Positions 1 to 64,000 of a stretch of 64,000 nt of DNA are shown here, in pieces. A model generated the notes under the pieces. The model searched no databases. It worked only from the letters and a program-made list of their open reading frames with translations, and had not been told where the DNA came from. This DNA is from an uncultured Alphaproteobacteria bacterium. GTDB taxonomy: Bacteria > Pseudomonadota > Alphaproteobacteria > RF32 > CAG-239. The stretch covers positions 1 through 64,000 of the forward strand of contig CALXWE010000006.1 of the NCBI GenBank assembly GCA_944392295.1, in the 5' to 3' direction. Every line of letters begins with the position of its first letter. The first letter of the stretch is position 1. Made by a program: the position numbers and the translations under genes.

Positions 1-39
1 TTTCATACCTGGCAGATTAAATGATTTATTTATAAAAAG

Positions 40-77
40 CCGCCCTCGCGGACGGCTTTCTTTTTGGCAGGGGCAGT
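40..77 (-). repeat. Duplicated tRNA-Trp 3' tail plus terminator (distal copy)
   Basis: Positions 40-77 are identical over 38 bases to 220-257, which hold the 3' end of tRNA-Trp (acceptor strand and CCA) and its GC-rich terminator. The period is 180 bases. The copy reads in the tRNA direction (minus) and again ends in a hairpin (CCGTCC/GGGCGG type) with a T-run. The rest of the tRNA is missing, so it is a tail remnant and not a second tRNA. It could come from tandem duplication, or from an element that once integrated at the tRNA end. Confidence 0.85.
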
Positions 78-219
78 CAAGATTACTCCGCTTAGCGCTA
101 CGTTCACTGCGCTCATCAGCTAAAAGCTGACCGGTGTTCTAAAGCCCGCCTTTCGCTTGTAGTCGAACTCACTTACTCGTGAGTTCTTATCAACTTGCCC
201 TAAATGCCAATAAAAAAAA
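78..219 (-). other. tRNA-Trp downstream spacer with T-arm-like hairpin
   Basis: This is the spacer between the two tRNA-tail copies. It holds a perfect 8-bp hairpin at 165-186 (GAACTCAC/GTGAGTTC) and, read on the minus strand, GTGAGTTCGACTAC followed by a GC-rich block, resembling the T-arm of a tRNA. A similar hairpin and GC-rich block follow tRNA-Arg at 42313-42332. No credible gene is present; the ORF running through it is an artefact of the tRNA sequence. Confidence 0.55.
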
Positions 220-243
220 CCGCCCTCGCGGACGGCTTTCTTT
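211..243 (-). terminator. Terminator of tRNA-Trp
   Basis: On the minus strand a GC-rich hairpin (AGCCGTCC, GCGA loop region, GGGCGG) is followed by a run of eight T. It lies directly after the CCA end of tRNA-Trp. Confidence 0.85.
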
Positions 244-244
244 T

Positions 245-320
245 TGGCAGGGGCAGTAAGATTCGAACTCACGACACTCGGTTTTGGAGACCGATGCTCT
301 ACCAACTGAGCTATACCCCT
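245..320 (-). tRNA. tRNA-Trp (CCA anticodon)
   Basis: The minus strand folds into a full 76-nt cloverleaf: acceptor AGGGGTA paired with TGCCCCT, discriminator G, encoded CCA, anticodon loop TCTCCAAAA with anticodon CCA, and T-arm GTTCGAATC. It reads UGG as tryptophan. A rho-independent terminator follows at about 211-243. The tail and terminator are repeated 180 bases further on. Confidence 0.97.
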
Positions 321-405
321 ATTAGTTATCTTTAACTCCGTTATTCATACACAGTTATATTTAATAAATCAAGTCTTTTTTTTATTGTGATTGTTATAAA
401 TTTTT

Positions 406-1023
406 TTAATAAAATTTCCAAGCAATCGCGCAGCTGTCAACTGTTTGGCAATCGCACAGATTGTAAACCTGCTCTAAAGTGCTGCCGGATATCTCGCGAG
501 CTAAAATTACATTATCGGCAGAAACTACCTCCGAGGCTGTTAAACCACTCGTATCTACCGTTAAATCGCCATCGTTCTTTATACTTAAGGCTAAAAATCC
601 TGATGACATATCCGATCCCCATTCCGAAATGGCTAACTCCCTACAAGTCTTGGCATCCAGACCATTGAAAATTAAAATGAAACTTCCATAAGGCTCATAG
701 CCGTAGGCTGCCGCCGATACATATACAGAACCTTTGGCTTTGTTTTGAATATGAAGCTTATCCTCGCTTATCATCCAATCAGGGATTAATCCGGCATTTA
801 TTACCGTAATCTCGTTTAAACTCTCATAGTCTCGCGCTGAAAAATACATACTGCGTATGTTGGCGATAATCGTTGTTATTTCATCTTTTAATTTATTAGT
901 TCTCATCGTATGGCTGGCAGTCATATATCCTGCTATACCGCCGATGCTTAATACTCCTACAATGGCTAAGACTCCTATCATCTCAACCATAGATCGTCCG
1001 AAATTATCAAAATTTGTATTCAT
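406..1023 (-). CDS. Prepilin-like protein with type IV N-terminal motif
   Basis: A 205-residue protein with a short leader ending in FG, then RSMVEMIGVLAIVGVLSIGG. This is a class III (prepilin) signal with cleavage after Gly9 and Glu at mature position 5, followed by a hydrophobic helix of about 20 residues. Mature position 1 is Arg rather than the usual Phe/Met. The C-terminus has CDC and Cys pairs and ends in AWKFY, nearly the AWKYY end of the related protein at 16337-17035. The start has a GGAAA ribosome site. No pilus assembly genes are nearby, so it may be a minor pilin or pseudopilin exported by a system encoded elsewhere. The family is recognised by motif only. Confidence 0.8.
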   Translation of the reverse strand: MNTNFDNFGRSMVEMIGVLAIVGVLSIGGIAGYMTASHTMRTNKLKDEITTIIANIRSMYFSARDYESLNEITVINAGLIPDWMISEDKLHIQNKAKGSVYVSAAAYGYEPYGSFILIFNGLDAKTCRELAISEWGSDMSSGFLALSIKNDGDLTVDTSGLTASEVVSADNVILAREISGSTLEQVYNLCDCQTVDSCAIAWKFY

Positions 1024-1170
1024 TCGGGTTTCCTTTATCTGTCATAGTGATACGCTATCATATTTGTTTTTTAAAGTCTAATCTATCTTTAGTAATAGGT
1101 GAATTATTTTTTCTTGCATTTTGTCTAAAAAGAGGTAAGCTATCTTAGTAGATTTTATTTTTTTTATATT

Positions 1171-1479
1171 ATGGATTCGATTATTTTCTTTCTAGACCAA
1201 AACTATATATGGGTAGTATTGGTAGCGTTTGTGGTCCTTGTAAAAAATGAGTTTGATGAGATATATGATAGGGCTCACGGGTATTTCTGGAAAGCTCTTT
1301 GTCTTTCTCTTATCGCTGCAATTTTTTTGCTGAGGCATTACGGTGTAGATTCTTTTGTGTTGCTATTCGTAACGGCAATGGGAATCTTTGGTTTTGCTTT
1401 GGTGGCAACTATTGCTATCGATTTTATCATCGCCTATATCGAGGATACAGATGATGATCAGCAAGAAAGTGAAAATTAA
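1171..1479 (+). CDS. Small membrane protein, unrecognised
   Basis: A 102-residue protein with about three hydrophobic segments (near residues 9-22, 42-58 and 63-90) and an acidic tail (EDTDDDQQESEN). I do not recognise the family. The start TATTATG has no Shine-Dalgarno sequence, a property shared with several other unrecognised membrane or secreted genes here. It ends just before a symmetric terminator shared with the convergent typA. Confidence 0.6.
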   Translation: MDSIIFFLDQNYIWVVLVAFVVLVKNEFDEIYDRAHGYFWKALCLSLIAAIFLLRHYGVDSFVLLFVTAMGIFGFALVATIAIDFIIAYIEDTDDDQQESEN

Positions 1480-1480
1480 T

Positions 1481-1518
1481 AAAAAGCCTTTTCTTAATTT
1501 TTTAAGAAAAGGCTTTTT
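1481..1518. terminator. Bidirectional terminator
   Basis: A symmetric hairpin (AAAAAGCCTTTTCTTAA paired with TTAAGAAAAGGCTTTTT) between convergent genes has A/T runs on both sides, so it can act for the small membrane protein and for typA. Confidence 0.9.
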
Positions 1519-1523
1519 GTTTT

Positions 1524-3341
1524 TTACGCAATTACTTCAGGTTTGGCGCGTTTGCGTTGTAACGGATCCAAAATCTTTTTACGCAGACGTAACGATTTCG
1601 GTGTTACTTCCAACAATTCGTCTGATTGAATGTAAGATAAAGCTTGTTCCAAACTCATCTTTCTGGGTGGAATTAAGTCAATGGCTTCATCTTTACCTGC
1701 AGCACGAATGTTGGTTAATTGTTTAGCTTTGGTTGGATTTACTTCCAAATCGTTAGATTTGGTGTGTTCTCCTATAATCATACCAACATATACAGGAGAG
1801 TTGTGCTCGACAAACATCGGACCTCTGTCTTGTAATTTCCACAAAGCATAGGCTACTGCTGTGCCGTTTTCACTTGATATTAATACACCCGTTCTTCTTC
1901 CTTCAATTTCACCTTTATAAGGTTCATAGGCATAAAATATACGGTTCATAACACCGGTACCACGCGTATCGGTCAAAAATTCGGAGTGATAACCGATTAA
2001 TCCACGTGACGGAGCATGGAATATTAAACGAACTTTGTTGCCTAATTGTGACGGTATCATTTCTGTCATTTCGGCTTTACGTTGTCCTAACTTTTCAACA
2101 ACTGCTCCGGAAAACTCTTCATCCACGTCTATTACAACTTCTTCAACCGGTTCTAATAAATTACCGTTTTCATCTTTTTTCATCAATACCCGCGGGCGAG
2201 AAATTGATAACTCGAATCCTTCTCTTCTCATTGTTTCAATTAATACACCGAGTTGTAATTCTCCGCGTCCGGCAACTTCAAACGAATCGGTACTGTCCGT
2301 TCGTGATATTTTTAAGGCTATGTTACCTTCAGCTTCTTTACATAATCTGTCCCATATCATACGGGAGGTTACTTTATCTCCTTCGCGTCCGGCTAAAGGC
2401 GAATCGTTTACGGAAAAGGTCATGGCCAGTGTCGGAGGGTCAATCGGTTGCGCATGAATATACTCTTCAACACTGTAATCGCAAATGGTATCGGCAACCG
2501 TGCCTTTTACAACTCCGGCTACAGCTACAATGTCTCCGGCATGAGCTTCGGTTAATGCCGTGCGCTCTAATCCGCGATATGCCAAAATTTTGGTTATACG
2601 TGTTCTTTCAACTTCTCCGTTGGCGTTAATTACTTTCACGGCATCGTTTAAATGTAATGTGCCGGATTGGATTTTTCCGGTTAAAATACGACCTAAAAAT
2701 TTATCGGCTTCCAAGGTTGTTACCAACATTGAAAAAGGTTTATCTTTATCGCATTTTGGCTCACTTACGTATGATAAAATCAGTTCAAATAACGGAGTTA
2801 AATCTTTATGCTCATCATTTAAATCTTTTACAGCCCAACCATTGCGTCCGGAAGCATATAAAACCGGAAAATCTAGTTGCTCGTCGTTGGCGTTTAAACT
2901 TACAAATAAATCAAAAATCTCATTTAAAACTTCATCGGGACGAGCATCGGGTTTATCAGCCTTGTTGATAACAACAATCGGTTTTAATCCGATTTTTAAG
3001 GCTTTGCCTAATACAAACTTAGTTTGCGGCATCGGACCTTCAGATGCATCTACCAATAAAACTACCCCGTCTACCATTGATAAAATTCGCTCAACTTCTC
3101 CACCGAAGTCAGCGTGACCGGGAGTGTCTACTATATTAATGTGTGTGCCATGCCAATTTACCGAAGTGCATTTTGATAAAATGGTAATACCTCTTTCTCT
3201 TTCCAAATCGTTACTGTCCATAACGCACTCGGCAACCTTTTGATTATCTCTAAATGTGCCGCTTTGCTTCAATAAACCATCAACCAAAGTCGTTTTACCG
3301 TGGTCAACGTGTGCAATTATGGCAATGTTTCTCATACTCAT
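1524..3341 (-). CDS. typA: GTP-binding ribosome-associated protein TypA/BipA
   Basis: A 605-residue translational GTPase, the usual TypA length. GTP-binding motifs are in order: AHVDHGKTT (G1, about residue 10), RERGITI (switch I), DTPGHADF (G3) and NKADKPDA (G4), followed by the EF-G-like domains and the TypA-specific C-terminus. It binds ribosomes and supports 50S assembly and growth under stress or cold. The start ATG has an upstream GAGGA. It stands alone, convergent with a small membrane protein gene. Confidence 0.97.
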   Translation of the reverse strand: MSMRNIAIIAHVDHGKTTLVDGLLKQSGTFRDNQKVAECVMDSNDLERERGITILSKCTSVNWHGTHINIVDTPGHADFGGEVERILSMVDGVVLLVDASEGPMPQTKFVLGKALKIGLKPIVVINKADKPDARPDEVLNEIFDLFVSLNANDEQLDFPVLYASGRNGWAVKDLNDEHKDLTPLFELILSYVSEPKCDKDKPFSMLVTTLEADKFLGRILTGKIQSGTLHLNDAVKVINANGEVERTRITKILAYRGLERTALTEAHAGDIVAVAGVVKGTVADTICDYSVEEYIHAQPIDPPTLAMTFSVNDSPLAGREGDKVTSRMIWDRLCKEAEGNIALKISRTDSTDSFEVAGRGELQLGVLIETMRREGFELSISRPRVLMKKDENGNLLEPVEEVVIDVDEEFSGAVVEKLGQRKAEMTEMIPSQLGNKVRLIFHAPSRGLIGYHSEFLTDTRGTGVMNRIFYAYEPYKGEIEGRRTGVLISSENGTAVAYALWKLQDRGPMFVEHNSPVYVGMIIGEHTKSNDLEVNPTKAKQLTNIRAAGKDEAIDLIPPRKMSLEQALSYIQSDELLEVTPKSLRLRKKILDPLQRKRAKPEVIA

Positions 3342-3472
3342 ATTTTATGTCCTCAAAATTTTGGCAACTTGTGACAACATATCAAATAGATATGCCGTAC
3401 TTATTATGTCGCTTAAATGAAATTTTTTTTGTACATTACAGCGAAATTTTTAAATTTCAAGATTTTTTATAA

Positions 3473-3509
3473 AAAAATAAGACCCGCACCTGATGTGAGT
3501 CTTATTTTT
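3473..3509 (-). terminator. Terminator after adenosine-kinase-like gene
   Basis: AAAAATAAGAC pairs with GTCTTATTTTT around a 15-base loop. On the minus strand it is followed by a long T-run, 20 bases past the stop of the PfkB-family gene. Confidence 0.85.
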
Positions 3510-3528
3510 GTGCTGTTTGTGTATTTGC

Positions 3529-4545
3529 TTAGGCTTTTTTGCCGTATTGTAATAAGCGATTGCGAACAAATCCGCGTAGCGAAACCTCAGGTCTTGCCCC
3601 GTAATGCGAAATAATTTCCGATGCGGCAATGCTGCCTATCATGGCGCATGTACCTAAGCTTCTTTCTCTTATCATACCATACAAAAATCCTGCCGCATAT
3701 AAGTCACCGGCTCCGGTTGAATCTACCACCGTTTCAACCTTTTCGGCTTCAACAAAAATTTTAACACGGCCGTTTACAATTACCGAACCTTGGGCGTTAC
3801 GCGTAATGGCGGCAATTTCAACCAAAGGCTTTACCATGTCTAATATCCCCATAAAGTCATCGCTGGCAAATAAGGCTTTTATTTCATGCTCGTTGGCAAA
3901 CAAAATATCAATCTGTTCTTTTACAACCTCTAAAAGCTCTTCACGATGATTTTTGGTACAGGTCTTATCCGATAAACTTAGCACTACTTTACGGTTATAT
4001 TTGTGTGCCAGCTCACAGGCTTTTAGTGCAGCTTGTTTGGCGTTTTCTTCTTCCCATAAATAGCCTTCTAAAAAGGTGTATTTTGAGGCTTTGATTATAT
4101 TTTCATCAATGTCATCAACCGTTAAACGAGTGGCTGCTCCCAAATAAGTAAACATCGATCTTTCGGCATCGGGAGTTACCAAAACAATGCTTCGCCCAGT
4201 TGCCGGACCTTCTAATAATGCCGGTGTAAAAAAGTCAATCCCGGCGGCTCCGATATCGCGGCGAAAGTTTTGACCAAGCTCGTCATCATGAACTTTGCCG
4301 ATAAAAGCACAGTCCGAGCCAAGCGATGCCATGCCTGCTACCGTGTTGGCGGCAGAACCTCCCGAAACTTCACGCTCGGGGATTATGTCTGCATAAATCT
4401 TGCCGGCCGTTGCCGCATCAAGTAAGGTCATGCCTCCTTTGTGAAGTTTTCTTTCAGTTAAAAATCCTTCGCCGACTTTGGCTAACACGTCAACCATGGC
4501 GTTGCCTATGCCTACTACATCGTAAATGGTATCTGTTTCTTTCAT
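3529..4545 (-). CDS. PfkB-family sugar/nucleoside kinase, adenosine-kinase-like
   Basis: A 338-residue ribokinase-family protein. Visible motifs: VVGIGNAMVDVLA at the N-terminus, GGSAANT (substrate-binding glycines, about residues 59-65), and DSTGAGDLYAAGFLYG near residue 268, where the Asp of GAGD is the catalytic base and the glycines form the anion hole. The sequence type matches bacterial adenosine-kinase-like proteins common in Alphaproteobacteria, which would phosphorylate adenosine to AMP; the exact substrate is inferred. The start is preceded by AAAGGAGAGG. It follows the chromate-transporter pair on the same strand with a gap of about 16 bases, so co-transcription is possible. Confidence 0.85.
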   Translation of the reverse strand: MKETDTIYDVVGIGNAMVDVLAKVGEGFLTERKLHKGGMTLLDAATAGKIYADIIPEREVSGGSAANTVAGMASLGSDCAFIGKVHDDELGQNFRRDIGAAGIDFFTPALLEGPATGRSIVLVTPDAERSMFTYLGAATRLTVDDIDENIIKASKYTFLEGYLWEEENAKQAALKACELAHKYNRKVVLSLSDKTCTKNHREELLEVVKEQIDILFANEHEIKALFASDDFMGILDMVKPLVEIAAITRNAQGSVIVNGRVKIFVEAEKVETVVDSTGAGDLYAAGFLYGMIRERSLGTCAMIGSIAASEIISHYGARPEVSLRGFVRNRLLQYGKKA

Positions 4546-4561
4546 TAAGCCTCTCCTTTTA

Positions 4562-5098
4562 TTACAGCTTTAATATAATTCCTACTGTTGCCGAGAGCAA
4601 GATATAAAATATCGGGCTCTTTTTGTAAAAATATATCAAGGTCGTAAATATAACAAAAATTATAGTCGTTTTTATATCAACAATACTGATACGAGCTATC
4701 TGCCATCCGGCAAAAATAATTAAAGCTAATACCCCAGGTCTTATTGAAGAGAGTAGGGTTTGGGCATGCTCGTTTTGCGAAAATTGTTTTAAAAGTTTTG
4801 AAATTAAAATAATGATGATAACCGATGGTAATACCAAACCAAATGTTGCAATAATTCCGCCTAAAATACCGGCAGTTTGAAATCCGGCAAACGTTGCCAT
4901 ATTGACTCCCAACGGTCCGGGGGTGGATTCTGATACGGCTATCATATCAGTTAATTCGGCAGTGCTGAACCATCCGTATTTTTCACTTAAATCAAATAAA
5001 AAAGGTATTGTTACCGCTCCGCCGCCGATGGCAAATAAACCGATTTTGAAAAACTCGAAAAACAATAACCAATATATCATTTTTTTGCCCTCCGCCAA
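4562..5098 (-). CDS. Chromate transporter, second half-size subunit
   Basis: A 178-residue membrane protein, one CHR domain with about five to six hydrophobic segments. The N-terminal motif FFKIGLFAIGGGAVTIPFL and STPGPLGVNMATFAGF are CHR-family hallmarks. Half-size CHR proteins come in pairs that assemble into one transporter. It overlaps the other half gene (5077-5640) by 22 bases, so they are translationally linked. The family exports chromate or related oxyanions; the physiological substrate here is not known. Confidence 0.9.
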   Translation of the reverse strand: MAEGKKMIYWLLFFEFFKIGLFAIGGGAVTIPFLFDLSEKYGWFSTAELTDMIAVSESTPGPLGVNMATFAGFQTAGILGGIIATFGLVLPSVIIIILISKLLKQFSQNEHAQTLLSSIRPGVLALIIFAGWQIARISIVDIKTTIIFVIFTTLIYFYKKSPIFYILLSATVGIILKL

Positions 5099-5640
5099 AG
5101 CTTACCAAAGGTAGGTATAAAGCCTAAAACAGCTGCCAAAATTACGATAAATACGGCTGACGTATCGGCTAAGAGCAACAAACAAACCGAAAGTAAAAAA
5201 ATAAAACTGTGTAATTTTTTGTTATTGCTCTCTTTAAAAATCTTTTTACCCATATCAAACATTAAGTTAATCAGCAAGGCAATAACCCCTAATCTGATGC
5301 CGGCAAAGGCGTTGCTGACTACGGATAAATGCATATAACTTTTTAATACCGAGGCAATAAGCGTTATTATAATTAATGAAGGTAATATCATGGCTGTGGT
5401 CGAAACTATTGCTCCCTTTATGCCCTTTAACTTATATCCGCAAAAGGTTGAAACGTTTACCGCAATAATGCCGGGAGTGCATTGCCCGATTGAAAAATAG
5501 TCCAGCAGTTCATTTTCGGTTACCCAGTTTCTTTTTTCAACCACTTCGGCTTTTAATAGCGGCAGCATGGCATATCCGCCGCCGAAGGTAAATAACCCGA
5601 CCTTAAAAAATGATGCAAATAAACTGATAAATGTTTTCAT
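5077..5640 (-). CDS. Chromate transporter, first half-size subunit
   Basis: A 187-residue CHR-domain membrane protein with FFKVGLFTFGGGYAMLPLL near the N-terminus and CTPGIIAVNVSTFCGY, the second conserved CHR motif. It is the upstream partner of the overlapping second half gene; together they equal one full-length ChrA. It starts close to AAAGGC. The pair of short proteins, rather than a fused 400-residue ChrA, marks the short-chain branch of the family. Confidence 0.9.
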   Translation of the reverse strand: MKTFISLFASFFKVGLFTFGGGYAMLPLLKAEVVEKRNWVTENELLDYFSIGQCTPGIIAVNVSTFCGYKLKGIKGAIVSTTAMILPSLIIITLIASVLKSYMHLSVVSNAFAGIRLGVIALLINLMFDMGKKIFKESNNKKLHSFIFLLSVCLLLLADTSAVFIVILAAVLGFIPTFGKLWRRAKK

Positions 5641-5794
5641 CTTTATTGCCTTTGTTATAAAAACACTCGGATACTATATTACTTTTTTTTAAAATAAAAG
5701 TACTTTATTCAACAATTTAACATATTGACAAAAAATAAAAAATGTGTCAGCTTAACATTACGTTTTCTTAATTATTAAATCAAACTTTTATGTT

Positions 5795-6121
5795 ATGAAA
5801 AAGTTTATGCTCATTGCTGTATCTTTATTGATTACAGCCGTGTTTGCAACCAATGCGCAGGCACAAAACAAAGATGAAAAAGCAACAATGCAGGCCGCTG
5901 CAGCTTCGGTTACTTCCGATACTCCGGGGATGGACGGTGTGCAAAACTTGCTGAAGTTCCAGAGCGGCGATCAAACGTACGCCGTTAACATTAACTCAAC
6001 ACGCCGAGTTCGTAAAAGCGCCGTGAAAATGGCATATGAACTCTACAAAGAGGGTCTGGTCTCTTATTCGGCATATCTTCAGTTTGCCGAGAGCCTTGCC
6101 ATTAAGCCAAGGCGGGCGTAA
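5795..6121 (+). CDS. Small secreted protein, unrecognised
   Basis: A 108-residue protein with a clear Sec signal peptide (MKKFMLIAVSLLITAVFATNAQAQ, cleavage after AQA). The mature part of about 84 residues is polar, with a basic stretch (STRRVRKSAVKMAYELYKEG) and a C-terminus rich in aromatic and basic residues. I do not recognise it. The start context is TTATGTTATG without a Shine-Dalgarno sequence, and the gene looks richer in G and C than its neighbours. A strong terminator follows. Confidence 0.65.
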   Translation: MKKFMLIAVSLLITAVFATNAQAQNKDEKATMQAAAASVTSDTPGMDGVQNLLKFQSGDQTYAVNINSTRRVRKSAVKMAYELYKEGLVSYSAYLQFAESLAIKPRRA

Positions 6122-6133
6122 ATGTTGTAATCG

Positions 6134-6170
6134 AAAGGGAGTGCTTTATAAAAAGCCTCCCTTTTGTTTT
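6134..6170 (+). terminator. Terminator after small secreted protein gene
   Basis: AAAGGGAG pairs with CTCCCTTT, with an inner GCTTTA/AAAGC stem, followed by TTTTGTTTT. Confidence 0.85.
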
Positions 6171-6182
6171 GTCTGCTTTACG

Positions 6183-6863
6183 CTATTGTAATTTGCTTCT
6201 GATTTCTAAGGCGTCTTGCCCGATTTTGATACGTATTTTGCTTAATGCATCTTTTATGTTATCAGCCGCTATTTTGCGATAGATACTGCTCTCATCATAT
6301 CCCCACCACATGGCAACATAATCGGAGTTATTTACGGTTTCTACATAGCGTTTAACAAGATTTTTATTGTTATCTAAAATATCGACTTCAACTTCTAACA
6401 ACTGACTGATTTTATTTTGCGGAAATCCGAATAAATTTATGGTATACAGCGTGCAAAGCGAAACGGCCGGATAAATAAAAGAGTTATCTTCTTCAATGTA
6501 ACCTAGTTTTAAGACAATATATCCTTTCTTTTCGCCGTAGGGATTGGTGATATTCTCAACTACTTCTTTTTCAAAAATATTTATGGCGTCATTAACTCGG
6601 CTATCTTTGTAATTTATACCCGAAGTGTCGGTAGTTTGCATCCAGCCGCCAAAATTATTGCCGCCGCCCATGCCGCCGATGTTATCGGAAACGGCGCTAA
6701 AACCTCCGGCAGAGTAGGTGGATTCTAAATTATAAATATCGGTTATGCTTTCTAACGGCGGCAGTAAAATGTTATTTTTTGCAATCATCGGATTTACATC
6801 ACCGTATGATATCGATTTACATGAGGCCAGTATTAAACTCAAAAGTAATAAATATTTTTTCAT
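6183..6863 (-). CDS. Putative lipoprotein, unrecognised
   Basis: A 226-residue protein with a lipoprotein signal: MKKYLLLLSLILASC, Cys15 as the lipidation site (lipobox LASC). The mature part starts KSISYGDVNP and contains a short Gly/Met-rich stretch (GGMGGGNNFGG, about residues 64-74); the second half looks like a soluble alpha/beta domain. A good CAGGAGA ribosome site precedes the start. No family is recognised. It sits alone between convergent and co-directional genes. Confidence 0.7.
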   Translation of the reverse strand: MKKYLLLLSLILASCKSISYGDVNPMIAKNNILLPPLESITDIYNLESTYSAGGFSAVSDNIGGMGGGNNFGGWMQTTDTSGINYKDSRVNDAINIFEKEVVENITNPYGEKKGYIVLKLGYIEEDNSFIYPAVSLCTLYTINLFGFPQNKISQLLEVEVDILDNNKNLVKRYVETVNNSDYVAMWWGYDESSIYRKIAADNIKDALSKIRIKIGQDALEIRSKLQ

Positions 6864-6914
6864 TTTATCTCCTGCGTCAGTTAAGCATATAACAGATTAT
6901 TGCCTGTATATATA

Positions 6915-6956
6915 AAAAGCAACCCACAATTTCGATTTGTGTGAAATTGTGGGTTG
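6915..6956 (-). terminator. Terminator after proS
   Basis: CAACCCACAATTTC pairs perfectly with GAAATTGTGGGTTG. On the minus strand a short T-containing stretch follows. It lies about 20 bases beyond the proS stop. Confidence 0.75.
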
Positions 6957-6977
6957 TTGTTAGGTGATAAATGTTGG

Positions 6978-8495
6978 CTAGTAACTGCGGGCGTAGATAA
7001 CATCTAAAGTGGCATCTTCACCGGTTAACAAACATTTGCCTTTGGTTCCGCTTTGGTCAAACGGAATGCAGCGAATGTTGATTTTCATCTCTTTTAAGAT
7101 TTCTTCGGTTTGAGGATTACCGCTCCACTTGCCGCGTACAAAAGCAACTTTACCTTTTTTACCGTCTTCTATCCACTCATTGGAGTTGGTAAAATAAGCC
7201 TTAAACTCTTCAGGGGTGGTAATATCGGTACGAATGTTGGCTTCTAAACGAGCTTTGGCTCTTGCAAACATTTCGTTTTGAATGTTTGCCAAGCGGTTTT
7301 CTATATTGGCAATAAAGTCTTCGGAGCCAACTAATTCTTTTCCTTCAGGTAAGCCCAGCTTCAAGCGTTCTCTTACCATCATGGCATTACCGTCAACATC
7401 ACGAGGACCAATCTCGCAGATAATCGGAGCTCCTTTACGCGTCCATTCCCAGAATTTATCAACCGTTGATTTGTTACGATTATCAAGCTTTATACGCAAC
7501 TTTTCACCAAAAGCGGTTTGTTTACGCAGCTTAGCATAAATATCGTTGATATATGTCATAACCTTTTCTTCGTCTTCGGCTTTTTTAATAACCGGAATTA
7601 AAATTACCTGATACGGAGCAACCTTAGGAGGTACAACCATACCTTCATCATCGGCATGAGTCATTATTAAGCCGCCGATTAAACGAGTGGATACACCCCA
7701 TGAAGTGGTGTAAGCGAACTCAGGTTTATTTTCTTTGTTGATAAAGGTTATATTTGCCGATTTTGCAAAATTTTGACCTAAAAAGTGCGATGTTCCGGCT
7801 TGTAAAGATTTACCGTCTTGCATCATGGCTTCAATGCAATAAGTATCTACGGCTCCGGGGAATTTATCGTATTCCGGTTTGCGACCCGTAATAACCGGCA
7901 TGGCCAAAGCATCTTCGGCTACTTGACGATAAACCTCAAGCATTTGTTTGGTTTCGTCTTCAGCCTCTTTGGCGCTGGCATGAGCCGTATGCCCTTCTTG
8001 CCATAAAAACTCACGAGTTCTTAAAAATAGGCGCGGGCGCATTTCCCAACGTACAACGTTTGCCCATTGATTGATAAGTACCGGTAAATCACGATACGAG
8101 TGAATCCATTTGGCAAACGAATCGGCAATAATCGTTTCACTGGTGGGGCGAACAATCAAAGGTTCATCAAGCTCCGAATCCGGAACTAACTTACCGTCTT
8201 TGGCTGTTAAACGTGAATGTGTAACTACGGCCATTTCTTTGGCAAAACCTTCTACGTGTTCGGCTTCTTTTTGAAAAAATGAAAGCGGAATGAAAATCGG
8301 GAAATAGGCATTTTCATGTCCGGTTTCTTTAAATTTTTCATCAAAAATATCTCTTATTCTTTCCCAAAGTCCATAACCCCAGGGCTTAATTACCATACAT
8401 CCCGGAGATACTGAAGTTTCTGCCATGTCGGCTTCCGATACCACGCATTGATACCATTCGGGATAATTGGTTTTACGGTTTGTTTTAAGTGCCAT
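6978..8495 (-). CDS. proS: Prolyl-tRNA synthetase, archaeal/eukaryotic-type
   Basis: A 505-residue class II synthetase that attaches proline to tRNA-Pro. Motif 2 (WANVVRWEMRPRLFLRTREFLWQEGHTAH) and motif 3 (GLIMTHADDEGMVVPP) are present. The N-terminus (YPEWYQCVVSEADMAE...) and the end in a C-terminal tyrosine (VIYARSY) mark the archaeal/eukaryotic-like form, distinct from the bacterial form with the inserted editing domain. The short insertion-free bacterial type is more usual in Alphaproteobacteria, so horizontal replacement is likely (inference). It lies downstream of pheT on the same strand, 59 bases apart, with a hairpin at 8523-8547 between them. Confidence 0.95.
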   Translation of the reverse strand: MALKTNRKTNYPEWYQCVVSEADMAETSVSPGCMVIKPWGYGLWERIRDIFDEKFKETGHENAYFPIFIPLSFFQKEAEHVEGFAKEMAVVTHSRLTAKDGKLVPDSELDEPLIVRPTSETIIADSFAKWIHSYRDLPVLINQWANVVRWEMRPRLFLRTREFLWQEGHTAHASAKEAEDETKQMLEVYRQVAEDALAMPVITGRKPEYDKFPGAVDTYCIEAMMQDGKSLQAGTSHFLGQNFAKSANITFINKENKPEFAYTTSWGVSTRLIGGLIMTHADDEGMVVPPKVAPYQVILIPVIKKAEDEEKVMTYINDIYAKLRKQTAFGEKLRIKLDNRNKSTVDKFWEWTRKGAPIICEIGPRDVDGNAMMVRERLKLGLPEGKELVGSEDFIANIENRLANIQNEMFARAKARLEANIRTDITTPEEFKAYFTNSNEWIEDGKKGKVAFVRGKWSGNPQTEEILKEMKINIRCIPFDQSGTKGKCLLTGEDATLDVIYARSY

Positions 8496-8522
8496 TTTTC
8501 TTTCCTTTTATTTTTTTACTGT

Positions 8523-8547
8523 TGCCGGCAACCGCTAAGTTGCCGGC
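8523..8547 (-). other. Intergenic hairpin between pheT and proS
   Basis: GCCGGCAAC pairs with GTTGCCGGC. No T-run follows on the minus strand, so it is a weak terminator at best; it may be an mRNA-processing or stabilising hairpin. Confidence 0.5.
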
Positions 8548-8554
8548 TTAATTT

Positions 8555-10948
8555 TTAGTTGCGTAATTCGCCGCCGGTCTTTTTAGAGACCTCAACAATA
8601 ACCTTATTCATTAAATTTTCAATATCTTTATCGGTAAAGGTTTGTTCTTTAGGTTGGAAGGTCAAACTAATTGCTACCGACTTTTTATTTTCCGGCAGAT
8701 TATCGCCTTCGTAGATATCAAAAATACGAACATCGCTTATGTAATTACGGTCGGCGTTTTTGGCTGCTGCAATTATATTGGCAGCATTTACATCTTTATT
8801 GACGACAAAAGCTAAATCTTTATCAATCGGTTGGAAAGCCGACATTTCAATTTTCTTTTTAGCTTTGTCGTGGGTGTTACGCGGCAAAGGAATATTATCT
8901 AAATAAACCTCAAAGGCCACTACATTACCCTTAATGCCGAATTGCTTACAAATAAGCGGATGTAACTGTCCGAAGTAGGCCAAAACATTTTTACCCAAAC
9001 GCAAGGCTCCGCTTCTGCCAGGATGATAATAAGCCGGAGCATCACGAGTTATTTGCGGATTTTCAAACGGTCCGTTGGCTGCGGCAATGGCAGCTAAAGC
9101 ATCGGCTTTTACATCAAATACGTCAAAGGTGCGGGCGGAATGCTCCCAGTCTTTTTTAGAGGTTTGACCAACACGAATACCGGCAGCAACCGTACATTGC
9201 TCATTGGGGTGGCGACCGTAAAATTCGGGTCCAACCTCAAAAATTGAAAAGTTAGGATAACCTCTTGCAATATTGTTTTTGGCCCCTAACAATAAATTAG
9301 GCAAAATCGACGGACGCATTTCATTTAAATCGGCTGCAATCGGATTTTGTAATAAAATCTTTTCTGGCTGATTGCTCTTGTGGAATTTCTCAGCCAAGCC
9401 TGAATCGGTAAAACTCCAAGTAACCGTTTCGTACATACCGCGGTCGGCAAGCTCATGCTTTACGGCAACGATGTTATTTTGACGCGGAGTTAATATCGGT
9501 TTGGGGAACTTATCATGAGGTAGACTTTCGGCCGGAATTTCATCTAAGCCAATCATGCGGACAACTTCTTCTACCAAATCATGTTCGCCTTCAATGTCGC
9601 CTCTCCAACTCGGAGATACTGCCTTGATTTTTTCGCCCTCAACTGAGGTTTTGAAACCCAAGTTATTTAAAATTTCAATAATCTTTTCGGCAGAAACATC
9701 AATGCCGATAAAATCTTTTAAGCGGGACGGACGAATGTAAGCAACTTGCTCGGGCATATCTTCTTTGCCGCAAACAATCATCTCGGCCGGTTCACCACCG
9801 CAAATATCTAATATCATTTTAGCGGCGTATTGGGCTGCCCACACATTGGATTTGGGGTCTACCCAACGTTCATAACGGTAACGCGAATCGGACTCTATAC
9901 CGAATTTGCGTCCCGTGCGGGCAATGCACTCAGGCTTAAATAAAGCGCATTCCAACAATACGTCTTTAGTTTCGGGAGAGCAGCCCTTTTCGGCACCGCC
10001 CATAATACCGCCTAAACACTGAATACCGGCATCGTCGCAAATACCTAAACATTTATCGTCAAGTGAGTATTCTTTATCTTCTAAAGAAACAAACTTTTCA
10101 CCGTTTTGACACATTCTGATGGTTAAATTACCGGTAATTTTATCGGCATCAAATACGTGCAAAGGACGAGCTAAATCGTAGTTGATGTAGTTGGTTACGT
10201 CAACCAGCGGCGAAATCGGACGCAAACCGATAGCCGTTAAGCGGTCCTTCATCCATTTAGGACTTTCGGCTTTGTTATTTACTCCTTTTATGTATTGTCC
10301 GACATAGGTAGGACAAGCATCGGGGCATTTAACCGTAATGCTTATCGGGCTTTTGAAGGTTCCGTTAATTTCGGGAATGTTCAAAGGCTTTAATCTGCCC
10401 AAACCGGCTGCGGCCAAATCTCTGGCAATACCTCTTACACCTAAACATTCGGCACGGTTAGGAGTTATTGAAACTTCAACTACGGGGTCAATGGCTAAAA
10501 CCTCAGCGGCGGGCTTACCCAAAGGCGTGTCGCTTGAAAGTTCAATAATGCCGGTATGGTCTTGGCCGATACCCAATTCTTTTTCGGAGCACATCATACC
10601 GAAACTTTCAACACCTCTGATTTTGCCGACTTTCAAAACCTCGTTATAGCACGGAATAAGTGTGCCGACGGGTGCAAAAATACCGACTAATCCTTCCTTA
10701 ACGTTGGGAGCACCGCAGACAACCTGTAATTTTTCGCTTCCGGTGTTAACCTCCAATAAATGTAAGTGGTCAGAATCGGGGTGCATCCTGACATTTTCGG
10801 CACGAGCGGTAATAAAACCGTTTAATCCGGATGCCGGATTGGTTACTTCTTCAACCTCTAAGCCGATTTTGGTTAAAGTATTAACAATTGTATCTAAATC
10901 GGCAGTTGTGTCTAAATGCTCTTTAAGCCATGATAATGTAAATTTCAT
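8555..10948 (-). CDS. pheT: Phenylalanyl-tRNA synthetase beta subunit
   Basis: A 797-residue beta chain of the (alpha-beta)2 enzyme. In order: an N-terminal OB-fold tRNA-binding domain (RAENVRMHPDSDHLHLLEV, VVCGAPNVKEG, about residues 40-155), the B3/B4 editing domain (RYRYERWVDP near residue 352), B5, the catalytic-like core, and the C-terminal ferredoxin-like anticodon-binding domain. Its ATG overlaps the pheS stop (ATGA), so translation is coupled and the subunits are made together. Confidence 0.97.
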   Translation of the reverse strand: MKFTLSWLKEHLDTTADLDTIVNTLTKIGLEVEEVTNPASGLNGFITARAENVRMHPDSDHLHLLEVNTGSEKLQVVCGAPNVKEGLVGIFAPVGTLIPCYNEVLKVGKIRGVESFGMMCSEKELGIGQDHTGIIELSSDTPLGKPAAEVLAIDPVVEVSITPNRAECLGVRGIARDLAAAGLGRLKPLNIPEINGTFKSPISITVKCPDACPTYVGQYIKGVNNKAESPKWMKDRLTAIGLRPISPLVDVTNYINYDLARPLHVFDADKITGNLTIRMCQNGEKFVSLEDKEYSLDDKCLGICDDAGIQCLGGIMGGAEKGCSPETKDVLLECALFKPECIARTGRKFGIESDSRYRYERWVDPKSNVWAAQYAAKMILDICGGEPAEMIVCGKEDMPEQVAYIRPSRLKDFIGIDVSAEKIIEILNNLGFKTSVEGEKIKAVSPSWRGDIEGEHDLVEEVVRMIGLDEIPAESLPHDKFPKPILTPRQNNIVAVKHELADRGMYETVTWSFTDSGLAEKFHKSNQPEKILLQNPIAADLNEMRPSILPNLLLGAKNNIARGYPNFSIFEVGPEFYGRHPNEQCTVAAGIRVGQTSKKDWEHSARTFDVFDVKADALAAIAAANGPFENPQITRDAPAYYHPGRSGALRLGKNVLAYFGQLHPLICKQFGIKGNVVAFEVYLDNIPLPRNTHDKAKKKIEMSAFQPIDKDLAFVVNKDVNAANIIAAAKNADRNYISDVRIFDIYEGDNLPENKKSVAISLTFQPKEQTFTDKDIENLMNKVIVEVSKKTGGELRN

Positions 10949-12054
10949 CGTGTTTGTCCTCCGTTATTGCTTAATCCTCCTGTCATTGATGAGAAATCAA
11001 GCGGTGAGAAACCGTAATTTTTAAGCCAACGAACATCGGATTCAAAGAAAGTTCTTAAATCGGGAATACCATATTTTAACATAGCCAAACGGTCTAAACC
11101 TACGCCGAAAGCAAAGCCTTGATATTCATCGGGGTCGATACCACCGGCTTTTAAAACATTGGGGTGCACCATACCGCAGCCCAGAATTTCCAGCCAATCG
11201 TTGCCGGCACCGACTTTTAATTCAGTTTTGGTTTTTAAGCAACCGATATCCAGCTCTGCCGAAGGCTCGGTAAACGGAAAGTAAGACGGACGGTAACGTA
11301 CCGGAATTTCATCTAATTCAAAAAAGGCCTTCACAAAATCATACAAACAACCCTTGAGGTGAGCCATGGTAGTGGTTTTATCAATTACCAAGCCCTCAAC
11401 CTGATGGAACATCGGGGTGTGTGTTGCATCGTAATCGGAACGGTAAGTTCTTCCCGGAGCAATAATGCGAATCGGCGGTTTTTTGGTTTCCATGGTACGA
11501 ATTTGCATACCGGAAGTGTGGGTACGGATAACATATGATTTATCCATATCAAAATCTTCATTTGCCGAGTGCGGAAGATAGAAAGTATCTTGCATTTGCC
11601 GAGCCGGATGATTAGGCGGCATATTCAAAGCGTTAAAGTTATGAAATTGGTCTTCAATATCCGGACCTTCGGCAACTTCAAAGCCCATTTGTCCGAAAAT
11701 GGCAACAACCTCTTCATAAATTTTGGAAACAGGGTGAATACGTCCTTGAGTTTCAGGACGAACGGGGAGGGTTACATCGATAGTTTCGGTTGCGAGTTTT
11801 TTATTTAATTCGGCAGTTTCTAAAACTTCTTTACGGGCGTTAAGAGCTTGTTCGAACTCGGCTTTTAGGACGTTAAGTTTTTTGCCGGTTTCAATTTTTT
11901 GCTCTAAAGGTAAAACTCCCAAACCTTTCATTTGTTCGGTCAGAATACCTTTTTTACCCATAACAGAAACCCTTATTTCCTCCAAAGCCTTAATGTCTAA
12001 GGCCGAGTTAATGTTATTGATAATTTGTGTTTTAAGACTTTCTAAATCTTCCAT
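10945..12054 (-). CDS. pheS: Phenylalanyl-tRNA synthetase alpha subunit
   Basis: A class II catalytic subunit of 369 residues from the chosen start MEDLESLK. An in-frame ATG 11 codons upstream lies inside the terminator hairpin and is unlikely to be used. Visible motifs: an N-terminal coiled coil, HPARQMQDTFYLP (motif 1 region), PGRTYRSDYDATHTPMFHQVEG (motif 2) and GFAFGVGLDRLAMLKYGIPDLR (motif 3). The stop overlaps the pheT start by four bases. The order rpmI-rplT-pheS-pheT is the classical bacterial operon. Confidence 0.97.
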   Translation of the reverse strand: MEDLESLKTQIINNINSALDIKALEEIRVSVMGKKGILTEQMKGLGVLPLEQKIETGKKLNVLKAEFEQALNARKEVLETAELNKKLATETIDVTLPVRPETQGRIHPVSKIYEEVVAIFGQMGFEVAEGPDIEDQFHNFNALNMPPNHPARQMQDTFYLPHSANEDFDMDKSYVIRTHTSGMQIRTMETKKPPIRIIAPGRTYRSDYDATHTPMFHQVEGLVIDKTTTMAHLKGCLYDFVKAFFELDEIPVRYRPSYFPFTEPSAELDIGCLKTKTELKVGAGNDWLEILGCGMVHPNVLKAGGIDPDEYQGFAFGVGLDRLAMLKYGIPDLRTFFESDVRWLKNYGFSPLDFSSMTGGLSNNGGQTR

Positions 12055-12075
12055 TGTATTAAACCTTATAAACAT

Positions 12076-12113
12076 AAAAAGAGTCATCTTGGATTGCCAA
12101 GAGGACTCTTTTT
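12076..12113 (-). terminator. Terminator or attenuator between rplT and pheS
   Basis: AAAAAGAGTC and CTTGG pair with CCAAG and GACTCTTTTT around an ATTG loop. The run of T follows on either strand. It lies 29 bases past the rplT stop and 22 bases before the pheS start, the position of the pheM attenuator in enteric bacteria. No separate leader peptide is seen. Confidence 0.8.
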
Positions 12114-12141
12114 AACTTTTTTGATATTACTGTATCTGTGC

Positions 12142-12501
12142 TTACTTATTAAGAGCCGCTTTGGCAGAATCTACCAGTTTAGCAAAAGCTTGGGGCTCTT
12201 TCAAAGCGATATCAGCGAGGACTTTACGGTCCAGCTCAATGCCGGCTTTGGCGAGCCCGCTGATAAATCGGGAATAAGTCATATCATGTAAGCGAGTAGC
12301 AGCGTTAATACGTTGAATCCACAAAGCGCGGAAACTTCTTTTCTTAGCTCTGCGGTCGCGGTAAGCATATTGCAAACCTTTTTCAACTTTTTCAACAGCA
12401 ACTCTGAATACATTTTTATTGCGACCTCTGTAACCTTTGGCCATATCCAAAATCTTTTTATGGCGGGCGTGAGCGGTCATACCTCTTTTAACACGTGACA
12501 T
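12142..12501 (-). CDS. rplT: 50S ribosomal protein L20
   Basis: A 119-residue basic protein with the L20 pattern: [27 protein letters not shown], then [23 protein letters not shown]. It binds 23S rRNA early in 50S assembly and in many bacteria represses its own operon. It has a strong ribosome site, AAGGAGG. It follows rpmI by 12 bases. infC, which usually precedes rpmI, is not present here. Confidence 0.98.
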
Positions 12502-12513
12502 CTCTAATCCTCC

Positions 12514-12711
12514 TTACAAATACGGTAAAAACTTTTTGACAATCTGAACATCAACTTCGTTTAATAAAACGGAGCCGCGAGCCTGTCTTTTCATTTTCTG
12601 AGATTTGCAGAAGAGGCAGTGTCTCTTGAATGCGTAATTTCTTTTTAATTTGCCGGTTCCGGTAACGCTGAAACGTTTTTTGGCGGCACTTTTAGTTTTT
12701 AATTTAGGCAT
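12514..12711 (-). CDS. rpmI: 50S ribosomal protein L35
   Basis: A 65-residue basic protein with MPKLKTKSAAKKRFSVTGTGK at the N-terminus, diagnostic for L35. It is first in the rpmI-rplT-pheS-pheT cluster, and AAGGAAGGA precedes the start. The gene normally next upstream, infC, is absent; the 199-base gap toward the cold-shock gene holds no gene I can see. Confidence 0.97.
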   Translation of the reverse strand: MPKLKTKSAAKKRFSVTGTGKLKRNYAFKRHCLFCKSQKMKRQARGSVLLNEVDVQIVKKFLPYL

Positions 12712-12850
12712 TTTATCCTTCCTTTATAAAATGGATTGACATTTAAGCAGTCAGGCATGCCAATTAGCCCGAGCTACTCGTTCAAGCCCAGTTTATATAC
12801 CCAAGTGTTATAAATTGCAAGCAAAATTTTATAAAAAAATCAAGGCGTAA

Positions 12851-12884
12851 TAAAAAAATTCTGCCGAATGGTAATTTCGGCAGA
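12851..12884 (-). terminator. Terminator after cold-shock gene
   Basis: TCTGCCGAA pairs perfectly with TTCGGCAGA and is followed on the minus strand by ATTTTTTTATTA. Confidence 0.88.
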
Positions 12885-12910
12885 CGCAAGGGAAAATATA
12901 ATTAAATTTA

Positions 12911-13114
12911 TTATAAAACTTCAATATTGCCGGCAGCTGTGCGACCTCTGTCATCATAAATTTCATAGCTTACTTTTTGTCCGTCATATAGCTTTTTGAG
13001 ACCTTTTTCTTCCAGTTTAGTTACATGAACAAACACATCTTTACCGCCTTCTTCAGGTTGAATAAAACCATAACCCTTTTTGGAGTTGAACCATTTTACA
13101 GTTCCCGTAGACAT
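12911..13114 (-). CDS. Cold-shock-domain protein
   Basis: A 67-residue single-domain CSD protein. RNP1 is KGYGFIQ (residues 14-20) and RNP2 is DVFVHV (26-31), within the start STGTVKWFNSKKGYGFI. It binds single-stranded RNA/DNA and acts as an RNA chaperone. The ribosome site is AAAGGA. An upstream AT-rich leader of about 100 bases has no long ORF and may carry cold-shock regulation, which cannot be shown from sequence alone. Single transcription unit with its own terminator. Confidence 0.96.
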   Translation of the reverse strand: MSTGTVKWFNSKKGYGFIQPEEGGKDVFVHVTKLEEKGLKKLYDGQKVSYEIYDDRGRTAAGNIEVL

Positions 13115-13259
13115 TCTTTATCCTTTCGTTAGATATACGTTAGTTTTAGCAAGATAAACCTTGTTATAGTCACGAGTATAGGTTATGACAAAAAGGTATT
13201 ATTGTCAAGTAAAAATAGAGATATAATATATTATACACCTAAAGCGTGAATTAGAACTT

Positions 13260-13625
13260 TTATACGTTCCATTTGCTTTGGATGAGCATATTTTCGATAA
13301 ATGCCAATCTTTCGGGTTGATTTTTATGTTCGTTCATATAAGTGCCCAAGATTTCAATAATCGGTTGTTGATATTGTGGTTTATTAACAGCGATGGTGCA
13401 CAGATAATAAACTGCAGCCTCGAATATTTGTTGTTTTTCGGCACCCAAATGAGCAGCGATAACAAGATATGTTTTAGTATAGCCTTTTTCAAGGTCAGGA
13501 TTAATATTTAAGTTAGCCTGTTTTTGAATTTGTTTAGCTTGAGCGGGGGTAATATCCTGATTTTTTTGCGGATTTTTCCACCACCAAGATTTAAAAAGTT
13601 GTAATATTTTTTCATTAGTTTTCAT
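13260..13625 (-). CDS. Conserved small protein, unrecognised
   Basis: 121 residues from the chosen start MKTNEKILQLFKSWWW. The open frame runs back through the antisense of tRNA-Gln, so the longer 185-residue form is not credible. The N-terminus is rich in Trp and Lys; the rest looks all-helical (ITPAQAKQIQKQANLN, YLVIAAHLGAEKQQIFEAAVYYLC), resembling a helical-repeat fold. No signal peptide and no recognised family. The ribosome site is AAAGGTC. It lies divergently from tRNA-Gln. Confidence 0.6.
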   Translation of the reverse strand: MKTNEKILQLFKSWWWKNPQKNQDITPAQAKQIQKQANLNINPDLEKGYTKTYLVIAAHLGAEKQQIFEAAVYYLCTIAVNKPQYQQPIIEILGTYMNEHKNQPERLAFIENMLIQSKWNV

Positions 13626-13742
13626 AAATATCATGTTATTGACCTTTAAGATTGGTTGATTAACGTAAAATAGCACAGAGATATTAAAAAAGGTTTGACT
13701 TATGAAATAAAAAAGCGTAAAAACTCTTCTGCAAGAGATTAT

Positions 13743-13816
13743 TGCTTTGTCGTCTAATGGTAGGACAGCGGACTCTGACTCCGTTAATCTTGGTTCGAAT
13801 CCAGGCAAAGCAGCCA
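13743..13816 (+). tRNA. tRNA-Gln (CTG anticodon)
   Basis: A 74-nt cloverleaf: acceptor TGCTTTG paired with CAAAGCA, discriminator G, encoded CCA, anticodon loop CTCTGAC with anticodon CTG (reads CAG), T-arm GTTCGAATC. A terminator follows directly and the tail/terminator unit is repeated 161 bases on. The presence of gatC/gatA at 63 kb raises the possibility of indirect charging through Glu-tRNA-Gln. Confidence 0.97.
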
Positions 13817-13824
13817 ATAAAAAA

Positions 13825-13851
13825 GCCTCCCCGAGCAGGGGAGGTTTTTTT
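13825..13851 (+). terminator. Terminator of tRNA-Gln (unit 1)
   Basis: CCTCCCC pairs with GGGGAGG around GAGCA, followed by seven T. A second copy of the hairpin is at 13981-14007. Confidence 0.9.
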
Positions 13852-13980
13852 ATTGGCTGCTTTCGTCATTGGACGAGAGCCAACGGTTCGGAATCGCAGT
13901 GCCCGCCGGAAAGGTCGGCGGGCGTTAAGATGGCGTAGGGAAAGAAGTTCCCGGAGCCTATCCAGGCAAATCAAAAAGAG

Positions 13981-14007
13981 CCTCCCCGAACAGGGGAGGT
14001 TTTTTTA
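13981..14007 (+). terminator. Repeat copy of tRNA-Gln terminator (unit 2)
   Basis: CCTCCCC pairs with GGGGAGG around GAACA, followed by seven T. It lies downstream of the duplicated tRNA tail and would back up the first terminator. Confidence 0.85.
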
Positions 14008-14123
14008 TTGGCTGCTTTCGTCATTGGACGAGAGCCAACGGCTTAAGAATCGCAGTGCCCGCCGGAAAGGTCGGCGGGCGTTAAGATGGTTATAACAAGT
14101 AAATCGGCTGTTTTAAAACAAGC

Positions 14124-14155
14124 AACCCCCGAAAGTGTTTGTGCTTTCAGGGGTT
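14124..14155 (-). terminator. Terminator after the zinc-finger-like gene
   Basis: CCCCGAAAG pairs with CTTTCAGGGG (one bulge) around an 8-base loop. On the minus strand it continues into TTGCTTGTTTT, just past the stop of the 14160-14780 gene. Confidence 0.75.
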
Positions 14156-14159
14156 AAGC

Positions 14160-14780
14160 TTACTCTTTTAGGCGGGTTAAAAATGTCTGGTAAGACATTT
14201 TTTCTACCTCAACATCGTGGTTGATATGGATATATCGTCCGACAATGTTCTTGGGCATTCCTTCGTATGGATATTCGCGTTTGTGAACGAGAACTCTAAT
14301 ACTTGGGTATCTGCTAAACTTTTGCGGAATATCGGATACCGAGCAAAGGTATACTTGTTCTTTGCCTTTTTCTCGTATGTAAAACGAAAGTATTCCGTTT
14401 TGCCATTTGCCGAGCGATACAAACCAAGCTTGTTCCAGATTTTTGGAAACCGAGCCGTAATCGAACAGCTTTAACATTTTTTTATCAAATTCTACCGGCT
14501 GAACCTGGATGTTTTTATCGGACAAAGACAGCAGTGTAACACTTGATTTTTGGGGAGAAATACTTACAAACAGCTCTTTTTGATTGTAGCTGTTTAACAG
14601 CTTTTTCTCGGCCTGCCGAAATTGAGAGCAGCGGCAAGCGGCATTTTTTAAGGGCTTTCCGCAGAACGGACATTCGGGCTCAACAAGTTGCAGACTCATG
14701 GAGCTAAACAAGCTTTTGAAAAAGTCAGCGTCGTTCTTTTTACTTTTGGACGACATTCCTAAAGATACTCTTATTTTCAT
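14160..14780 (-). CDS. Cysteine-cluster protein, unrecognised
   Basis: A 206-residue protein with a basic N-terminus and a likely zinc-binding CxxC-x8-CxC cluster (Cys37, 40, 49, 51: CPFCGKPLKNAACRC). The remainder of about 150 residues looks mixed alpha/beta, with a C-terminal basic-aromatic part. No family recognised. The start AAATTATG has no Shine-Dalgarno sequence; an internal start at MSSKSKK (14756) has AGGA only two bases away. It belongs to the set of SD-less unrecognised genes. A terminator follows. Confidence 0.6.
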   Translation of the reverse strand: MKIRVSLGMSSKSKKNDADFFKSLFSSMSLQLVEPECPFCGKPLKNAACRCSQFRQAEKKLLNSYNQKELFVSISPQKSSVTLLSLSDKNIQVQPVEFDKKMLKLFDYGSVSKNLEQAWFVSLGKWQNGILSFYIREKGKEQVYLCSVSDIPQKFSRYPSIRVLVHKREYPYEGMPKNIVGRYIHINHDVEVEKMSYQTFLTRLKE

Positions 14781-14856
14781 AATTTATTATTTTAATTAAA
14801 CAAAATAGTAAAATTTTGTCATATTATAATCGGTTATTTTTTAAAAGACAAGTAAT

Positions 14857-14887
14857 AAAAAACCGCCGGATTAACCGACGGTTTTTT
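14857..14887 (-). terminator. Terminator after fba
   Basis: AAAAAACCG with CGG pairs with CCG and CGGTTTTTT around a short loop, placed 19 bases past the fba stop, with a T/A run on each side. Confidence 0.85.
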
Positions 14888-14905
14888 AAGGTTTTACCGT
14901 TAAAA

Positions 14906-15940
14906 TTAGTAACGCTTAGCCATTTCGGAAAGCGGAACAACTTTAATTTTATCGGCATGACCGGCAGCACCGAAAGCAATGTAGCGAGCTTCGCAAACTT
15001 TTTGCATTTCTTCGATAGCCGGTTTTAAGTATTTACGAGGATCAAACTCTTTGGGGTTTTCAATAAACAAACGACGGATAGCACCGGTGATTGCCATACG
15101 GCAGTCGGTATCAACGTTTACTTTACGAACACCAGATTTAATACCTCTTACGATTTCTTCAACCGGGACACCATAGGTTTGCGGAATAGCGCCGCCGTAA
15201 GCATTGATTAAATCTTGCAATTCTTGCGGAACGGAAGAAGAACCGTGCATAACCATATGAGTGTTAGGCAATTTTTTATGGATTTTTTCAATTACATCAA
15301 TAGCCAAGATTTCGCCATCGGGTTTACGAGTGAATTTATAAGCACCGTGAGAAGTACCAACGGCAACAGCCAAAGCATCAACATTGGTGTCAGCCACAAA
15401 GCGGGCAGCTTCATCAGGGTCGGTTACCAAACGTTTTTTATCAATAACGCCTTCGGCGCCATGACCGTCTTCTTTATCGCCTTTGCCGGTTTCTAATGAA
15501 CCGATAACGCCCAATTCACCTTCAACCGAAGCACCGACGGCATGAGCACGGGCAACAACTTCTTTGGTAACTCTTACGTTATATTCATAAGAAGAAGGAG
15601 TTTTGCCGTCAGCTTCCAAAGAGCCGTCCATCATAACCGAAGAATAGCCGTTAACAATGGCCGATTGGCAAATATCAACCGAAGAACCGTGGTCTTGGTG
15701 AATACAAATCGGCAATTCGGGGAACATTTCAATACCGGCTTGTACCATATGGCGAATCATCGGGTCGCCGGCAAATTTACGAGCGCCGGTTGAGGTTTGC
15801 AAAATAACCGGGGCATTAACTTTACGAGCAGCCTGCAAAACGGCAATAATTTGTTCCATATCGTTAATATTAAAAGCCGGAACACCGTAACCGTTTTCGG
15901 CAGCATGGTCAAGAATCTGACGCATAGAAATTAAAGGCAT
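14906..15940 (-). CDS. fba: Fructose-bisphosphate aldolase, class II
   Basis: A 344-residue zinc aldolase of CbbA type, interconverting fructose 1,6-bisphosphate with glyceraldehyde 3-phosphate and dihydroxyacetone phosphate. Motifs: [14 protein letters not shown] near the N-terminus, CIHQDHGSS (about residues 80-88, catalytic Asp and zinc His), [21 protein letters not shown] and MHGSSSVP (phosphate and zinc binding), then [14 protein letters not shown]. The ribosome site is AAGGAGA. It is monocistronic, diverging from RNA element A. No other glycolytic gene is adjacent. Confidence 0.97.
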
Positions 15941-16072
15941 AGTTTTCTCCTTACAATATTGTCAATAAAAATCTAGGCTGAATATAAGCCAAACGCATAA
16001 ATTTGCAAGTTTAAAGTTTGGAAAATAAACAGCCGCCCTGTTTATAACTAAAGATATATATCCATACCGTTA

Positions 16073-16101
16073 TTGACATTTTTAATTATTTTACGTAAGC
16101 T
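16073..16101 (+). promoter_or_regulatory. Promoter-like region of RNA element A
   Basis: The -35 is TTGACA (16073-16078), then 17 bases, then TAAGCT (16096-16101) as a weak -10. The start would fall near 16108, three bases before the first RNA hairpin. Confidence 0.55.
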
Positions 16102-16107
16102 TAAAAA

Positions 16108-16302
16108 CAGATAGCCGATTGGCTATTCGGAACTTAACAATTCCTTGATAAAGCATCTTACTTGGTATGAGGATGTAAAATTTTATACCTTCCGGCGGTG
16201 GCCGGAAGGCGGTAAAATAAGCCTTGCGGTGAATATACCGCGCTATTCTTTATCATAGTTGTTAACTTCCGGTCGCTTTTCAGTTTTGAAAGCGATTTTT
16301 TT
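16108..16302 (+). ncRNA. Structured RNA element A (candidate ncRNA or leader)
   Basis: About 195 nt. Read-out structure: hairpin ATAGCC-GATT-GGCTAT (16111-16126); a closing stem 16128-16140 with 16259-16271 (12 of 13 pairs); inner stem GATAAAG (16147-16153) with CTTTATC (16248-16254); hairpin CATCTT/GAGGATG; a strong hairpin CCTTCCGGC-GGTG-GCCGGAAGG (16188-16209) extended by ATTTTA/TAAAAT; GCGGT/ACCGC; then a terminator TCGCTTT/GAAAGCGA with seven T (16273-16302). Element B at 17245-17406 shares its cap loop, order and sequence blocks. The terminator ends 34 bases before the prepilin-like gene, so it may be a free RNA or a regulated leader. I do not match it to a known class. Confidence 0.6.
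16273..16302 (+). terminator. Terminator of RNA element A
   Basis: TCGCTTT pairs with AAAGCGA around TCAGTTTTG, followed by seven T. It ends 34 bases upstream of the prepilin-like gene start. Confidence 0.88.
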
Positions 16303-16336
16303 ATTAAGTAATCTTATTAAAAAAAGGAAGATAATT

Positions 16337-17035
16337 ATGAAACACATTAATGAAAACGGTCGTTCTATGGTAGAAATGCTTGGCGTGTTAGCCATTATCG
16401 GTGTGTTATCCGTTGGTGGTATTGCCGGTTATTCTAAAGCCATGAACAAATATAAAATCAACAAAACAACTGATCAAGTATCTATGTTGGTAGCAAACAT
16501 CAGAACTTTGTTCTCTTCTCAAGGTGATTATACGGGTTTGGACAATGCTGCAGCCATTAAATTTGGTGTTGTTCCTAATGAAATGTATGAAGCTGATGAC
16601 GATACCGGTTCAACCATGAAAAACGCTTTCAATGGTTCAGTTACCATTACTTCTGCCGTTGCAAGAAGTGGTAGTGATGTACAAGATGCATTCATTATTG
16701 AATATAACGGTTTGTCTGAAGAAGCTTGCATCACCATTGCAACCGGTGACTGGGGTTCAGGTCAATCTTCTGGTTTGATTGCTATTGCTGCCGGTGTTGT
16801 TGAGGATTCTCCTGATGCCGGTACACTCAGCGCTATTGGTTCACAACTTGGTGCTGGTGAGGATGGTACCGGTGGTATATACGTTGATAATGTAGATGTG
16901 GCTGCTTCTGGTTCTGGTATTGCCGCTCCTGGTGCTGATAACCCGACCCCGATGAGCGTTACTGAAGCTGTTACCGCTTGTGGTGCAGATGGATCATCAG
17001 GTGCCAATCACTCTGTAGCTTGGAAGTACTACTAA
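16337..17035 (+). CDS. Prepilin-like protein with type IV N-terminal motif
   Basis: 232 residues from the start MKHINENG, preceded by AAGGAAG; a longer in-frame start would run through the terminator of RNA element A and is rejected. Prepilin signal: cleavage after Gly8, mature RSMVEMLGVLAIIGVLSVGG with Glu at +5 and Arg at +1, then a long hydrophobic helix. The mature domain is Gly/Ser/Ala/Asp-rich with a pair of C-terminal cysteines and the end SVAWKYY. Homologous to 406-1023 over the N-terminus and the C-terminal tail. Codon use looks optimised and even, suggesting good expression. Likely a major pilin/pseudopilin; assembly genes lie elsewhere. Confidence 0.85.
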   Translation: MKHINENGRSMVEMLGVLAIIGVLSVGGIAGYSKAMNKYKINKTTDQVSMLVANIRTLFSSQGDYTGLDNAAAIKFGVVPNEMYEADDDTGSTMKNAFNGSVTITSAVARSGSDVQDAFIIEYNGLSEEACITIATGDWGSGQSSGLIAIAAGVVEDSPDAGTLSAIGSQLGAGEDGTGGIYVDNVDVAASGSGIAAPGADNPTPMSVTEAVTACGADGSSGANHSVAWKYY

Positions 17036-17131
17036 TTTTTAAAAAAGTTTGTATGGCGGTGTTGCTATCCCCTATATGCGATACTGCCGTATAAAAGAAA
17101 ATATTATGTGTGAAGCATAATATTTTCCCCT

Positions 17132-17173
17132 AAAAAATCTCCTCAAATCAATTATGGTTTGAGGAGATTTTTT
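17132..17173. terminator. Bidirectional terminator after prepilin-like gene
   Basis: AAAAAATCTCCTCAAA pairs with TTTGAGGAGATTTTTT. A preceding hairpin GAAAATATTATG/CATAATATTTTC (about 17096-17127) adds to it. Confidence 0.92.
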
Positions 17174-17244
17174 ATGCCTTAATTTTTTAAACAAAAAAAA
17201 TACGAATTGCTCTTGTAAAACGCTCAACTTGTTTTAATATAAAT

Positions 17245-17406
17245 ACCGTCGCCGATTGGCGATGGTGTCTCAAAAACACCTCACTATGAAACTCCTTGAT
17301 AAGGGGAGTGGATGAAATAAGCGTATCTTGTGTACGGCGAATAAATCCGACTGTATAGTGACAGTTTTTGAGCTCCCCGCTTTGAAGTTTTCAAGGCGGT
17401 TTTTTA
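17245..17406 (+). ncRNA. Structured RNA element B (candidate ncRNA or leader)
   Basis: About 160 nt. Hairpin ACCGTCGCC-GATT-GGCGATGGT (17245-17266, 9 bp); closing stem CTCAAAAAC (17269-17277) with GTTTTTGAG (17364-17372) continued by CACTAT (17282-17287) with ATAGTG (17355-17360); hairpin ACTCC/GGAGT (17291-17309) holding CCTTGATAA; a small CGTA/TACG stem; then a terminator stem 17377-17399 with T-run. Shares with element A the GCCGATTGGC cap, CCTTGATAA, GGATG-N-AAA-type and AATAAGC blocks in the same order. A weak promoter (TTGTAA, 16 bases, TAATAT at 17235-17240) would start it at the first hairpin. It ends 26 bases before a small HTH gene. Confidence 0.6.
17377..17406 (+). terminator. Terminator of RNA element B
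   Basis: CCGCTTTGAA pairs with TTCAAGGCGG (one G-T) around GTT, followed by seven T. Confidence 0.9.
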
Positions 17407-17432
17407 TAACAAAAATATAGGAGCTGATTAAT

Positions 17433-17690
17433 ATGCTAAATAAACAAATACGTAAAAAAGCCTTAAGGCAAACTTTTTATGATTTATCTGTTCAACTTAC
17501 CAGGTTGCGGCAAGACAAAAATTTATCAATCGCCGATTTGTCGGCTTTAAGCAAAATTCCTGACTTTTGGCTCGAATCGCTGGAAAGTAAAAGCTTTCCG
17601 TTTAATATCGGTTATTTAACACAGCTTGCCTCGTTTTATGATAAACGCATAAAAATTGAGCTTGTTGATGTTGTTGATGATAATAACTAG
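17433..17690 (+). CDS. Small XRE-type helix-turn-helix protein
   Basis: An 85-residue protein: a basic N-terminus, then an HTH of Cro/XRE type (LTRLRQDKNLSIADLSALSKIPDFWLESLESKS, about residues 22-55) and a short tail (KRIKIELVDVVDDNN). It would bind DNA as a small repressor; targets are unknown. The ribosome site is AGGAGCTG. It lies 26 bases downstream of RNA element B's terminator, so its expression may depend on read-through, or it may have its own start in between (not seen). Confidence 0.8.
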   Translation: MLNKQIRKKALRQTFYDLSVQLTRLRQDKNLSIADLSALSKIPDFWLESLESKSFPFNIGYLTQLASFYDKRIKIELVDVVDDNN

Positions 17691-17729
17691 TTTTATCCGC
17701 CCCTTTAAGGGAGACTTATATAAACTTTG

Positions 17730-19517
17730 TTAAAAAAATCCCGACGATTGCATTTGATAAAATTTATAATAAGCTCCCTTTTTGTTCATTAAATCTTGAT
17801 GAGAGCCGGTCTCTATAATCTTGCCTTTGTCCATAACCACTAATTTATCCATCTCTCGCAAGGTTGATAAGCGGTGGGCAATAGCTATTACTGTCTTCTT
17901 TTTCATTAGGCTTTGTAATGATTTTTGAATGTACATCTCGCTTTCGCTGTCAAGAGCCGATGTCGCTTCATCCAAAATCAGAATCGGAGCATTTTTTAAA
18001 ATCGCTCGGGCTATGGCTATTCTTTGCCGCTCACCGCCGGAGAGCATTACTCCTCTTTCTCCAACTTTGCTGTTATACTGTTCGGGAAGGCTCATAATAA
18101 AGTCGTGGATGTAGGCTTTTTTAGCCGCACTTATAACTTGCTTATCGGTCGCTTTGGGGTTGCCGTAACGAATGTTTTCCATTATGGATCGGTTAAATAA
18201 AGTGCTCTCTTGCGGAATAACCGCAATGTTTTTGCGCAAACTTTCTTGCGTTACATCGGCAATGTTCTGCCCGCTTATTAAAATGGCTCCTTTTTGCAGG
18301 TCGTAATAGCGCAACAGCAACTTGATTAAAGTCGATTTGCCTGAGCCGGAATGTCCGACCAAGCCGATTTTTTCATTTTCACCGATTTGTAAACTAAAGT
18401 TCTTAAATAAGGCTTTGTTTTCTTTGTACTGATAACTTATTTTGTTAATTTCAATGTTGTTATGTTTTACTTTTAATATTTTAGCATCAGGTTTATCTTG
18501 CACTTCGCACGGTTTGGAAAGCAATTCCAATCCGTCGTAAATGTTGCCGTATACTTGGGCAAAGTTGCTGGCAAAATAACTCATGTTCCTTATAGAGCTG
18601 ATTAACGAGGCAATCAATGATGTTGCTAATACCACATCAGCCACACTCATGTTATGTTTGTACCAAAACCAAAAAATTAACACATACGAGATAATAAACA
18701 TAGAATCGAACAACAACTGCGAAAACCACCGCATATTAACATCTTTGTTCATCTCTTTACGTTGGGCTTCGGCTGCCTCGCGGGCAGCTTTGAAAAATAA
18801 GTGCTTTTCATAAAAGTAATTTGCAAAGCTTTTTACCAGTAAGCTATTGGTTACTCCGTCTACAAAAATGCCATTGGCTATGGAATTTTTATTGGCTTTC
18901 ATTGCCACATATGAGGTGATGTGCTTGCGAATGTATATCGTAATACCCATAAACAGTAAATTAAGCAGCCCTAGAACCAGCGCTAACTGCTTGTTTGCAA
19001 ATGCAATAAAACTTAAACTGAAAATAATTTCAATTATCGGCATGGATATACCAAATAAAATGTGATAGTATATATTTTCAACATTGGTCACAATGTTGCG
19101 GACTTTTCCGGAAATGTTGCCGGAAAGCTCCTCTTCAAAAAAGCGCACGGAATGTTTGTGTACTAAAGTAAATAAATCTTTGTACACCCTTAAGGTGGAA
19201 AAAGGCACAAAATAGGTTTCAAGCTTGCGCCTTAAATATTCAAAACCGTTTAAGATTAAAAATACCGCAGCTAAGGCCGCTAAGTATATAATTAAAGTTT
19301 GGGCAATGTTCTGGTATTTGTCGGTATCGGATAATACGCCGATTAACTGGGCAGAAATGTAATTTTGCAGACGCATTAAAAATGCCGTGATAGCAAATAA
19401 TACCAAGAAACATAGGATAATATAACGGGCTCGCTTAATGTATTTAAATAAAAATTTCCAAACTTGCGGCTTGGGGTTTTGTCGCACAGGGGCGGTGTTA
19501 GTAGACTTGTTGTTCAT
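17730..19517 (-). CDS. ABC transporter, fused permease and ATPase
   Basis: A 595-residue half-transporter of the exporter type. The N-terminal membrane domain (about residues 28-320) has six hydrophobic segments; the C-terminal nucleotide-binding domain has Walker A GHSGSGKST (about 387-395), signature LSGGERQRIAIARAIL, Walker B ILILDEATSALDSE and the H-loop IAIAHRLST. It works as a homodimer or with a partner encoded elsewhere. The substrate is not shown; MsbA-like lipid or multidrug export are both possible. The start has only a weak ribosome site (AAGAG). The gene diverges from the SD-less 594-residue protein gene. Confidence 0.93.
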   Translation of the reverse strand: MNNKSTNTAPVRQNPKPQVWKFLFKYIKRARYIILCFLVLFAITAFLMRLQNYISAQLIGVLSDTDKYQNIAQTLIIYLAALAAVFLILNGFEYLRRKLETYFVPFSTLRVYKDLFTLVHKHSVRFFEEELSGNISGKVRNIVTNVENIYYHILFGISMPIIEIIFSLSFIAFANKQLALVLGLLNLLFMGITIYIRKHITSYVAMKANKNSIANGIFVDGVTNSLLVKSFANYFYEKHLFFKAAREAAEAQRKEMNKDVNMRWFSQLLFDSMFIISYVLIFWFWYKHNMSVADVVLATSLIASLISSIRNMSYFASNFAQVYGNIYDGLELLSKPCEVQDKPDAKILKVKHNNIEINKISYQYKENKALFKNFSLQIGENEKIGLVGHSGSGKSTLIKLLLRYYDLQKGAILISGQNIADVTQESLRKNIAVIPQESTLFNRSIMENIRYGNPKATDKQVISAAKKAYIHDFIMSLPEQYNSKVGERGVMLSGGERQRIAIARAILKNAPILILDEATSALDSESEMYIQKSLQSLMKKKTVIAIAHRLSTLREMDKLVVMDKGKIIETGSHQDLMNKKGAYYKFYQMQSSGFF

Positions 19518-19602
19518 AATCTTAATCTCTTAAATTTACCTTCTTAAAAAATCTACACTATTTTTGCACTTTTTACAAGCCGTAAATGTACCCTTTGCCT
19601 TG

Positions 19603-19631
19603 TTGACAGAAAGTAAAATTTTTGCTATTCT
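19603..19631 (+). promoter_or_regulatory. Sigma-70-type promoter of the 594-residue protein gene
   Basis: TTGACA (19603-19608), 17 bases, TATTCT (19626-19631). A start near 19638 would give an A/T-only leader of about 25 bases with no Shine-Dalgarno sequence. Confidence 0.75.
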
Positions 19632-19662
19632 AAAAGTCTAAAAAAATTAATTTATATTTATT

Positions 19663-21447
19663 ATGCTTACTTATATTTTATTTTCGGCCGCGGTTGCGGC
19701 AATCTTCTTTGGTTTAACATTTCGCAAAGAGGAGATAGTATGGAATGCCATACTTTCGGTAGCCATTTTCATAGTGGTCTGCATCTTCAACTATTTTTCT
19801 ATGCCGGTTTTGGCATGGGGATGGACCGGTTGGATATGGGAGACATTGGCTTTTGCCTTTATTTCTTCGGTAATGGTCAATGTCCAGGAATATCACGATT
19901 GCCAGAAGGGTAGCTGGAATTGGGACTATGAAAAAAGACAAGATCACGAGCTTGAGGTAAAGAAGGCTCGTAGATCTATGTTTTTGAGCATCTATCTGAC
20001 ACTTGTTCCGGTGCTTTTCCTGATTGTAATCGGATTAGTGCCAAGCGAGATGTTCAACTCCTCAAAATACAACCATATGTTGGACGTTGAGGAAGCGGAG
20101 TACGCTAACTTTGCCTCGGATGTGGATGTAATCCCGACCGAGAAGATGTTGGTTGCCGATGAGGCAATCGCTCGCAAAGTTGCCGAGGACCTCTTGGAGC
20201 AGGATCCAGGGCTCGGTTCCAGATGTTTTGTAGGGGAAATGACCCTGCAGAACCTCAACGGAACATTCATCGTAAACGGTCAGGAAATGACCTTTAATGA
20301 CGAGCTCGTCTGGGTAGCCCCGCTGGAGCATTCGGGATTTTTCAAGTGGCTTAATAATCGTGTTACCCCAGGGTACATGATTGTTTATGCCAACAACCCG
20401 AATGTTAGGATGATGGTTTCTTCCGTAGGTGGTGATGACCTTAAGTTGAAGTATCTTGAAACGTCTTGTTTTGCAACAGATATAGAAAGATATCTTCGTA
20501 CACACGGTTACGCTTCCACCGCTATTGCGGAAGAAAAGTTTGAAATTAACAATGAGGGTCGACCTTATTGGGTGATTTCAATCTATAAGAAGACCATCAA
20601 CGGCTTCGGCGGAAAAGATGCCGTCGGCGTTATCACCCTTGACGCACAGTCAGGTGAAATTGCCGAATACGGTATTGCCGATGCTCCTAGCTGGATTGAT
20701 AGAATCCAGCCTGAAAAGTTCATCACTAACCAGATTAGAACCTGGGGTGAGTACAAATCAGGTTATTGGAATTCTATCTTTGCCAAGATAGGAGTACAGG
20801 AGCCAACTCCGGGCATGGTACTTGTTTATTCCAAAGGTGAATGCTTTTGGTATACGGGTATCCAATCCGCTGGTTCGGATGGAGCTACTTCCGGCTTCAT
20901 GCTCGTTAATGCTCGCACCAAAAAAGCGAAATATTATCGCGTTTCGGGTGTAAACGAGATGGAGGCTAAGAAGATTGCCGAAGACCAGCAGTTTGCTAAG
21001 GCGTCTAGATATACAGCTACCTCTCCGGTGCTGTATAATGTAAGGGGTATTCCTTCTTACTTTATGACGTTTACCGGTGAAAGCGGCAATATTACGGGCT
21101 ATGCCTTTGTTGCCGTTACCAGCCGTCAAGTTGTTGGCTGCGGTCTCTCAAAGACCGAAGCAGAAGCAAATTATTTAACGGCTCTGCGCAGGTCTAATGA
21201 GAAAGTTCAGGGTGGTGCCGTGGAGGCCGTTACGAAAGTGATGACCGTCCGCGATATTACTTCCGAAGGCAAGATGTATTATATCTTGTTTGATGAGGTA
21301 AAGGGCAAGGAATTTACCGCTTCATCGGAGTTCTTCCGTGAAGTTAGGTGGACCAAGGCCGGTGCCAAAGTTGAGGTGTCTTACGGGGAAAATGACAACG
21401 ATGTCATCCCGCTGGATACTTTCAATAACTTGGATTTTGAATTCTAA
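19663..21447 (+). CDS. Large membrane-anchored protein, unrecognised
   Basis: A 594-residue protein with about four hydrophobic segments in the first 131 residues (near 2-18, 28-48, 58-76, 110-131), then a soluble region of about 460 residues built from PepSY-like alpha/beta units (for example GRPYWVISIYKK...DAVGVITLDAQSGEI, about residues 304-337). One unit near 450-510 (GIPSYFMTFTGESGNITGYAFVAV, VGCGLSKTEAEANYLTA) is clearly related to the 124-residue protein encoded next. I do not recognise the family; a substrate-binding envelope role is only a guess. Codon choice (AAG, GAG, CTC, ACC) and GC differ from neighbours, suggesting transfer or strong codon selection. SD-less start TTATTATG. Confidence 0.65.
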   Translation: MLTYILFSAAVAAIFFGLTFRKEEIVWNAILSVAIFIVVCIFNYFSMPVLAWGWTGWIWETLAFAFISSVMVNVQEYHDCQKGSWNWDYEKRQDHELEVKKARRSMFLSIYLTLVPVLFLIVIGLVPSEMFNSSKYNHMLDVEEAEYANFASDVDVIPTEKMLVADEAIARKVAEDLLEQDPGLGSRCFVGEMTLQNLNGTFIVNGQEMTFNDELVWVAPLEHSGFFKWLNNRVTPGYMIVYANNPNVRMMVSSVGGDDLKLKYLETSCFATDIERYLRTHGYASTAIAEEKFEINNEGRPYWVISIYKKTINGFGGKDAVGVITLDAQSGEIAEYGIADAPSWIDRIQPEKFITNQIRTWGEYKSGYWNSIFAKIGVQEPTPGMVLVYSKGECFWYTGIQSAGSDGATSGFMLVNARTKKAKYYRVSGVNEMEAKKIAEDQQFAKASRYTATSPVLYNVRGIPSYFMTFTGESGNITGYAFVAVTSRQVVGCGLSKTEAEANYLTALRRSNEKVQGGAVEAVTKVMTVRDITSEGKMYYILFDEVKGKEFTASSEFFREVRWTKAGAKVEVSYGENDNDVIPLDTFNNLDFEF

Positions 21448-21450
21448 TTG

Positions 21451-21496
21451 AAAGAATCCCGCTTTGTATTTTTACAAGGCGGGGTTCTTTTTTTTG
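21451..21496 (+). terminator. Terminator after the 594-residue protein gene
   Basis: AAGAATCCCGC with CTTTGTA pairs with TACAAG and GCGGGGTTCTT, followed by a T-run. Confidence 0.9.
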
Positions 21497-21572
21497 CTTA
21501 TATATACGACTTGACTTTTTTATATAAAATATTACCCTAACGCCTTATCAATGTATTATTAAAATAACCGTT

Positions 21573-21947
21573 ATGCTGATTGCTTTATTAACAATTTCAT
21601 TGTTGGCAATATGTGGTGATTTTGTTTATAAACATAAGTTTATACGCCGTTTGATAGCGAAAATGTTGCAAATTTTACATAAAAAAACTTTGCCTAAAAT
21701 TATTCAAACCGCCCAAAATACCCCTTTTGCCAAGCAGACCGGATATAAGGTATGCTCTTATCATATTTGTATTGTAAAAGGTCTGCCGGTTTATGGTATA
21801 ACTTTTATGGATACATCCGGCACAATATGTGGTTTTGCCTACCTGTCGATAAAACATCCTGAAATTAACGGTTGCGGCTATTCGCAACAAGTTGCTAAGG
21901 AAAATTATTTGACAGCTAAAAATCTGGCACAAAACCATAATGCTTGA
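21573..21947 (+). CDS. Small membrane-anchored paralogue of the preceding protein
   Basis: A 124-residue protein: an N-terminal membrane segment (about 2-20), a basic linker, then one copy of the repeat seen in the upstream 594-residue protein. Aligned landmarks are VKGLPVYGITF with VRGIPSYFMTF, SGTICGFAYL with SGNITGYAFV, and NGCGYSQQVAKENYLTA with VGCGLSKTEAEANYLTA. The copy uses ordinary AT-rich codons of this genome, unlike the larger gene. Function unknown. The start CCGTTATG lacks a Shine-Dalgarno sequence. Confidence 0.65.
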   Translation: MLIALLTISLLAICGDFVYKHKFIRRLIAKMLQILHKKTLPKIIQTAQNTPFAKQTGYKVCSYHICIVKGLPVYGITFMDTSGTICGFAYLSIKHPEINGCGYSQQVAKENYLTAKNLAQNHNA

Positions 21948-21995
21948 AAACCCGCCTTGTATACCTATGCTTACAAGACGGGTTTGTTGTTTTAA
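21947..21995 (+). terminator. Terminator after the small paralogue gene
   Basis: AAACCCGCCTTGTA pairs with TTACAAGACGGGTTT, followed by GTTGTTTT. Confidence 0.85.
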
Positions 21996-21999
21996 ACCT

Positions 22000-22038
22000 T
22001 TTAAAAAGCTTAACGCCCTCAATTTCTTGAGAGCGTTA
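22000..22038 (-). terminator. Terminator after paralogue gene 22049-22582
   Basis: On the minus strand TAACGCTCTCAA pairs with TTGAGGGCGTTA, then AGCTTTTT. Confidence 0.75.
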
Positions 22039-22048
22039 GCGTGGTTAA

Positions 22049-22582
22049 TTACCATGTGAGAGGTAATTTCTTAATCCTCTCGGGCATGGCGCCTTCGTAT
22101 AAAAGGCATTTTAGTTTTTGCCGGTCGGTCTCGGCATCGTAAATGTTGAGCCAGCAGCTGTCTTCAGCGTATAGCTCAAAAGCAGTTACTCTTTCTCGCA
22201 GTTCCTCGGGTATTTGGTATAAAACCTCAAATACCGAAGGTCTGAAACTGCCGCAGGCCGAACATTCGTGATAGGTATCAATCTCTCCTATCAATTTTAA
22301 ACCTTTGGCCGGAGCTATGACACGTATCGGCAGAAGATAACTTCCGTTGCGTATTTTTGAGCTCTTAACCCAAAATTTTTGACCGCTCGGCTTTCCTTTT
22401 ACACTTAAAGAAAGATCCTCAGGGTCGTCGCCGGATATAATCGGACGTATGCGGCGAGCTAGGGTCATGGCTTGGGTATATGGTAAATTTTTTTCCATAC
22501 CCGATAAAATACGTAATCTGTCTGCGGCTTGTGCCGAGATTGCAGGGGCCTTGATTTCGGCTATTTTGAATTTTGGATGCAT
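22049..22582 (-). CDS. Unrecognised protein, tandem paralogue 1
   Basis: A 177-residue cytoplasmic-looking protein without signal or membrane segment. It is about 35-40% alike by eye to the neighbour 22716-23258, with shared landmarks ALARRIRP/ALSLAHKIRP, GQKFWV/GEKFWV, KLIGEIDTYH/QLIGEITTYH, FRPSVFEVLYQIPEE/LKPSVFEVLYQIPEE, KLKCLLYEGAMP/QLKCLLYKGNMP. A CSACG cysteine pair (about 117-120) is present only in this copy. Function unknown. The start AACAATTATG has no Shine-Dalgarno sequence. Confidence 0.65.
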   Translation of the reverse strand: MHPKFKIAEIKAPAISAQAADRLRILSGMEKNLPYTQAMTLARRIRPIISGDDPEDLSLSVKGKPSGQKFWVKSSKIRNGSYLLPIRVIAPAKGLKLIGEIDTYHECSACGSFRPSVFEVLYQIPEELRERVTAFELYAEDSCWLNIYDAETDRQKLKCLLYEGAMPERIKKLPLTW

Positions 22583-22671
22583 AATTGTTTATTTTATAAT
22601 ATTTAGTGTCAGTCAATATACGCTTTATTTGAAAATAAATCAAGACAAAAAATTGACAATTTAAATGACAA

Positions 22672-22702
22672 TAGCCTCTCATCTTTCAAAAATGAGAGGC
22701 TA
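22672..22702 (-). terminator. Hairpin after paralogue gene 22716-23258
   Basis: TAGCCTCTCAT pairs perfectly with ATGAGAGGCTA. The T-run on the minus strand is poor (ATTGTCATTT), so termination is less certain. Confidence 0.6.
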
Positions 22703-22715
22703 TAAAGCTCAAAAA

Positions 22716-23258
22716 TTACCATTTGGTATAGAGCTCTTCAACTTTTTTGGGCATATTACCTTTGTATAACAGGCATTTGAGCTGATGCCTTTTTAAACCA
22801 GGAATGTATGCGTCTTGAGCTTTTTCTTGTTCGGAGTATAGCTCAAAAGCAACAGTTTGCTCCATAAATTCTTCGGGTATTTGGTATAAGACCTCAAATA
22901 CCGATGGTTTTAAGCTGTTGTCAATACCGCCGTGGTGATAGGTAGTTATCTCTCCGATGAGCTGTAATCCTTCGGCTCGGGTTATTGGCATATTTTCAAA
23001 CGGATAGCTGCGAAAATATATTCCGCCGGTATCTACCCAAAACTTTTCTCCGCGCGGCAACTGCCCATAACAAAATTCAATCTGTTCGGCATCGGTTTTG
23101 CTCATTACCGGGCGGATTTTGTGCGCCAAACTTAAAGCTCGTTCTTTTGAAAGTTTGCCCTCTTTTAAACATAAATCTTCGTCTAAACAGGCAAAGTCCA
23201 GAGCTTGTTGTGTCTCGTAACCGGCAAGCTTAAGCCAGTTGTAAAGTTCAGTATTCAT
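22716..23258 (-). CDS. Unrecognised protein, tandem paralogue 2
   Basis: A 180-residue soluble-looking protein, upstream paralogue of 22049-22582, with the conserved core SVFEVLYQIPEE (about residues 127-138) and C-terminal LKCLLYKGNMP. The N-terminal 40 residues differ (MNTELYNWLKLAGYETQQ). It has its own hairpin before the next gene, so the two copies may be separate transcripts. The start ATAACAATTATG has no Shine-Dalgarno sequence. Function unknown. Confidence 0.65.
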   Translation of the reverse strand: MNTELYNWLKLAGYETQQALDFACLDEDLCLKEGKLSKERALSLAHKIRPVMSKTDAEQIEFCYGQLPRGEKFWVDTGGIYFRSYPFENMPITRAEGLQLIGEITTYHHGGIDNSLKPSVFEVLYQIPEEFMEQTVAFELYSEQEKAQDAYIPGLKRHQLKCLLYKGNMPKKVEELYTKW

Positions 23259-23317
23259 AATTGTTATAAAAATTGGTTTTCGGCAAACATTTAGACGCTT
23301 ATTTGCAAAAAGGCAAG

Positions 23318-23344
23318 AAAAAACGCTCCATCAGAGCGTTTTTT
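23318..23344 (-). terminator. Terminator after aspS
   Basis: AAAAAACGCTC pairs with GAGCGTTTTTT around CATCA, with A/T runs on both sides. It stands 20 bases past the aspS stop and may also stop transcripts from the other side. Confidence 0.9.
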
Positions 23345-23363
23345 CTGATATTTTGATGTTTAA

Positions 23364-25130
23364 TTATTTTTCATCAAGATCAAGCTTAATGTGCAACTCT
23401 TTTAACTGCTTTTCGGTAACCGTGTTCGGAGCTTGCATCATTAAATCTTGCGCCTTGCCGTTTAACGGAAAGATAATTACGTCACGGATAATCGGCTCAT
23501 CTAAAAGCAACATTACCGTACGGTCAATTCCAGGAGCGCCGCCGGCGTGCGGAGGTGCACCATACTTGAAGGCGTTAATCATTCCGCCGAACTTGTTATC
23601 AACTACGCTGTGATCGTATCCGGCAATCTCAAAGGCTTTGTACATAATCTCTGGCTTGTGATTACGTACCGCACCGGAGGCTAACTCTACTCCGTTGCAT
23701 ACCATATCGTACTGATAGGCCAAAATCTCTAATGGATTCTTGTTTAACAGGGCATCCATTCCGCCTTGCGGCATTGAAAACGGATTGTGCGAAAATTCTA
23801 TCTCGCCGGTCTCTTCGTTCTCTTCATAAAACGGAAAATCTACTACCCAGCAAAGCTTGAATGAATTGTAATCAAACAAACCTAACTCTTCACCCAATTT
23901 GTTACGTACTTTACCGGCGAACTTGTTTAAAACTTTAACGTTGCCGCCCATAAATAATACGGCATCGCCTTCGTTAACACCGAAGATTTGCTTTAACTCA
24001 TTCATCTTCTCTTCGGAAAAGTACTTGGCAATACCTTTGGCTCCGTTGGCAGATAATGCTACATAGGCCATACCGCCCATATTTTCTTCTTTGGCGTAGG
24101 CATCTAACTTATCAAAAAATGAACGCGGCTTGTCTCCGGCATGGGGCGCTACAATCGCTCTTATCTGCTCGCCGGCGGCAACTTTACCATCATAAACGCT
24201 AAAGCCCGAATTTCCAAAAAATGATGTTGCATCTTGAATAATCAACGGATTGCGCAAATCCGGCTTATCGGAACCGTATTTTAACATCGCTTCCTTAAAC
24301 GGTATGCGGATAAACGGTGCTTGGTCAACCTTTTTGCCGTTGGCAAACTCGTTGAAAATTCCGCCCATGGTGTGCTCTAATACCTTAAATACATCTTCTT
24401 GCGTGGCAAAAGACATTTCCATATCAAGCTGATAAAATTCACCAGGTGAACGATCGGCTCTCGGGTCTTCATCACGAAAACACGGCGCAATCTGGAAGTA
24501 CTTATCAAAGCCCGAGACCATCAATAACTGCTTAAATTGCTGCGGGGCTTGCGGTAAAGCATAAAAACGACCGGGGTTAAGACGCGAAGGTACCAAAAAG
24601 TCGCGCGCACCCTCAGGTGAAGAGGCCGTTAAAATCGGGGTTTGATATTCGGTAAAACCTTGCTCTACCATTAAACGACGCATCTCGGCAATTACTTTGG
24701 AACGAAGCATAATGTTTTTGTGAATGCGCTCTTTACGTAAATCCAAAAAACGATACTTTAAACGCAATTCTTCCGGCGCATCGTCTTCACCGAAAACTTG
24801 AATCGGCAATACATCGGCCTCAGAATATACAACCATCTTTTGAACTTTAATCTCAATGTCGCCGGTCGGCATATTCTTGTTAACGCTCTCACGGGCTATA
24901 ACTTCGCCTTCAAAGCCGACTACGCTCTCAACACGGATGTTCTCAATTTTTTCAAATAAATCTGAGGAAGAATCTATAACGCATTGTGTTAAACCGTAAT
25001 GATCTCGTAAATCGACAAAGCATAAACTACCTAAATTTCGTTTACGGTGTATCCAACCGGCAAGCTTAACTTGTTTGCCGATATCTGAACTGCGGAGCTC
25101 GCCGCAGGTATGAGTGCGATATTCGTTCAT
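23364..25130 (-). CDS. aspS: Aspartyl-tRNA synthetase
   Basis: A 588-residue bacterial-type class II enzyme. An N-terminal OB-fold ([25 protein letters not shown]), motif 2 [16 protein letters not shown] (about residues 213-228), the GAD insertion domain typical of bacteria (about 290-420), and motif 3 [16 protein letters not shown] near the C-terminus are visible. It charges tRNA-Asp; if gatCAB is complete (gatC and gatA are at 63 kb) it may also misacylate tRNA-Asn, which is inference. The ribosome site is GAGGAAAAA. It diverges from rnd. Confidence 0.97.
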
Positions 25131-25260
25131 TTTTTCCTCATTATATTTATTAAAACAACTTTGTTAGTTGTAGAGCCGTTTATGAAGAAAAGCAACAATA
25201 AAATTAAAAAAATATTAAGCAATCTGCGCTAGTTTTAGCCTTAATTTAAGGAATACGTAA

Positions 25261-26436
25261 ATGATGCTGATTGAAACTACTTCTGATTTGGAAAATTTGT
25301 GCCGTACTTTGGAAAATGAACCGTTTGTTACGATAGATTCAGAATTTGTCAGAGAAAAGACGTATTTTGCCAAGCTGTGCTTGATTCAGGTAGCATGGCC
25401 TGATGGTGCGGCGATTATTGACCCCTTGGCTCCGGACATTGATTTGTCGGCTTTTTTAGATATGTTACAGCGCCCCGAAATATTAAAAGTTTTTCATTCC
25501 GGCAGACAGGATATTGAAATTTTTTATAACTTGAGCGGCAAAGTGCCGTCGCCGATTTTTGATACGCAAATCGCAGCTATGGTGTGCGGCTTCGGAAACT
25601 CAATAAGCTACGGCAATTTGGTGCAGGCTATATGTAAAGTTGAACTTGATAAAAGCAGCCGCTTGACCGATTGGAGTAAACGCCCGCTTGAAAAACATCA
25701 GCTGGAATATGCCCTAAAAGATGTTACCTATTTGGTTGATTGCTATAAATACCTTGATAACTATTTGCAAGAGCATAAAAGACAGCGCTGGATTAAAGAA
25801 GAACTCGAAAACTTAAGCGATGAAAGTGTATATAAGCCGGATCCGGATAACGCTTGGCTTAAAATCCGCCATTCAATACATTCACCGCAGTTTTTGTGCG
25901 TGCTTAAAGAACTTGCCGCATGGCGGGAACTACGCGCTATTAAACATAATATTCCCAAGCATACCATACTTAAAGATGATATGCTCGTAAATATTGCCTC
26001 TATTGCTCCGCTTAATGAACATGAACTCGCAAAAGTGCGTAATATTCCGGCCGATGTAGTTAAAGGCAAGCTCGGTAAAGAAATTTTGGAGGCGGTAAAC
26101 AGAGCCGTTAATATGCCGTTTTCTAATGAACTTAAAAAATTGGATAAAGCTCGTCAGGTGCAAATTCCGCCATCGGCCGCCGCTCTGGTCGAGGTCTTGA
26201 AACTTTTGCTTAAAATTAAAAGTGAACAAAATTTGGTGGTGTCTTCTCTTGTTGCCGATGAACAAAACTTGCGTGATATCGCCTGCGGTAATAACGATAA
26301 AACTAATCCGGCTTTGTTAAGCTGGCGCTATGATATATTCGGAAAATATGCTTTGGCGTTTCGTAAAGGACAAGCCGTTATAAAATATGATACCTCATTA
26401 AAAGATATTGTCATTGATACGTTTTATGAAAACTAA
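25261..26436 (+). CDS. rnd: Ribonuclease D
   Basis: A 391-residue DEDDy 3'-5' exonuclease that trims tRNA and other stable RNA. Exo I is VTIDSEFVRE (Asp and Glu, about residues 22-31), Exo II VFHSGRQDIEIF (Asp about 84), Exo III YALKDVTYLV (Tyr and Asp). An HRDC domain follows around 208-290. The ribosome site AAGGAATACG precedes ATG. Transcribed alone, divergent from aspS. Confidence 0.95.
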   Translation: MMLIETTSDLENLCRTLENEPFVTIDSEFVREKTYFAKLCLIQVAWPDGAAIIDPLAPDIDLSAFLDMLQRPEILKVFHSGRQDIEIFYNLSGKVPSPIFDTQIAAMVCGFGNSISYGNLVQAICKVELDKSSRLTDWSKRPLEKHQLEYALKDVTYLVDCYKYLDNYLQEHKRQRWIKEELENLSDESVYKPDPDNAWLKIRHSIHSPQFLCVLKELAAWRELRAIKHNIPKHTILKDDMLVNIASIAPLNEHELAKVRNIPADVVKGKLGKEILEAVNRAVNMPFSNELKKLDKARQVQIPPSAAALVEVLKLLLKIKSEQNLVVSSLVADEQNLRDIACGNNDKTNPALLSWRYDIFGKYALAFRKGQAVIKYDTSLKDIVIDTFYEN

Positions 26437-26454
26437 TTTTGTGTCAATTTTTTG

Positions 26455-26483
26455 TTGATTTTGAGATAAAATAAATATATACT
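26455..26483 (+). promoter_or_regulatory. Promoter of the 26504-26896 gene
   Basis: TTGATT (26455-26460), 17 bases, TATACT (26478-26483). A start near 26490 gives a leader of about 14 bases (ACAAAACAATACAATT) without a Shine-Dalgarno sequence. Confidence 0.7.
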
Positions 26484-26503
26484 CACTACAAAACAATACA
26501 ATT

Positions 26504-26896
26504 ATGAGTACTATTCAATTTATTACGGCCGTTATTCTTATAGCGATAATCGCCGTTGTAGCTTATTTACGCTACAGAAAGGAACAGAAACAGAAAATAA
26601 AAAACAGCAGCAATGATCCTTTGCAGCAGATGCTTCTGGAGGTGGAAAAAATTGATGACTTGGAAGATGAGCAAAGTTATCAAATAGAGTTACCTTCAGG
26701 TAGATATCTGCCAGAGGAAGAGATTGTTCTCGGGTTTGATGAGGAAGATATTCGGAACTATGTACCGAACGATCAATTCTTTCTGATGAACTATTTCGGG
26801 AAGAGATATTTTTCTGAAATTGATGCCGAGAAAAAACAAGAATGGGAGAGATTGTACCAAATAGTGTACAAAGAACTCTGCCCATTTGAGAAATGA
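26504..26896 (+). CDS. Membrane-anchored acidic protein, unrecognised
   Basis: A 130-residue protein with one N-terminal membrane segment (ITAVILIAIIAVVAYLRY, about residues 7-24), a short basic/polar stretch, and a strongly acidic C-terminal domain (DEEDIRNYV, EIDAEKKQEWERL). I do not recognise a family. The promoter and short SD-less leader match the pattern of the other unrecognised genes. A symmetric terminator is shared with the convergent HxlR gene. Confidence 0.6.
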   Translation: MSTIQFITAVILIAIIAVVAYLRYRKEQKQKIKNSSNDPLQQMLLEVEKIDDLEDEQSYQIELPSGRYLPEEEIVLGFDEEDIRNYVPNDQFFLMNYFGKRYFSEIDAEKKQEWERLYQIVYKELCPFEK

Positions 26897-26908
26897 CAAT
26901 CTTAAGTT

Positions 26909-26948
26909 AAAGAAAAAGCTCTTCTTTTTTAAGAAGAGCTTTTTCTTT
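26909..26948. terminator. Bidirectional terminator
   Basis: AAAGAAAAAGCTCTTCTT pairs perfectly with AAGAAGAGCTTTTTCTTT between two convergent genes; usable in both directions. Confidence 0.92.
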
Positions 26949-27294
26949 AATCTTTTAATTCAATATTGAGAACTTTGGCCATATTTTGGCGGTATTCTTC
27001 CGCCCATTTTATCATAGAATCGATTACCGGCTTTAACTCATAGCCCAGTTGAGTTAATGTATAATCTACCCGCGGCGGAATTTGAGCATAAACTTTACGT
27101 ACTAAAATGCCCTTTTCTTCCAATAAGCGCAAGTTTGAAGTAAGAACTTTTTGGGTTATGTTGCCAAGTTCTTTTTTAAGCTCGCCAAAACGTTTGGTGC
27201 CGTCCATTAAATTTTGAATAATTAAAACTTTCCAGCGATCACCAACCATTTTTAAGGTCATTTCTGCTAGGGCATCAGGCAGATATTCAGACAT
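26947..27294 (-). CDS. HxlR-family transcriptional regulator
   Basis: A 115-residue winged-helix protein: DRWKVLIIQNLMDGTKRFGELKKELGNITQKVLTSNLRLLEEKGILVRKVY is the HxlR signature (about residues 19-70), followed by VDYTLTQLGYELKPVIDSMIKWAEEY. Proteins of this family dimerise and often sense oxidants or aldehydes. Two palindromes in the divergent region toward the FadL-type gene (27326-27347 and 27349-27362) are likely operators, so it may control itself and the porin (inference). Ribosome site GGAG. Confidence 0.92.
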   Translation of the reverse strand: MSEYLPDALAEMTLKMVGDRWKVLIIQNLMDGTKRFGELKKELGNITQKVLTSNLRLLEEKGILVRKVYAQIPPRVDYTLTQLGYELKPVIDSMIKWAEEYRQNMAKVLNIELKD

Positions 27295-27325
27295 TTTTTT
27301 AACTCCAAAGGCTTGAAAACCAACA

Positions 27326-27362
27326 ATAGTTTACTTTGCGAAACTATAGCACTTTAAAGTGC
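27326..27362. promoter_or_regulatory. Paired palindromes, candidate HxlR operator
   Basis: ATAGTTT-N8-AAACTAT (27326-27347) and GCACTTTAAAGTGC (27349-27362, perfect 14-bp palindrome) lie side by side between the divergent HxlR and FadL-type genes. Confidence 0.55.
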
Positions 27363-27436
27363 GTACTTTATTTTTATAGCACAGCGCGGTAATTTATCAA
27401 GCATAAATTTATAAAAATTAAACAAAGGATTTGAAA

Positions 27437-28690
27437 ATGATAAAAAAAGCAACTTACGCCATGGCCTTGGCAATGTGTTTTACGGCAGGCAATGTTTATG
27501 CTGCCGGCTACCAATTAAACGAATATTCGGTTACCGGCTTGGGACGTTCTTTTGCCGGCGCCGGTATCGTGGGTGATGATTATTCGGCTTTGGCGTATAA
27601 TCCGGCAGGTATGACCTTGAAAAAAGGTGCCGGTATGCAAGCCGGTATTACGGTTGCTCAAATACATTCCAAAGTACACGGTGATAACGGTGAGCATACG
27701 AAAATGAATTTTGGTGTGCCTCTGCCAAATGCTTTTATGCAGTATCAGGTAAATGATAGACTGTTTGCCGGATTGGGTGTTTATGCCCCGTTTGGCTTAA
27801 AAACGCACTATAAAAGCAATAGTTTTGTGGCTCCCGAAGGTGTGGAATCTTTATTGGAAATTATAGATATTGCTCCGGCAGTTGCTTATAAAGCTACCGA
27901 TAAATTATCTTTGGGTGCAACGGTTATTGCCAGATATATCAAAGGCAGAATGACCAATACCGTTCCGATGGCCGGAACTTCACTTGCTCCTTACGGTACG
28001 GGCTTTAGCGATTTTAAGTTAGATGGCTGGACAGTTGCTTGGAAAGTGGGCGCTATGTACGAGTTTACGCCTCAAACCCGTATCGGTGTGGCATATAGCG
28101 GCAAGAGTATGCAAACCGTTAAGGGCAGACACGCCGTCAGCGGATTTAACACATTGCCGACGCCGTATCCTAACTTAAATGAAGTTGTCGGAGACGGTGA
28201 AGCATCACCTGATTTGCCGCAGAGTGTTTTAATTTCGGGATATCATCAGTTAAACGATAAATTAGGTTTATCGGCTTCGGTGCGCTGGACAGACTGGAAA
28301 GATAGTTTCCAAGAATTTACATTGGCGTCAAGCTCGCAAATTTTACAGCCTTCGGGCGGCAAAAAGACCGTCGATGAAAAGTGGCGCTCAACGTGGACCA
28401 TTGCCGTTGGTGCCGATTATTACGTAAATGAAAACTGGACATTGCGCGTTGGTACGGCTTGGGATCAAAGCCCGGTAAGAAATAAGTATCATCGTACAAT
28501 TCGTATCCCGGACAGTAATCGTATATGGCTGTCTTTCGGTGCCAGCTATGAACACGAAAATATTAAAGTTGATGCCGGTTTTGCCCACTTGTTTATGCAA
28601 GACAGTACGGCAGCATATCATCCTGAATTGCAAGCCCATTATAAAAGCTACAGCAATATGTTCGGTTTGCAATTTCAGTACAAATTTTAA
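27437..28690 (+). CDS. FadL/OmpP1-family outer-membrane channel
   Basis: 417 residues with a signal peptide (MIKKATYAMALAMCFTAGNVYA, cleavage after VYA), then a beta-barrel with the FadL/TodX start GYQLNEYSVTGLGRSFAG and AYNPAGMTLKKGAGM. The C-terminus ends in an outer-membrane Phe (QFQYKF). Channels of this family carry hydrophobic compounds such as long-chain fatty acids into the cell; the substrate is not shown. The start was chosen at ATG 27437 with AAAGGA seven bases upstream; a TTG two codons earlier is less likely. A terminator follows at 28712-28744. Confidence 0.92.
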   Translation: MIKKATYAMALAMCFTAGNVYAAGYQLNEYSVTGLGRSFAGAGIVGDDYSALAYNPAGMTLKKGAGMQAGITVAQIHSKVHGDNGEHTKMNFGVPLPNAFMQYQVNDRLFAGLGVYAPFGLKTHYKSNSFVAPEGVESLLEIIDIAPAVAYKATDKLSLGATVIARYIKGRMTNTVPMAGTSLAPYGTGFSDFKLDGWTVAWKVGAMYEFTPQTRIGVAYSGKSMQTVKGRHAVSGFNTLPTPYPNLNEVVGDGEASPDLPQSVLISGYHQLNDKLGLSASVRWTDWKDSFQEFTLASSSQILQPSGGKKTVDEKWRSTWTIAVGADYYVNENWTLRVGTAWDQSPVRNKYHRTIRIPDSNRIWLSFGASYEHENIKVDAGFAHLFMQDSTAAYHPELQAHYKSYSNMFGLQFQYKF

Positions 28691-28711
28691 TATAGCTAAA
28701 GTGTAAAGGTT

Positions 28712-28744
28712 AAAAAACTCATCGCTCGGGCGGTGAGTTTTTTT
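28712..28744 (+). terminator. Terminator after the FadL-type gene
   Basis: AAAAAACTCATCGC pairs with GCGGTGAGTTTTTT around TCGG. Confidence 0.9.
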
Positions 28745-28812
28745 GTAAATAATGTTTTGACTCTTTTTTATTTACCGATATGCTTTAAGCAAGGTTAATC
28801 AAGGAGGTATTA

Positions 28813-29157
28813 ATGAAAAAAGTTATTTTATGCTTAGTGGGTTTACTGCTTGTCGGCTGCGGGATTTATAACCACCAAGATACAAATAATATTAAAACCG
28901 TAAGCGGAACGCTGGTAATAGGGCACGAGGTAAGAGCTTTTACCGATAATCAAGACGGTAAAGAATACTGGGTTATAGATAAAAGCGGAAAATTAATTGC
29001 GGAATATAAAAAAACGATAGGTACGGATATTGTTAATTATGAGCCGGTAAAAGCTAAGCTAAAAGTGCAGCAAAAATCCAAAATGACCGATGGCTTCGGC
29101 GCCGATTACACCGGCACTTATGAAGTGAAAGAAATAATCTCCTTGGGTGGAAAGTAG
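28813..29157 (+). CDS. Small lipoprotein, unrecognised
   Basis: A 114-residue protein with lipobox LLVGC (Cys16 lipidated) after a typical signal (MKKVILCLVGLLLVGC). The mature part of about 98 residues is a small beta-rich domain (VSGTLVIGHEVRAFTDNQDGKEYWVIDKSGKLIAEYKK...) reminiscent of NlpE/OB-like copper or stress lipoproteins, but no family is assigned. Strong ribosome site AAGGAGG. It is the last gene before the restriction operon on the same strand. Confidence 0.65.
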   Translation: MKKVILCLVGLLLVGCGIYNHQDTNNIKTVSGTLVIGHEVRAFTDNQDGKEYWVIDKSGKLIAEYKKTIGTDIVNYEPVKAKLKVQQKSKMTDGFGADYTGTYEVKEIISLGGK

Positions 29158-29252
29158 GCGGTTAAGGCAAAATATAAAGATTATGCGAAATATTTTATGT
29201 AATTATGTTGCAAAATAATGTATTTTTGTATACAAATATTTTAGGTGTAGAG

Positions 29253-30194
29253 ATGATGCATTTAGCTGTTGAATATCGTAATGTAATAATAAATACTGCC
29301 AAGCCTGTATTGAAATGGGCTGGCGGTAAAACACAGCTATTGCCTAAACTTAATGAATTGTTGCCGCCGAAATTAAAGGTAAATGCTATAAAAACATATA
29401 TAGAGCCATTTGTCGGTGGGGCGGCAATGTTCTTTAATCTTTATAAAAGTTATGATTTTCAAAATGTTTATCTCTTTGACACGAATCAAGAGTTAGTCAT
29501 TCTTTACAATGTGATTAAAAATGACGTAAGACAGTTAATTAAAGAATTGGCTAATATTTCAAATGAATATTTTGCATTATCTGAGCAAGAAAGAGATGAA
29601 TATTATTATTTGAGAAGAGACGAATATAATGCTTTTAATAAAAATCTTGATGTAAATGTATATAGCAAAGAGTTCGTCAGAAGAGCCGCTTTAACAATTT
29701 TCATCAATCGTACATGTTTTAATGGTTTGTATCGCGTTAATTCCAAAAATAAATTTAATGTTCCTGTTGGAAAATATAAAAATCCACGGATTTTAGATGA
29801 AGAGAATCTTCTGAATGTTTCAGAAGCTTTACAAATAGCTGAAATTAAGCATTGTGATTTTTCTGAAACCTTAAAATATGCTGATAAAGATACATTTATA
29901 TATTATGATCCTCCATATCGTCCGATTAGTAAAACATCAGCTTTTAACTCGTATTCAGTAAATGATTTTGATGATGATGAGCAAATCCGTTTGAAAAATC
30001 TTTTTGACCTGTGCAATCAAAAAGGAGCTTTGCAAATGGAAAGCAATTCGGACCCTACAAATTATATTGAAGATCTGTTTTTTGATAATTTATACGCAAA
30101 ATATAAGATTCATCGTGTTAATGCGACCAGAATAATTAATTCAAATGCCGAAAAAAGAGGCTCAATTAGGGAATTGGTTATTACCAATTATTAG
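29253..30194 (+). CDS. DpnM-like adenine methyltransferase (GATC, Dam family)
   Basis: 313 residues from the chosen start MMHLAVEYRN; a longer frame from 29205 has no ribosome site and exceeds the family length. Class alpha N6-adenine methyltransferase: AdoMet-binding KWAGGKTQLL near the N-terminus and catalytic DPPY (IYYDPPYRP, about residue 222 from this start). It should methylate adenine in GATC to protect host DNA. It is first of three genes in the order of the DpnII system (methylase M, methylase A, endonuclease). Codon use is markedly more AT-rich than the housekeeping genes, consistent with transfer. The ribosome site is weak. Confidence 0.92.
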   Translation: MMHLAVEYRNVIINTAKPVLKWAGGKTQLLPKLNELLPPKLKVNAIKTYIEPFVGGAAMFFNLYKSYDFQNVYLFDTNQELVILYNVIKNDVRQLIKELANISNEYFALSEQERDEYYYLRRDEYNAFNKNLDVNVYSKEFVRRAALTIFINRTCFNGLYRVNSKNKFNVPVGKYKNPRILDEENLLNVSEALQIAEIKHCDFSETLKYADKDTFIYYDPPYRPISKTSAFNSYSVNDFDDDEQIRLKNLFDLCNQKGALQMESNSDPTNYIEDLFFDNLYAKYKIHRVNATRIINSNAEKRGSIRELVITNY

Positions 30195-30197
30195 TCT

Positions 30198-30986
30198 ATG
30201 AAGAAACCATATAGACTATATAACGGCGATTGTTTTAAGATTTTAGAAGATTTTCCTTCCGAAACATTTGATATGATTTTTGCAGATCCACCATATATGC
30301 TATCAAACGGTGGAATTACTTGTCAAAATGGTAAAATGGTTTCCGTAAACAAAGGAAAATGGGATAAAAGTAAAGGTATTGAAGAAGATTTTGAATTCCA
30401 TAAGAAATGGTTGGCTTTATGTAAAAGATTATTGAAACCAAACGGAACATTATGGGTTTCCGGTACTTATCATAGTATCTATACCTGCGGATTTGCTATG
30501 CTTTTGCTTAATTATCATATATTGAATGATATTTCATGGTTTAAACCTAATGCCAGCCCAAATTTGTCTTGTAAATATTTTACGGCAAGTCATGAAAGTC
30601 TTATTTGGGCTAGAAAAAACAAAAATGCAAAACATTATTTCAACTATGAAGCTATGAAAAATGGTAACTTTGCTAAAGATTTTATCAAGAAGCCAAACAC
30701 GCAAATGCGAAGTGTTTGGGCAATATCAACCCCACAATCTCAAGAAAAAATATTTGGAAAACATCCAACACAAAAACCATTAGCTTTATTAGAGAGAATA
30801 ATTGAGGCATCAACCCAAGAAGGTGATTTAATTTTGGATCCTTTTATGGGAAGCGGGACGACAGGTGTGGCTGCGGTTAAGTTAAATCGACGCTTTGTTG
30901 GAATTGATGTTGAAAAAGAATACTTTAATCTGGCAGAAAAAAGGATTTGTGATAGCCTAAATAAAAAAGTAGCTGGTGAGGAATAA
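30198..30986 (+). CDS. DpnA-like DNA methyltransferase
   Basis: A 262-residue class beta adenine methyltransferase: DPPY motif (MIFADPPYMLSNGG, about residues 30-33) near the N-terminus and the AdoMet motif DPFMGSGTTGVAA (about 213-225) near the C-terminus, the typical beta order. The target-recognition region lies between them. DpnA in the pneumococcal DpnII system methylates GATC also in single-stranded DNA, protecting incoming transforming DNA; the same role is inferred here. It begins 4 bases after the first methylase stop and ends 3 bases before the endonuclease. Confidence 0.93.
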   Translation: MKKPYRLYNGDCFKILEDFPSETFDMIFADPPYMLSNGGITCQNGKMVSVNKGKWDKSKGIEEDFEFHKKWLALCKRLLKPNGTLWVSGTYHSIYTCGFAMLLLNYHILNDISWFKPNASPNLSCKYFTASHESLIWARKNKNAKHYFNYEAMKNGNFAKDFIKKPNTQMRSVWAISTPQSQEKIFGKHPTQKPLALLERIIEASTQEGDLILDPFMGSGTTGVAAVKLNRRFVGIDVEKEYFNLAEKRICDSLNKKVAGEE

Positions 30987-30988
30987 GC

Positions 30989-31885
30989 ATGAAATATTCT
31001 AAAATTTTCAAAGATAAACTAAATTGTAATAGTGCTGATGAAGTTTTTAATTATCTTATTGATAATTTAAAAGAAACAATAAAAACATGGGATTATTTTG
31101 TAAATTGGAATAAAGTTATTAGAAATTACCAAGATGTAGAGATTTCTTTGAATGTGTTAAATACTCTAATCGGTAAGAAAAATGTAGAAGTTGCTGCTAA
31201 AAATTTGTTAAAGGAATATCCAAAGGTTATTGCTGTTATTCCCTCACTATTGGCTTACAGAGAAAGAAAAGTAAAACTGCTTTCTAATATTAAAAATTTT
31301 GAAACTACCGAATATGATTTTTCAAAGCCTATTGATTTAGATAAAGCCGTAATGTTTCTAAAAGAAAGCGGATTTTTAAAACTTGTTTCGGATAGAAAAA
31401 TCAAGTCAATTCCAGATTACTTCATTGGTGTTGAAGTTGGTCTTGATTCTAATGGACGTAAAAATCGTAGTGGTACATCAATGGAAGATATTGCAGAATT
31501 TTTTATTAAAGATATCTGTCAAAGAAAAGGCTATGAATATATTTCTCAAGCAACGGCAGATAAAATAAAACAAAAATGGAATAAGAATATTACTGTTACA
31601 AAGTCATCAAAAAGAATAGATTTTGCGGTTAATACGCCGAATAAATTATATTTAATTGAAACAAATTTTTATGGAGGTGGCGGCTCTAAGCTTAAATCAA
31701 CTGCCGGAGAATATGCTGAAATCTATCATCAATGGACAAATGATGGGCATCAATTTATTTGGATTACTGATGGTTTAGGGTGGCAATCAACCAAACGTCC
31801 TTTAAGAGATACTTTTGATAATACAGATTATATTATTAACCTAGACATGATACAAAAAGGTGTTTTAGAAGAGTTGCTTTATTGA
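30989..31885 (+). CDS. DpnII/MboI-type restriction endonuclease (GATC)
   Basis: A 298-residue type II enzyme, close to the family length of about 290. The C-terminal half carries the catalytic core: KRIDFAV (Asp about residue 209), then LYLIETNFYGGGGSKLKS (Glu about 222), the DpnII/MboI form of the PD-(D/E)xK site with Asn in place of Lys. It should cut unmethylated GATC. The start overlaps the operon tightly (SD GAGGAA within the previous gene's end). All three genes appear intact, so the system is probably active. Confidence 0.94.
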   Translation: MKYSKIFKDKLNCNSADEVFNYLIDNLKETIKTWDYFVNWNKVIRNYQDVEISLNVLNTLIGKKNVEVAAKNLLKEYPKVIAVIPSLLAYRERKVKLLSNIKNFETTEYDFSKPIDLDKAVMFLKESGFLKLVSDRKIKSIPDYFIGVEVGLDSNGRKNRSGTSMEDIAEFFIKDICQRKGYEYISQATADKIKQKWNKNITVTKSSKRIDFAVNTPNKLYLIETNFYGGGGSKLKSTAGEYAEIYHQWTNDGHQFIWITDGLGWQSTKRPLRDTFDNTDYIINLDMIQKGVLEELLY

Positions 31886-31922
31886 GGGTATAATTCGAGG
31901 TATTGCTGAGTATTTTTAATAC

Positions 31923-31948
31923 AAAATTGCCCCGCGTTGGCGGGGCAA
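31923..31948 (-). terminator. Terminator after the PEBP-family gene
   Basis: TTGCCCCGC pairs with GCGGGGCAA around a 4-base loop and is followed on the minus strand by TTTTGT. Confidence 0.8.
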
Positions 31949-31980
31949 AGTAAGACTTTGGCTCTTAATTACTAAACTTT

Positions 31981-32523
31981 CTATTTTCTCTCATATATTC
32001 CGATGAGGGTGGCTTGACCAAGAGCGTGGGCTTTTACTTCTTGCTCTACTACCGTCGGCGGAGTTTGCGGCTCTACATCTAAATGTTCAACGTCCAAGGC
32101 ATATAACGTAAAGTTATAATGATGAATGCCGTGTCCGATAGGCGGGCAAGGACCTCCGTAATTGTTTTCTTGAAAATCGTTTATGGTCTCTACGGCTCCT
32201 GCTATCTTTTGCCCTTTGGCTATGCTCTCGGTTGTTGCCGGAATATCAACTACCAGCCAATGGTACCACCCGTTTTCTCGCGGAGCGTCGGGGTCATGGC
32301 AGATTAAGGCAAAACTTTTGGTGCCTTCCGGGATGCCTTGCCATGATAATTGCGGCGAAATATTTTGACCGCTGCAACCGTGCGCATTGTAAACTTGCGC
32401 GGTTTCCATCATTTTTCCTTCAGCTATGTCGCTGCTGCTTAAAGTAAAACTCTCCTGCTCGGCTTGAGCCGTAAAAACTCCGGCTATGGCCAGAAAACTA
32501 CCGATAATAAATGATTTTTGCAT
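31981..32523 (-). CDS. Exported YbhB/YbcL-family (PEBP) protein
   Basis: A 180-residue protein with a signal peptide (MQKSFIIGSFLAIAGVFTAQA, cleavage after AQA) and the PEBP fold: SPQLSWQGIPEGTKSFALICHDPDAPRENGWYHWLVVDIP (about residues 56-95) with the conserved DPDAP and HW motifs, later GGPCPPIGHGIHHYNFTLYAL. These bind small anionic ligands in the periplasm; the biological role in bacteria is unclear. It is co-oriented with the membrane-protein gene 2 bases upstream, so the two likely form one transcript. Confidence 0.9.
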   Translation of the reverse strand: MQKSFIIGSFLAIAGVFTAQAEQESFTLSSSDIAEGKMMETAQVYNAHGCSGQNISPQLSWQGIPEGTKSFALICHDPDAPRENGWYHWLVVDIPATTESIAKGQKIAGAVETINDFQENNYGGPCPPIGHGIHHYNFTLYALDVEHLDVEPQTPPTVVEQEVKAHALGQATLIGIYERK

Positions 32524-32525
32524 AT

Positions 32526-32939
32526 CTATACTCCTTTGTCTTTTGGGGCTTTTATCTTAACTTTTATATAGGCAATAATTAAAGAAATAAAGCCCATAAT
32601 AAATACAGCGATACTGCACGGAATTATATACTTTATGTATAAAGGTAAATTATCTACTGAATCAAATAACTGAATATAGGCTAAAAACAATACAAAACAG
32701 ATTACCATAAAATAAGGTATCCAGCCAAAAGACATTAAGTAATACGATGTTTTGGGGTACTTGTTTAAGGTATAAGAAATATACTTGGGTGTTTTGTTAA
32801 AGCAAAGCATAATGACACTGATTAAAAATATCAAAAATAAAATATCGCGTAAAACTTCCAGCCCCAGTAGGGCAAAAATTATCTCAAAAACGCAGTAAAG
32901 CCCGCCCAAAAGTAAGGTTTCATCTGAACATATTTTCAT
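32526..32939 (-). CDS. Small integral membrane protein, unrecognised
   Basis: A 137-residue protein with about four membrane segments (residues 8-26, 28-48, 70-90, 100-128) and a basic tail (KVKIKAPKDKGV). No family recognised. Strong ribosome site AAGGAGC. Its stop lies 2 bases before the start of the PEBP-family gene. Confidence 0.6.
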   Translation of the reverse strand: MKICSDETLLLGGLYCVFEIIFALLGLEVLRDILFLIFLISVIMLCFNKTPKYISYTLNKYPKTSYYLMSFGWIPYFMVICFVLFLAYIQLFDSVDNLPLYIKYIIPCSIAVFIMGFISLIIAYIKVKIKAPKDKGV

Positions 32940-32999
32940 ACTCTGCTCCTTGATTATTTCATTACCTTCCCGATTAAATCATCTGTTTTTTATATTGGC

Positions 33000-33020
33000 A
33001 AGAACTTTATGGCAGGTAAA
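33000..33020 (+). repeat. 21-bp direct repeat, left copy
   Basis: AAGAACTTTATGGCAGGTAAA occurs identically at 33000-33020 and 34390-34410, in the same orientation. The two copies flank the MarR/metallo-hydrolase gene pair. Confidence 0.8.
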
Positions 33021-33023
33021 AGG

Positions 33024-33074
33024 TTGACTTATGAAAATATCATATTATATTATTGTTTACATGGAAACAATAAT
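33024..33074 (+). promoter_or_regulatory. MarR promoter with palindromic operator
   Basis: TTGACT (33024-33029) and TATATT (33046-33051) at 16 bases form a promoter. A perfect inverted repeat ATTATTGTTT-N6-AAACAATAAT (33049-33074) overlaps the -10 and the start region, the expected site for self-repression by the adjacent MarR protein. Confidence 0.7.
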
Positions 33075-33103
33075 GAGGGCAATATGGAAAAAATCTTAAT
33101 ACC

Positions 33104-33547
33104 GTGCTTTCTAACCTTTTGAATACTTTTGAAATTATCAGTACAGCCATGAAAAATTACGGAAATCCGCTGTTACAAGATTACGGTATTACGGAAATGC
33201 ATTGTATTGAGCATATCGGTAAAATTACACACCCCAATGTTACAAAAATATCTTCCTCTTTGCACATAACTCGCGGTGGCGTCAGTAAAATTATTAAAAG
33301 ACTGATAAATAAAGGGGCAATAACTCCTTATCATGAAGAGAGTAATAAAAAAGAAGTGTACTATCGTCTTACGTCTTTGGGACAAAAGGTGTTTGATGCC
33401 CATGAGCAACTTCATCGTGTGTGGAACGATAAAGATCAAGAGTTTTTTAAAAAGTTTAAACAGCAAGATATTGCCTTTGTTGAAAACTTTATTGAGCAAT
33501 ATATACAACACCTCAAACAAACCTTGAAGGAGAAAATGAAATGTTGA
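33104..33547 (+). CDS. MarR-family transcriptional regulator
   Basis: A 147-residue winged-helix protein beginning at GTG 33104 in the only long frame. The HTH region is ITHPNVTKISSSLHITRGGVSKIIKRLINKGAI (about residues 41-73), the wing follows (NKKEVYYRLTSLG). It would repress its own promoter, which carries a perfect palindrome. GTG has no clear ribosome site; a better one (GAGGG) precedes an ATG at 33084 in another frame, and a one-base loss could explain this (see findings). It overlaps the next gene by 7 bases. Confidence 0.88.
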   Translation: MLSNLLNTFEIISTAMKNYGNPLLQDYGITEMHCIEHIGKITHPNVTKISSSLHITRGGVSKIIKRLINKGAITPYHEESNKKEVYYRLTSLGQKVFDAHEQLHRVWNDKDQEFFKKFKQQDIAFVENFIEQYIQHLKQTLKEKMKC

Positions 33548-34305
33548 TACATCAAATCAGAAATGCGACATTAATTGTTACTTATCATAATCAAAAATTT
33601 TTGATTGATCCGTGGTTAATGCCTAAAGATTATATGGCCGGTTTTGATGTGGGGATGAATCCGGAAGTTCGCCAACCCAGAGTGGATTTACCTATAGGGA
33701 TTGATGAAATAACCAAAGCGGATGCCGTAATTTTAACCCATTTTCATCCTGATCATTGGGATGAGTTTGCTGCCAAAGCATTAGATAAACGGCTGCCGTT
33801 GTTTGTGCAGTCGGAAACTGATTTAAAAGTAATGCAAGGTTTGGGCTTTAAAGATGTTAGGGTAATAAATGAACATACCGTTTTTGAAGGAGTTAAACTT
33901 TATAAAACCGGTGGGCAGCACGGCAGAAGGGAAGTAATAGAACCTTTGTGTCGGCAAATTGATATGCCTTATGATGCTATGGGAATAGTTTTTGAGGCCC
34001 CTGATGAAAAAACTTTATATTTGGCGGGGGATACCATATGGTGCGATGAGGTTAAACAAGCCATAGATGAGTTTGCTCCGAAAGTTATTGTGGTAAATGC
34101 TTGCGGTGCCATGTTACAAAATGGCGAAAAAATCATTATGGATGCGGCAGATGTCAAAACCGTGGCAACATATGCACCATCGGCAGTTGTAGTTGCCAGC
34201 CATATGGACACGGTAAGCCATTTGACGGTTACCAGACAAGATATTAAAAACTTACATCTTGCCAATGTGGTTGTTCCCGATGATAATGAAATCCTTAAAT
34301 TTTAG
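33541..34305 (+). CDS. Metallo-beta-lactamase-fold hydrolase (UlaG-like)
   Basis: A 254-residue metal-dependent hydrolase. It has the MBL motif THFHPDHWDEF (about residues 64-74), later His in GGQHGRREV, Asp in YLAGDTIWCDE (about 158) and a final His in VVASHMDTVSHL. The start MLIHQIRNATLIVTYHNQKFLIDPW is typical of the UlaG-like/RNase-Z-like group of cytosolic hydrolases. Ribosome site AAGGAG. The MarR overlap makes a two-gene operon; the substrate is unknown, and the regulator may sense it or a related compound. Confidence 0.9.
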   Translation: MLIHQIRNATLIVTYHNQKFLIDPWLMPKDYMAGFDVGMNPEVRQPRVDLPIGIDEITKADAVILTHFHPDHWDEFAAKALDKRLPLFVQSETDLKVMQGLGFKDVRVINEHTVFEGVKLYKTGGQHGRREVIEPLCRQIDMPYDAMGIVFEAPDEKTLYLAGDTIWCDEVKQAIDEFAPKVIVVNACGAMLQNGEKIIMDAADVKTVATYAPSAVVVASHMDTVSHLTVTRQDIKNLHLANVVVPDDNEILKF

Positions 34306-34389
34306 AATAAGGATGAGTAAAACATTTTCTTGTTATCCGTAATTTAGTCACAGCTGCCGATAGAGTTTAAAATATCGGCAGCTATGTAT

Positions 34390-34410
34390 AAGAACTTTAT
34401 GGCAGGTAAA
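34390..34410 (+). repeat. 21-bp direct repeat, right copy
   Basis: Identical to 33000-33020 and in the same orientation. It begins 85 bases after the metallo-hydrolase stop. Confidence 0.8.
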
Positions 34411-34419
34411 TTTATTAAA

Positions 34420-34893
34420 TTAAAAGTTATTGATGGTTATAAAGTTTTCATCCGGAGAAGGGGCTTCAAAAGATTTTTTTATATCGTCAAAATGTAAAAA
34501 ATTATGCTCGGCAATTTTTCCGGTTCGGGATTTTATTCTTTGTTTTAAGATGTAATCCGGTGCGTAAATATAGTAAATTATCGGCGTTCCGCCTAGCTGT
34601 TTAACTTTGGCAACTGCTTCGTTGCGTGAAGATTTGCTCCAAAACCCGACATCAAATATAACATCTTGGTTGTTTTTAATGTGTTTGCCGATTTCCTGCC
34701 ATAAAAAATCAAGCGTTTGAGCAAAACAAGCTTCCCAATTGGTTTCATATTCTTCAGGTGAGTATTTTTGCACACATATTTCATCGGGGTTTAAATGGAT
34801 GGCTTTTGTATCTTGAGCCAATTTTTTGGAATAAGTTGTTTTTCCGGCTCCGAGAAAACCGCAAATTAAATAAACCGTTGAATTATTTCTCAT
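34420..34893 (-). CDS. P-loop kinase-like ATPase (AAA_33/zeta-toxin-like)
   Basis: A 157-residue protein with Walker A GFLGAGKTT (about residues 11-19) and a fold seen in small kinases of the AAA_33 type: YLICGFLGAGKTTYSKKLA, HLNPDEIC, VIFDVGFWS and basic lid residues (LKQRIKSRTG). Such proteins include phosphotransferases and zeta-toxin-like enzymes; the substrate is not evident. No partner antitoxin gene is adjacent, so a toxin role is not supported. The start ATG follows AAAAGG directly; short spacing makes initiation weak. Confidence 0.8.
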   Translation of the reverse strand: MRNNSTVYLICGFLGAGKTTYSKKLAQDTKAIHLNPDEICVQKYSPEEYETNWEACFAQTLDFLWQEIGKHIKNNQDVIFDVGFWSKSSRNEAVAKVKQLGGTPIIYYIYAPDYILKQRIKSRTGKIAEHNFLHFDDIKKSFEAPSPDENFITINNF

Positions 34894-34974
34894 CCTTTTG
34901 TCGCCGCCTTCTGATTAAAATATTCATTTTTATATTTGTAAGAGTTGTTATATGCTTGTTGTGCTATGTAAAAA

Positions 34975-35000
34975 TAAAAAAACCAGCTTGAACAGCTGGT
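34975..35000 (-). terminator. Terminator of tRNA-fMet
   Basis: ACCAGCT pairs with AGCTGGT around TGAAC and is followed on the minus strand by TTTTTTTA. Confidence 0.88.
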
Positions 35001-35011
35001 CTATTTATTTT

Positions 35012-35088
<77 letters not shown>

Positions 35089-35174
35089 ATAAAATTAACA
35101 TCTTATTAACTTAAGATGGCTCGTATATACGCTCTTTGTTTTCCCTTGTCAAGCTTTTTTTGTTATCTTTTGTT

Positions 35175-35255
35175 TTAATTAAATAACATCATCGCAATTA
35201 TTACGGCAATGGCTATACACATTACGATAATTTGATGCCTCTTTTCCCACTCCAT
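35175..35255 (-). CDS. Micro-ORF 2: 26-residue single-span membrane peptide
   Basis: MEWEKRHQIIVMCIAIAVIIAMMLFN: a short polar N-terminus (EWEKRHQ) then an unbroken hydrophobic helix of 18 residues. The start is preceded by AAGGAGA with a 7-base spacing, a textbook ribosome site. It begins 11 bases after the stop of micro-ORF 1, the second ribosome site overlapping the end of the first ORF (TATTAAGGAGAGC). Too short for standard gene calls. KdpF/CydX-like subunits or a small membrane toxin are possibilities; no function is assigned. Confidence 0.65.
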   Translation of the reverse strand: MEWEKRHQIIVMCIAIAVIIAMMLFN

Positions 35256-35265
35256 CCTGCTCTCC

Positions 35266-35334
35266 TTAATAGGTCAAACTGATTGCTATCGCAAATATAA
35301 AAACTATAATTACAATTATGTGCCATATCTTCAT
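35266..35334 (-). CDS. Micro-ORF 1: 22-residue single-span membrane peptide
   Basis: MKIWHIIVIIVFIFAIAISLTY: almost entirely a membrane helix with a Lys and a Trp at the N-terminus. Ribosome site AAGGAGAAAGAAG places GGAG seven bases before ATG. It is followed at once by micro-ORF 2. Both are transcribed towards tRNA-fMet, away from the 402-residue gene. Function unknown. Confidence 0.65.
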   Translation of the reverse strand: MKIWHIIVIIVFIFAIAISLTY

Positions 35335-35406
35335 CTTCTTTCTCCTTCGTTTTTGCTTTATCTAATCGGTCATATTTTAATTACAAGGTTGATGCTATTT
35401 TTTTGT

Positions 35407-35435
35407 TTGAAAATATAACTCCTTTGTGCTATAAT
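35407..35435 (+). promoter_or_regulatory. Promoter of the 402-residue protein gene
   Basis: TTGAAA (35407-35412), 17 bases, consensus TATAAT (35430-35435). The transcript would start near 35442, about 18 bases before the ATG, with the ribosome site GGGAGG in between. Confidence 0.8.
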
Positions 35436-35459
35436 ATGTCTTGTGTTAAGGGAGGTGCT

Positions 35460-36668
35460 ATGGACTTTTCCGAAATTATTAACTATCCTTATCCCGATAC
35501 TGCCGTAGAAAATGATATTACGGAGTGTCTTAATTCGGGAAAATATTTACCCTCTTATGCTTTCCATGTTCAGCAATATCTTACAAAAAGAATAAATCAT
35601 TTCGCTCCCTATGTTAATGATGCCAAATATCAGGCTCATTTTGTGTTTATGCAGGATTTTAATTTACAAAATCTTGACCCCTTCATTGCTCAAACCCTTA
35701 AAGTTAAAAAGCCGATACGCAAAAAGTATTTAACCGAAAAGCTTAAAAAAGATATTCCTGCCAATATGGCGGGGAGTTACGTATTTTCCATTCCCGGCGA
35801 TGATGATAAAATTCATATAATTGTGGGCTTGGGGTATCATGATAATCCGTTAATGTCGGTTTATGACGGAATTAAAGCCTTTATGTATACTATGCAAAGA
35901 CGCAAAATTTATGCCGAATATTTTGAAAATATTAATCGTCAGCGGTGGATGTGGCGCGATGGCGGTATGAATGACAGTCGTATTGAGCAAATGCTTAAAG
36001 CCACTAATTTTAACTATGAAAAAGTCAGTAAAATCTATCAGACATACAGCACCATTCAAGCCGATGTCGGCGCCGGAGCTTACTTGCTGATTAAGGCTAT
36101 GCAAACTGGCTCTCAAGAAAATATATTGAAGGTTGAAGATTTTGTATTATCTCATGCTGCTGCAAATTCCTCTGGATTAATTGATAACAATAACGGAACG
36201 GCTGCTTGTGAATTTCCGGTTATGCAAAAAATGATTAATCTTATTAAACAAAACGGTATATCCGTTTATGTTGATGCTCAAGGTTGGGTTAATTGGGAAA
36301 CGCTTTATAACCACACCTTAGCGGAAACCAAAAATATCGGTTATACGCCTCATATGATGATAGATGCCAATAAAAAAGAGGGAGTGCTTCTTAAATCGCT
36401 TGATAAACAATATCCTGACCGCAAGCAACTTTTAAATATCTTGAAATGGACGCCTGAAGGTAAAACCGATAAAATTTTGCAGGATTTTATTACGGCTCAA
36501 GAGTTTTCACTGCAACACCCGTTGCCAAATAATAATTTGCAAAGTTTTTATTCATCTTTAGCGAACCCCGAAACGCGTAAAACGGCGGCAGGTGATAAAA
36601 AGTTTAATTTTCTTAGTAATATAAAGCAATATCGTCAGGTTTTGGAAAGCAAACTCTATTCTTACTAA
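35460..36668 (+). CDS. Unrecognised 402-residue cytoplasmic protein
   Basis: 402 residues from MDFSEIINYPYPDT, chosen because GGGAGG lies eight bases upstream and the longer frame would start before the promoter's -10. No signal peptide or membrane segment. Helical, lysine-rich and asparagine-rich; motifs include SLQVLESKL-type helical ends and NAKYQAHFVFMQDF. No family recognised. It converges with uvrD with no base between the stop codons (36666-36668 and 36669-36671). Confidence 0.6.
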   Translation: MDFSEIINYPYPDTAVENDITECLNSGKYLPSYAFHVQQYLTKRINHFAPYVNDAKYQAHFVFMQDFNLQNLDPFIAQTLKVKKPIRKKYLTEKLKKDIPANMAGSYVFSIPGDDDKIHIIVGLGYHDNPLMSVYDGIKAFMYTMQRRKIYAEYFENINRQRWMWRDGGMNDSRIEQMLKATNFNYEKVSKIYQTYSTIQADVGAGAYLLIKAMQTGSQENILKVEDFVLSHAAANSSGLIDNNNGTAACEFPVMQKMINLIKQNGISVYVDAQGWVNWETLYNHTLAETKNIGYTPHMMIDANKKEGVLLKSLDKQYPDRKQLLNILKWTPEGKTDKILQDFITAQEFSLQHPLPNNNLQSFYSSLANPETRKTAAGDKKFNFLSNIKQYRQVLESKLYSY

Positions 36669-38972
36669 TCAGACTTTTCTTAAAAAATTACCCATGATTT
36701 TTTTGCGGCCGAATTTATCAAAAAAGACTTCGCATTTTTGACCTTCGACACTTAACAAAGTTCCGTAACCGAATGCCTCGTGAAAAACGCGTTGTCCTTT
36801 TAAATTATGTGATGATGAATAATATTCTTCATCGGGCTCATAGCTGTAATCATGTTCGGCGTCGGAATTGTAACTTTTGCGTTCTTGGTAACGGTTTTGA
36901 TTGTAGTTACTTGTTTCCGGCTTGTGGCGGTAGGAGCTGAAGTTTTGATATCCGCCGCTGTAAAAACGATTGGCATTATTTATAAGCTCCAAACATTGAG
37001 TCGGCAGTTCATTTAAAAAACGTGACGGAACATTGGTTTGGCTTTGTCCGTAAATGCGGCGGGTAAGTGATGTTAAAATATAAAGCTGACGTCTGGCTCG
37101 GGTAATAGCAACATAAGCTAAACGGCGTTCTTCTTCCAGAGCACTTTGTCCGCCTTCATCTAAGCTTCTTTGGTGCGGAAATAAACCCTCTTCCCATCCC
37201 GGTAAAAAGACAACATCAAACTCCAGGCCTTTGGCCGAGTGCAGGGTAATTAACATAACCTTGTTCGAATCGATGGCGCTGTCGTTGTCCATAACCAAGC
37301 TTACATGCTCTAAAAAGTCGGCAAGTGTTGGGTAATTAGTTTCGTCGCTCATAACATTAACGAGCTCTTTTAAGTTTTCAATTCGTCCCGGAGCTTCGGC
37401 GGATTTATCGTTTTTAAGCATCTCCAAATAGCCGGAATCTTCCAAAACTTGTGAAGCCAGTTCGTCGGGGCTTACGGCTTGTGATACTTTTTGCCATTCG
37501 TCAAAATTATTCATGAGTTCCGTTAAACTGGTTTTAGCTTTGCCGCTTACCAAGCCTTCATCCAACATTTGCTTTACGGCAGCGTACATGGAAATATGAT
37601 TTTGACGGGCGTAATCTTGAAATTTTTCGATACTTTTGGCGCCTATGCCGCGAGCCGGTTTGTTAATAATCCGTTCAAAAGCCAAGTCATCGGCCGGTTG
37701 AGCAATTACCCTGAAATAGGCCAATAAATCGCGGACTTCCTGTCGCTCATAAAACTTTGGTCCGCCGATAACCTGATAAGGTATGGCCTCGGCAATAAAT
37801 TTTTCTTCAAACTCACGGGTTTGAAAGGCGGTTCTTACCAAAATGGCCATTGAGGAATAAGCAACGCCCTGATGTTTTAAGTTTTCAATTTCATTTGCTA
37901 CATACTGAGCTTCTTCACTGCCGTTATATACGCTTATAACTTTAATCTTGTTGTTTGGGCATTTAAGCGCCGGACTGTTATCGGCTACTTTTAAGGTTTT
38001 GCCCAAGCGTTCGGCGTTATGCGAAATAAGCGATGAAGCGGCGGTTAAAATGTTGCCCGTAGAACGGTAATTGCGTTCCAAACGGATGATTTTGGCATCA
38101 GTAAAATCTTTTTCAAAACGCAAAATGTTTTCAATTTCGGCTCCTCGCCATGAGTAAATGGATTGGTCGTCATCTCCGACACAGCATAAGTTGCGGCTTT
38201 TTTGCGATAATAATCTTAAAAACATATATTGCGTAACGTTGGTGTCTTGATACTCATCTACCATTATGTACTTAAATTTTTCTTGGTATTTTTGCAAAAC
38301 ATCGGCGTTGGACAATAATAAAGTGAGAGTATATAGTAAAATATCGCCAAAATCTACGCAGTTTAATTCTAACATACGAGCCTGATATTTTTGATATACC
38401 AAAGTAGTAACGTTGCCCTTAAAATCTTGGCTGATTTTATCAACCGTTAAACCCTTATCCTTCCAGCGTTGAATTTTATCAACGAAGGCTTGCGGAGGAT
38501 ATTTTTTTTCATCAATTCCTTCGGCTTCTAAAATTTGTTTTATTAAACGTTTTTGGTCGTCTTCTCCCAAAATCGTAAAGTTTGGTTTTAAGCCAACCAG
38601 TTCGGCATGAGCTCGCAAAATTTTAACGCAGATACTGTGAAAAGTACCAAGCCATACCGAATCGGCAATAGAACCAATCATTTCCTGAACACGCGTCTTC
38701 ATTTCTTTGGCGGCACGGTTGGTAAAGGTTACAACCAAACAATTCCATGGCTGGGCTTTCATGGTGGCTAAAATATAAGCCAAACGCGTGGTTAACACTT
38801 TGGTTTTGCCGGTGCCGGCTCCGGATAATACCAATAAAGGTCCTTCGGTAGTTTCAACCGCTTGCTTTTGTTCCGGATTTAGAGCATTAAGCCATGGATA
38901 TTCGGGGCGTAGGGCGCTGATATTATCGTATATGGGAGCAGAACTTTCTTCTAAATCAAAAATGTTACTCAT
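36669..38972 (-). CDS. UvrD/PcrA-family DNA helicase
   Basis: A 767-residue SF1A helicase. Motifs: Q-motif LNPEQKQAVE, Ia/I LSGAGTGKTKVLTTR (Walker A, about residues 52-60), DEYQDTN (Walker B, near 240), DDDQSIYSWRGA, LERNYRS, LITLHSAKGLEFDVVFLPG and VAITRAR. It unwinds DNA in repair and replication restart. The Tudor-like C-terminus (GYGTLLSVEGQKCEVFFDKFGRKKIM) supports the PcrA/UvrD branch. It is convergent with and directly adjoining the preceding gene. Confidence 0.95.
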   Translation of the reverse strand: MSNIFDLEESSAPIYDNISALRPEYPWLNALNPEQKQAVETTEGPLLVLSGAGTGKTKVLTTRLAYILATMKAQPWNCLVVTFTNRAAKEMKTRVQEMIGSIADSVWLGTFHSICVKILRAHAELVGLKPNFTILGEDDQKRLIKQILEAEGIDEKKYPPQAFVDKIQRWKDKGLTVDKISQDFKGNVTTLVYQKYQARMLELNCVDFGDILLYTLTLLLSNADVLQKYQEKFKYIMVDEYQDTNVTQYMFLRLLSQKSRNLCCVGDDDQSIYSWRGAEIENILRFEKDFTDAKIIRLERNYRSTGNILTAASSLISHNAERLGKTLKVADNSPALKCPNNKIKVISVYNGSEEAQYVANEIENLKHQGVAYSSMAILVRTAFQTREFEEKFIAEAIPYQVIGGPKFYERQEVRDLLAYFRVIAQPADDLAFERIINKPARGIGAKSIEKFQDYARQNHISMYAAVKQMLDEGLVSGKAKTSLTELMNNFDEWQKVSQAVSPDELASQVLEDSGYLEMLKNDKSAEAPGRIENLKELVNVMSDETNYPTLADFLEHVSLVMDNDSAIDSNKVMLITLHSAKGLEFDVVFLPGWEEGLFPHQRSLDEGGQSALEEERRLAYVAITRARRQLYILTSLTRRIYGQSQTNVPSRFLNELPTQCLELINNANRFYSGGYQNFSSYRHKPETSNYNQNRYQERKSYNSDAEHDYSYEPDEEYYSSSHNLKGQRVFHEAFGYGTLLSVEGQKCEVFFDKFGRKKIMGNFLRKV

Positions 38973-39081
38973 GGTTTGGATACTTCTTGTTTTTTTTTAC
39001 GTTTAGCCATATATATAATATTATTCAGACAAAGAAAAGAGCTTTTATAGTTATTTATTAACAATTATGAGGAAGGTAAAT

Positions 39082-40050
39082 ATGGCGGAGTTAAGAGATA
39101 AAATTATCGGTCTTAAAAATTATATGGAAGAGCATATTATCGGACAGGAAGATTTAGTTAAAAAGTTAATTATTACCATGCTCGCCGGCGGTCATGCCCT
39201 GGTAGAAGGCGCTCCGGGACTTGCTAAAACCAAAGCTATAAAAACTCTGGCCGAAAGTATTAAGGCTACTTATAACCGTATCCAATTTACACCTGATTTA
39301 TTGCCTTCGGATATAACCGGTAGTGATGTTTATGTAGCTTCAACCGGTAAGTTTGAGTTTAGAAAAGGACCGGTGTTTGCCAATTTGGTTTTGGCCGATG
39401 AAATTAACCGTGCTCCGGCTAAAGTACAGTCGGCATTGTTGGAGGCAATGGCCGAATGGCAGGTAAGTGTGGGAGGTAATCGCTATGAACTGCCGAAACT
39501 TTTTATGGTAATGGCAACCCAAAATCCGATTGAACATGAGGGAACATATAACCTGCCGGAAGCTCAACTGGATAGATTTTTACTCTATATCAAGATAGAT
39601 CAACCTAATGCCGAGAATGAAAGAAAAATCTTAAAACTGGTCAGAAATGAAGATAAAAATCAAACAATATCTACACAAGATTTTGAAAAGCTTACGGTTG
39701 AGGAGGTCTTGGAAGCCCGCAAACAGATTTTGGAAGTTTATACCTCAGAAGCGGTTGAGGAGTATTTGGTCCAGCTTATTATGGGCACTCGCCACGCTGA
39801 AAAATATGAAAATTCGCTGCAAGGAATGGTTCGTTTCGGAGCAAGTCCCAGAGCCACGATTGCCCTTGATAAATGCTCCAAAATCAATGCTTGGCTTGAA
39901 GGACGTGATTTTGTAACGCCGGAAGATATTCATGCGGTAATTTATGATGTTTTAAGACATCGTATTGTGTTGAGTTTTGAGGCACAGGCCGAGGGTATTA
40001 CCACAGATGATGTTATTGCCTCATTGTTAAAGGCTGTCCCGCTGCCGTAA
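39082..40050 (+). CDS. MoxR-family AAA+ ATPase
   Basis: 322 residues from MAELRDKIIGLK (AGGAAGG is upstream; a start five codons earlier would overlap this site). Walker A GAPGLAKT (about residues 44-51), Walker B LADEINRA (about 110-117), sensor ATQNP, and a C-terminal lid (FGASPRATIALD). MoxR proteins act as chaperones for assembling metal-cofactor enzymes or surface complexes. It is followed by a DUF58 protein (10 bases) and a TPR protein, the usual MoxR neighbourhood without the VWA membrane subunits. Confidence 0.93.
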   Translation: MAELRDKIIGLKNYMEEHIIGQEDLVKKLIITMLAGGHALVEGAPGLAKTKAIKTLAESIKATYNRIQFTPDLLPSDITGSDVYVASTGKFEFRKGPVFANLVLADEINRAPAKVQSALLEAMAEWQVSVGGNRYELPKLFMVMATQNPIEHEGTYNLPEAQLDRFLLYIKIDQPNAENERKILKLVRNEDKNQTISTQDFEKLTVEEVLEARKQILEVYTSEAVEEYLVQLIMGTRHAEKYENSLQGMVRFGASPRATIALDKCSKINAWLEGRDFVTPEDIHAVIYDVLRHRIVLSFEAQAEGITTDDVIASLLKAVPLP

Positions 40051-40060
40051 GGATATAAGT

Positions 40061-41005
40061 ATGGTTAATTTGCAAAAAATTGCCGATTTTATTAAATTTA
40101 AAAAGAACGCTGAGGTTGATACGGCGCTGGTGGCGGATTTTAAACAATTAAATTTTATGAAGAGGTATGTGCCGTACTTGAAAGAATTTAAGTTTAACCA
40201 AACCTCAGGGCAAGCCGGAGATTCACGTTCTTCATTTAAGGGCAGGGGTATGGAGTTTGCCGAAGTAAGAGCTTATAACTACGGCGATGATATAAGAGAT
40301 ATCGACTGGCGGGTGACGGCGCGTAAAAATCAGCCGTTTACCAAGCTTTATACCGAAGAAAAAGACCGCGAAGTTTATTTGTGGCTTGATTTATCAAAAC
40401 ATATGCGCTTTGGCACCAAAAAGGAATTAAAGTCGGTAACTGCAGCAAAAACAGCAGCCCTTCTTGGGTGGTATGCTCTTGAAAACAAAGACCGTTTGGG
40501 CGTACTGATTTACGACGGGCAAAAAACTTTGGTGTTCAGACCGAAAAGAGCATATGATAATTGGCTCTCGGTTTTGAAAAAAATTGAAAGCGTTGCCAAG
40601 CAGAATTTGTACCAAAGCGACGAATCGGCAAATATTGTACAGTCTTTGCAGGTTTTAAGGCAAAATGCCGCCAAGCATGCCATAGTATTTATAATCAGCT
40701 CCTTTGATGAGGAAAATGCCGAAATTATGTCGCAAATTCAGACTATAAGCAAATATAACGAGTTATATGCGGTTAATGTTTTTGATGCCTTGGAAGATAT
40801 GGCTCCGCCGAGCGGCGAATATCTGGCTCAGTATAAAAACGAACAGCAGTTGTTGATAAGTGGCGGAAAATTTTTCGGAGAAAATTATAGACAATTTTTT
40901 GCACAAAAACGGCACAAAATAAAGAATTTTTGTGCAAAAGTTAATTGCCAATATCGAGAAATTCGGACAGATTTGCCCATTTATAAACAAATTAGACCAA
41001 TTTAA
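40061..41005 (+). CDS. DUF58 (VWA-like) protein, MoxR partner
   Basis: A 314-residue protein with the DUF58 signature GRGMEFAEVRAYNYGDDIRDIDWRVTARKNQPFTKLYTEEKDRE (about residues 66-109) and then a VWA-like Rossmann domain (VYLWLDLSKHMRFGTK). These are found next to moxR throughout bacteria and probably form a complex with it at the membrane. No membrane segment is seen. It is 10 bases after moxR, with AAGGAT as ribosome site. Confidence 0.93.
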   Translation: MVNLQKIADFIKFKKNAEVDTALVADFKQLNFMKRYVPYLKEFKFNQTSGQAGDSRSSFKGRGMEFAEVRAYNYGDDIRDIDWRVTARKNQPFTKLYTEEKDREVYLWLDLSKHMRFGTKKELKSVTAAKTAALLGWYALENKDRLGVLIYDGQKTLVFRPKRAYDNWLSVLKKIESVAKQNLYQSDESANIVQSLQVLRQNAAKHAIVFIISSFDEENAEIMSQIQTISKYNELYAVNVFDALEDMAPPSGEYLAQYKNEQQLLISGGKFFGENYRQFFAQKRHKIKNFCAKVNCQYREIRTDLPIYKQIRPI

Positions 41006-41090
41006 ATGTTTTTCAAAACTTGACATAAATAATTTATGATGATATTGTGCTTGTTATCAATTATTTTGTAACTTTAGAAAAGAGAAGGAA

Positions 41091-42047
41091 ATGGTAAAAT
41101 TGAACGATAATAATGCCTATAAAAGAGGACAAGAATTGTTAGACAGCGGTATGTATAAAGAGGCCGTTGCACAGTTTGATGAAGTTTTGAAAGAACAGCC
41201 TGATTCATGGAAAGCTATGAACTCTAAGGGCTTTGCTTTTCAAAAAATGAGTAAATATACCGATGCCGTTGAATGCTTTGATAAGGCTTTGGCAATTAAT
41301 CCTAAATCGGTTGAAGTTTTAAACAATAAAGGCGTTACGCTTTCAATGCGCGGACTTTATAAAGAAGCTATTGAATGCTTTGATCAGGCTTTTGCTATTG
41401 ACCAGACTTCACTTGAGGCCTTAAACGGTAAGGCTATTGCTTTACAACATATGTTCTTGTTTAAAGAGGCTTTGGATGTTTTGGAACAAGCCATGAAAAT
41501 TGATAATAAGCATCCGCAGACCTTGCTCAGCATTGCCGTTACTTTGCAAAAATTAAAACAATATGATCGTTCAATCGCATTTTTCAAAAAAGTTTTGTCA
41601 TCAGATAAAACTAATGTTAAGGCTTGGAACGGGATCGGAGTTACCTATCAGTTGATGGGTGATAATGAGTCTGCCTTGAAATGCTTTACCAAAATCTTAA
41701 ACATTAACAGCAGTGAAATTCAGGCCTGGATTAGTATTGGTTTTGTTTACCAAAAAATGTTTAAGTTTAAAGATGCCTTAAAATGTTACAAAAAAGCTCA
41801 GCAGTTGGTTAACGGACGTTATCATCATAAGATGTATGACGGTTTGGCTTCTTGCTTGACCAAACTTTCTGAGTTTGACCAGGCTATTGAAGTTTACAAA
41901 CAAATCTTTCAGCACGAAGAAGGTAAGAAAAAGTGGGATGCTCAACGCTCCATTAAGTTTGTAAATAAGTTAAAACGTAAAAAAGCCGTAGGTACGTTGC
42001 CCGATATTATGGCAGGTGCTCCAGAAAGTGCCGGCAGCGAAGACTAA
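41091..42047 (+). CDS. TPR-repeat protein
   Basis: A 318-residue protein made of about seven 34-residue tetratricopeptide repeats (A-F-x-K-G-x-A/x-L-x-x-x-x-x-Y-x-x-A pattern; consensus ALxxxPxSVEAxxNKGxALxxLGxYxEAIExFDKAL) from residue 5 to about 270, followed by a basic C-terminus. No signal peptide, so cytoplasmic. TPRs bind partner proteins; next to moxR-DUF58, this suggests a scaffold in the same complex (inference). Ribosome site AGAAGGAA. A terminator follows. Confidence 0.85.
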   Translation: MVKLNDNNAYKRGQELLDSGMYKEAVAQFDEVLKEQPDSWKAMNSKGFAFQKMSKYTDAVECFDKALAINPKSVEVLNNKGVTLSMRGLYKEAIECFDQAFAIDQTSLEALNGKAIALQHMFLFKEALDVLEQAMKIDNKHPQTLLSIAVTLQKLKQYDRSIAFFKKVLSSDKTNVKAWNGIGVTYQLMGDNESALKCFTKILNINSSEIQAWISIGFVYQKMFKFKDALKCYKKAQQLVNGRYHHKMYDGLASCLTKLSEFDQAIEVYKQIFQHEEGKKKWDAQRSIKFVNKLKRKKAVGTLPDIMAGAPESAGSED

Positions 42048-42053
42048 AGTTAT

Positions 42054-42085
42054 AAAAACCCTCAGTTTTAAATGAGGGTTTTTCT
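42054..42085 (+). terminator. Terminator after TPR gene
   Basis: AAAAACCCTCA pairs with TGAGGGTTTTT around GTTTTAA. Confidence 0.92.
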
Positions 42086-42312
42086 TTGCAAATATTGTAC
42101 TGTTTTGAACAAAAACAGCTTTCATTGCTTGCGGAAAAAGCACCTTTAGGTAAGTTAATTTCTATTTAAGGCGTCTTGCTGCGTAAGTTTCGCTTAAAAA
42201 TAATTCGGCTCAACAACTCCGCTACGGTCAACCGGCGGGATAGACTTGCGTCATCTTATCGGCTCGGCAGCGCCGACCGGCGTCTTGACATCCGCCTGCC
42301 GATTGCGATTCC

Positions 42313-42332
42313 GAACTCACTTGTGTGAGTTC
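42313..42332. other. GC-rich hairpin with T-arm-like sequence after tRNA-Arg
   Basis: GAACTCAC-TTGT-GTGAGTTC is a perfect 8-bp hairpin, and the minus strand continues into GTGAGTTCGGAATCGC and a GC-rich block back to about 42170. The block resembles the sequence after tRNA-Gln (TTCGGAATCGCAGTGCCCGCCGG) and the hairpin after tRNA-Trp (165-186). No gene is seen in 42086-42389. Confidence 0.55.
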
Positions 42333-42353
42333 AAATCTCGGAGCTTTCATCAA

Positions 42354-42387
42354 TAAAAAAATACCTCCACGAGGGAGGTATTTTTTT
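42354..42387 (-). terminator. Terminator of tRNA-Arg
   Basis: On the minus strand AAATACCTCC pairs with GGAGGTATTT around a short loop and is followed by a T-run. Confidence 0.88.
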
Positions 42388-42389
42388 AT

Positions 42390-42466
42390 TGGCGCGCCCG
42401 GCGGGATTCGAACTCACAACCTTCTGATCCGTAGTCAGATGCTCTATCCAATTGAGCTACGGGCGC
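42390..42466 (-). tRNA. tRNA-Arg (ACG)
   Basis: A 77-nt cloverleaf on the minus strand: acceptor GCGCCCG with CGGGCGC, anticodon loop CTACGGA with anticodon ACG (A34 becomes inosine through TadA, reading CGU/CGC/CGA), T-arm GTTCGAATC and an encoded CCA. The T-arm GTGAGTTCGAATC is echoed by the GC-rich sequence downstream. Confidence 0.97.
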
Positions 42467-42564
42467 ATCGGATGTATGCTTTAATAAATCAAAATATTAT
42501 CTTTTGCAAGCATTATTTTTATTTTTTTTGCTTTTTCTTCTAACAACTTGATTCTTAAACACTT

Positions 42565-42601
42565 AAAAATAAAGACTTTGCCTAAACAAAGTCTTTATTT
42601 T
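42565..42601 (-). terminator. Terminator after glgP
   Basis: AAAATAAAGACTTTG pairs perfectly with CAAAGTCTTTATTTT around CCTAAA; a T-run follows on either strand. Confidence 0.9.
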
Positions 42602-42614
42602 AAGGTTTCGTCCT

Positions 42615-45080
42615 TTAGTCAACCGGCTTAATATGCCATATCTTGTCGGCATATTCCATAACCGCTCTGTCACTTGAAAAGTAACCGATGCGCGCAACGT
42701 TCATTATTGCCTTCCTGCACCACTTGGCTTTGTCCGAATATTCGGTCTCTGCCTCGTGAAGAGTCTTGTTAAAGTCTTCCAAGTCAGCCAGTACAAAATA
42801 GTAGTCGCGGTTTACAAGCTCTTCAAATATCGGCTTAAATAACAGTACATGGTCTTTTTCACAGAACATTGTCGAATTAAGCGAATTTAATATTCTCTTG
42901 ATGTAATCGGACTGCTCGTATAATTCACGCGGCTTGTAGGTTGCTCTCATCGCTTTTATTTGCTCGTCTTTTAAACCGCATAAATAAAAGTTGTCTTCAC
43001 CTACCGCTTCACGTATCTCTATGTTGGCTCCGTCATAAGTGCCTACCGTTAAAGCCCCGTTTAAAGCAAACTTCATATTGCCGGTGCCCGAGGCTTCAAA
43101 TCCGGCTGTCGATATTTGTAAACTTACATCGGCAGCAGGTATTAATTTCTCGGCAAGTGATACTTTGTAGTCAGGTAAAAATACGACCTTAAGAGCATTG
43201 TTTACTCTCGGGTCGTTGTTTACAACATCGGCTACGTTGTTTATTAATTTAATGATGAGCTTGGCAAATGTATAAGAAGGCGCAGCTTTACCGGCAAAAA
43301 TGTAAGTCTTGTTTTGTATCGGACGAGCGTTGTCTTTTACTATTGCTAAATAATCGCCGATTACTTGCAAAATGGTCATTAATTGACGTTTGTATTCGTG
43401 TATTCTTTTAGCATGCACAATATACATACTCTCGGAATTTACCATAATCCCGGTATTTTTAAATACATGAAAGGCTAAGTTTTTCTTGTTGGTACGCTTG
43501 TTCTCGGCAAACTTTCTTAAAAAGCTTTCATCGTCCAAAAATTCCTCAAGCTTGGTTAATTCGCTTAAGTTGGTTATCCAGCTTTTACCGATTTTGTCGG
43601 TTATTAATTCCGCTAACGGAGTGTTGGCGTGTAATAACCACCGACGCGGCGTAATACCGTTGGTTATGTTGATAAACTTCTCCGGCCATAATTCATAAAA
43701 TTCCGGCACTAATGAGGTCTTTATCAATTCGGTATGCAACTTGGCAACACCGTTGACCGAAAATGAACCGACAATCGATAAGTTGGCCATTCTGATAATT
43801 TGATTATCGCCGTCGCCGGATACGATAGATACTTTTGCAACTTTCGGCGAATCGGCACCAAATTTTGATTTAGCAAACTCTACAAAACGTCGGTTGATTT
43901 CATAAATGATTTGCAAATGACGCGGCAGCATCTTGCCGAATATACGCGTCGGCCAAGTTTCTAATGCTTCCGGCAATAAAGTGTGATTGGTGTATGCAAA
44001 AATTTTGGTTACAATGTCCCAAGCGGCATCCCACTCTTGCCCGTATTGGTCGATTAATAAACGCATCATTTCCGCAATGGCTAATGCCGGGTGCGTGTCG
44101 TTTAACTGAATGCATACATACTCCGGCATTTTGTAAAAATCGTTGCTCTTTTCCAAAAAGCGGCGAATAATATCTTGAATGGCGCACGATACAAAGAAAT
44201 ATTGCTGAGTTAATCTTAACTCTTTGCCGGATTCAACCGCATCTGAGGGGTATAATACCTTGGAGATGGTCTCGGTTTTGATTTTATCTTTAACCGCTTC
44301 CATATAACCGCCTTCGTTAAATACGTTTATATCTAACTCCTCGTCGGTCTTGGCTGAAAATAATCTTAAATAGTTTACCGATTTACCGTCATAGCCGACA
44401 ATCGGAAAATCGTACGGAACACCGTATAAAGTCTGGGTGTTTACCCAAGTAAAGTAAGGCTTGCCGTCGGCTCCCATATAGCTTTCTACGTTGCCGTAAA
44501 TCGGTATGCTTACTTTGCGGTCGTTACGGGCAAACTGCCAGGGGGAGTTTTCTCCGAGCCAGCTGTCGGCTTGCTCTATCTGCCAACCGTTTTCAAACTT
44601 TTGCTTAAATAAACCGAACTGATAGTTTATGCCGTATCCGAATCCGGCTAAACCTAATGACGCCATTGAATCCAGATAGCAAGCGGCTAACCGGCCCAAA
44701 CCTCCGTTTCCTAATGCAGGATCATATTCGGCATCAAAAATTTCTTCCATTGAAATGTTCGGAAAACCTTCAATGTGAATGTCTTTTAGTAAATTGAAAA
44801 GTTCAAGGTTGTGTAAGTTGTTTTCCAAAGAACGACCGATTAAATATTCAATCGATAAATAATAAACCCTCTTTGAACCGGCAGCATTGTAACGATGTAT
44901 GGTCTGGTACATCTTGTCCATGGCAAATTCACGCACGGCTAACGCTATCGCCTCAAAGGCCTCCTCTTTGGTCAGTTCACAAGTCCGTTTTCCGATAAAA
45001 TATTTGATATAATGCTCAATCGATAGTTTTAATCTGGCCTTATCAATCTCGCTTCCGGCTTTGTTTTCTTGCTTTTTCAA
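42615..45080 (-). CDS. Glycogen/maltodextrin phosphorylase
   Basis: An 821-residue PLP enzyme of GT35, releasing glucose 1-phosphate from alpha-1,4-glucans. Landmarks: LGNGGLGRLAACYLDSMA (about residues 122-140), GFGYGINYQFGLF, ITNGITPRRW, and the PLP-lysine segment EASGTGNMKFALNG (about 657-670, Lys in NMKF). Full length, no truncation. The other glg genes are not in the window. Usual ribosome site AAAGGGAAAAGGG. It is convergent with tRNA-Arg and divergent from the TolC-type gene. Confidence 0.95.
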   Translation of the reverse strand: MKKQENKAGSEIDKARLKLSIEHYIKYFIGKRTCELTKEEAFEAIALAVREFAMDKMYQTIHRYNAAGSKRVYYLSIEYLIGRSLENNLHNLELFNLLKDIHIEGFPNISMEEIFDAEYDPALGNGGLGRLAACYLDSMASLGLAGFGYGINYQFGLFKQKFENGWQIEQADSWLGENSPWQFARNDRKVSIPIYGNVESYMGADGKPYFTWVNTQTLYGVPYDFPIVGYDGKSVNYLRLFSAKTDEELDINVFNEGGYMEAVKDKIKTETISKVLYPSDAVESGKELRLTQQYFFVSCAIQDIIRRFLEKSNDFYKMPEYVCIQLNDTHPALAIAEMMRLLIDQYGQEWDAAWDIVTKIFAYTNHTLLPEALETWPTRIFGKMLPRHLQIIYEINRRFVEFAKSKFGADSPKVAKVSIVSGDGDNQIIRMANLSIVGSFSVNGVAKLHTELIKTSLVPEFYELWPEKFINITNGITPRRWLLHANTPLAELITDKIGKSWITNLSELTKLEEFLDDESFLRKFAENKRTNKKNLAFHVFKNTGIMVNSESMYIVHAKRIHEYKRQLMTILQVIGDYLAIVKDNARPIQNKTYIFAGKAAPSYTFAKLIIKLINNVADVVNNDPRVNNALKVVFLPDYKVSLAEKLIPAADVSLQISTAGFEASGTGNMKFALNGALTVGTYDGANIEIREAVGEDNFYLCGLKDEQIKAMRATYKPRELYEQSDYIKRILNSLNSTMFCEKDHVLLFKPIFEELVNRDYYFVLADLEDFNKTLHEAETEYSDKAKWCRKAIMNVARIGYFSSDRAVMEYADKIWHIKPVD

Positions 45081-45268
45081 CCCTTTTCCCTTTCAAAATT
45101 GTTTTTAAAATACTTATTTATCCAATCTAGTATACGAAATTGTTTGAAATTTGCTTAACAATTGCAAATTATTTTAAATAAATTGCAATAATTAAGGCTT
45201 AATAATGGTTGCAAAATGATAAAAAATGTACAATAATCCTTAAGTTAATTGAAATACGGGAATTTAAA

Positions 45269-46621
45269 ATGAAGAAGACTTTTTTGTTTACTTTACTGAG
45301 TGTAACCGCAATGTCGTTAAATGCTAATGCGGCTACTATTTTTGAAGCTATGGGCAGCGCTTATACCAATAACCCGACACTTCAGGCTCAAAGAGCATAT
45401 GTAAGAGCCGTTGATGAAAATGTGGCTATTGCAAAATCAGGCTTTAGACCGACGTTGGCGTTGCAGGGTTCTTATTCGGATGCCCATATTAATACCGATG
45501 CTCCGAATGTTCAGGATGGTTATGATGAATCTATCGCCGCAGTTGTTACTCAACCGATTTTTAACGGTTTTTCTACCAGAAACAGCGTTAAGGCAGCTGA
45601 TCATACCGTAAAAGCCGAACAAAGCAACTTATCAAATGTTGAACAAGAAATTTTATTGGAAGCCTCAACCGCTTATCTGAATGTTTTACGTGATGAAGCA
45701 ATCTTAAATTTGCAAACCAATAACGAAAAACTTTTGAAAAAACGTATGGAAGAAACCAAAGAGCGTTTTAACGTCGGTGAAGTTACCCGTACCGATGTGG
45801 CGCAATCTGAGGCGCGCTATTCTCAGGCTCGCTCAGACAGAATCGCCGCCGAAGGCAATTTGGCCGCTTCTAAGGCTGTTTACGTTCAGGTTATAGGTCA
45901 GCAGCCCGATAAACTTGAAGAACCTTTCGGAATTGCCGAGTTGTTCCCAAAGTCAATTGAAGATGCCATAAGTTATGCGCGTAATAATAACTACGCTTTG
46001 AAAGCCGCAAAAAGCGCCTTAAATGCTCAGGTTTACAATGTGGCCGCCAATACCGGTGCTTTGTTGCCGCAAGTTGATTTTTCGGCAACCGCCTCTCGCG
46101 GTCAGGAGCAGTATTACGGTATGCAGGATCCGGAAACCAATAGCTTTAAATGGGGCGTTAATATGACCGTTCCATTGTATGATGCCGGTTCCGACAGAGC
46201 TAAAATTCGTCAGAGCAAGTATCAAAAATGGCAGGCTCAAGAAGCTGTGCTTGAAGCCGAAAGAGCTATGATATCTTCAGTTAGCAGCAACTGGGAATAT
46301 ATGGTTTCAAACTTGGCCAGAATTTCTTCGGTTAAAGACCAAATCAGAGCTTATGAAATTGCTTTGGATGGTGTTCAACAGGAAGAGGCCTTGGGTAATC
46401 GTACGGTTTTGGATGTTTTGGATGCTTATCAAGCTCTCTTAAACTCTAACGTAGAGGAAGTTGAAGCTCGTCGCGATTACTATGTATCGGGTATGCAGCT
46501 CTTGCTTTCTATGGGTAAATTAACCGCAAAAGATTTGAAATTGGCCGTTAATCTCTACAATGCCGAAAAATATTCCGACGAAACCAGCGGTAAATGGTTG
46601 TCGATATCGGTTGATAAATAA
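45269..46621 (+). CDS. TolC-family outer-membrane channel
   Basis: 450 residues from MKKTFLFTLLSVTAMSLNANA (signal peptide; upstream frame ignored). Mature coiled-coil hairpins with two OEP repeats, typical TolC motifs IFEAMGSAYTNNPTLQAQRAYVRAVDENVAIAKSGFRPTLALQGSYS, and NVLRDEAIL; second half VQQEEALGNRTVLDVLDAYQALLNSNVEEVEARRDYYVSGMQLL. It forms the trimeric outer-membrane duct for type I secretion or drug efflux. No efflux partner genes are adjacent. The ribosome site is weak. Confidence 0.94.
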   Translation: MKKTFLFTLLSVTAMSLNANAATIFEAMGSAYTNNPTLQAQRAYVRAVDENVAIAKSGFRPTLALQGSYSDAHINTDAPNVQDGYDESIAAVVTQPIFNGFSTRNSVKAADHTVKAEQSNLSNVEQEILLEASTAYLNVLRDEAILNLQTNNEKLLKKRMEETKERFNVGEVTRTDVAQSEARYSQARSDRIAAEGNLAASKAVYVQVIGQQPDKLEEPFGIAELFPKSIEDAISYARNNNYALKAAKSALNAQVYNVAANTGALLPQVDFSATASRGQEQYYGMQDPETNSFKWGVNMTVPLYDAGSDRAKIRQSKYQKWQAQEAVLEAERAMISSVSSNWEYMVSNLARISSVKDQIRAYEIALDGVQQEEALGNRTVLDVLDAYQALLNSNVEEVEARRDYYVSGMQLLLSMGKLTAKDLKLAVNLYNAEKYSDETSGKWLSISVDK

Positions 46622-46666
46622 ATTTTTTCTGCTATGATAACAAAAACTGTTTGAAACGGAAAAAGT

Positions 46667-46978
46667 ATGGCTGACGAACAAGAATTGTCAATGGAAGAAA
46701 TTCTGGCTTCAATCCGGAATATCTTGTGGGAAAAGGAGGTAAATAAAAGTGCCTCCCGTTCTTGCATACGCGATTATGCCAAAGAAGCCGAAGGCGAGGT
46801 TTTTCAACTGACCAAGAGTATGCTCGTTAAAGGTTGGGCCTTGCCTTATGAATATTCTAATTGGGATTTTAATGATGTCGCCGCAAAAATTTTGCACAAG
46901 TATGCCAAGGTTTTTGCTAAAGATGATGTGTTGTCGGCTCCTAAAGATGAACGAGTGAGCGCAAAGGAAGGTTCGTAA
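46667..46978 (+). CDS. DUF2497/PopZ-like protein, shortened
   Basis: A 103-residue protein starting MADEQELSMEEILASIRNILWE. This N-terminal motif marks the alphaproteobacterial DUF2497 (PopZ-like) family, which in Caulobacter organises the cell pole, and the position directly before valS is the conserved one. The usual C-terminal oligomerisation domain rich in Leu/Arg is not recognisable; instead there is GWALPYEYSNWDFNDVAAKILHKYAKVF. It may be a divergent or degenerate pole protein. Confidence 0.75.
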   Translation: MADEQELSMEEILASIRNILWEKEVNKSASRSCIRDYAKEAEGEVFQLTKSMLVKGWALPYEYSNWDFNDVAAKILHKYAKVFAKDDVLSAPKDERVSAKEGS

Positions 46979-47011
46979 AGCTGTAGCCTGAACCAGCCTC
47001 AGTATCTTTTT

Positions 47012-47048
47012 GCCCTTAAAATATGCGTGTTTTGAGGGCTTTTGTTTG
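47012..47048 (+). terminator. Terminator after DUF2497 gene
   Basis: GCCCTTAAAA pairs with TTTTGAGGGC around an 8-base loop, followed by TTTTGTTT. Confidence 0.85.
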
Positions 47049-47086
47049 AAATTGTGATTGTAACTTAAAAATAGGAAATTAATCAG

Positions 47087-49726
47087 ATGTTAGATAAAAA
47101 TTACAACCCGAAAAATTTTGAAGAAAATATTTATAAAGATTGGGAAGAATCGGGCGATTTTAAACCGGATATGCGCCAAAACTCAGAGGCTTTTTCAATA
47201 GTTATTCCTCCTCCGAATGTTACCGGTGTTTTACATATGGGACATGCTTTGGATGATACCTTGCAAGATATTTTAGTAAGATATAACCGTATGCTTGGTA
47301 AAAAAGTTTTGTGGCAGCCGGGTACCGACCATGCCGGTATTGCAACTCAAATGGTTGTTGAACGTAATTTGGCAAAAGAGGGAATATCTCGTCATGATTT
47401 AGGCAGAGAAAAGTTTGTTGAAACGGTTTGGAAATGGCGTGAAAAATCGGGTGGCACAATTTGTAAACAACTGCGCAGATTGGGTGCTTCTTGCGATTGG
47501 AGCAGAGAACGTTTTACCATGGATGAGGGCTTAAGCCGCGCTGTTCGTAAAATTTTTGTTTCGCTTTATAAAGACGGATTGATTTTTAAGGCAAAAAAAC
47601 TCGTTAACTGGGATCCTAAACTCGGTACTGCCGTTTCCGATTTGGAAGTTGTTCAAAAAGAAACCGTTGGTAAAATGTATTACTATAAATATCCGATTGA
47701 GGGTGAAGAAGGTGAGTTTATTCATATTGCCACCACTCGTCCGGAAACCATGTTTGGTGATACTGCCGTTGCTGTTTCTAAAGAAAATGAAAAATTAAAG
47801 CATTTAATCGGTAAAAATTGCATATTGCCGATTGTTAATCGGGTCATTCCGATTATCGGCGATGAGCACGCTGACCCCGAAAAAGGTACGGGTGCGGTTA
47901 AAATTACTCCGGCTCATGATTTTAACGACTTTGAGGTCGGAAAACGCCACAATCTGCCGATGATTAATATCTTAAACGAAGATGCTACCTTAAATGAAAA
48001 TACTCCGTTTGAAGGTATGAGCACTATGGAAGCTCGTGCTAAAACCATCGAAAAATTAACTGAGCTTGGTTTAATGGAAAAAATTGAAGACCATCCGATG
48101 GTTATTCCTTACGGCGACCGTTCCGGCGTTGTTATTGAACCGTTAATGACCGACCAGTGGTTTGTTGATGCTCCGAAATTGGCAGTTGAAGCCATGCGTG
48201 TGGTTGAAAACGGCGAAATGCAGTTTGTTCCGAAGTCGTATGAAAAAACTTATTTTGAATGGATGCGCAATATGCAGCCATGGTGTATTTCACGCCAATT
48301 ATGGTGGGGACACCAAATGCCGATTTGGTACGGACCGGACGGTGAAATCTTTTGTGAAGAAACCGAAGAAGAAGCTTATAAAGCCGCTCTTAAGCACTAC
48401 GGCAAACAGGTTGAATTAACCAGAGAAACCGATGTGTTGGATACTTGGTTTTCATCCGGGCTTTGGGCTTTTTCAACTTTGGGCTGGCCTGATGATACCG
48501 AATATTTGAAAACCTTTTATCCGACTTCGGTTTTGGTAACCGGCTTTGATATTATCTTTTTCTGGGTTGCCAGAATGATGATGATGAGTATGTACGCCAT
48601 GAAAAAAGTACCGTTTAAAAAATGTTATATTCATGGCTTGGTACGTGATGAAAAAGGTCAGAAAATGTCTAAATCCAAAGGCAACACGGTTGACCCGATG
48701 GAAACAATTGAAAAATACGGTGCCGATGCTTTGCGCTTTTTTATGGCGGCTATGGAAACTCAAGGACGTGATGTTAACTTGTCGGAAGCGCGTATTGCCG
48801 GATATCGTAATTTTGCCACAAAATTATGGAATGCCGCTCGTTTTTGCGAGATGAACGAATGCCGTACAATGGCTGATTTTGACCCGTATACCGTTAAATT
48901 ATCGGTTAATAAGTGGATTGTTGCCAAGGCTGATGAAGCAACAATGGAAGTTACCAAAGACTTAAATGATTTTCGTTTTTCGGATGCTGCCAATGCCGTT
49001 TATCAGTTTGTTTGGGGAACTTTCTGCGATTGGTATATCGAATTAAGCAAACCGATTTTTTACGGTCAAAATGCTCAAGATATTGCCGAAACCAGAGCTA
49101 CCGCAGCTTGGGTTTTGGATAGAATTTTAGTTATTTTGCATCCGTTTATGCCGTTTATTACTACCGAGCTGTGGAATAATTTGGCAACGCGAAGCGTAAA
49201 ATTGATACATGCCGCTTGGCCGCAAGTTAAAGAAGTTAATGCCGATACTGCCGAGATGGATTGGGCTATTGATTTAATAAGCACCATTCGTTCTATGCGT
49301 GCGGAAATGAATTTGCCGGCAGGCGCTAAGCTTACGATTTATCTTAAAGATATGAATGATAACTCTAAGGCTTATTTGGCAAATATGAAAACTTTGGTTT
49401 GCTCTTTGGCGAGATTAGAAAATGTTGAAATTTTCGGTCAGTCTCAAGAAATTACCAAAGATATGGTTCAAAAAGTGTTTAGAGAAGGGGCAATTTTGTT
49501 ACCGCTTAAAGGTGTGGTTGATTTTGCTGCCGAAAGAGAACGCTTAAATAAAGAACTTGAAACATTAAACCGTAACTTGGAAGGATATGCTCGTAAGCTT
49601 TCTAACCAGAGCTTTGTAGAAAGAGCGCCGGCCAATGTGGTTGCCGAGGAAAAACGTCGTCAGGCGGAGGCTTTGGAAAATAAAGCCAAAGTTGAAGAAG
49701 CGCTGGCACGAATTGTCGGTTTATAA
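47087..49726 (+). CDS. valS: Valyl-tRNA synthetase
   Basis: An 879-residue class I enzyme charging tRNA-Val. PPPNVTGVLHMGHALD holds the HIGH signature (HMGH, about residues 51-54) and GQKMSKSKGN the KMSKS loop (about 524-528). The large editing domain (CP1) lies between them (GTGAVKITPAHDFNDFEVG). The C-terminal coiled coil (ERLNKELETLNRNLEGYARKL) is present. Ribosome site AGGAAATT. Follows the DUF2497 gene, the order typical of Alphaproteobacteria. Confidence 0.97.
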   Translation: MLDKNYNPKNFEENIYKDWEESGDFKPDMRQNSEAFSIVIPPPNVTGVLHMGHALDDTLQDILVRYNRMLGKKVLWQPGTDHAGIATQMVVERNLAKEGISRHDLGREKFVETVWKWREKSGGTICKQLRRLGASCDWSRERFTMDEGLSRAVRKIFVSLYKDGLIFKAKKLVNWDPKLGTAVSDLEVVQKETVGKMYYYKYPIEGEEGEFIHIATTRPETMFGDTAVAVSKENEKLKHLIGKNCILPIVNRVIPIIGDEHADPEKGTGAVKITPAHDFNDFEVGKRHNLPMINILNEDATLNENTPFEGMSTMEARAKTIEKLTELGLMEKIEDHPMVIPYGDRSGVVIEPLMTDQWFVDAPKLAVEAMRVVENGEMQFVPKSYEKTYFEWMRNMQPWCISRQLWWGHQMPIWYGPDGEIFCEETEEEAYKAALKHYGKQVELTRETDVLDTWFSSGLWAFSTLGWPDDTEYLKTFYPTSVLVTGFDIIFFWVARMMMMSMYAMKKVPFKKCYIHGLVRDEKGQKMSKSKGNTVDPMETIEKYGADALRFFMAAMETQGRDVNLSEARIAGYRNFATKLWNAARFCEMNECRTMADFDPYTVKLSVNKWIVAKADEATMEVTKDLNDFRFSDAANAVYQFVWGTFCDWYIELSKPIFYGQNAQDIAETRATAAWVLDRILVILHPFMPFITTELWNNLATRSVKLIHAAWPQVKEVNADTAEMDWAIDLISTIRSMRAEMNLPAGAKLTIYLKDMNDNSKAYLANMKTLVCSLARLENVEIFGQSQEITKDMVQKVFREGAILLPLKGVVDFAAERERLNKELETLNRNLEGYARKLSNQSFVERAPANVVAEEKRRQAEALENKAKVEEALARIVGL

Positions 49727-49733
49727 TATTAAT

Positions 49734-49760
49734 GACCGCCGCGGTTTTAACCGTCGGCGG
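49734..49760 (+). other. GC-rich hairpin between valS and the OmpA-like gene
   Basis: ACCGCCG-CGGTTTTAACCGT-CGGCGGT forms a strong stem; no T-run follows, so it is not a usual terminator. It may affect mRNA decay between the two genes. Confidence 0.55.
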
Positions 49761-49789
49761 TTTAATGTAAATTTTTAAGGAGAAAAGTT

Positions 49790-50431
49790 ATGAAAAAGCT
49801 TTTATTATCATTTTTAATGGTAACTTTTTTGGGCGCTTGTGCCACCGACCCTTACACGGGTGAAAGCAAAGTTTCGAAAACGGCATGGGGAACAGGTATC
49901 GGAACTGCGGTAGGAGCAGGTGTCGGTGCTTTAATAGGCGGTGAAAAAGGTGCTTTAATAGGTGCCGGCGTGGGCGCCGGTGTGGGAGCTGCCAGCGGCG
50001 GTTATATGGATATTCAGGCTCGTAAGCTTCGTGAGGAATTACAGGGTACGGGTGTTCAGGTTGCCAGAGACGGCGATAATATTCGTTTAATTATGCCCAA
50101 TGCCATAACTTTTAACACTAACGAATCGGTAATTAAAAGCAGCGCTAACAGAGTATTAGATTCAGTTGCCAAAGTAGCTGAAGAATATAATAAAACCTCA
50201 CTGCGGGTTATCGGTTATACCGACAGTACGGGTAATGACAGTATTAATATTCCGTTATCACAAAAAAGAGCGGCAGCAGTAGCTCAATACTTAGAATTAA
50301 GAGGTGTTGCGGCAACTCGTATTACGGCAATGGGAATGGGTGCGCAAAACCCGATTGCTTCTAATGCAACGGCAGAGGGCAGAGAGCAAAACCGCCGTGT
50401 TGAAATTTATTTAATTAACAATGCCAACTAA
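49790..50431 (+). CDS. OmpA-family lipoprotein with glycine zipper
   Basis: A 213-residue lipoprotein: signal MKKLLLSFLMVTFLGAC (lipobox LGAC, Cys17), then a glycine-zipper segment (GIGTAVGAGVGALIGGEKGALIGAGVG, about residues 35-61), and a C-terminal OmpA-like peptidoglycan-binding domain (TFNTNESVIKSSA, VIGYTDSTGNDSIN, ISQKRAAAVAQYL, EGREQNRRVEIYLI). It anchors the outer membrane to peptidoglycan, similar to YiaD. Ribosome site AAGGAG. A terminator follows. Confidence 0.93.
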   Translation: MKKLLLSFLMVTFLGACATDPYTGESKVSKTAWGTGIGTAVGAGVGALIGGEKGALIGAGVGAGVGAASGGYMDIQARKLREELQGTGVQVARDGDNIRLIMPNAITFNTNESVIKSSANRVLDSVAKVAEEYNKTSLRVIGYTDSTGNDSINIPLSQKRAAAVAQYLELRGVAATRITAMGMGAQNPIASNATAEGREQNRRVEIYLINNAN

Positions 50432-50441
50432 GCCGCAAGCC

Positions 50442-50476
50442 TTAAGCCCCGTTCAAATATGGGGCTTAATTTTTTT
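50442..50476 (+). terminator. Terminator after the OmpA-like gene
   Basis: TTAAGCCCC pairs with GGGGCTTAA around a 10-base loop, followed by seven T. Confidence 0.92.
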
Positions 50477-50572
50477 GCTAAAAGTTGTAAAAAAGATGTG
50501 CAAAAAGAGAAGAAAAAAGCGCAAACTAAGGAATCGCGTTAGGGTAAAAGCTAATTTTATGGAGCGTTTAAG

Positions 50573-50740
50573 ATGAAAAGAGCTTTGTTTGTTTTGGGTT
50601 TGGTGATGCTTAACTGTAATATTGCTTTATCAGCAAACTTTACCGATACACTTGGGTCAGAGTGTGCAAGGATATTGTATCATATGGATACGTATGATTA
50701 TCCTGCAAGGTATGATAATATAATGAGCGTTGATTTTTAG
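50573..50740 (+). CDS. Small exported peptide of 55 residues, unrecognised
   Basis: MKRALFVLGLVMLNCNIALSA is a signal sequence (cleavage after LSA); the mature part of about 34 residues (NFTDTLGSECARILYHMDTYDYPARYDNIMSVDF) is acidic and rich in Tyr and Asp. The ribosome site GGAG lies about nine bases before ATG. It is under 60 codons and would be missed by length filters. It fills the gap between the OmpA-like gene and kdsB. No family recognised; it could be a small periplasmic protein or a decayed gene. Confidence 0.5.
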   Translation: MKRALFVLGLVMLNCNIALSANFTDTLGSECARILYHMDTYDYPARYDNIMSVDF

Positions 50741-50795
50741 CTTACAATATAGTACACTCTTATCCGTTAACTTGTAACAATTAGAAAGGATTACC

Positions 50796-51569
50796 ATGTC
50801 AAGAGTTATAACTATGATTCCGGTTCGTATGGCTTCTACCCGTTTGCCTAATAAACCTTTGTTGGATATTAACGGTAAAAGTGTATTACAACGCGTGTAC
50901 GAAAATGTTAAAAAAGATGTTCCGGGCGATATCGTTATTGCTGCCGGAGATCAGGTGTTGGTTGATGAGGCTAACAGAATCGGGGCTAAAGCCATTTTAA
51001 CCGATCCGTCGTTGCCGAGCGGAACAGACCGTATTTCGGCTGCTCTTAAGCAAATTGACCCGGATGGCACAAAGTATGATATCGTAGTTAACTTTCAGGG
51101 CGATGGCTTGAATGTTGATCCTAAAGTAAATTTGTCTTTGATTGAAATGATTGAACGTACCGATTGCGATATTGCTACTTGCGGTATGGTATTTAAAAAC
51201 GAAAAAGATGTTAATGACCCGACACAGGTTAAAATCGTTATGGGCTTGAAAGAGGGCGAAACAGAAGCTAACTGCTTGTACTTTACTCGTGCCGCAGCTC
51301 CGTTTATTCGTGATCCGCAAAAATGCAAAAATAAAGATTTTTATCATCATATCGGTATTTATGTTTATAAAGCTTCTTCTTTGCAAGAGTTTGTCAGCTT
51401 GCCGGTTGGCATATTGGAGCAAAGAGAATCGTTGGAACAATTACGTGCTCTGGAAAACGGTATGAAAATCAGAGCCCAGATTGTTGACAATATTAAACTG
51501 ATAGACGAAGCTCCGGCTGATGTTAACACTCCGGAAGAATATCAAGAAGCTTTGAAATGGATTAAGTAA
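50796..51569 (+). CDS. kdsB: 3-deoxy-manno-octulosonate cytidylyltransferase
   Basis: A 257-residue CMP-KDO synthetase, activating KDO with CTP for lipid A/LPS core synthesis. N-terminal nucleotide-binding motif MIPVRMASTRLPNKPLLDI (about residues 6-24), LPSGTDRI and NFQGDG (about 102-107), and YVYKASSLQEF. Length as expected. Ribosome site AAGGATTACC. A terminator follows. Confidence 0.96.
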   Translation: MSRVITMIPVRMASTRLPNKPLLDINGKSVLQRVYENVKKDVPGDIVIAAGDQVLVDEANRIGAKAILTDPSLPSGTDRISAALKQIDPDGTKYDIVVNFQGDGLNVDPKVNLSLIEMIERTDCDIATCGMVFKNEKDVNDPTQVKIVMGLKEGETEANCLYFTRAAAPFIRDPQKCKNKDFYHHIGIYVYKASSLQEFVSLPVGILEQRESLEQLRALENGMKIRAQIVDNIKLIDEAPADVNTPEEYQEALKWIK

Positions 51570-51588
51570 ATAATCTGAATGCTTAACT

Positions 51589-51622
51589 AAAAATCCGCCG
51601 GCTTAAACGGCGGATTTTTTTT
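51589..51622 (+). terminator. Terminator after kdsB
   Basis: AAAATCCGCCG pairs with CGGCGGATTTT around GCTTAAA, followed by a T-run. Confidence 0.92.
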
Positions 51623-51624
51623 AT

Positions 51625-51659
51625 AAAACACCCGTTTGAAATTTACTTCCAAACGGGTG
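51625..51659 (-). terminator. Terminator after the carD-type gene
   Basis: On the minus strand CACCCGTTTG pairs with CAAACGGGTG and is followed by TTTTATAAAA; the hairpin is convincing and the T-run short. Confidence 0.7.
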
Positions 51660-51682
51660 AAACACCTAATGAAAACGAATCG

Positions 51683-52189
51683 TTACTTTGCCAAAATATC
51701 TAACAATTTTTTATTGGCAACCTCAACGGAGGTGTTATCAAATACGGCCACTTCGCTGGCTAACCTGTCCAGAGCTTGTTCGTAAATCTGGCGCTCGCTG
51801 TAAGATTGCTCGGCAATGTTATCATTGCGGTACAAATCACGAACTACTTCGGCTATGGCTACCGGATTGCCGGAATTGATTTTGTTTTCATATTCCTGCG
51901 CACGGCGCGACCACATAATCTTTTTAACCTTGGCTTTGCCTTTTAATGTTGTCAGAGCATCTTCAATGGTTGAGGCTTCGGATATTTTACGTAAACCTAC
52001 TTGCTCAACTTTGGATACAGGTATCCTTAATGTCATTTTGTCTTTATCAAAATTGACAACCAATAATTCCAACTCAGAACCGGCAATGGTTTGTTTTGAT
52101 ACATCGGCAACTTTACCGACACCATGAGTCGGATAAACAACATAATCTCCGGAACTAAATACCAGAGAAGGTACTTTCTTCGTGCTCAT
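51683..52189 (-). CDS. CarD/CdnL-type transcription factor
   Basis: A 168-residue protein with the CarD N-terminal RNA-polymerase-interaction domain: FSSGDYVVYPTHGVGKVADVS (about residues 10-31), ELLVVNFDKDKMTLRIPV, then the helical C-terminal DNA-binding domain (RAQEYENKINSGNPVAIAEVVRDLY). CarD binds the polymerase beta subunit and stabilises open promoter complexes at rRNA and other promoters. AAGGAG precedes the start. Monocistronic with its own terminator. Confidence 0.93.
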   Translation of the reverse strand: MSTKKVPSLVFSSGDYVVYPTHGVGKVADVSKQTIAGSELELLVVNFDKDKMTLRIPVSKVEQVGLRKISEASTIEDALTTLKGKAKVKKIMWSRRAQEYENKINSGNPVAIAEVVRDLYRNDNIAEQSYSERQIYEQALDRLASEVAVFDNTSVEVANKKLLDILAK

Positions 52190-52287
52190 AATTTCTCCTT
52201 AAAGGCTAGGTTTTCTTTGATAACATACGGACTATACCACATTTTGAGGCCTAAATCCAGCCCTAAAATGAAAAAAATTTTAAATTT

Positions 52288-52758
52288 TTAACTTTTCGGA
52301 AATAAATCGGTCTGTCTTAAAGCTTCGCCTACTACCATAACTGCAGAAACAGCTACATTTATGGAGCGGGCATGGGCGTTCATCGGAATTAATAAACGCG
52401 CGTCGGCAATGGCGTGAACCTCAGGTGGTACTCCGGCACTTTCACGACCCATTAAAATAATATCGTTAGGCTTAAATTCAAACTGTGTATAGGGTTGGCT
52501 GGCGTGCGTGGTGAGCAATACTATACGTCCGTACTCTTCAGGATGTTCGGTTCGGTATGTTAAAAAATCTTGCCAGCTGTTGTGGCGCCGGTAGTTGACC
52601 ATATTTAAATAATCCATTCCCGCCCTACGCATCGCTTTTTCGTTAAATATAAATCCGCACGGCTCAATAATATCAAGAGGCAAATCTAAACAGGCACCGA
52701 GACGCAGCAGGGTGCCCGTGTTTTGCGGAATGTCAGGCTGAAAAAGTGCTAAACGCAT
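52288..52758 (-). CDS. trmL: tRNA (cytidine/uridine-2'-O-)-methyltransferase TrmL
   Basis: A 156-residue SPOUT methyltransferase with DIPQNTGTLLRLGACLDLPLDIIEPCGF (about residues 9-36), MGRESAGVP (about 103-111) and the knot segment LLIPMNAHARSINVAVSAVMVVGEAL. It methylates the ribose at position 34 of tRNA-Leu species, using AdoMet. It lies 12 bases after secB on the same strand, so probably co-transcribed. Confidence 0.94.
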   Translation of the reverse strand: MRLALFQPDIPQNTGTLLRLGACLDLPLDIIEPCGFIFNEKAMRRAGMDYLNMVNYRRHNSWQDFLTYRTEHPEEYGRIVLLTTHASQPYTQFEFKPNDIILMGRESAGVPPEVHAIADARLLIPMNAHARSINVAVSAVMVVGEALRQTDLFPKS

Positions 52759-52770
52759 ATAAACCGCCTT

Positions 52771-53235
52771 TTAGTTTTGTGCCTGATTGTTGCCGTTTGC
52801 CGCTTTACGTGCCGCATATAATCCGGCAAAATCTACCGGGTTTAACATAAACGGAGGCAATCCGCCTTCAGTTAAACATTGCGTGATAACATTGCGCGCA
52901 AACGGGAAAATTAAATGCGGAATTTCAATCGCCAATACCGGCTCAATGTGTTCTTGCGGTAAATTAATGCTTACTACGGCGGCATACGATAATTCAATGA
53001 TAAAGAGCTTCTCGTTTGCTACGTCGCCGTTGATGGCAATGTTTAAAGTAACGTTATAATCTCCCGAAGCCAGTTTTTGCGATTGTACGTTCATATCTAC
53101 TTTTAATTCAGGCTTTTGGCTGATTTTTGAAAAAATTTCCGGCGCATGCGGAATTTCTAAAGATAAATCTTTTATGTATTGACTGTTGATTAAAACTGCC
53201 GGACGATTGGCTTGTTGATTGTTTTCTTCACTCAT
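52771..53235 (-). CDS. secB: Protein-export chaperone SecB
   Basis: A 154-residue SecB. Sequence landmarks: INSQYIKDLSLEIPHAPEIF near the N-terminus, then FIIELSYAAVVSINLP and HLIFPFARNVITQCLTEGGLPPFMLNPVDFAGLY. It holds precursors in an export-competent state for SecA. It diverges from the Tim44-domain gene, the arrangement seen in Alphaproteobacteria. Ribosome site AAAGGAAAAAATT. Confidence 0.97.
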   Translation of the reverse strand: MSEENNQQANRPAVLINSQYIKDLSLEIPHAPEIFSKISQKPELKVDMNVQSQKLASGDYNVTLNIAINGDVANEKLFIIELSYAAVVSINLPQEHIEPVLAIEIPHLIFPFARNVITQCLTEGGLPPFMLNPVDFAGLYAARKAANGNNQAQN

Positions 53236-53382
53236 AATTTTTTCCTTTGTAATTTAACTTTTGGTAAATATCATCTGATGTAAACTTCTTAGCGCAAATA
53301 TTCCTGTTCGTCAAATATAATAGTTGATAATCTTAATAAATGCGTTATATTTGTACATAGTGCTAAATTTTGAGGTGTAAAG

Positions 53383-54039
53383 ATGTCTGCTTATTTGGAT
53401 TTGATTTTTTTGGCTGTTATTGCAGTGCTGATTTTTATGCGTTTGCGTAGCGTTTTGGGTACAAGACCCGAACAAAAAACCGAAATAAAAATCGTTTCTA
53501 AAGAAGAGTTCGATAAAGTGCTTAAAGCGATGAAACAAGAAGTTGAAAAACAATCGCAAAATAATAATCCGACCTTTACCAGTAAAGAAGAACTGCAAGG
53601 CGTTGACAAAATCTTGGCGGGTATTCCCAACTTTAATAAAGCCGACTTTTGCCGCCGCTGTTCCAAAGTTTTTGAAATGGTGCTCTCGGCTTTTGCCTCC
53701 CATGATGAAGAAACCTTAAAAATGCTTACGGGCAAAAAACTTTTTGAAAAATTTAAAGAGATTATCAAGCAGCGTACCGAAGAGGGTATAAGCGCAGAAA
53801 CCGACTTGATTAAAGTTGATGATTTAAGCATTAAAGATGCCAAAATTTCTTCTAAAGGAATCGCTCGTATTGCCGTACAGTTTGTTAGCGAACAGATAAA
53901 TATTTTGAAAAATGCGGCCGGTGAGGTTTTGGAAGGCGATGAAAATTTTGTGCAACAAATTACCGATGTCTGGACATTTGAAAAAGATATTAACTCTAAC
54001 TCGCCGGTATGGCTCTTGGTTTCTACAAAGAAAAACTAA
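53383..54039 (+). CDS. timA: Tim44-domain protein (TimA)
   Basis: A 218-residue protein with an N-terminal membrane helix (LDLIFLAVIAVLIFMRL, about residues 5-21), the RLRSVLGTRPEQ motif typical of the alphaproteobacterial Tim44-like family, a helical linker, and a C-terminal Tim44 domain (NFNKADFCRRCSKVFEMVLSAFASHDEETLKMLTGKKLFEKF, then QFVSEQINILKNAAGEVLEGDENFVQQITDVWTFEKD). In Alphaproteobacteria it is an inner-membrane protein of unclear function related to mitochondrial Tim44. The stop overlaps the mltA start. Confidence 0.93.
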   Translation: MSAYLDLIFLAVIAVLIFMRLRSVLGTRPEQKTEIKIVSKEEFDKVLKAMKQEVEKQSQNNNPTFTSKEELQGVDKILAGIPNFNKADFCRRCSKVFEMVLSAFASHDEETLKMLTGKKLFEKFKEIIKQRTEEGISAETDLIKVDDLSIKDAKISSKGIARIAVQFVSEQINILKNAAGEVLEGDENFVQQITDVWTFEKDINSNSPVWLLVSTKKN

Positions 54040-55211
54040 TGAAAAAGTTTGCACTCCTCATACTCTTTTTATCGCTTGTTTCCTGCACCGCGGAAAGAAA
54101 GCAGCCCTCGGCTCCGATTATCGGTCTTGAGCAAGGTTTGGAGCTACAAGCAGCTTCTTTTAATGAACTGAAAAATTTTAACGGCGATGATTTATCGCAA
54201 GCCGTTCCGGCTTTTACCAAAAGTTGTCAGGCGGTTTTGGAAAAGCCCGAAGTTTTGCAAAATGCCAAGATAAAAATTAACCCTAAGGCATACCTTAATA
54301 TCTGTCGTGATTTTTTAGAGCAAAATATTACATCTTCAGATGATATGCGTAAGTTTTTAATTGCCAATTTCCGCCCGTTTTTAGTGATGTATAACTTAAA
54401 TCCGAACGGAACATTTACTTCTTACTATGAAGCGGAATTACAGGCTTCGTATCAAAAACACGGCGATTATAAGTATCCGATTTACGGTCGCCCTAACGAC
54501 TTGTTGGAAATAAATTTACGGGATTTTGACCCGTCTTTACCTAACAAGAGACTTTTGGGCAGAGTGCAAAACTTAAAAGTTGTACCTTATTACACTCGTG
54601 CCGAAATTTCTAAAAACGGAGTTGATGCTCCGGTTATCTTGTGGGGTAACGATGCGGTGGATATTTATTTAATGCAAATTCAAGGATCGGCGGTGGCGGT
54701 TTTGGATAACGGTTCGGAAGTGCGAATCCGTTATGCCGATAATAACGGACATAAGTTTATAGGCATCGGCAGTATTTTGCTTAAAAAGGGTTTGTTAAAA
54801 CCGGGGCAAGCTTCTATGGATAAAATTCGTGACTGGTTAAAAGAGAATCCGCAAATTGCACAGGTTAATATGGATGAAAATCCGCGGTTTATCTTTCACC
54901 GTATTTCTGATGCCGACGGACCGGTCGGAGCTTTGGGTGTTTCTTTAACCGCCGGACGCTCTTTAGCGGTTGATGAAAGCTTTATTCCCTTGGGTAGCTT
55001 GTTGTGGCTTGAGACAATCGGCCCGGATAAAACACCCATAAACAAACTTATGGCGGCTCAAGATATAGGAGGGGCTATTAAAGGCGCCGTTCGCGGCGAT
55101 TATTTCTGGGGACACGGTGAACAAGCTTTGCTTTCCGCCGGAAAAATGCACGCAACCGGCAGATATTATATTTTATTGCCGCGCAATGCCGAGGTGCAAC
55201 TTGGTAGATAA
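54039..55211 (+). CDS. mltA: Membrane-bound lytic murein transglycosylase A
   Basis: 390 residues from ATG 54039, which overlaps the timA stop (TAATG). Lipoprotein signal MKKFALLILFLSLVSC (Cys16). MltA domain (YPIYGRPNDLLEINLRDFD; YTRAEI; ILWGNDAVDIYLMQIQGSA) and the C-terminal 3D domain with the catalytic Asp in AAQDIGGAIKGAVRGDYFWGHGE. It cleaves peptidoglycan to 1,6-anhydromuropeptides at the outer membrane. Part of the timA-mltA-smr cluster. Confidence 0.96.
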   Translation: MKKFALLILFLSLVSCTAERKQPSAPIIGLEQGLELQAASFNELKNFNGDDLSQAVPAFTKSCQAVLEKPEVLQNAKIKINPKAYLNICRDFLEQNITSSDDMRKFLIANFRPFLVMYNLNPNGTFTSYYEAELQASYQKHGDYKYPIYGRPNDLLEINLRDFDPSLPNKRLLGRVQNLKVVPYYTRAEISKNGVDAPVILWGNDAVDIYLMQIQGSAVAVLDNGSEVRIRYADNNGHKFIGIGSILLKKGLLKPGQASMDKIRDWLKENPQIAQVNMDENPRFIFHRISDADGPVGALGVSLTAGRSLAVDESFIPLGSLLWLETIGPDKTPINKLMAAQDIGGAIKGAVRGDYFWGHGEQALLSAGKMHATGRYYILLPRNAEVQLGR

Positions 55212-55731
55212 TAATCTAACCGATAATGATGATGCCGCTTGGCAAGAAGCTGTTAAGGGGATTAAACCGCTTAACTCTTCAAAAGTGGTTTCCTCTCCTA
55301 AAAAGAAATCTCCGTCTTATAAAGAAAAAGATATCAGCGTTCCGCTTAAAATTTATCAGCATGATTTAAGTCTTGGAACAACTGCGGATATTGACCGCTC
55401 TACCATGCGGCGCTTTAAACGAGAAGAGTTTGCGGTAGAAGCCAAGCTTGATTTACACGGTTTTACCGAAAATGAAGCTTATGAGGCGGTAAATAGGTTT
55501 GTTACCTCATCTTATTTGTCAGGTAAACGCTGCATTTTAATTGTAACCGGCAAAGGGCTTCCACATCAAGATGAAGATGTCTTTGCGCCCAAAGGAGTGC
55601 TTAAAGACCGTGTTCCGCAATGGCTTAATCAAGATAACTTAAAACAGCTTATCTTGTCATATATTCATCCTTCTCCGCGTTTGGGCGGCAGCGGAGCTCT
55701 GTATATTTTGCTGCGCCGAAAAAGAAGTTAA
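55201..55731 (+). CDS. Smr-domain DNA/RNA nuclease-like protein
   Basis: 176 residues from TTG 55201 (first residues LVDNNLTDNDDAAW), chosen because GAGG sits six bases upstream; an ATG at 55186 has no ribosome site. The ORF overlaps the mltA stop by 11 bases. After a polar N-terminus the Smr domain follows: LDLHGFTENEAYEAVNRF (about residues 88-105), then CILIVTGKGLPH and GVLKDRVPQWL. Smr domains can have nicking or RNA-cleaving activity. The mltA-smr order is the standard one. It is convergent with the SDR gene, one base apart. Confidence 0.9.
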   Translation: MVDNNLTDNDDAAWQEAVKGIKPLNSSKVVSSPKKKSPSYKEKDISVPLKIYQHDLSLGTTADIDRSTMRRFKREEFAVEAKLDLHGFTENEAYEAVNRFVTSSYLSGKRCILIVTGKGLPHQDEDVFAPKGVLKDRVPQWLNQDNLKQLILSYIHPSPRLGGSGALYILLRRKRS

Positions 55732-55732
55732 T

Positions 55733-56500
55733 TTATACCTTATAGGGCAAGCGAGAATAAATAAAGTTACTTATGCAGTTAGGCAAAATTGCTCCCAACC
55801 ATGATACAAAACGCATCGGCCACGGGAAAGCTATTAATCCGATATTTTTATCTATACGTTCGGCAATAATTTCTGCTGCATTTTCCGCTTCCATAAAAAA
55901 CGGCATAGGGCAGGTGTTTTGGTCGGTAATGCGTGAGCGTACAAAGCCGGGGCAAACTACGTTTAACTGAATGCCTTCTTTGGCAAGTTGCAAGCGCATG
56001 GCTTCACCGTAAGCTTTGGTGCAGGCTTTGGTAGCACTGTATGACGGACAACCGATTAATCCGTGATATCCGGCCAAAGATGACGTGATTGCTACAATAC
56101 GCGGTTTAGAAGTATCTTTGCGTTTGCGATAAATTTCTATTGCCGGAGTGATGGTATTTAAGGTGCCGAATACGTTAATGTTAAAGGTGTTATAAATATT
56201 TTCCTCGGTTTCCGTGCCGGTAGAAACTCCGGCATTGGCAAATACCAAATTAAGCGGGGCGATTTTATCGCATTTTTTTATCCAAGCGGCCGTTTTTTTA
56301 CGGTCGGTTACATCTAAAATTTCAGTGTAAACTTCCGAGCCTAATTTTTCACATTGCTCTTTTACCAACTCTAAACGCTCTTTGTTGCGTCCGCATAAAA
56401 ATAAAGTAACATTTTTGCGTTGGGCGTAATAAAGAGCCAAGGCCTCGCCGATGCCCGATGAGGCACCTGTTATTAAAATGTTTTTTATATTTTGCTTCAT
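55733..56500 (-). CDS. Short-chain dehydrogenase/reductase
   Basis: A 255-residue SDR. Cofactor loop ITGASSGIGEALA (TGxxxGIG, about residues 10-22), NAG-type FANAG, and catalytic SYSATKACTKAYG (Tyr about 157, Lys about 161, Ser near 144). The substrate is not predictable; members act on sugars, steroids, fatty acids or ketones. It ends with a hydrophobic stretch (PWPMRFVSWLGAILPNCI), which may tether it to the membrane. Ribosome site AGGAAAAAATT. Confidence 0.9.
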   Translation of the reverse strand: MKQNIKNILITGASSGIGEALALYYAQRKNVTLFLCGRNKERLELVKEQCEKLGSEVYTEILDVTDRKKTAAWIKKCDKIAPLNLVFANAGVSTGTETEENIYNTFNINVFGTLNTITPAIEIYRKRKDTSKPRIVAITSSLAGYHGLIGCPSYSATKACTKAYGEAMRLQLAKEGIQLNVVCPGFVRSRITDQNTCPMPFFMEAENAAEIIAERIDKNIGLIAFPWPMRFVSWLGAILPNCISNFIYSRLPYKV

Positions 56501-56580
56501 AATTTTTTCCTAGTAAAATATTAACCGCTGATGATGTATTTTATATAACATCTGAAAATTTTTACAAGAGGAGATTTGTT

Positions 56581-57483
56581 TTGATTCTTTCCAGTATGAC
56601 AGGTTTTACCCGCCGCCAGGATGAAATAAACTTAAATGATACAACCTACCAATGGGTGTGGGAAATTAAGAGTGTTAATGCCAAAGGTATGGATATTAAA
56701 ATCAAACTGCCGCAATGGCTTGCGGATTGCGATGAAATTGTTAAAAGGGTTTTGGGAAAATATTTTGCTCGTGGAACTTTTTATGCGTCATTGGATATAA
56801 AAACCGATGCTTGCGAACAAGAGGCGGAACTTAATGAACCTCTGTTAAATACTTTAATTGTCAAGTTAAATGAAGTTTATGTAAATAATCAGGAATTATT
56901 TACCAAGCCTTCACCTGCCGAATTGTTAAAAGTAAGCGGAGTGCTTAATATAAAAGAAAAAGTTTTAAGCTCAGATGAATTGCAGCTCTTAAAAGAGGCT
57001 TTGGAAAAGAGTTTTGATGGGGCGGCTCTGGATTTACAACAAAATCGTCGGCAGGAAGGGGCAAAAATTGCCGATGCTCTGGAAGGTATTTTGCAAAAAA
57101 TACAACTTATTACTCAAAAAGTTGAGGATATTTGCAAAAATACTGCCGATAAAATGCGTGAAAAATTGCAAAAACAAATTCAAGATTTGGTATCATCTCC
57201 TGATGTCGCTCCCGAAAGGCTGGAGCAGGAAGTTTTGTTTTTGGTTATGAAAGCCGATGTCAGAGAAGAACTTGATCGTTTGGCGGTTCATGTTAAAACT
57301 GCCCGCGAACTTTTAGCCGAAGGCGAGTTTGTCGGTCGGCGTTTGGATTTTTTGTGTCAGGAGCTTAATCGGGAAACTAATACTTTGTGTTCCAAGTCGG
57401 CAGATATTGAACAAACCAAATACGGTATGGAACTTAAAGCTTTGATAGAACAATTTCGTGAACAAGTACAAAATGTGGAGTAA
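56581..57483 (+). CDS. YicC-family endoribonuclease
   Basis: A 300-residue protein starting at TTG 56581 (GAGGAGA upstream) with MILSSMTGFTRR, the family's MxxSMTGF start. N-terminal YicC domain (WEIKSVNAKGMDIKIKLP), the middle coiled-coil region, and the C-terminal domain KADVREELDRLAVHVKTARELLAEGEFVGRRLDFLCQELNRETNTLCSKS. The family is an RNase. It directly precedes gmk (6 bases), a common pairing. Confidence 0.93.
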   Translation: MILSSMTGFTRRQDEINLNDTTYQWVWEIKSVNAKGMDIKIKLPQWLADCDEIVKRVLGKYFARGTFYASLDIKTDACEQEAELNEPLLNTLIVKLNEVYVNNQELFTKPSPAELLKVSGVLNIKEKVLSSDELQLLKEALEKSFDGAALDLQQNRRQEGAKIADALEGILQKIQLITQKVEDICKNTADKMREKLQKQIQDLVSSPDVAPERLEQEVLFLVMKADVREELDRLAVHVKTARELLAEGEFVGRRLDFLCQELNRETNTLCSKSADIEQTKYGMELKALIEQFREQVQNVE

Positions 57484-57488
57484 GTGAT

Positions 57489-58154
57489 ATGGCTGAAGAT
57501 ATTGTAAATATTTTAAGAAAAACACGCAAAGGCGCAATGTTTATTATTGAGGCTCCGTCTGGTACAGGTAAAAGTACGGTTATAAAAGAACTGTTAAAAA
57601 GAGATCCTAATTTGAAGTTTTCGGTTTCGGTAACTACGCGTCAGAAACGCGAAGGCGAGCAGGAAGGTGTTGATTATTACTACATAACCGATGAACAATA
57701 CAATAAATATATGGCCGAAGATGCTTTTTACGAGTGTGTGGATTCACAATACGGCTCGCGTTACGGTACTTTGCGTTCGGAAGTTGACAGCTTTATTAAT
57801 ATCGGTCAAGACGTGATTTTTGATATGGACTGGGTAGGCGCAAGGCAAATGCGTAAAAAAGCTCCTAATGATGTGGTAACGATTTATTTGTTACCGCCGT
57901 CTATTAAAGAAGTTCGCCGGCGCTTAGAATCAAGAGGTACAGATTCTGCGGAAACTATTAATAAGAGAATGTCTTTGGTGTTGGAAAAAATTAAACATTG
58001 GGATGAGTTTGATTATGTAATTGTTAATGCTAATGTGGAAGAAACCATAGGTAAAGTACAACGCGTAATTTCCGGCGAAAGAATGAAGCGGGTACGCCAG
58101 GCAGGTTTACCGCCGTTTGTTGCCGAACTGATGAAAGAAGCCGAAGAACAATAA
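57489..58154 (+). CDS. gmk: Guanylate kinase
   Basis: A 221-residue enzyme, GMP + ATP to GDP + ADP. P-loop EAPSGTGKST (about residues 22-31), then the guanylate kinase signature SVTTRQKREGEQEGVDYYYIT, and SQYGSRYGTLRSEV. The N-terminal extension of about 15 residues and a short C-terminal tail (LMKEAEEQ) make it slightly longer than usual. Directly after yicC. Confidence 0.96.
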   Translation: MAEDIVNILRKTRKGAMFIIEAPSGTGKSTVIKELLKRDPNLKFSVSVTTRQKREGEQEGVDYYYITDEQYNKYMAEDAFYECVDSQYGSRYGTLRSEVDSFINIGQDVIFDMDWVGARQMRKKAPNDVVTIYLLPPSIKEVRRRLESRGTDSAETINKRMSLVLEKIKHWDEFDYVIVNANVEETIGKVQRVISGERMKRVRQAGLPPFVAELMKEAEEQ

Positions 58155-58172
58155 AAAATTTAAGGAACGGAC

Positions 58173-59099
58173 ATGGCAAAAATTTATAATTCCATAGAAG
58201 AAATGGTAGGTCATACGCCTTTGTTAAGGCTTAATAAAATGACCCACAAGCATAAAGTTAAAGCTCATATTTTAGGTAAGTGCGAATTTTATAATCCGTT
58301 GTTTTCGGTAAAAGACAGACCGGCTTTGCAAATGCTTAATGCCATAGATGCCAATAAAATTACCAAAGATACGGTCTTTGTGGAGGCAACTTCGGGTAAT
58401 ATGGGCATTGCTCTGGCAGCAATGTGTGCCGCCAAAGGCTATAAGTTGGTGATTGTTATGCCGGAAAATATGTCTAAAGAGCGGATAAAACTGATGCGCT
58501 TTTTGGGAGCGGAAGTTATTTTAACGCCTCAAGAAGACGGTATGAGCGGAGCTATTAAAAAGGCCGAAATGCTGGCTGAAAAAAATCCGAACGTGATTAT
58601 GTTTAAGCAGTTTGAAAATGAAAATAACCCCAAGGCTCACAGCTTTACTACGGCTATGGAAATTATGGAAGATACCTCCGGCAATGTTGATGTTTTGGTT
58701 TGCGGTGTCGGAACGGCCGGAACCTTAAACGGAATTGCCCGTGCATTAAAATCTTGCAATCCGGATTTATATGTGGTAGCCGTAGAACCCAAAGAAAGTG
58801 CAGTCTTAAACGGCGGTAAAGCCGGAGTTCACGAAATTGCCGGAATAGGTGCCGGATTTGTGCCGAAGTTCTATGATAAAAAATTGGTAAGCGAAGTAAT
58901 GGATGTTGCAAGTGATGATGCTATCAATACTGCTAAGGAAGTTGCTAAAACCGAAGGGCTGCCAATCGGAATTTCGGCAGGCGCGGCTATGGCTGCTGCT
59001 TTAGAGATAGGTAAACGCAAAGAGATGAACGGTAAAAATATTGTGGTTATTTTACCTGATGCAATTGAGCGTTATTTATCTTTGGAGTATTTTGACTAA
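58173..59099 (+). CDS. Cysteine synthase (O-acetylserine sulfhydrylase)
   Basis: A 308-residue PLP enzyme of the OASS family: NPLFSVKDRPALQML (PLP Lys about 49), EATSGNMGIALAAMCA, VGTAGTLNGIARALK and GISAGAAMAAALEIGKR. It makes cysteine from O-acetylserine and sulfide. The substrate segment reads NPLFSVKDRP rather than the usual NPGGSVKDR-like form, so a related beta-substituting role is possible. Ribosome site AAGGAACGG. It follows gmk by 18 bases; the gmk-cysK link has no obvious common pathway. Confidence 0.93.
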   Translation: MAKIYNSIEEMVGHTPLLRLNKMTHKHKVKAHILGKCEFYNPLFSVKDRPALQMLNAIDANKITKDTVFVEATSGNMGIALAAMCAAKGYKLVIVMPENMSKERIKLMRFLGAEVILTPQEDGMSGAIKKAEMLAEKNPNVIMFKQFENENNPKAHSFTTAMEIMEDTSGNVDVLVCGVGTAGTLNGIARALKSCNPDLYVVAVEPKESAVLNGGKAGVHEIAGIGAGFVPKFYDKKLVSEVMDVASDDAINTAKEVAKTEGLPIGISAGAAMAAALEIGKRKEMNGKNIVVILPDAIERYLSLEYFD

Positions 59100-59123
59100 T
59101 CATAACACTAAAAAAGGTTTTGT

Positions 59124-60233
59124 ATGAAGTTTAATTCCATATTGGGGCGATATCTGGCCAAGCAAATAGTCGTAACTTTCCTGTTGGTACTGGTTACCAT
59201 TATGGGAATTATTATGATGTTTGACGGTATTGAGGCATTAAGACGCATCTCCGGTCGTGAAGATGTGGGTATGAGCTATGTCTTTGAATATATGATTACC
59301 CGCTTGCCGCAAACGGTTGATAAGGTTTTACCGTTCGTGATGATGGTGGCGGCCATGATTACCTTTTGGAAAATCAGCAAAAATAGCGAATATGTGATTA
59401 TTCGTGCTGCAGGTGTTTCGGTTTGGGGATTTTTAAGACCGGTCTTGCTGGCAGTGTTTATGGTCGGGGTTATAAACGTTGCCGTATTTAATCCGTTCTC
59501 ATCTAAAATGTTTGAACTGCACGAAACCATAAAATATCGGTTTGCCACACGCAACCCCAAAGCTATGCTTTTTTCCAGTAAAGGTTTATGGATAAGGGAA
59601 GCTGCTGCCGATGATAAGGTTTTGGTTATCCAAGCTAAAAATTTGCGCTTGGAAGAAAATGAACTGCTTTCCATGCGAGATGTGGTGGTTTTGGAAATGG
59701 ATAGAGATTCGCAAATTTTAAGACGCATTGAAGGTTTGGTCGGAGAGTTAAAAGATAATAAATTTAAACTGCGGGGAGTTAAAGTTTTTGTAAGCGGAGA
59801 AGAAACCGAAACTTTATCGCAAATAGAATATAATACCAATATTAACCTTCAAAGAATAAAGGAAAACTTTATTGAGCCGGACGCAATTTCGGTTTGGGAT
59901 TTGCCGGGGACAATTAGCTTTTATGAATCTTCAGGCTTTTCGGCGCAAAGACACCGCATGCGCTATTTATCGCTTTTAATTTCGCCGTTTTTATTAGTGG
60001 CAATGGTGCTGGTTGCTGCCATATTTTCACTTAAGCCCAATATGCGCCAAGGCGGGGTGATGTTTATGATTGTGGCCGGTATCACCACGGGCTTTGTGGT
60101 ATATTTTAGTTCGCAACTGGTTTATGCCTTTGGTATTAACGGCTATATTCCGGTTTGGTTTGCCGCCATAGCTCCGACTTTGGTGGTAAGCCTTTTGGCC
60201 GTATCAACAATGCTGCATCTGGAAGAAGAATAA
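59124..60233 (+). CDS. lptG: LPS export permease LptG (YjgP/YjgQ family)
   Basis: A 369-residue inner-membrane protein with six predicted membrane segments (about 14-36, 61-80, 99-117 in the first half; 282-300, 306-325, 339-358 in the second) around a large periplasmic beta-jellyroll domain. Start MKFNSILGRYLAKQIVVTFLLVL and EALRRISGR are LptG-like. With LptF and the LptB ATPase it extracts LPS from the inner membrane. LptF is not adjacent. It is followed by a gap with a TTGCTTCAA/TTGAAGCAA hairpin (about 60280-60306). Confidence 0.92.
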   Translation: MKFNSILGRYLAKQIVVTFLLVLVTIMGIIMMFDGIEALRRISGREDVGMSYVFEYMITRLPQTVDKVLPFVMMVAAMITFWKISKNSEYVIIRAAGVSVWGFLRPVLLAVFMVGVINVAVFNPFSSKMFELHETIKYRFATRNPKAMLFSSKGLWIREAAADDKVLVIQAKNLRLEENELLSMRDVVVLEMDRDSQILRRIEGLVGELKDNKFKLRGVKVFVSGEETETLSQIEYNTNINLQRIKENFIEPDAISVWDLPGTISFYESSGFSAQRHRMRYLSLLISPFLLVAMVLVAAIFSLKPNMRQGGVMFMIVAGITTGFVVYFSSQLVYAFGINGYIPVWFAAIAPTLVVSLLAVSTMLHLEEE

Positions 60234-60438
60234 ACTATTTTGCATTAAGCACCATTCATTTTTATTTGGCAGATTAACTTGCTTCAATATTTGTTTTGAA
60301 GCAAAGCTTTGGTATATAACTTTTTTATTATCAATGGTTAAAATTGATAGCCTTTTAAGTAATATTAGATGTTTAGTAATTTAATTAAATCCTTGCTTCG
60401 CTTGGTAAAAATAAGTATGTTGAAAAAAAGGAAAATTG

Positions 60439-61158
60439 ATGAGTAAACATTATAATAACATAGTCGTTTTAACGGGTGCCGGAATATCGGCAGAATCGGG
60501 TTTGGCTACTTTTAGAAGCTCTAACGGTTTGTGGAATAATCATAGAGTGGAAGATGTTGCCACTATTGACGCTTTTGAAAGAAACCCCGAATATGTTCAC
60601 GCTTTTTATAATGATATGAAACCTGAACTCTTAAAAGCTAAACCTAATCCGGCTCATTTGGCTTTGGCTGAGCTTGAACATAAATATGACGGCAAGGTTA
60701 CCGTTGTTACTCAAAACGTTGATACTTTGCATGAAAAAGCCGGCTCCGAAAAAGTTTTGCATATTCACGGACAGATAAATCAGGCCGTATGCCTTAATTG
60801 CGGACGTGTTTTAGAAACTTGGGATGATGTTGACACTCAAACCGTTTGTCCCCATTGCAAAATTGCCGGTATGATGAAACCTAATATCGTGTTTTTCGGG
60901 GAATCGCTTTTGTGTATGGATGAAGTGGAAAAACTCTTAAGAACGTGCGATTTATTTGTTTCTATCGGAACTTCGGGCGTGGTTTATCCGGCAGCCGGTT
61001 TTGTGCAAACCGCAAAATATTTCGGCGCTGATACCATAGAATTTAATTTAGAGACAACTTCAAATAATTACTTGTTTGATAAACATATTTTTGGTAAAAG
61101 TTCGCAAACCGTGCCGGAGTTTGCGGCAGAGTTGTTGAAAACAAAAAATGAGGCTTAA
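60439..61158 (+). CDS. NAD-dependent protein deacylase (sirtuin, CobB-like)
   Basis: 239 residues from ATG 60439 (AAAGGAAAATTG upstream). NAD-binding GAGISAESGLATFR (about residues 13-26), TQNVDTLH (about 95-102), catalytic His in HIHGQ, and a zinc ribbon of four cysteines (CLNC...CPHC). In CobB a Tyr and Arg two to three residues apart recognise acidic acyl groups; here the segment reads FYNDMKPEL, Tyr kept but no Arg, so simple deacetylation is more likely. Followed four bases later by sppA. Confidence 0.93.
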   Translation: MSKHYNNIVVLTGAGISAESGLATFRSSNGLWNNHRVEDVATIDAFERNPEYVHAFYNDMKPELLKAKPNPAHLALAELEHKYDGKVTVVTQNVDTLHEKAGSEKVLHIHGQINQAVCLNCGRVLETWDDVDTQTVCPHCKIAGMMKPNIVFFGESLLCMDEVEKLLRTCDLFVSIGTSGVVYPAAGFVQTAKYFGADTIEFNLETTSNNYLFDKHIFGKSSQTVPEFAAELLKTKNEA

Positions 61159-61161
61159 ATA

Positions 61162-62955
61162 ATGGAAAATTGGGAAATAAAAAAAGAAGCTCGTAAAAAA
61201 GTAGGCTTAAAACTTATTCTTAAAACAATCGTCTATGCTTTTGCTATTTTCGGAGCCGTATTTATCGCTATCTTGTTAGCCGTGCTCACCATTTTGGGGT
61301 CAAGTGCCAAAGTGGCGGATGTTCCGGCTAATACAGTGTTGCAGATAGATTTTAATGCTAATTATGCCGAGGTTAGGGGCGATGAATTGTTTGCCGAATT
61401 TTCCGGCAGCTCCGTATATTCGGTTTACGATTTGATTAAAGCCATTAATATTGCCGCCGAAGATACTCGGGTGAAGGCTATTGCTGCCTCAATTAACGTT
61501 ACGCCTTTGGGGTTGGCGCAAATTCAAGATATATCAAGATCTATTGAACTTTTTAAGAGCTCCGGCAAAGAAGCTTACTTGTTTTCTTCGGGTATGGGCA
61601 GCTTCGGACGTGGTACCAAAGAATATTATTTAGCCTCGTTCTTTGATGAAATATGGCTCCAGCCCAGTGCCGAAATCGGTATAACCGGCGTTAGCGTTGA
61701 AGTTCCGTTTTTTAAAAAAATTCTGGGCAAGCTCGGGGTTACTCCGGAATTTTATTCGCGCTATGAATATAAAACGGCGGCAGCTTCTTTGACGGAAAAT
61801 TCTTTATCTAAACCCTATAAAGAAGAATTAAATAAATTGGGGCAGGGTTTGTTTAATCAGATGATTGATGCAATTGCCTATAATCGGCATTTAAGTCAAG
61901 ATAAAGTTAAAACTTTAATCAATCAGGCGCCGTTGTTTGCTGATGAAGCTTTAAATGAGGGCTTGGCAGATAAACTCGGCTATCAACAAGAAATGGAAAG
62001 CTTTTTGGAACGGAGGTATCAGGCTAAGACCTTACCGATTGAAGATTATATGGCAAATTTAAGCGATTATCAGGAAGATGAAGCTCCTCTGGTGGCTGTA
62101 CTGGCTCTGGAAGGGGCAATCAACAGTGGTTTGAGTTCAACTTCGCCGGTTAATGATATGGTTATCGGTTCACAAAGCGTTATTGAGCAGTTGGATGATT
62201 TAAGCAAGTATAATAATCTTAAAGCGCTGATTGTCAGAATTAACTCTCCGGGCGGAAGCTATACGGCTTCCGATGAAATTTGGTATGCCCTTAAAAGATT
62301 TAAGGCTTGGAAGAGTGTGCCGATTGTGGTTTCTATGAGCAACTATGCGGCATCGGGCGGATATTTTGTATCGCTTGCCGGTGATTATATTATTGCCGAA
62401 CCGGCTACGCTTACCGGCTCTATCGGCGTTTTGGGCGGCAAAATCGTACTTGCCGATTTATGGAAAAAATTAGATATAAACTGGGCCGAACTTAAATATG
62501 GCGATAATGCCGGTATCTTAAGCGCTAATCACAAATTCAGCCCGAGTGAAAAGAAGGTATTTAATCGTTCGCTGGATAGAATTTATGATGATTTCACTGC
62601 TAAAGTGGCTAAAGCTCGCAATTTAGATATTAGTCAGATGGATAAGATTGCCCGCGGCAGAGTTTGGCTGGGTGATGAGGCTCTTAAATTGGGCTTAATA
62701 GATGCTCTGGGCGGGTTTGAAAGCGCTTTGGTTAAAGCTAAAGAGTTGGGCGGTATTAAGCCGGGTGAAAATTTTGGCTTGGTATATTATCCGAAACAAC
62801 CGAGTTTTCAGGAACAATTGTCTAAGTATTTGGGTGCCGGTCGGTTGCCGTCGTTACAAGTTTTGGAAAAATACGGCATCTCGGTTGATGATTTAAATAT
62901 GTTGTTCCAATTGCAATATGATGCTGTTTTGCCGCCATTTAAAATAGAAATGTAG
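61162..62955 (+). CDS. sppA: Signal peptide peptidase SppA (67K form)
   Basis: A 597-residue inner-membrane serine protease with two tandem S49 domains. N-terminal membrane segment (about residues 18-42), Lys of the dyad near RYEYKTAAASLTENSL (about 199), the catalytic Ser in SMSNYAASGGYFVSLAG (about 396), and LTGSIGVLGGK. Full-length 67K type rather than the short form. It degrades cleaved signal peptides. Linked with the sirtuin gene. A terminator is not clear. Confidence 0.95.
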   Translation: MENWEIKKEARKKVGLKLILKTIVYAFAIFGAVFIAILLAVLTILGSSAKVADVPANTVLQIDFNANYAEVRGDELFAEFSGSSVYSVYDLIKAINIAAEDTRVKAIAASINVTPLGLAQIQDISRSIELFKSSGKEAYLFSSGMGSFGRGTKEYYLASFFDEIWLQPSAEIGITGVSVEVPFFKKILGKLGVTPEFYSRYEYKTAAASLTENSLSKPYKEELNKLGQGLFNQMIDAIAYNRHLSQDKVKTLINQAPLFADEALNEGLADKLGYQQEMESFLERRYQAKTLPIEDYMANLSDYQEDEAPLVAVLALEGAINSGLSSTSPVNDMVIGSQSVIEQLDDLSKYNNLKALIVRINSPGGSYTASDEIWYALKRFKAWKSVPIVVSMSNYAASGGYFVSLAGDYIIAEPATLTGSIGVLGGKIVLADLWKKLDINWAELKYGDNAGILSANHKFSPSEKKVFNRSLDRIYDDFTAKVAKARNLDISQMDKIARGRVWLGDEALKLGLIDALGGFESALVKAKELGGIKPGENFGLVYYPKQPSFQEQLSKYLGAGRLPSLQVLEKYGISVDDLNMLFQLQYDAVLPPFKIEM

Positions 62956-63026
62956 TTTTAAATGCTTGCAAAATAAACAGCAGACTGTTACAACAACAAA
63001 AGTTTGATTTTAAAAGGTGTTTGATT

Positions 63027-63314
63027 ATGGCAGTAGACAGTAAAACAGTACAGAAAGTTGCCCTCTTGGCAAAGTTAAAAGTTGATGATGATAAGGTTGA
63101 GGCAACCAAAGATGAATTTAATAAAATTTTGAAATGGATTGAACAACTTGACGAGGTTGAAACACAAGGAGTTGAACCCTTGGTTTCGGTTAATGAAGAA
63201 CATCTGGTATGCCGTGAGGATAAAGTTACCGACGGTAATATTAAAGATGAGATTTTAGCCAATGCTCCGGAGAGTGAATTTGGCTATTTTGCAGTTCCGA
63301 AAGTTGTGGAGTAA
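63027..63314 (+). CDS. gatC: Glutamyl-tRNA(Gln)/Asp-tRNA(Asn) amidotransferase subunit C
   Basis: 95 residues from ATG 63027 (AAAAGGTG upstream). The typical small Gat[49 protein letters not shown]. It stabilises GatA-GatB and closes the complex that turns Glu-tRNA-Gln and Asp-tRNA-Asn into Gln-tRNA and Asn-tRNA. It precedes gatA by five bases. Confidence 0.95.
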
Positions 63315-63319
63315 AACAA

Positions 63320-64000
63320 TGACCGATTTAACAGATTTAACTATTGCCGAAGCTTTATCGGCCATGAAAAGTAAAAAAATCAGTGCCGAAGAATTAACCA
63401 AAGCGTACATTAAAAAAACCGAAGAAGGTCGTAAATATAACGCCTATGTTTTGGAAACTCCCGAGGTTGCTTTGCAGGCTGCCAAAGTTGCCGATGAAAA
63501 TTATGCCAAGGGAACCGAGAGAGCGTTGGAAGGTATACCGATGGGTATTAAAGATTTGTTTTGTACCAAAGGTATCAGAACAACGGCTTGTTCACATATT
63601 ATAGATAATTTTGTACCGCAATACGAATCCACGGTAACTCAAAATTTACTCAATGCCGGTGTAGGCTTTTTAGGTAAGCTTAATATGGATGAGTTTGCCA
63701 TGGGTGGAAGTAACGAAACCAGCTATTTCGGTCCGGTAATTAATCCGTGGAGTAAAGATGTTGATTTAGTCCCTGGTGGTTCTTCGGGCGGTTCGGCTGC
63801 GGCCGTGGCTGCCAAAATGTGTGCCGCCGCTACCGGCACCGATACCGGCGGTTCCATTCGTCAGCCGGCAGCTTTTTGCGGCATTACCGGCATTAAACCG
63901 ACTTACGGTCGTTGCTCCAGATACGGTATTATGGCTTTTGCCTCGTCTTTGGATCAGGCCGGACCTATGGCTAAAGATGTTAAAGATTGCGCCTTGCTAT
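63320..64000 (+). CDS. gatA: Glutamyl-tRNA(Gln) amidotransferase subunit A (cut by window edge)
   Basis: The first 227 codons of gatA; the stop lies beyond the window. Amidase signature residues are all visible: Lys in PMGIKDLF (about residue 79), cis-Ser in [10 protein letters not shown] (about 154) and catalytic Ser in [11 protein letters not shown] (about 178). It releases ammonia from glutamine for transfer by GatB. With gatC it shows that the organism can use the indirect route for Gln-tRNA or Asn-tRNA. GatB should follow to the right. Confidence 0.95.

Follow-up and report, generated by a model that had tools for sequence, protein, structure and literature searches.

sRNA-Xcc1 (Rfam RF02221) measures 88 nt by RACE mapping of its ends and gives a clear band on Northern blots (PMC2996969). 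It occurs upstream of symE in integron cassettes (PMC12444791) and in Xylella as five copies in one cluster (PMC12189769), and the literature we searched names no target for it. The C4 RNA of phages P1 and P7 binds its target mRNA through two segments, a' and b', and thereby covers the ribosome-binding site (RBS) of that mRNA (PMC5320573).

Here we compare these systems with a locus in a window of 64,000 nucleotides (the whole stretch of DNA analysed), where two RNAs, A and B, flank a type IV pilin-like gene. An initial annotation had proposed two structured RNAs at this place, and both are borne out, since each folds far better than its shuffled versions. A and B belong to one RNA family, of which each represents a type. 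Fifty B-type copies were collected by profile iteration, while A-type relatives were sought by BLAST with A and 31 matches in the genomes of the bacterial family were kept. A covariance model of the 74-nt core, called R1, was built from 40 B-type copies only; this model, trained without A, nevertheless detects A (E 0.0022 in a search of 411 kb), which confirms the proposed relationship of the two elements.

From 5' to 3', the order of parts is hairpin P1, the 5' strand of P2, the 5' strand of P3, hairpin P4, P5, hairpin P6, the 3' strand of P2, the tail and a terminator. The loop of P6 is the 3' strand of P3, and the 3' strand of P4 has two possible partners: the P4 5' strand or the tail, the latter pairing being called P7. 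The parts of A and B, all on the + strand, are listed below with the evidence for each.

16073-16101, +: putative sigma70-type promoter of A, TTGACA, 17-nt spacer, TAAGCT (sequence; consensus match only)
16108-16302, +: RNA A, entire A-type leader (folding -75.1 kcal/mol, shuffled mean -45.4, z -7.5; R1 27.2 bits; RF02221 38.5 bits, below the cutoff of 53)
16110-16127, +: A P1 hairpin with GATT loop (fold)
16134-16140, +: A P2 5' strand UUAACAA, partner UUGUUAA at 16259-16265 (covaries on both sides at 6/6 A-type pairs, in an alignment where A's own row is displaced by one column)
16147-16153, +: A P3 5' strand GAUAAAG, partner the P6 loop at 16248-16254, a pseudoknot (7/7 pairs covary; 29/29 A-type copies)
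16188-16209, +: A P4 hairpin (fold); its 3' strand, 16200-16208, doubles as the P7 5' strand
16209-16241, +: A P5 with conserved internal loop AAAAUAAG / GAAUAU (conservation in two alignments)
16243-16258, +: A P6 hairpin CUAU..AUAG (A-type alignment)
16264-16274, +: A tail AACUUCCGGUC, P7 3' strand and candidate anti-Shine-Dalgarno (SD) segment (type-level complementarity to the GGAAG RBS)
16274-16302, +: A intrinsic terminator hairpin and U-tract (sequence and fold)
16326-16330, +: Shine-Dalgarno GGAAG of the pilin gene (sequence)
16337-17035, +: type IV pilin-like gene downstream of A (Pfam PilS E 3.7e-19, Bundlin E 4.3e-14)
17213-17240, +: putative promoter of B, TTGTAA, 16-nt spacer, TAATAT (sequence; same position in other B-type copies)
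17242-17405, +: RNA B, entire B-type leader (folding -63.6 kcal/mol, shuffled mean -38.8, z -6.5; R1 84.1 bits, B itself being among the R1 training sequences)
17245-17266, +: B P1 hairpin (both-side changes at 6/9 pairs)
17269-17277, +: B P2 5' strand CUCAAAAAC, partner 17364-17372 (both-side changes at 7/9 pairs; 96.1% of cells paired)
17282-17287, +: B P3 5' strand CACUAU, partner AUAGUG at 17355-17360 in the P6 loop, a pseudoknot (50/50 copies)
17291-17309, +: B P4 hairpin; 17303-17308 doubles as the P7 5' strand
17310-17348, +: B P5 with conserved internal loop GAAAUAAG / GCGAAUAA (4/4 outer and 4/4 inner pairs covary)
17351-17364, +: B P6 hairpin CUGU..ACAG (invariant in B-type; compensated between types)
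17371-17378, +: B tail AGCUCCCC, P7 3' strand and candidate anti-SD segment (nested model, P(SD-tail) 0.60)
17377-17405, +: B intrinsic terminator (sequence and fold)
17420-17425, +: Shine-Dalgarno GGAGCU of the HTH gene (GGAGC enrichment after B-type leaders)
17433-17690, +: small HTH gene downstream of B, 85 aa (weak Pfam HTH_25, E 0.002)

Much of the layout that the initial annotation had described is present in both RNAs: the 5' hairpin capped by GCC-GATT-GGC, a long-range stem, AATAAGC and an intrinsic terminator. The shared layout also exceeds chance, as the 1.43 Mb genome contains four instances of the pattern GCCGATTGGC-N10-40-CTTGATAA and none of the reversed control. The closing element was only partly described, in that the long-range stem exists but is not a simple stem: P2 and P3 cross P7, so that the full fold is either a pseudoknot or a pair of alternative folds. 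Two sequence blocks had been taken as equivalent parts of A and B, and their structural positions rule this out. The letters of the 9-base block CCTTGATAA lie in different structural places and are not homologous: GATAAAG of A (16147-16153) is the P3 5' strand, with its partner CUUUAUC in the P6 loop, whereas in B the block belongs to the P4 hairpin (17291-17309), where CTCCTTGATAAGGGGAG forms helix P4. The GGATG-N-AAA match is coincidental, for GGATGAAATAAGC of B aligns with GGCGGTAAAATAAGC of A at 16208-16222, while GGATGTAAAA of A sits in an additional hairpin that B does not have. The identical P1 cap is likewise no signature of the family, as it is missing from relatives of A.

Covariation under structural constraint, which had been suspected from the two copies, is real. 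The nested structure of the B-type holds 336 cells changed on both sides, compared to 127 in shuffles, with a covariation score of 0.493 versus 0.223, and the signal collapses once partners are slid by one column. B-type P7 is paired in 98-99% of cells and shows compensatory changes (columns 68/149). For the A-type, the whole pseudoknotted structure is paired in 93.7% of cells, compared to 83.5% for shuffles, and 15 pairs show changes on both sides where shuffles give 11.6; P7 is paired in 100% of cells, with one compensated pair. An alignment-free comparison of each P6 loop with its own upstream strand gave a mean of 7.4 bp for the B-type (50/50 copies), versus 4.3 bp with the loops of other copies, and 6.2 versus 3.8 bp for the A-type (29/29), with p<0.0001 in each case. 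Pairing with the own strand in all 79/79 copies indicates that the P3 sequence is largely private to each copy. The P6 stem differs by type (CUAU/AUAG in A, CUGU/ACAG in the B-type, CNG/CNG in the sRNA-Xcc1 type), and the P5 internal loop, AAAUAAG / GAAUAA, is the most conserved unpaired part across these three types.

The two elements are far from alone, although only two had been noticed. They are part of a large, undescribed family of leader RNAs of about 165-200 bases in small alphaproteobacterial genomes. Their own genome of 1.43 Mb holds at least 12 copies (11 by R1, 12 with A), and R1 finds matches in 90 of the 126 genomes of the bacterial family (71 of the 98 good ones) and in 14 of its 16 genera, reaching at least 38 copies in each of two genomes of 1.4-1.5 Mb. 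A class-wide R1 search matched 14 of 289 genomes and 12 of 224 genera. The model also scores fourteen further A-type loci, a type on which it was not trained (best E 3e-5, 411 kb search). BLAST with one copy gives matches in 31 of the 126 family genomes, the weakest of which are terminators only. Named matches to the exact core pattern belong to uncultured Alphaproteobacteria and proteobacteria, rumen samples being the source of several, and the exact B- and A-type core patterns have no match in viral contigs. The suggestion of a lineage-specific RNA family or of terminator-bearing leaders holds, the family being mostly lineage-specific. An R1 match at 49015-49078 of the window (15.2 bits, E 1.5) was taken as chance, and a possible further copy (L005:13440-13560) was dismissed with a fold z of -0.58.

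Against Rfam release 15, neither A nor B has a match above cutoff, and only sRNA-Xcc1 stands above noise: RF02221 scores A at 38.5 bits (E 7e-5 for that stretch) and B at 21 bits, short of its gathering cutoff of 53. For the C4 and c4-2 models, neither a search of 16090-17420 up to E 10 nor one of the window at the gathering threshold gave a match. Both RNAs carry features of RF02221, namely the outer stem P7 around P5 and P6 and the AAUA/GAAUAA internal loop. Conversely, R1 detects six sRNA-Xcc1 loci at the correct position (E from 1e-4 to 0.14). RF02221 matches A and two related loci (L094 and L125) below cutoff, and a locus found in the class-wide R1 search (L128) at 70 bits. Each model thus detects the other's set, which links the sets both ways; this mutual detection and the shared core support a relationship of A and B to sRNA-Xcc1. 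Being below the RF02221 cutoff and having no C4 match, A and B are filed as members of neither family. The statement that they resemble no known riboswitch class agrees with Rfam, which supports no such class on A or B, but the elements are not without relatives, the core being related to RF02221.

Of 299 genomes of the phylum, 50 carry RF02221 itself, while the 14 control genomes gave no match. When the flanks of 30 sRNA-Xcc1 loci are inspected, the 5' strands of P2 and P3 lie upstream of the Rfam model, which implies that RF02221 covers just the 3' part of a longer RNA; the RACE-mapped length of 88 nt is consistent with processing to a 3' product. At these loci the 3' half binds its own upstream half at -29.6 kcal/mol, compared to -22.2 kcal/mol for the halves of other loci (p<0.0001). 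The RBS of the next gene copies the 5' half of the RNA: at locus L170, for example, the RNA reads CCGAAAACCCC..CAACAAG and the stretch before AUG reads CGAAAA-GGAG-CAACAAG. The 3' half pairs with its own RBS at -17.9 kcal/mol versus -12.7 kcal/mol for other loci (p<0.0001). We found no description of the upstream 5' half or of the RBS mimicry of sRNA-Xcc1 in the literature searched. The next genes of 27 sRNA-Xcc1 loci and three class-wide R1 loci, 30 in total, were scanned and include genes of phage antirepressor types, namely Rha (4), Bro-N (4), P22_AR_N (1) and KilA-N (1), as well as SymE (1). Several loci of the sRNA-Xcc1 type (L144-L173) carry an NCCA-like stretch (ACCA, GCCA, TCCA) after the P7 3' strand, which is absent from A and B and is reminiscent of RNase P substrates like the C4 precursor.

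Turning to the genomic setting, the promoter-like site that the annotation had placed directly ahead of P1 is present in both A and B as a consensus match in the sequence. Across the 50 B-type copies, the best -10 element ends within about 1-4 nt around a fixed distance before P1; the consensus scan alone scores 25/50 copies compared to 26% of shuffled sequences, about twice as many. The copies show terminator-like 3' ends, and most of them lie 10-60 nt ahead of a same-strand gene with its own SD. The genes downstream are very mixed (HTH, pilin, outer-membrane protein (OMP), LRR, glycosyltransferase, phage antirepressor). Behind B-type leaders, 12/40 genes match BspA-type LRR_5, many encode small HTH proteins, and five of the 40 carry the pilin motif GRSM(V/I)EMLG; paralogues of the HTH gene of B stand behind other copies. 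Behind A-type leaders, 15/28 genes match beta-barrel OMPs and five have the pilin motif. Some copies are arranged in tandem, and the first of a pair can be without a gene. Tandem pairs occur at L046, L049, L005 and L006, where, in first copies that lack a gene, the terminator is still followed by a stretch resembling GGAGC or GGAGU, as though leader and RBS had been duplicated together. Elements intermediate between A and B were seen in other families of the class (L125, L139 and L126) before a pilin gene or a gene for a small secreted-looking protein; the pilin cases have the tail GCUUCC followed by GGAAGC.

Around the locus itself, A adjoins a divergent ORF (14906-15940) that, judged from its protein sequence, is class II fructose-bisphosphate aldolase-like, and L073, a B-type copy from a different genus, is found directly 3' of, and on the same strand as, a homologous aldolase-like gene. 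Behind the pilin gene, at 17126-17176, there is a long hairpin that has T-runs on either strand; it is probably a bidirectional terminator and yields several chance Rfam matches. Elsewhere in the same genome, nine contig ends (C16, C12, C6, C10, C5, C4, C1 and C18, which are L189-L196, and also C9) share a 68-71-bp sequence, GTAACAAGAAAACCACGCGTTAGACGCGTGG..., that stands directly after the T-run of a terminator-like hairpin in 8/8 ends read, two of these hairpins being leader-RNA terminators. Its appearance suggests a repeated mobile element that targets terminators and ends in this sequence.

The tail and the downstream RBS match by type, AACUUCC with GGAAG in A and AGCUCC with GGAGC in B. 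The tail itself is ACUUCC in A, where A-type tails are mostly AACUUCC, and GCUCCCC in B, where B-type tails are mostly (A/G)GCUCC. GGAAG occurs in 22/28 genes following A-type leaders as opposed to 1/42 after B-type leaders (Fisher 9e-12), while the latter have GGAG in 37/42 and GGAGC in 18/42; among 107 control genes of the same loci, GGAAG occurs in 5 and GGAGC in 3 (Fisher 2e-15 and 4e-9). A tails prefer A-type over B-type RBSs in 28/28 cases and B tails the reverse in 42/42. As the copies are related, the p-values for SD-tail matching are too small. Swapping tails and RBSs among copies of one type weakens the pairing only slightly (p 0.012 for B, 0.19 for A), so that the match at type level could reflect inheritance of a cassette rather than selection. 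A nested model of leader plus gene start predicts the SD-tail pairing with a probability of 0.60 for B and 0.03 for A, and with medians over copies of 0.60 for the B-type and 0.42 for the A-type. No clear mimic of the P6 loop was found in the RBS of A genes (p 0.33), and that of B genes shows a marginal gain of 0.3 bp (5.19 vs 4.88 bp, p 0.008). At type level, antisense complementarity to the downstream RBS is seen for the tail of A and B; in the sRNA-Xcc1 group it is strong.

A and B thus appear to retain the competition for the RBS, through the tail rather than the P6 loop, and this is why we read them as leader switches acting in cis, within a multicopy superfamily that includes the full-length sRNA-Xcc1 and with the tail shared between P7 and the SD. 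We give this reading about an even chance (roughly 0.5). Each copy would comprise its own promoter-like site, the P2/P3 pseudoknot and an intrinsic terminator 20-60 nt before the gene, and the tail would be contested by the P4 3' strand, forming P7, and by the downstream Shine-Dalgarno region. With P7 formed, the RBS would be free and the gene on, and the base of the A-type terminator would lose 3 bp; with P4 formed, the tail could cover the SD of read-through transcripts and turn the gene off. The B-type terminator keeps about 8 bp with P7 formed, so P7 is no obvious antiterminator there. Transcription, the switch and its direction, as well as the role of the terminated short RNA, are what we infer from these features.

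The gene-less first copies of tandems count against the leader switch, as do the weak SD-tail probability of A itself (0.03), the slight advantage of own over swapped tail-RBS pairs, the B-type terminator that persists with P7 formed, and the P6 loop, which in contrast to that of the sRNA-Xcc1 group has no clear counterpart in the RBS of A and B genes. Such copies, together with the terminator-like 3' ends, would be expected if the elements were mainly free-standing sRNAs of 165-200 nt acting in trans, whose tail serves as an anti-SD for a number of mRNAs, among them the mRNAs of sister copies that have the same SD type. The downstream gene would then be merely one target in a cross-repressing network. 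GCUCC is common to most B tails, so any B RNA could reach most B-type RBSs, and mature sRNA-Xcc1 is indeed an 88-nt species with mapped ends and a Northern band (PMC2996969). On the other hand, most copies stand 10-60 nt before a same-strand gene, and P3 varies by copy and matches only its own upstream strand, which favours self-recognition; we therefore consider a mainly trans-acting role rather unlikely. The conserved P5 loop could point to another function, that of a leader sensing a ligand or protein, in which AAAUAAG/GAAUAA would be the binding site, read-through of the terminator would be regulated and the SD-tail pairing would be secondary. This loop is the most conserved unpaired part in the A, B and sRNA-Xcc1 types, and a single regulon of surface proteins would suit a common signal. 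The very mixed downstream genes, however, are unusual for a metabolite riboswitch, and the many copies in many genomes also speak against sensing, which we regard as quite unlikely. That A and B are two unrelated hairpin-rich terminators alike by chance is scarcely credible: two of the common blocks first noted are indeed coincidental, but covariation, the model searches and the matches in 90/126 genomes refute it.

Our verdict is that the elements are real and form a large, so far undescribed variant of a kind of RNA that is already known. More tentatively, a phage-type, C4-like module may have been domesticated in host-associated Alphaproteobacteria to yield a genome-wide set of up to tens of cis switches for surface proteins and small HTH regulators, a possibility that we entertain with some reserve. 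If so, the surface proteins under control would be pilins, beta-barrel OMPs and BspA-like LRR proteins, and a private pseudoknot combined with a tail shared within the type would allow both private and cross-regulation of surface genes. If the leader-switch reading is right, very small genomes would carry a strikingly copy-rich family of regulatory RNA leaders, and a prophage antirepressor switch would seem reusable for the control of bacterial surface proteins. The Rfam entry for sRNA-Xcc1, known as an sRNA of plant pathogens, would represent the 3' part only, with the RBS of the next gene as a direct target candidate.

Among known systems, sRNA-Xcc1 is the nearest to A and B: it shares P7 from the P4 3' strand to the tail, P5 with the AAUA..GAAUAA loop, P6 and then the P2' strand, and it is multicopy, at times tandem (PMC12189769 for Xylella) and located directly before a gene. 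A and B differ by lying below the Rfam cutoff, by having their own 3' intrinsic terminator and by a P6 loop that does not clearly match the RBS downstream; they precede chromosomal genes for surface and HTH proteins, whereas sRNA-Xcc1 precedes phage antirepressor genes or symE. The sRNA-Xcc1 group in turn looks, and by analogy would work, like C4 antisense RNA. C4 (RF01695) has an outer stem around two hairpins and two short antisense segments, as these RNAs do (PMC5320573), and is processed from a longer transcript and acts by RBS occlusion (PMC5320573); the sRNA-Xcc1 group is C4-like in having one mimic upstream in the RNA and the second at the RBS, unlike A and B, which lack a Rfam C4 match in the region searched and a clear RBS mimic in the P6 loop. 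IsrK of the Salmonella prophage Gifsy-1 resembles the present arrangement in that a single promoter drives both a short RNA that is terminated and a read-through mRNA whose translation is governed by RNA pairing (PMC4825925), but it activates in trans, has another sequence and structure, and no family match was seen. The Group 1 C4-like sRNAs of Acinetobacter baumannii offer a parallel as a phage-type regulatory RNA with many chromosomal copies whose targeting loop varies (PMC5320573); unlike the present family, which is related to sRNA-Xcc1 and stands before surface and HTH genes, they conform to the C4 motif.
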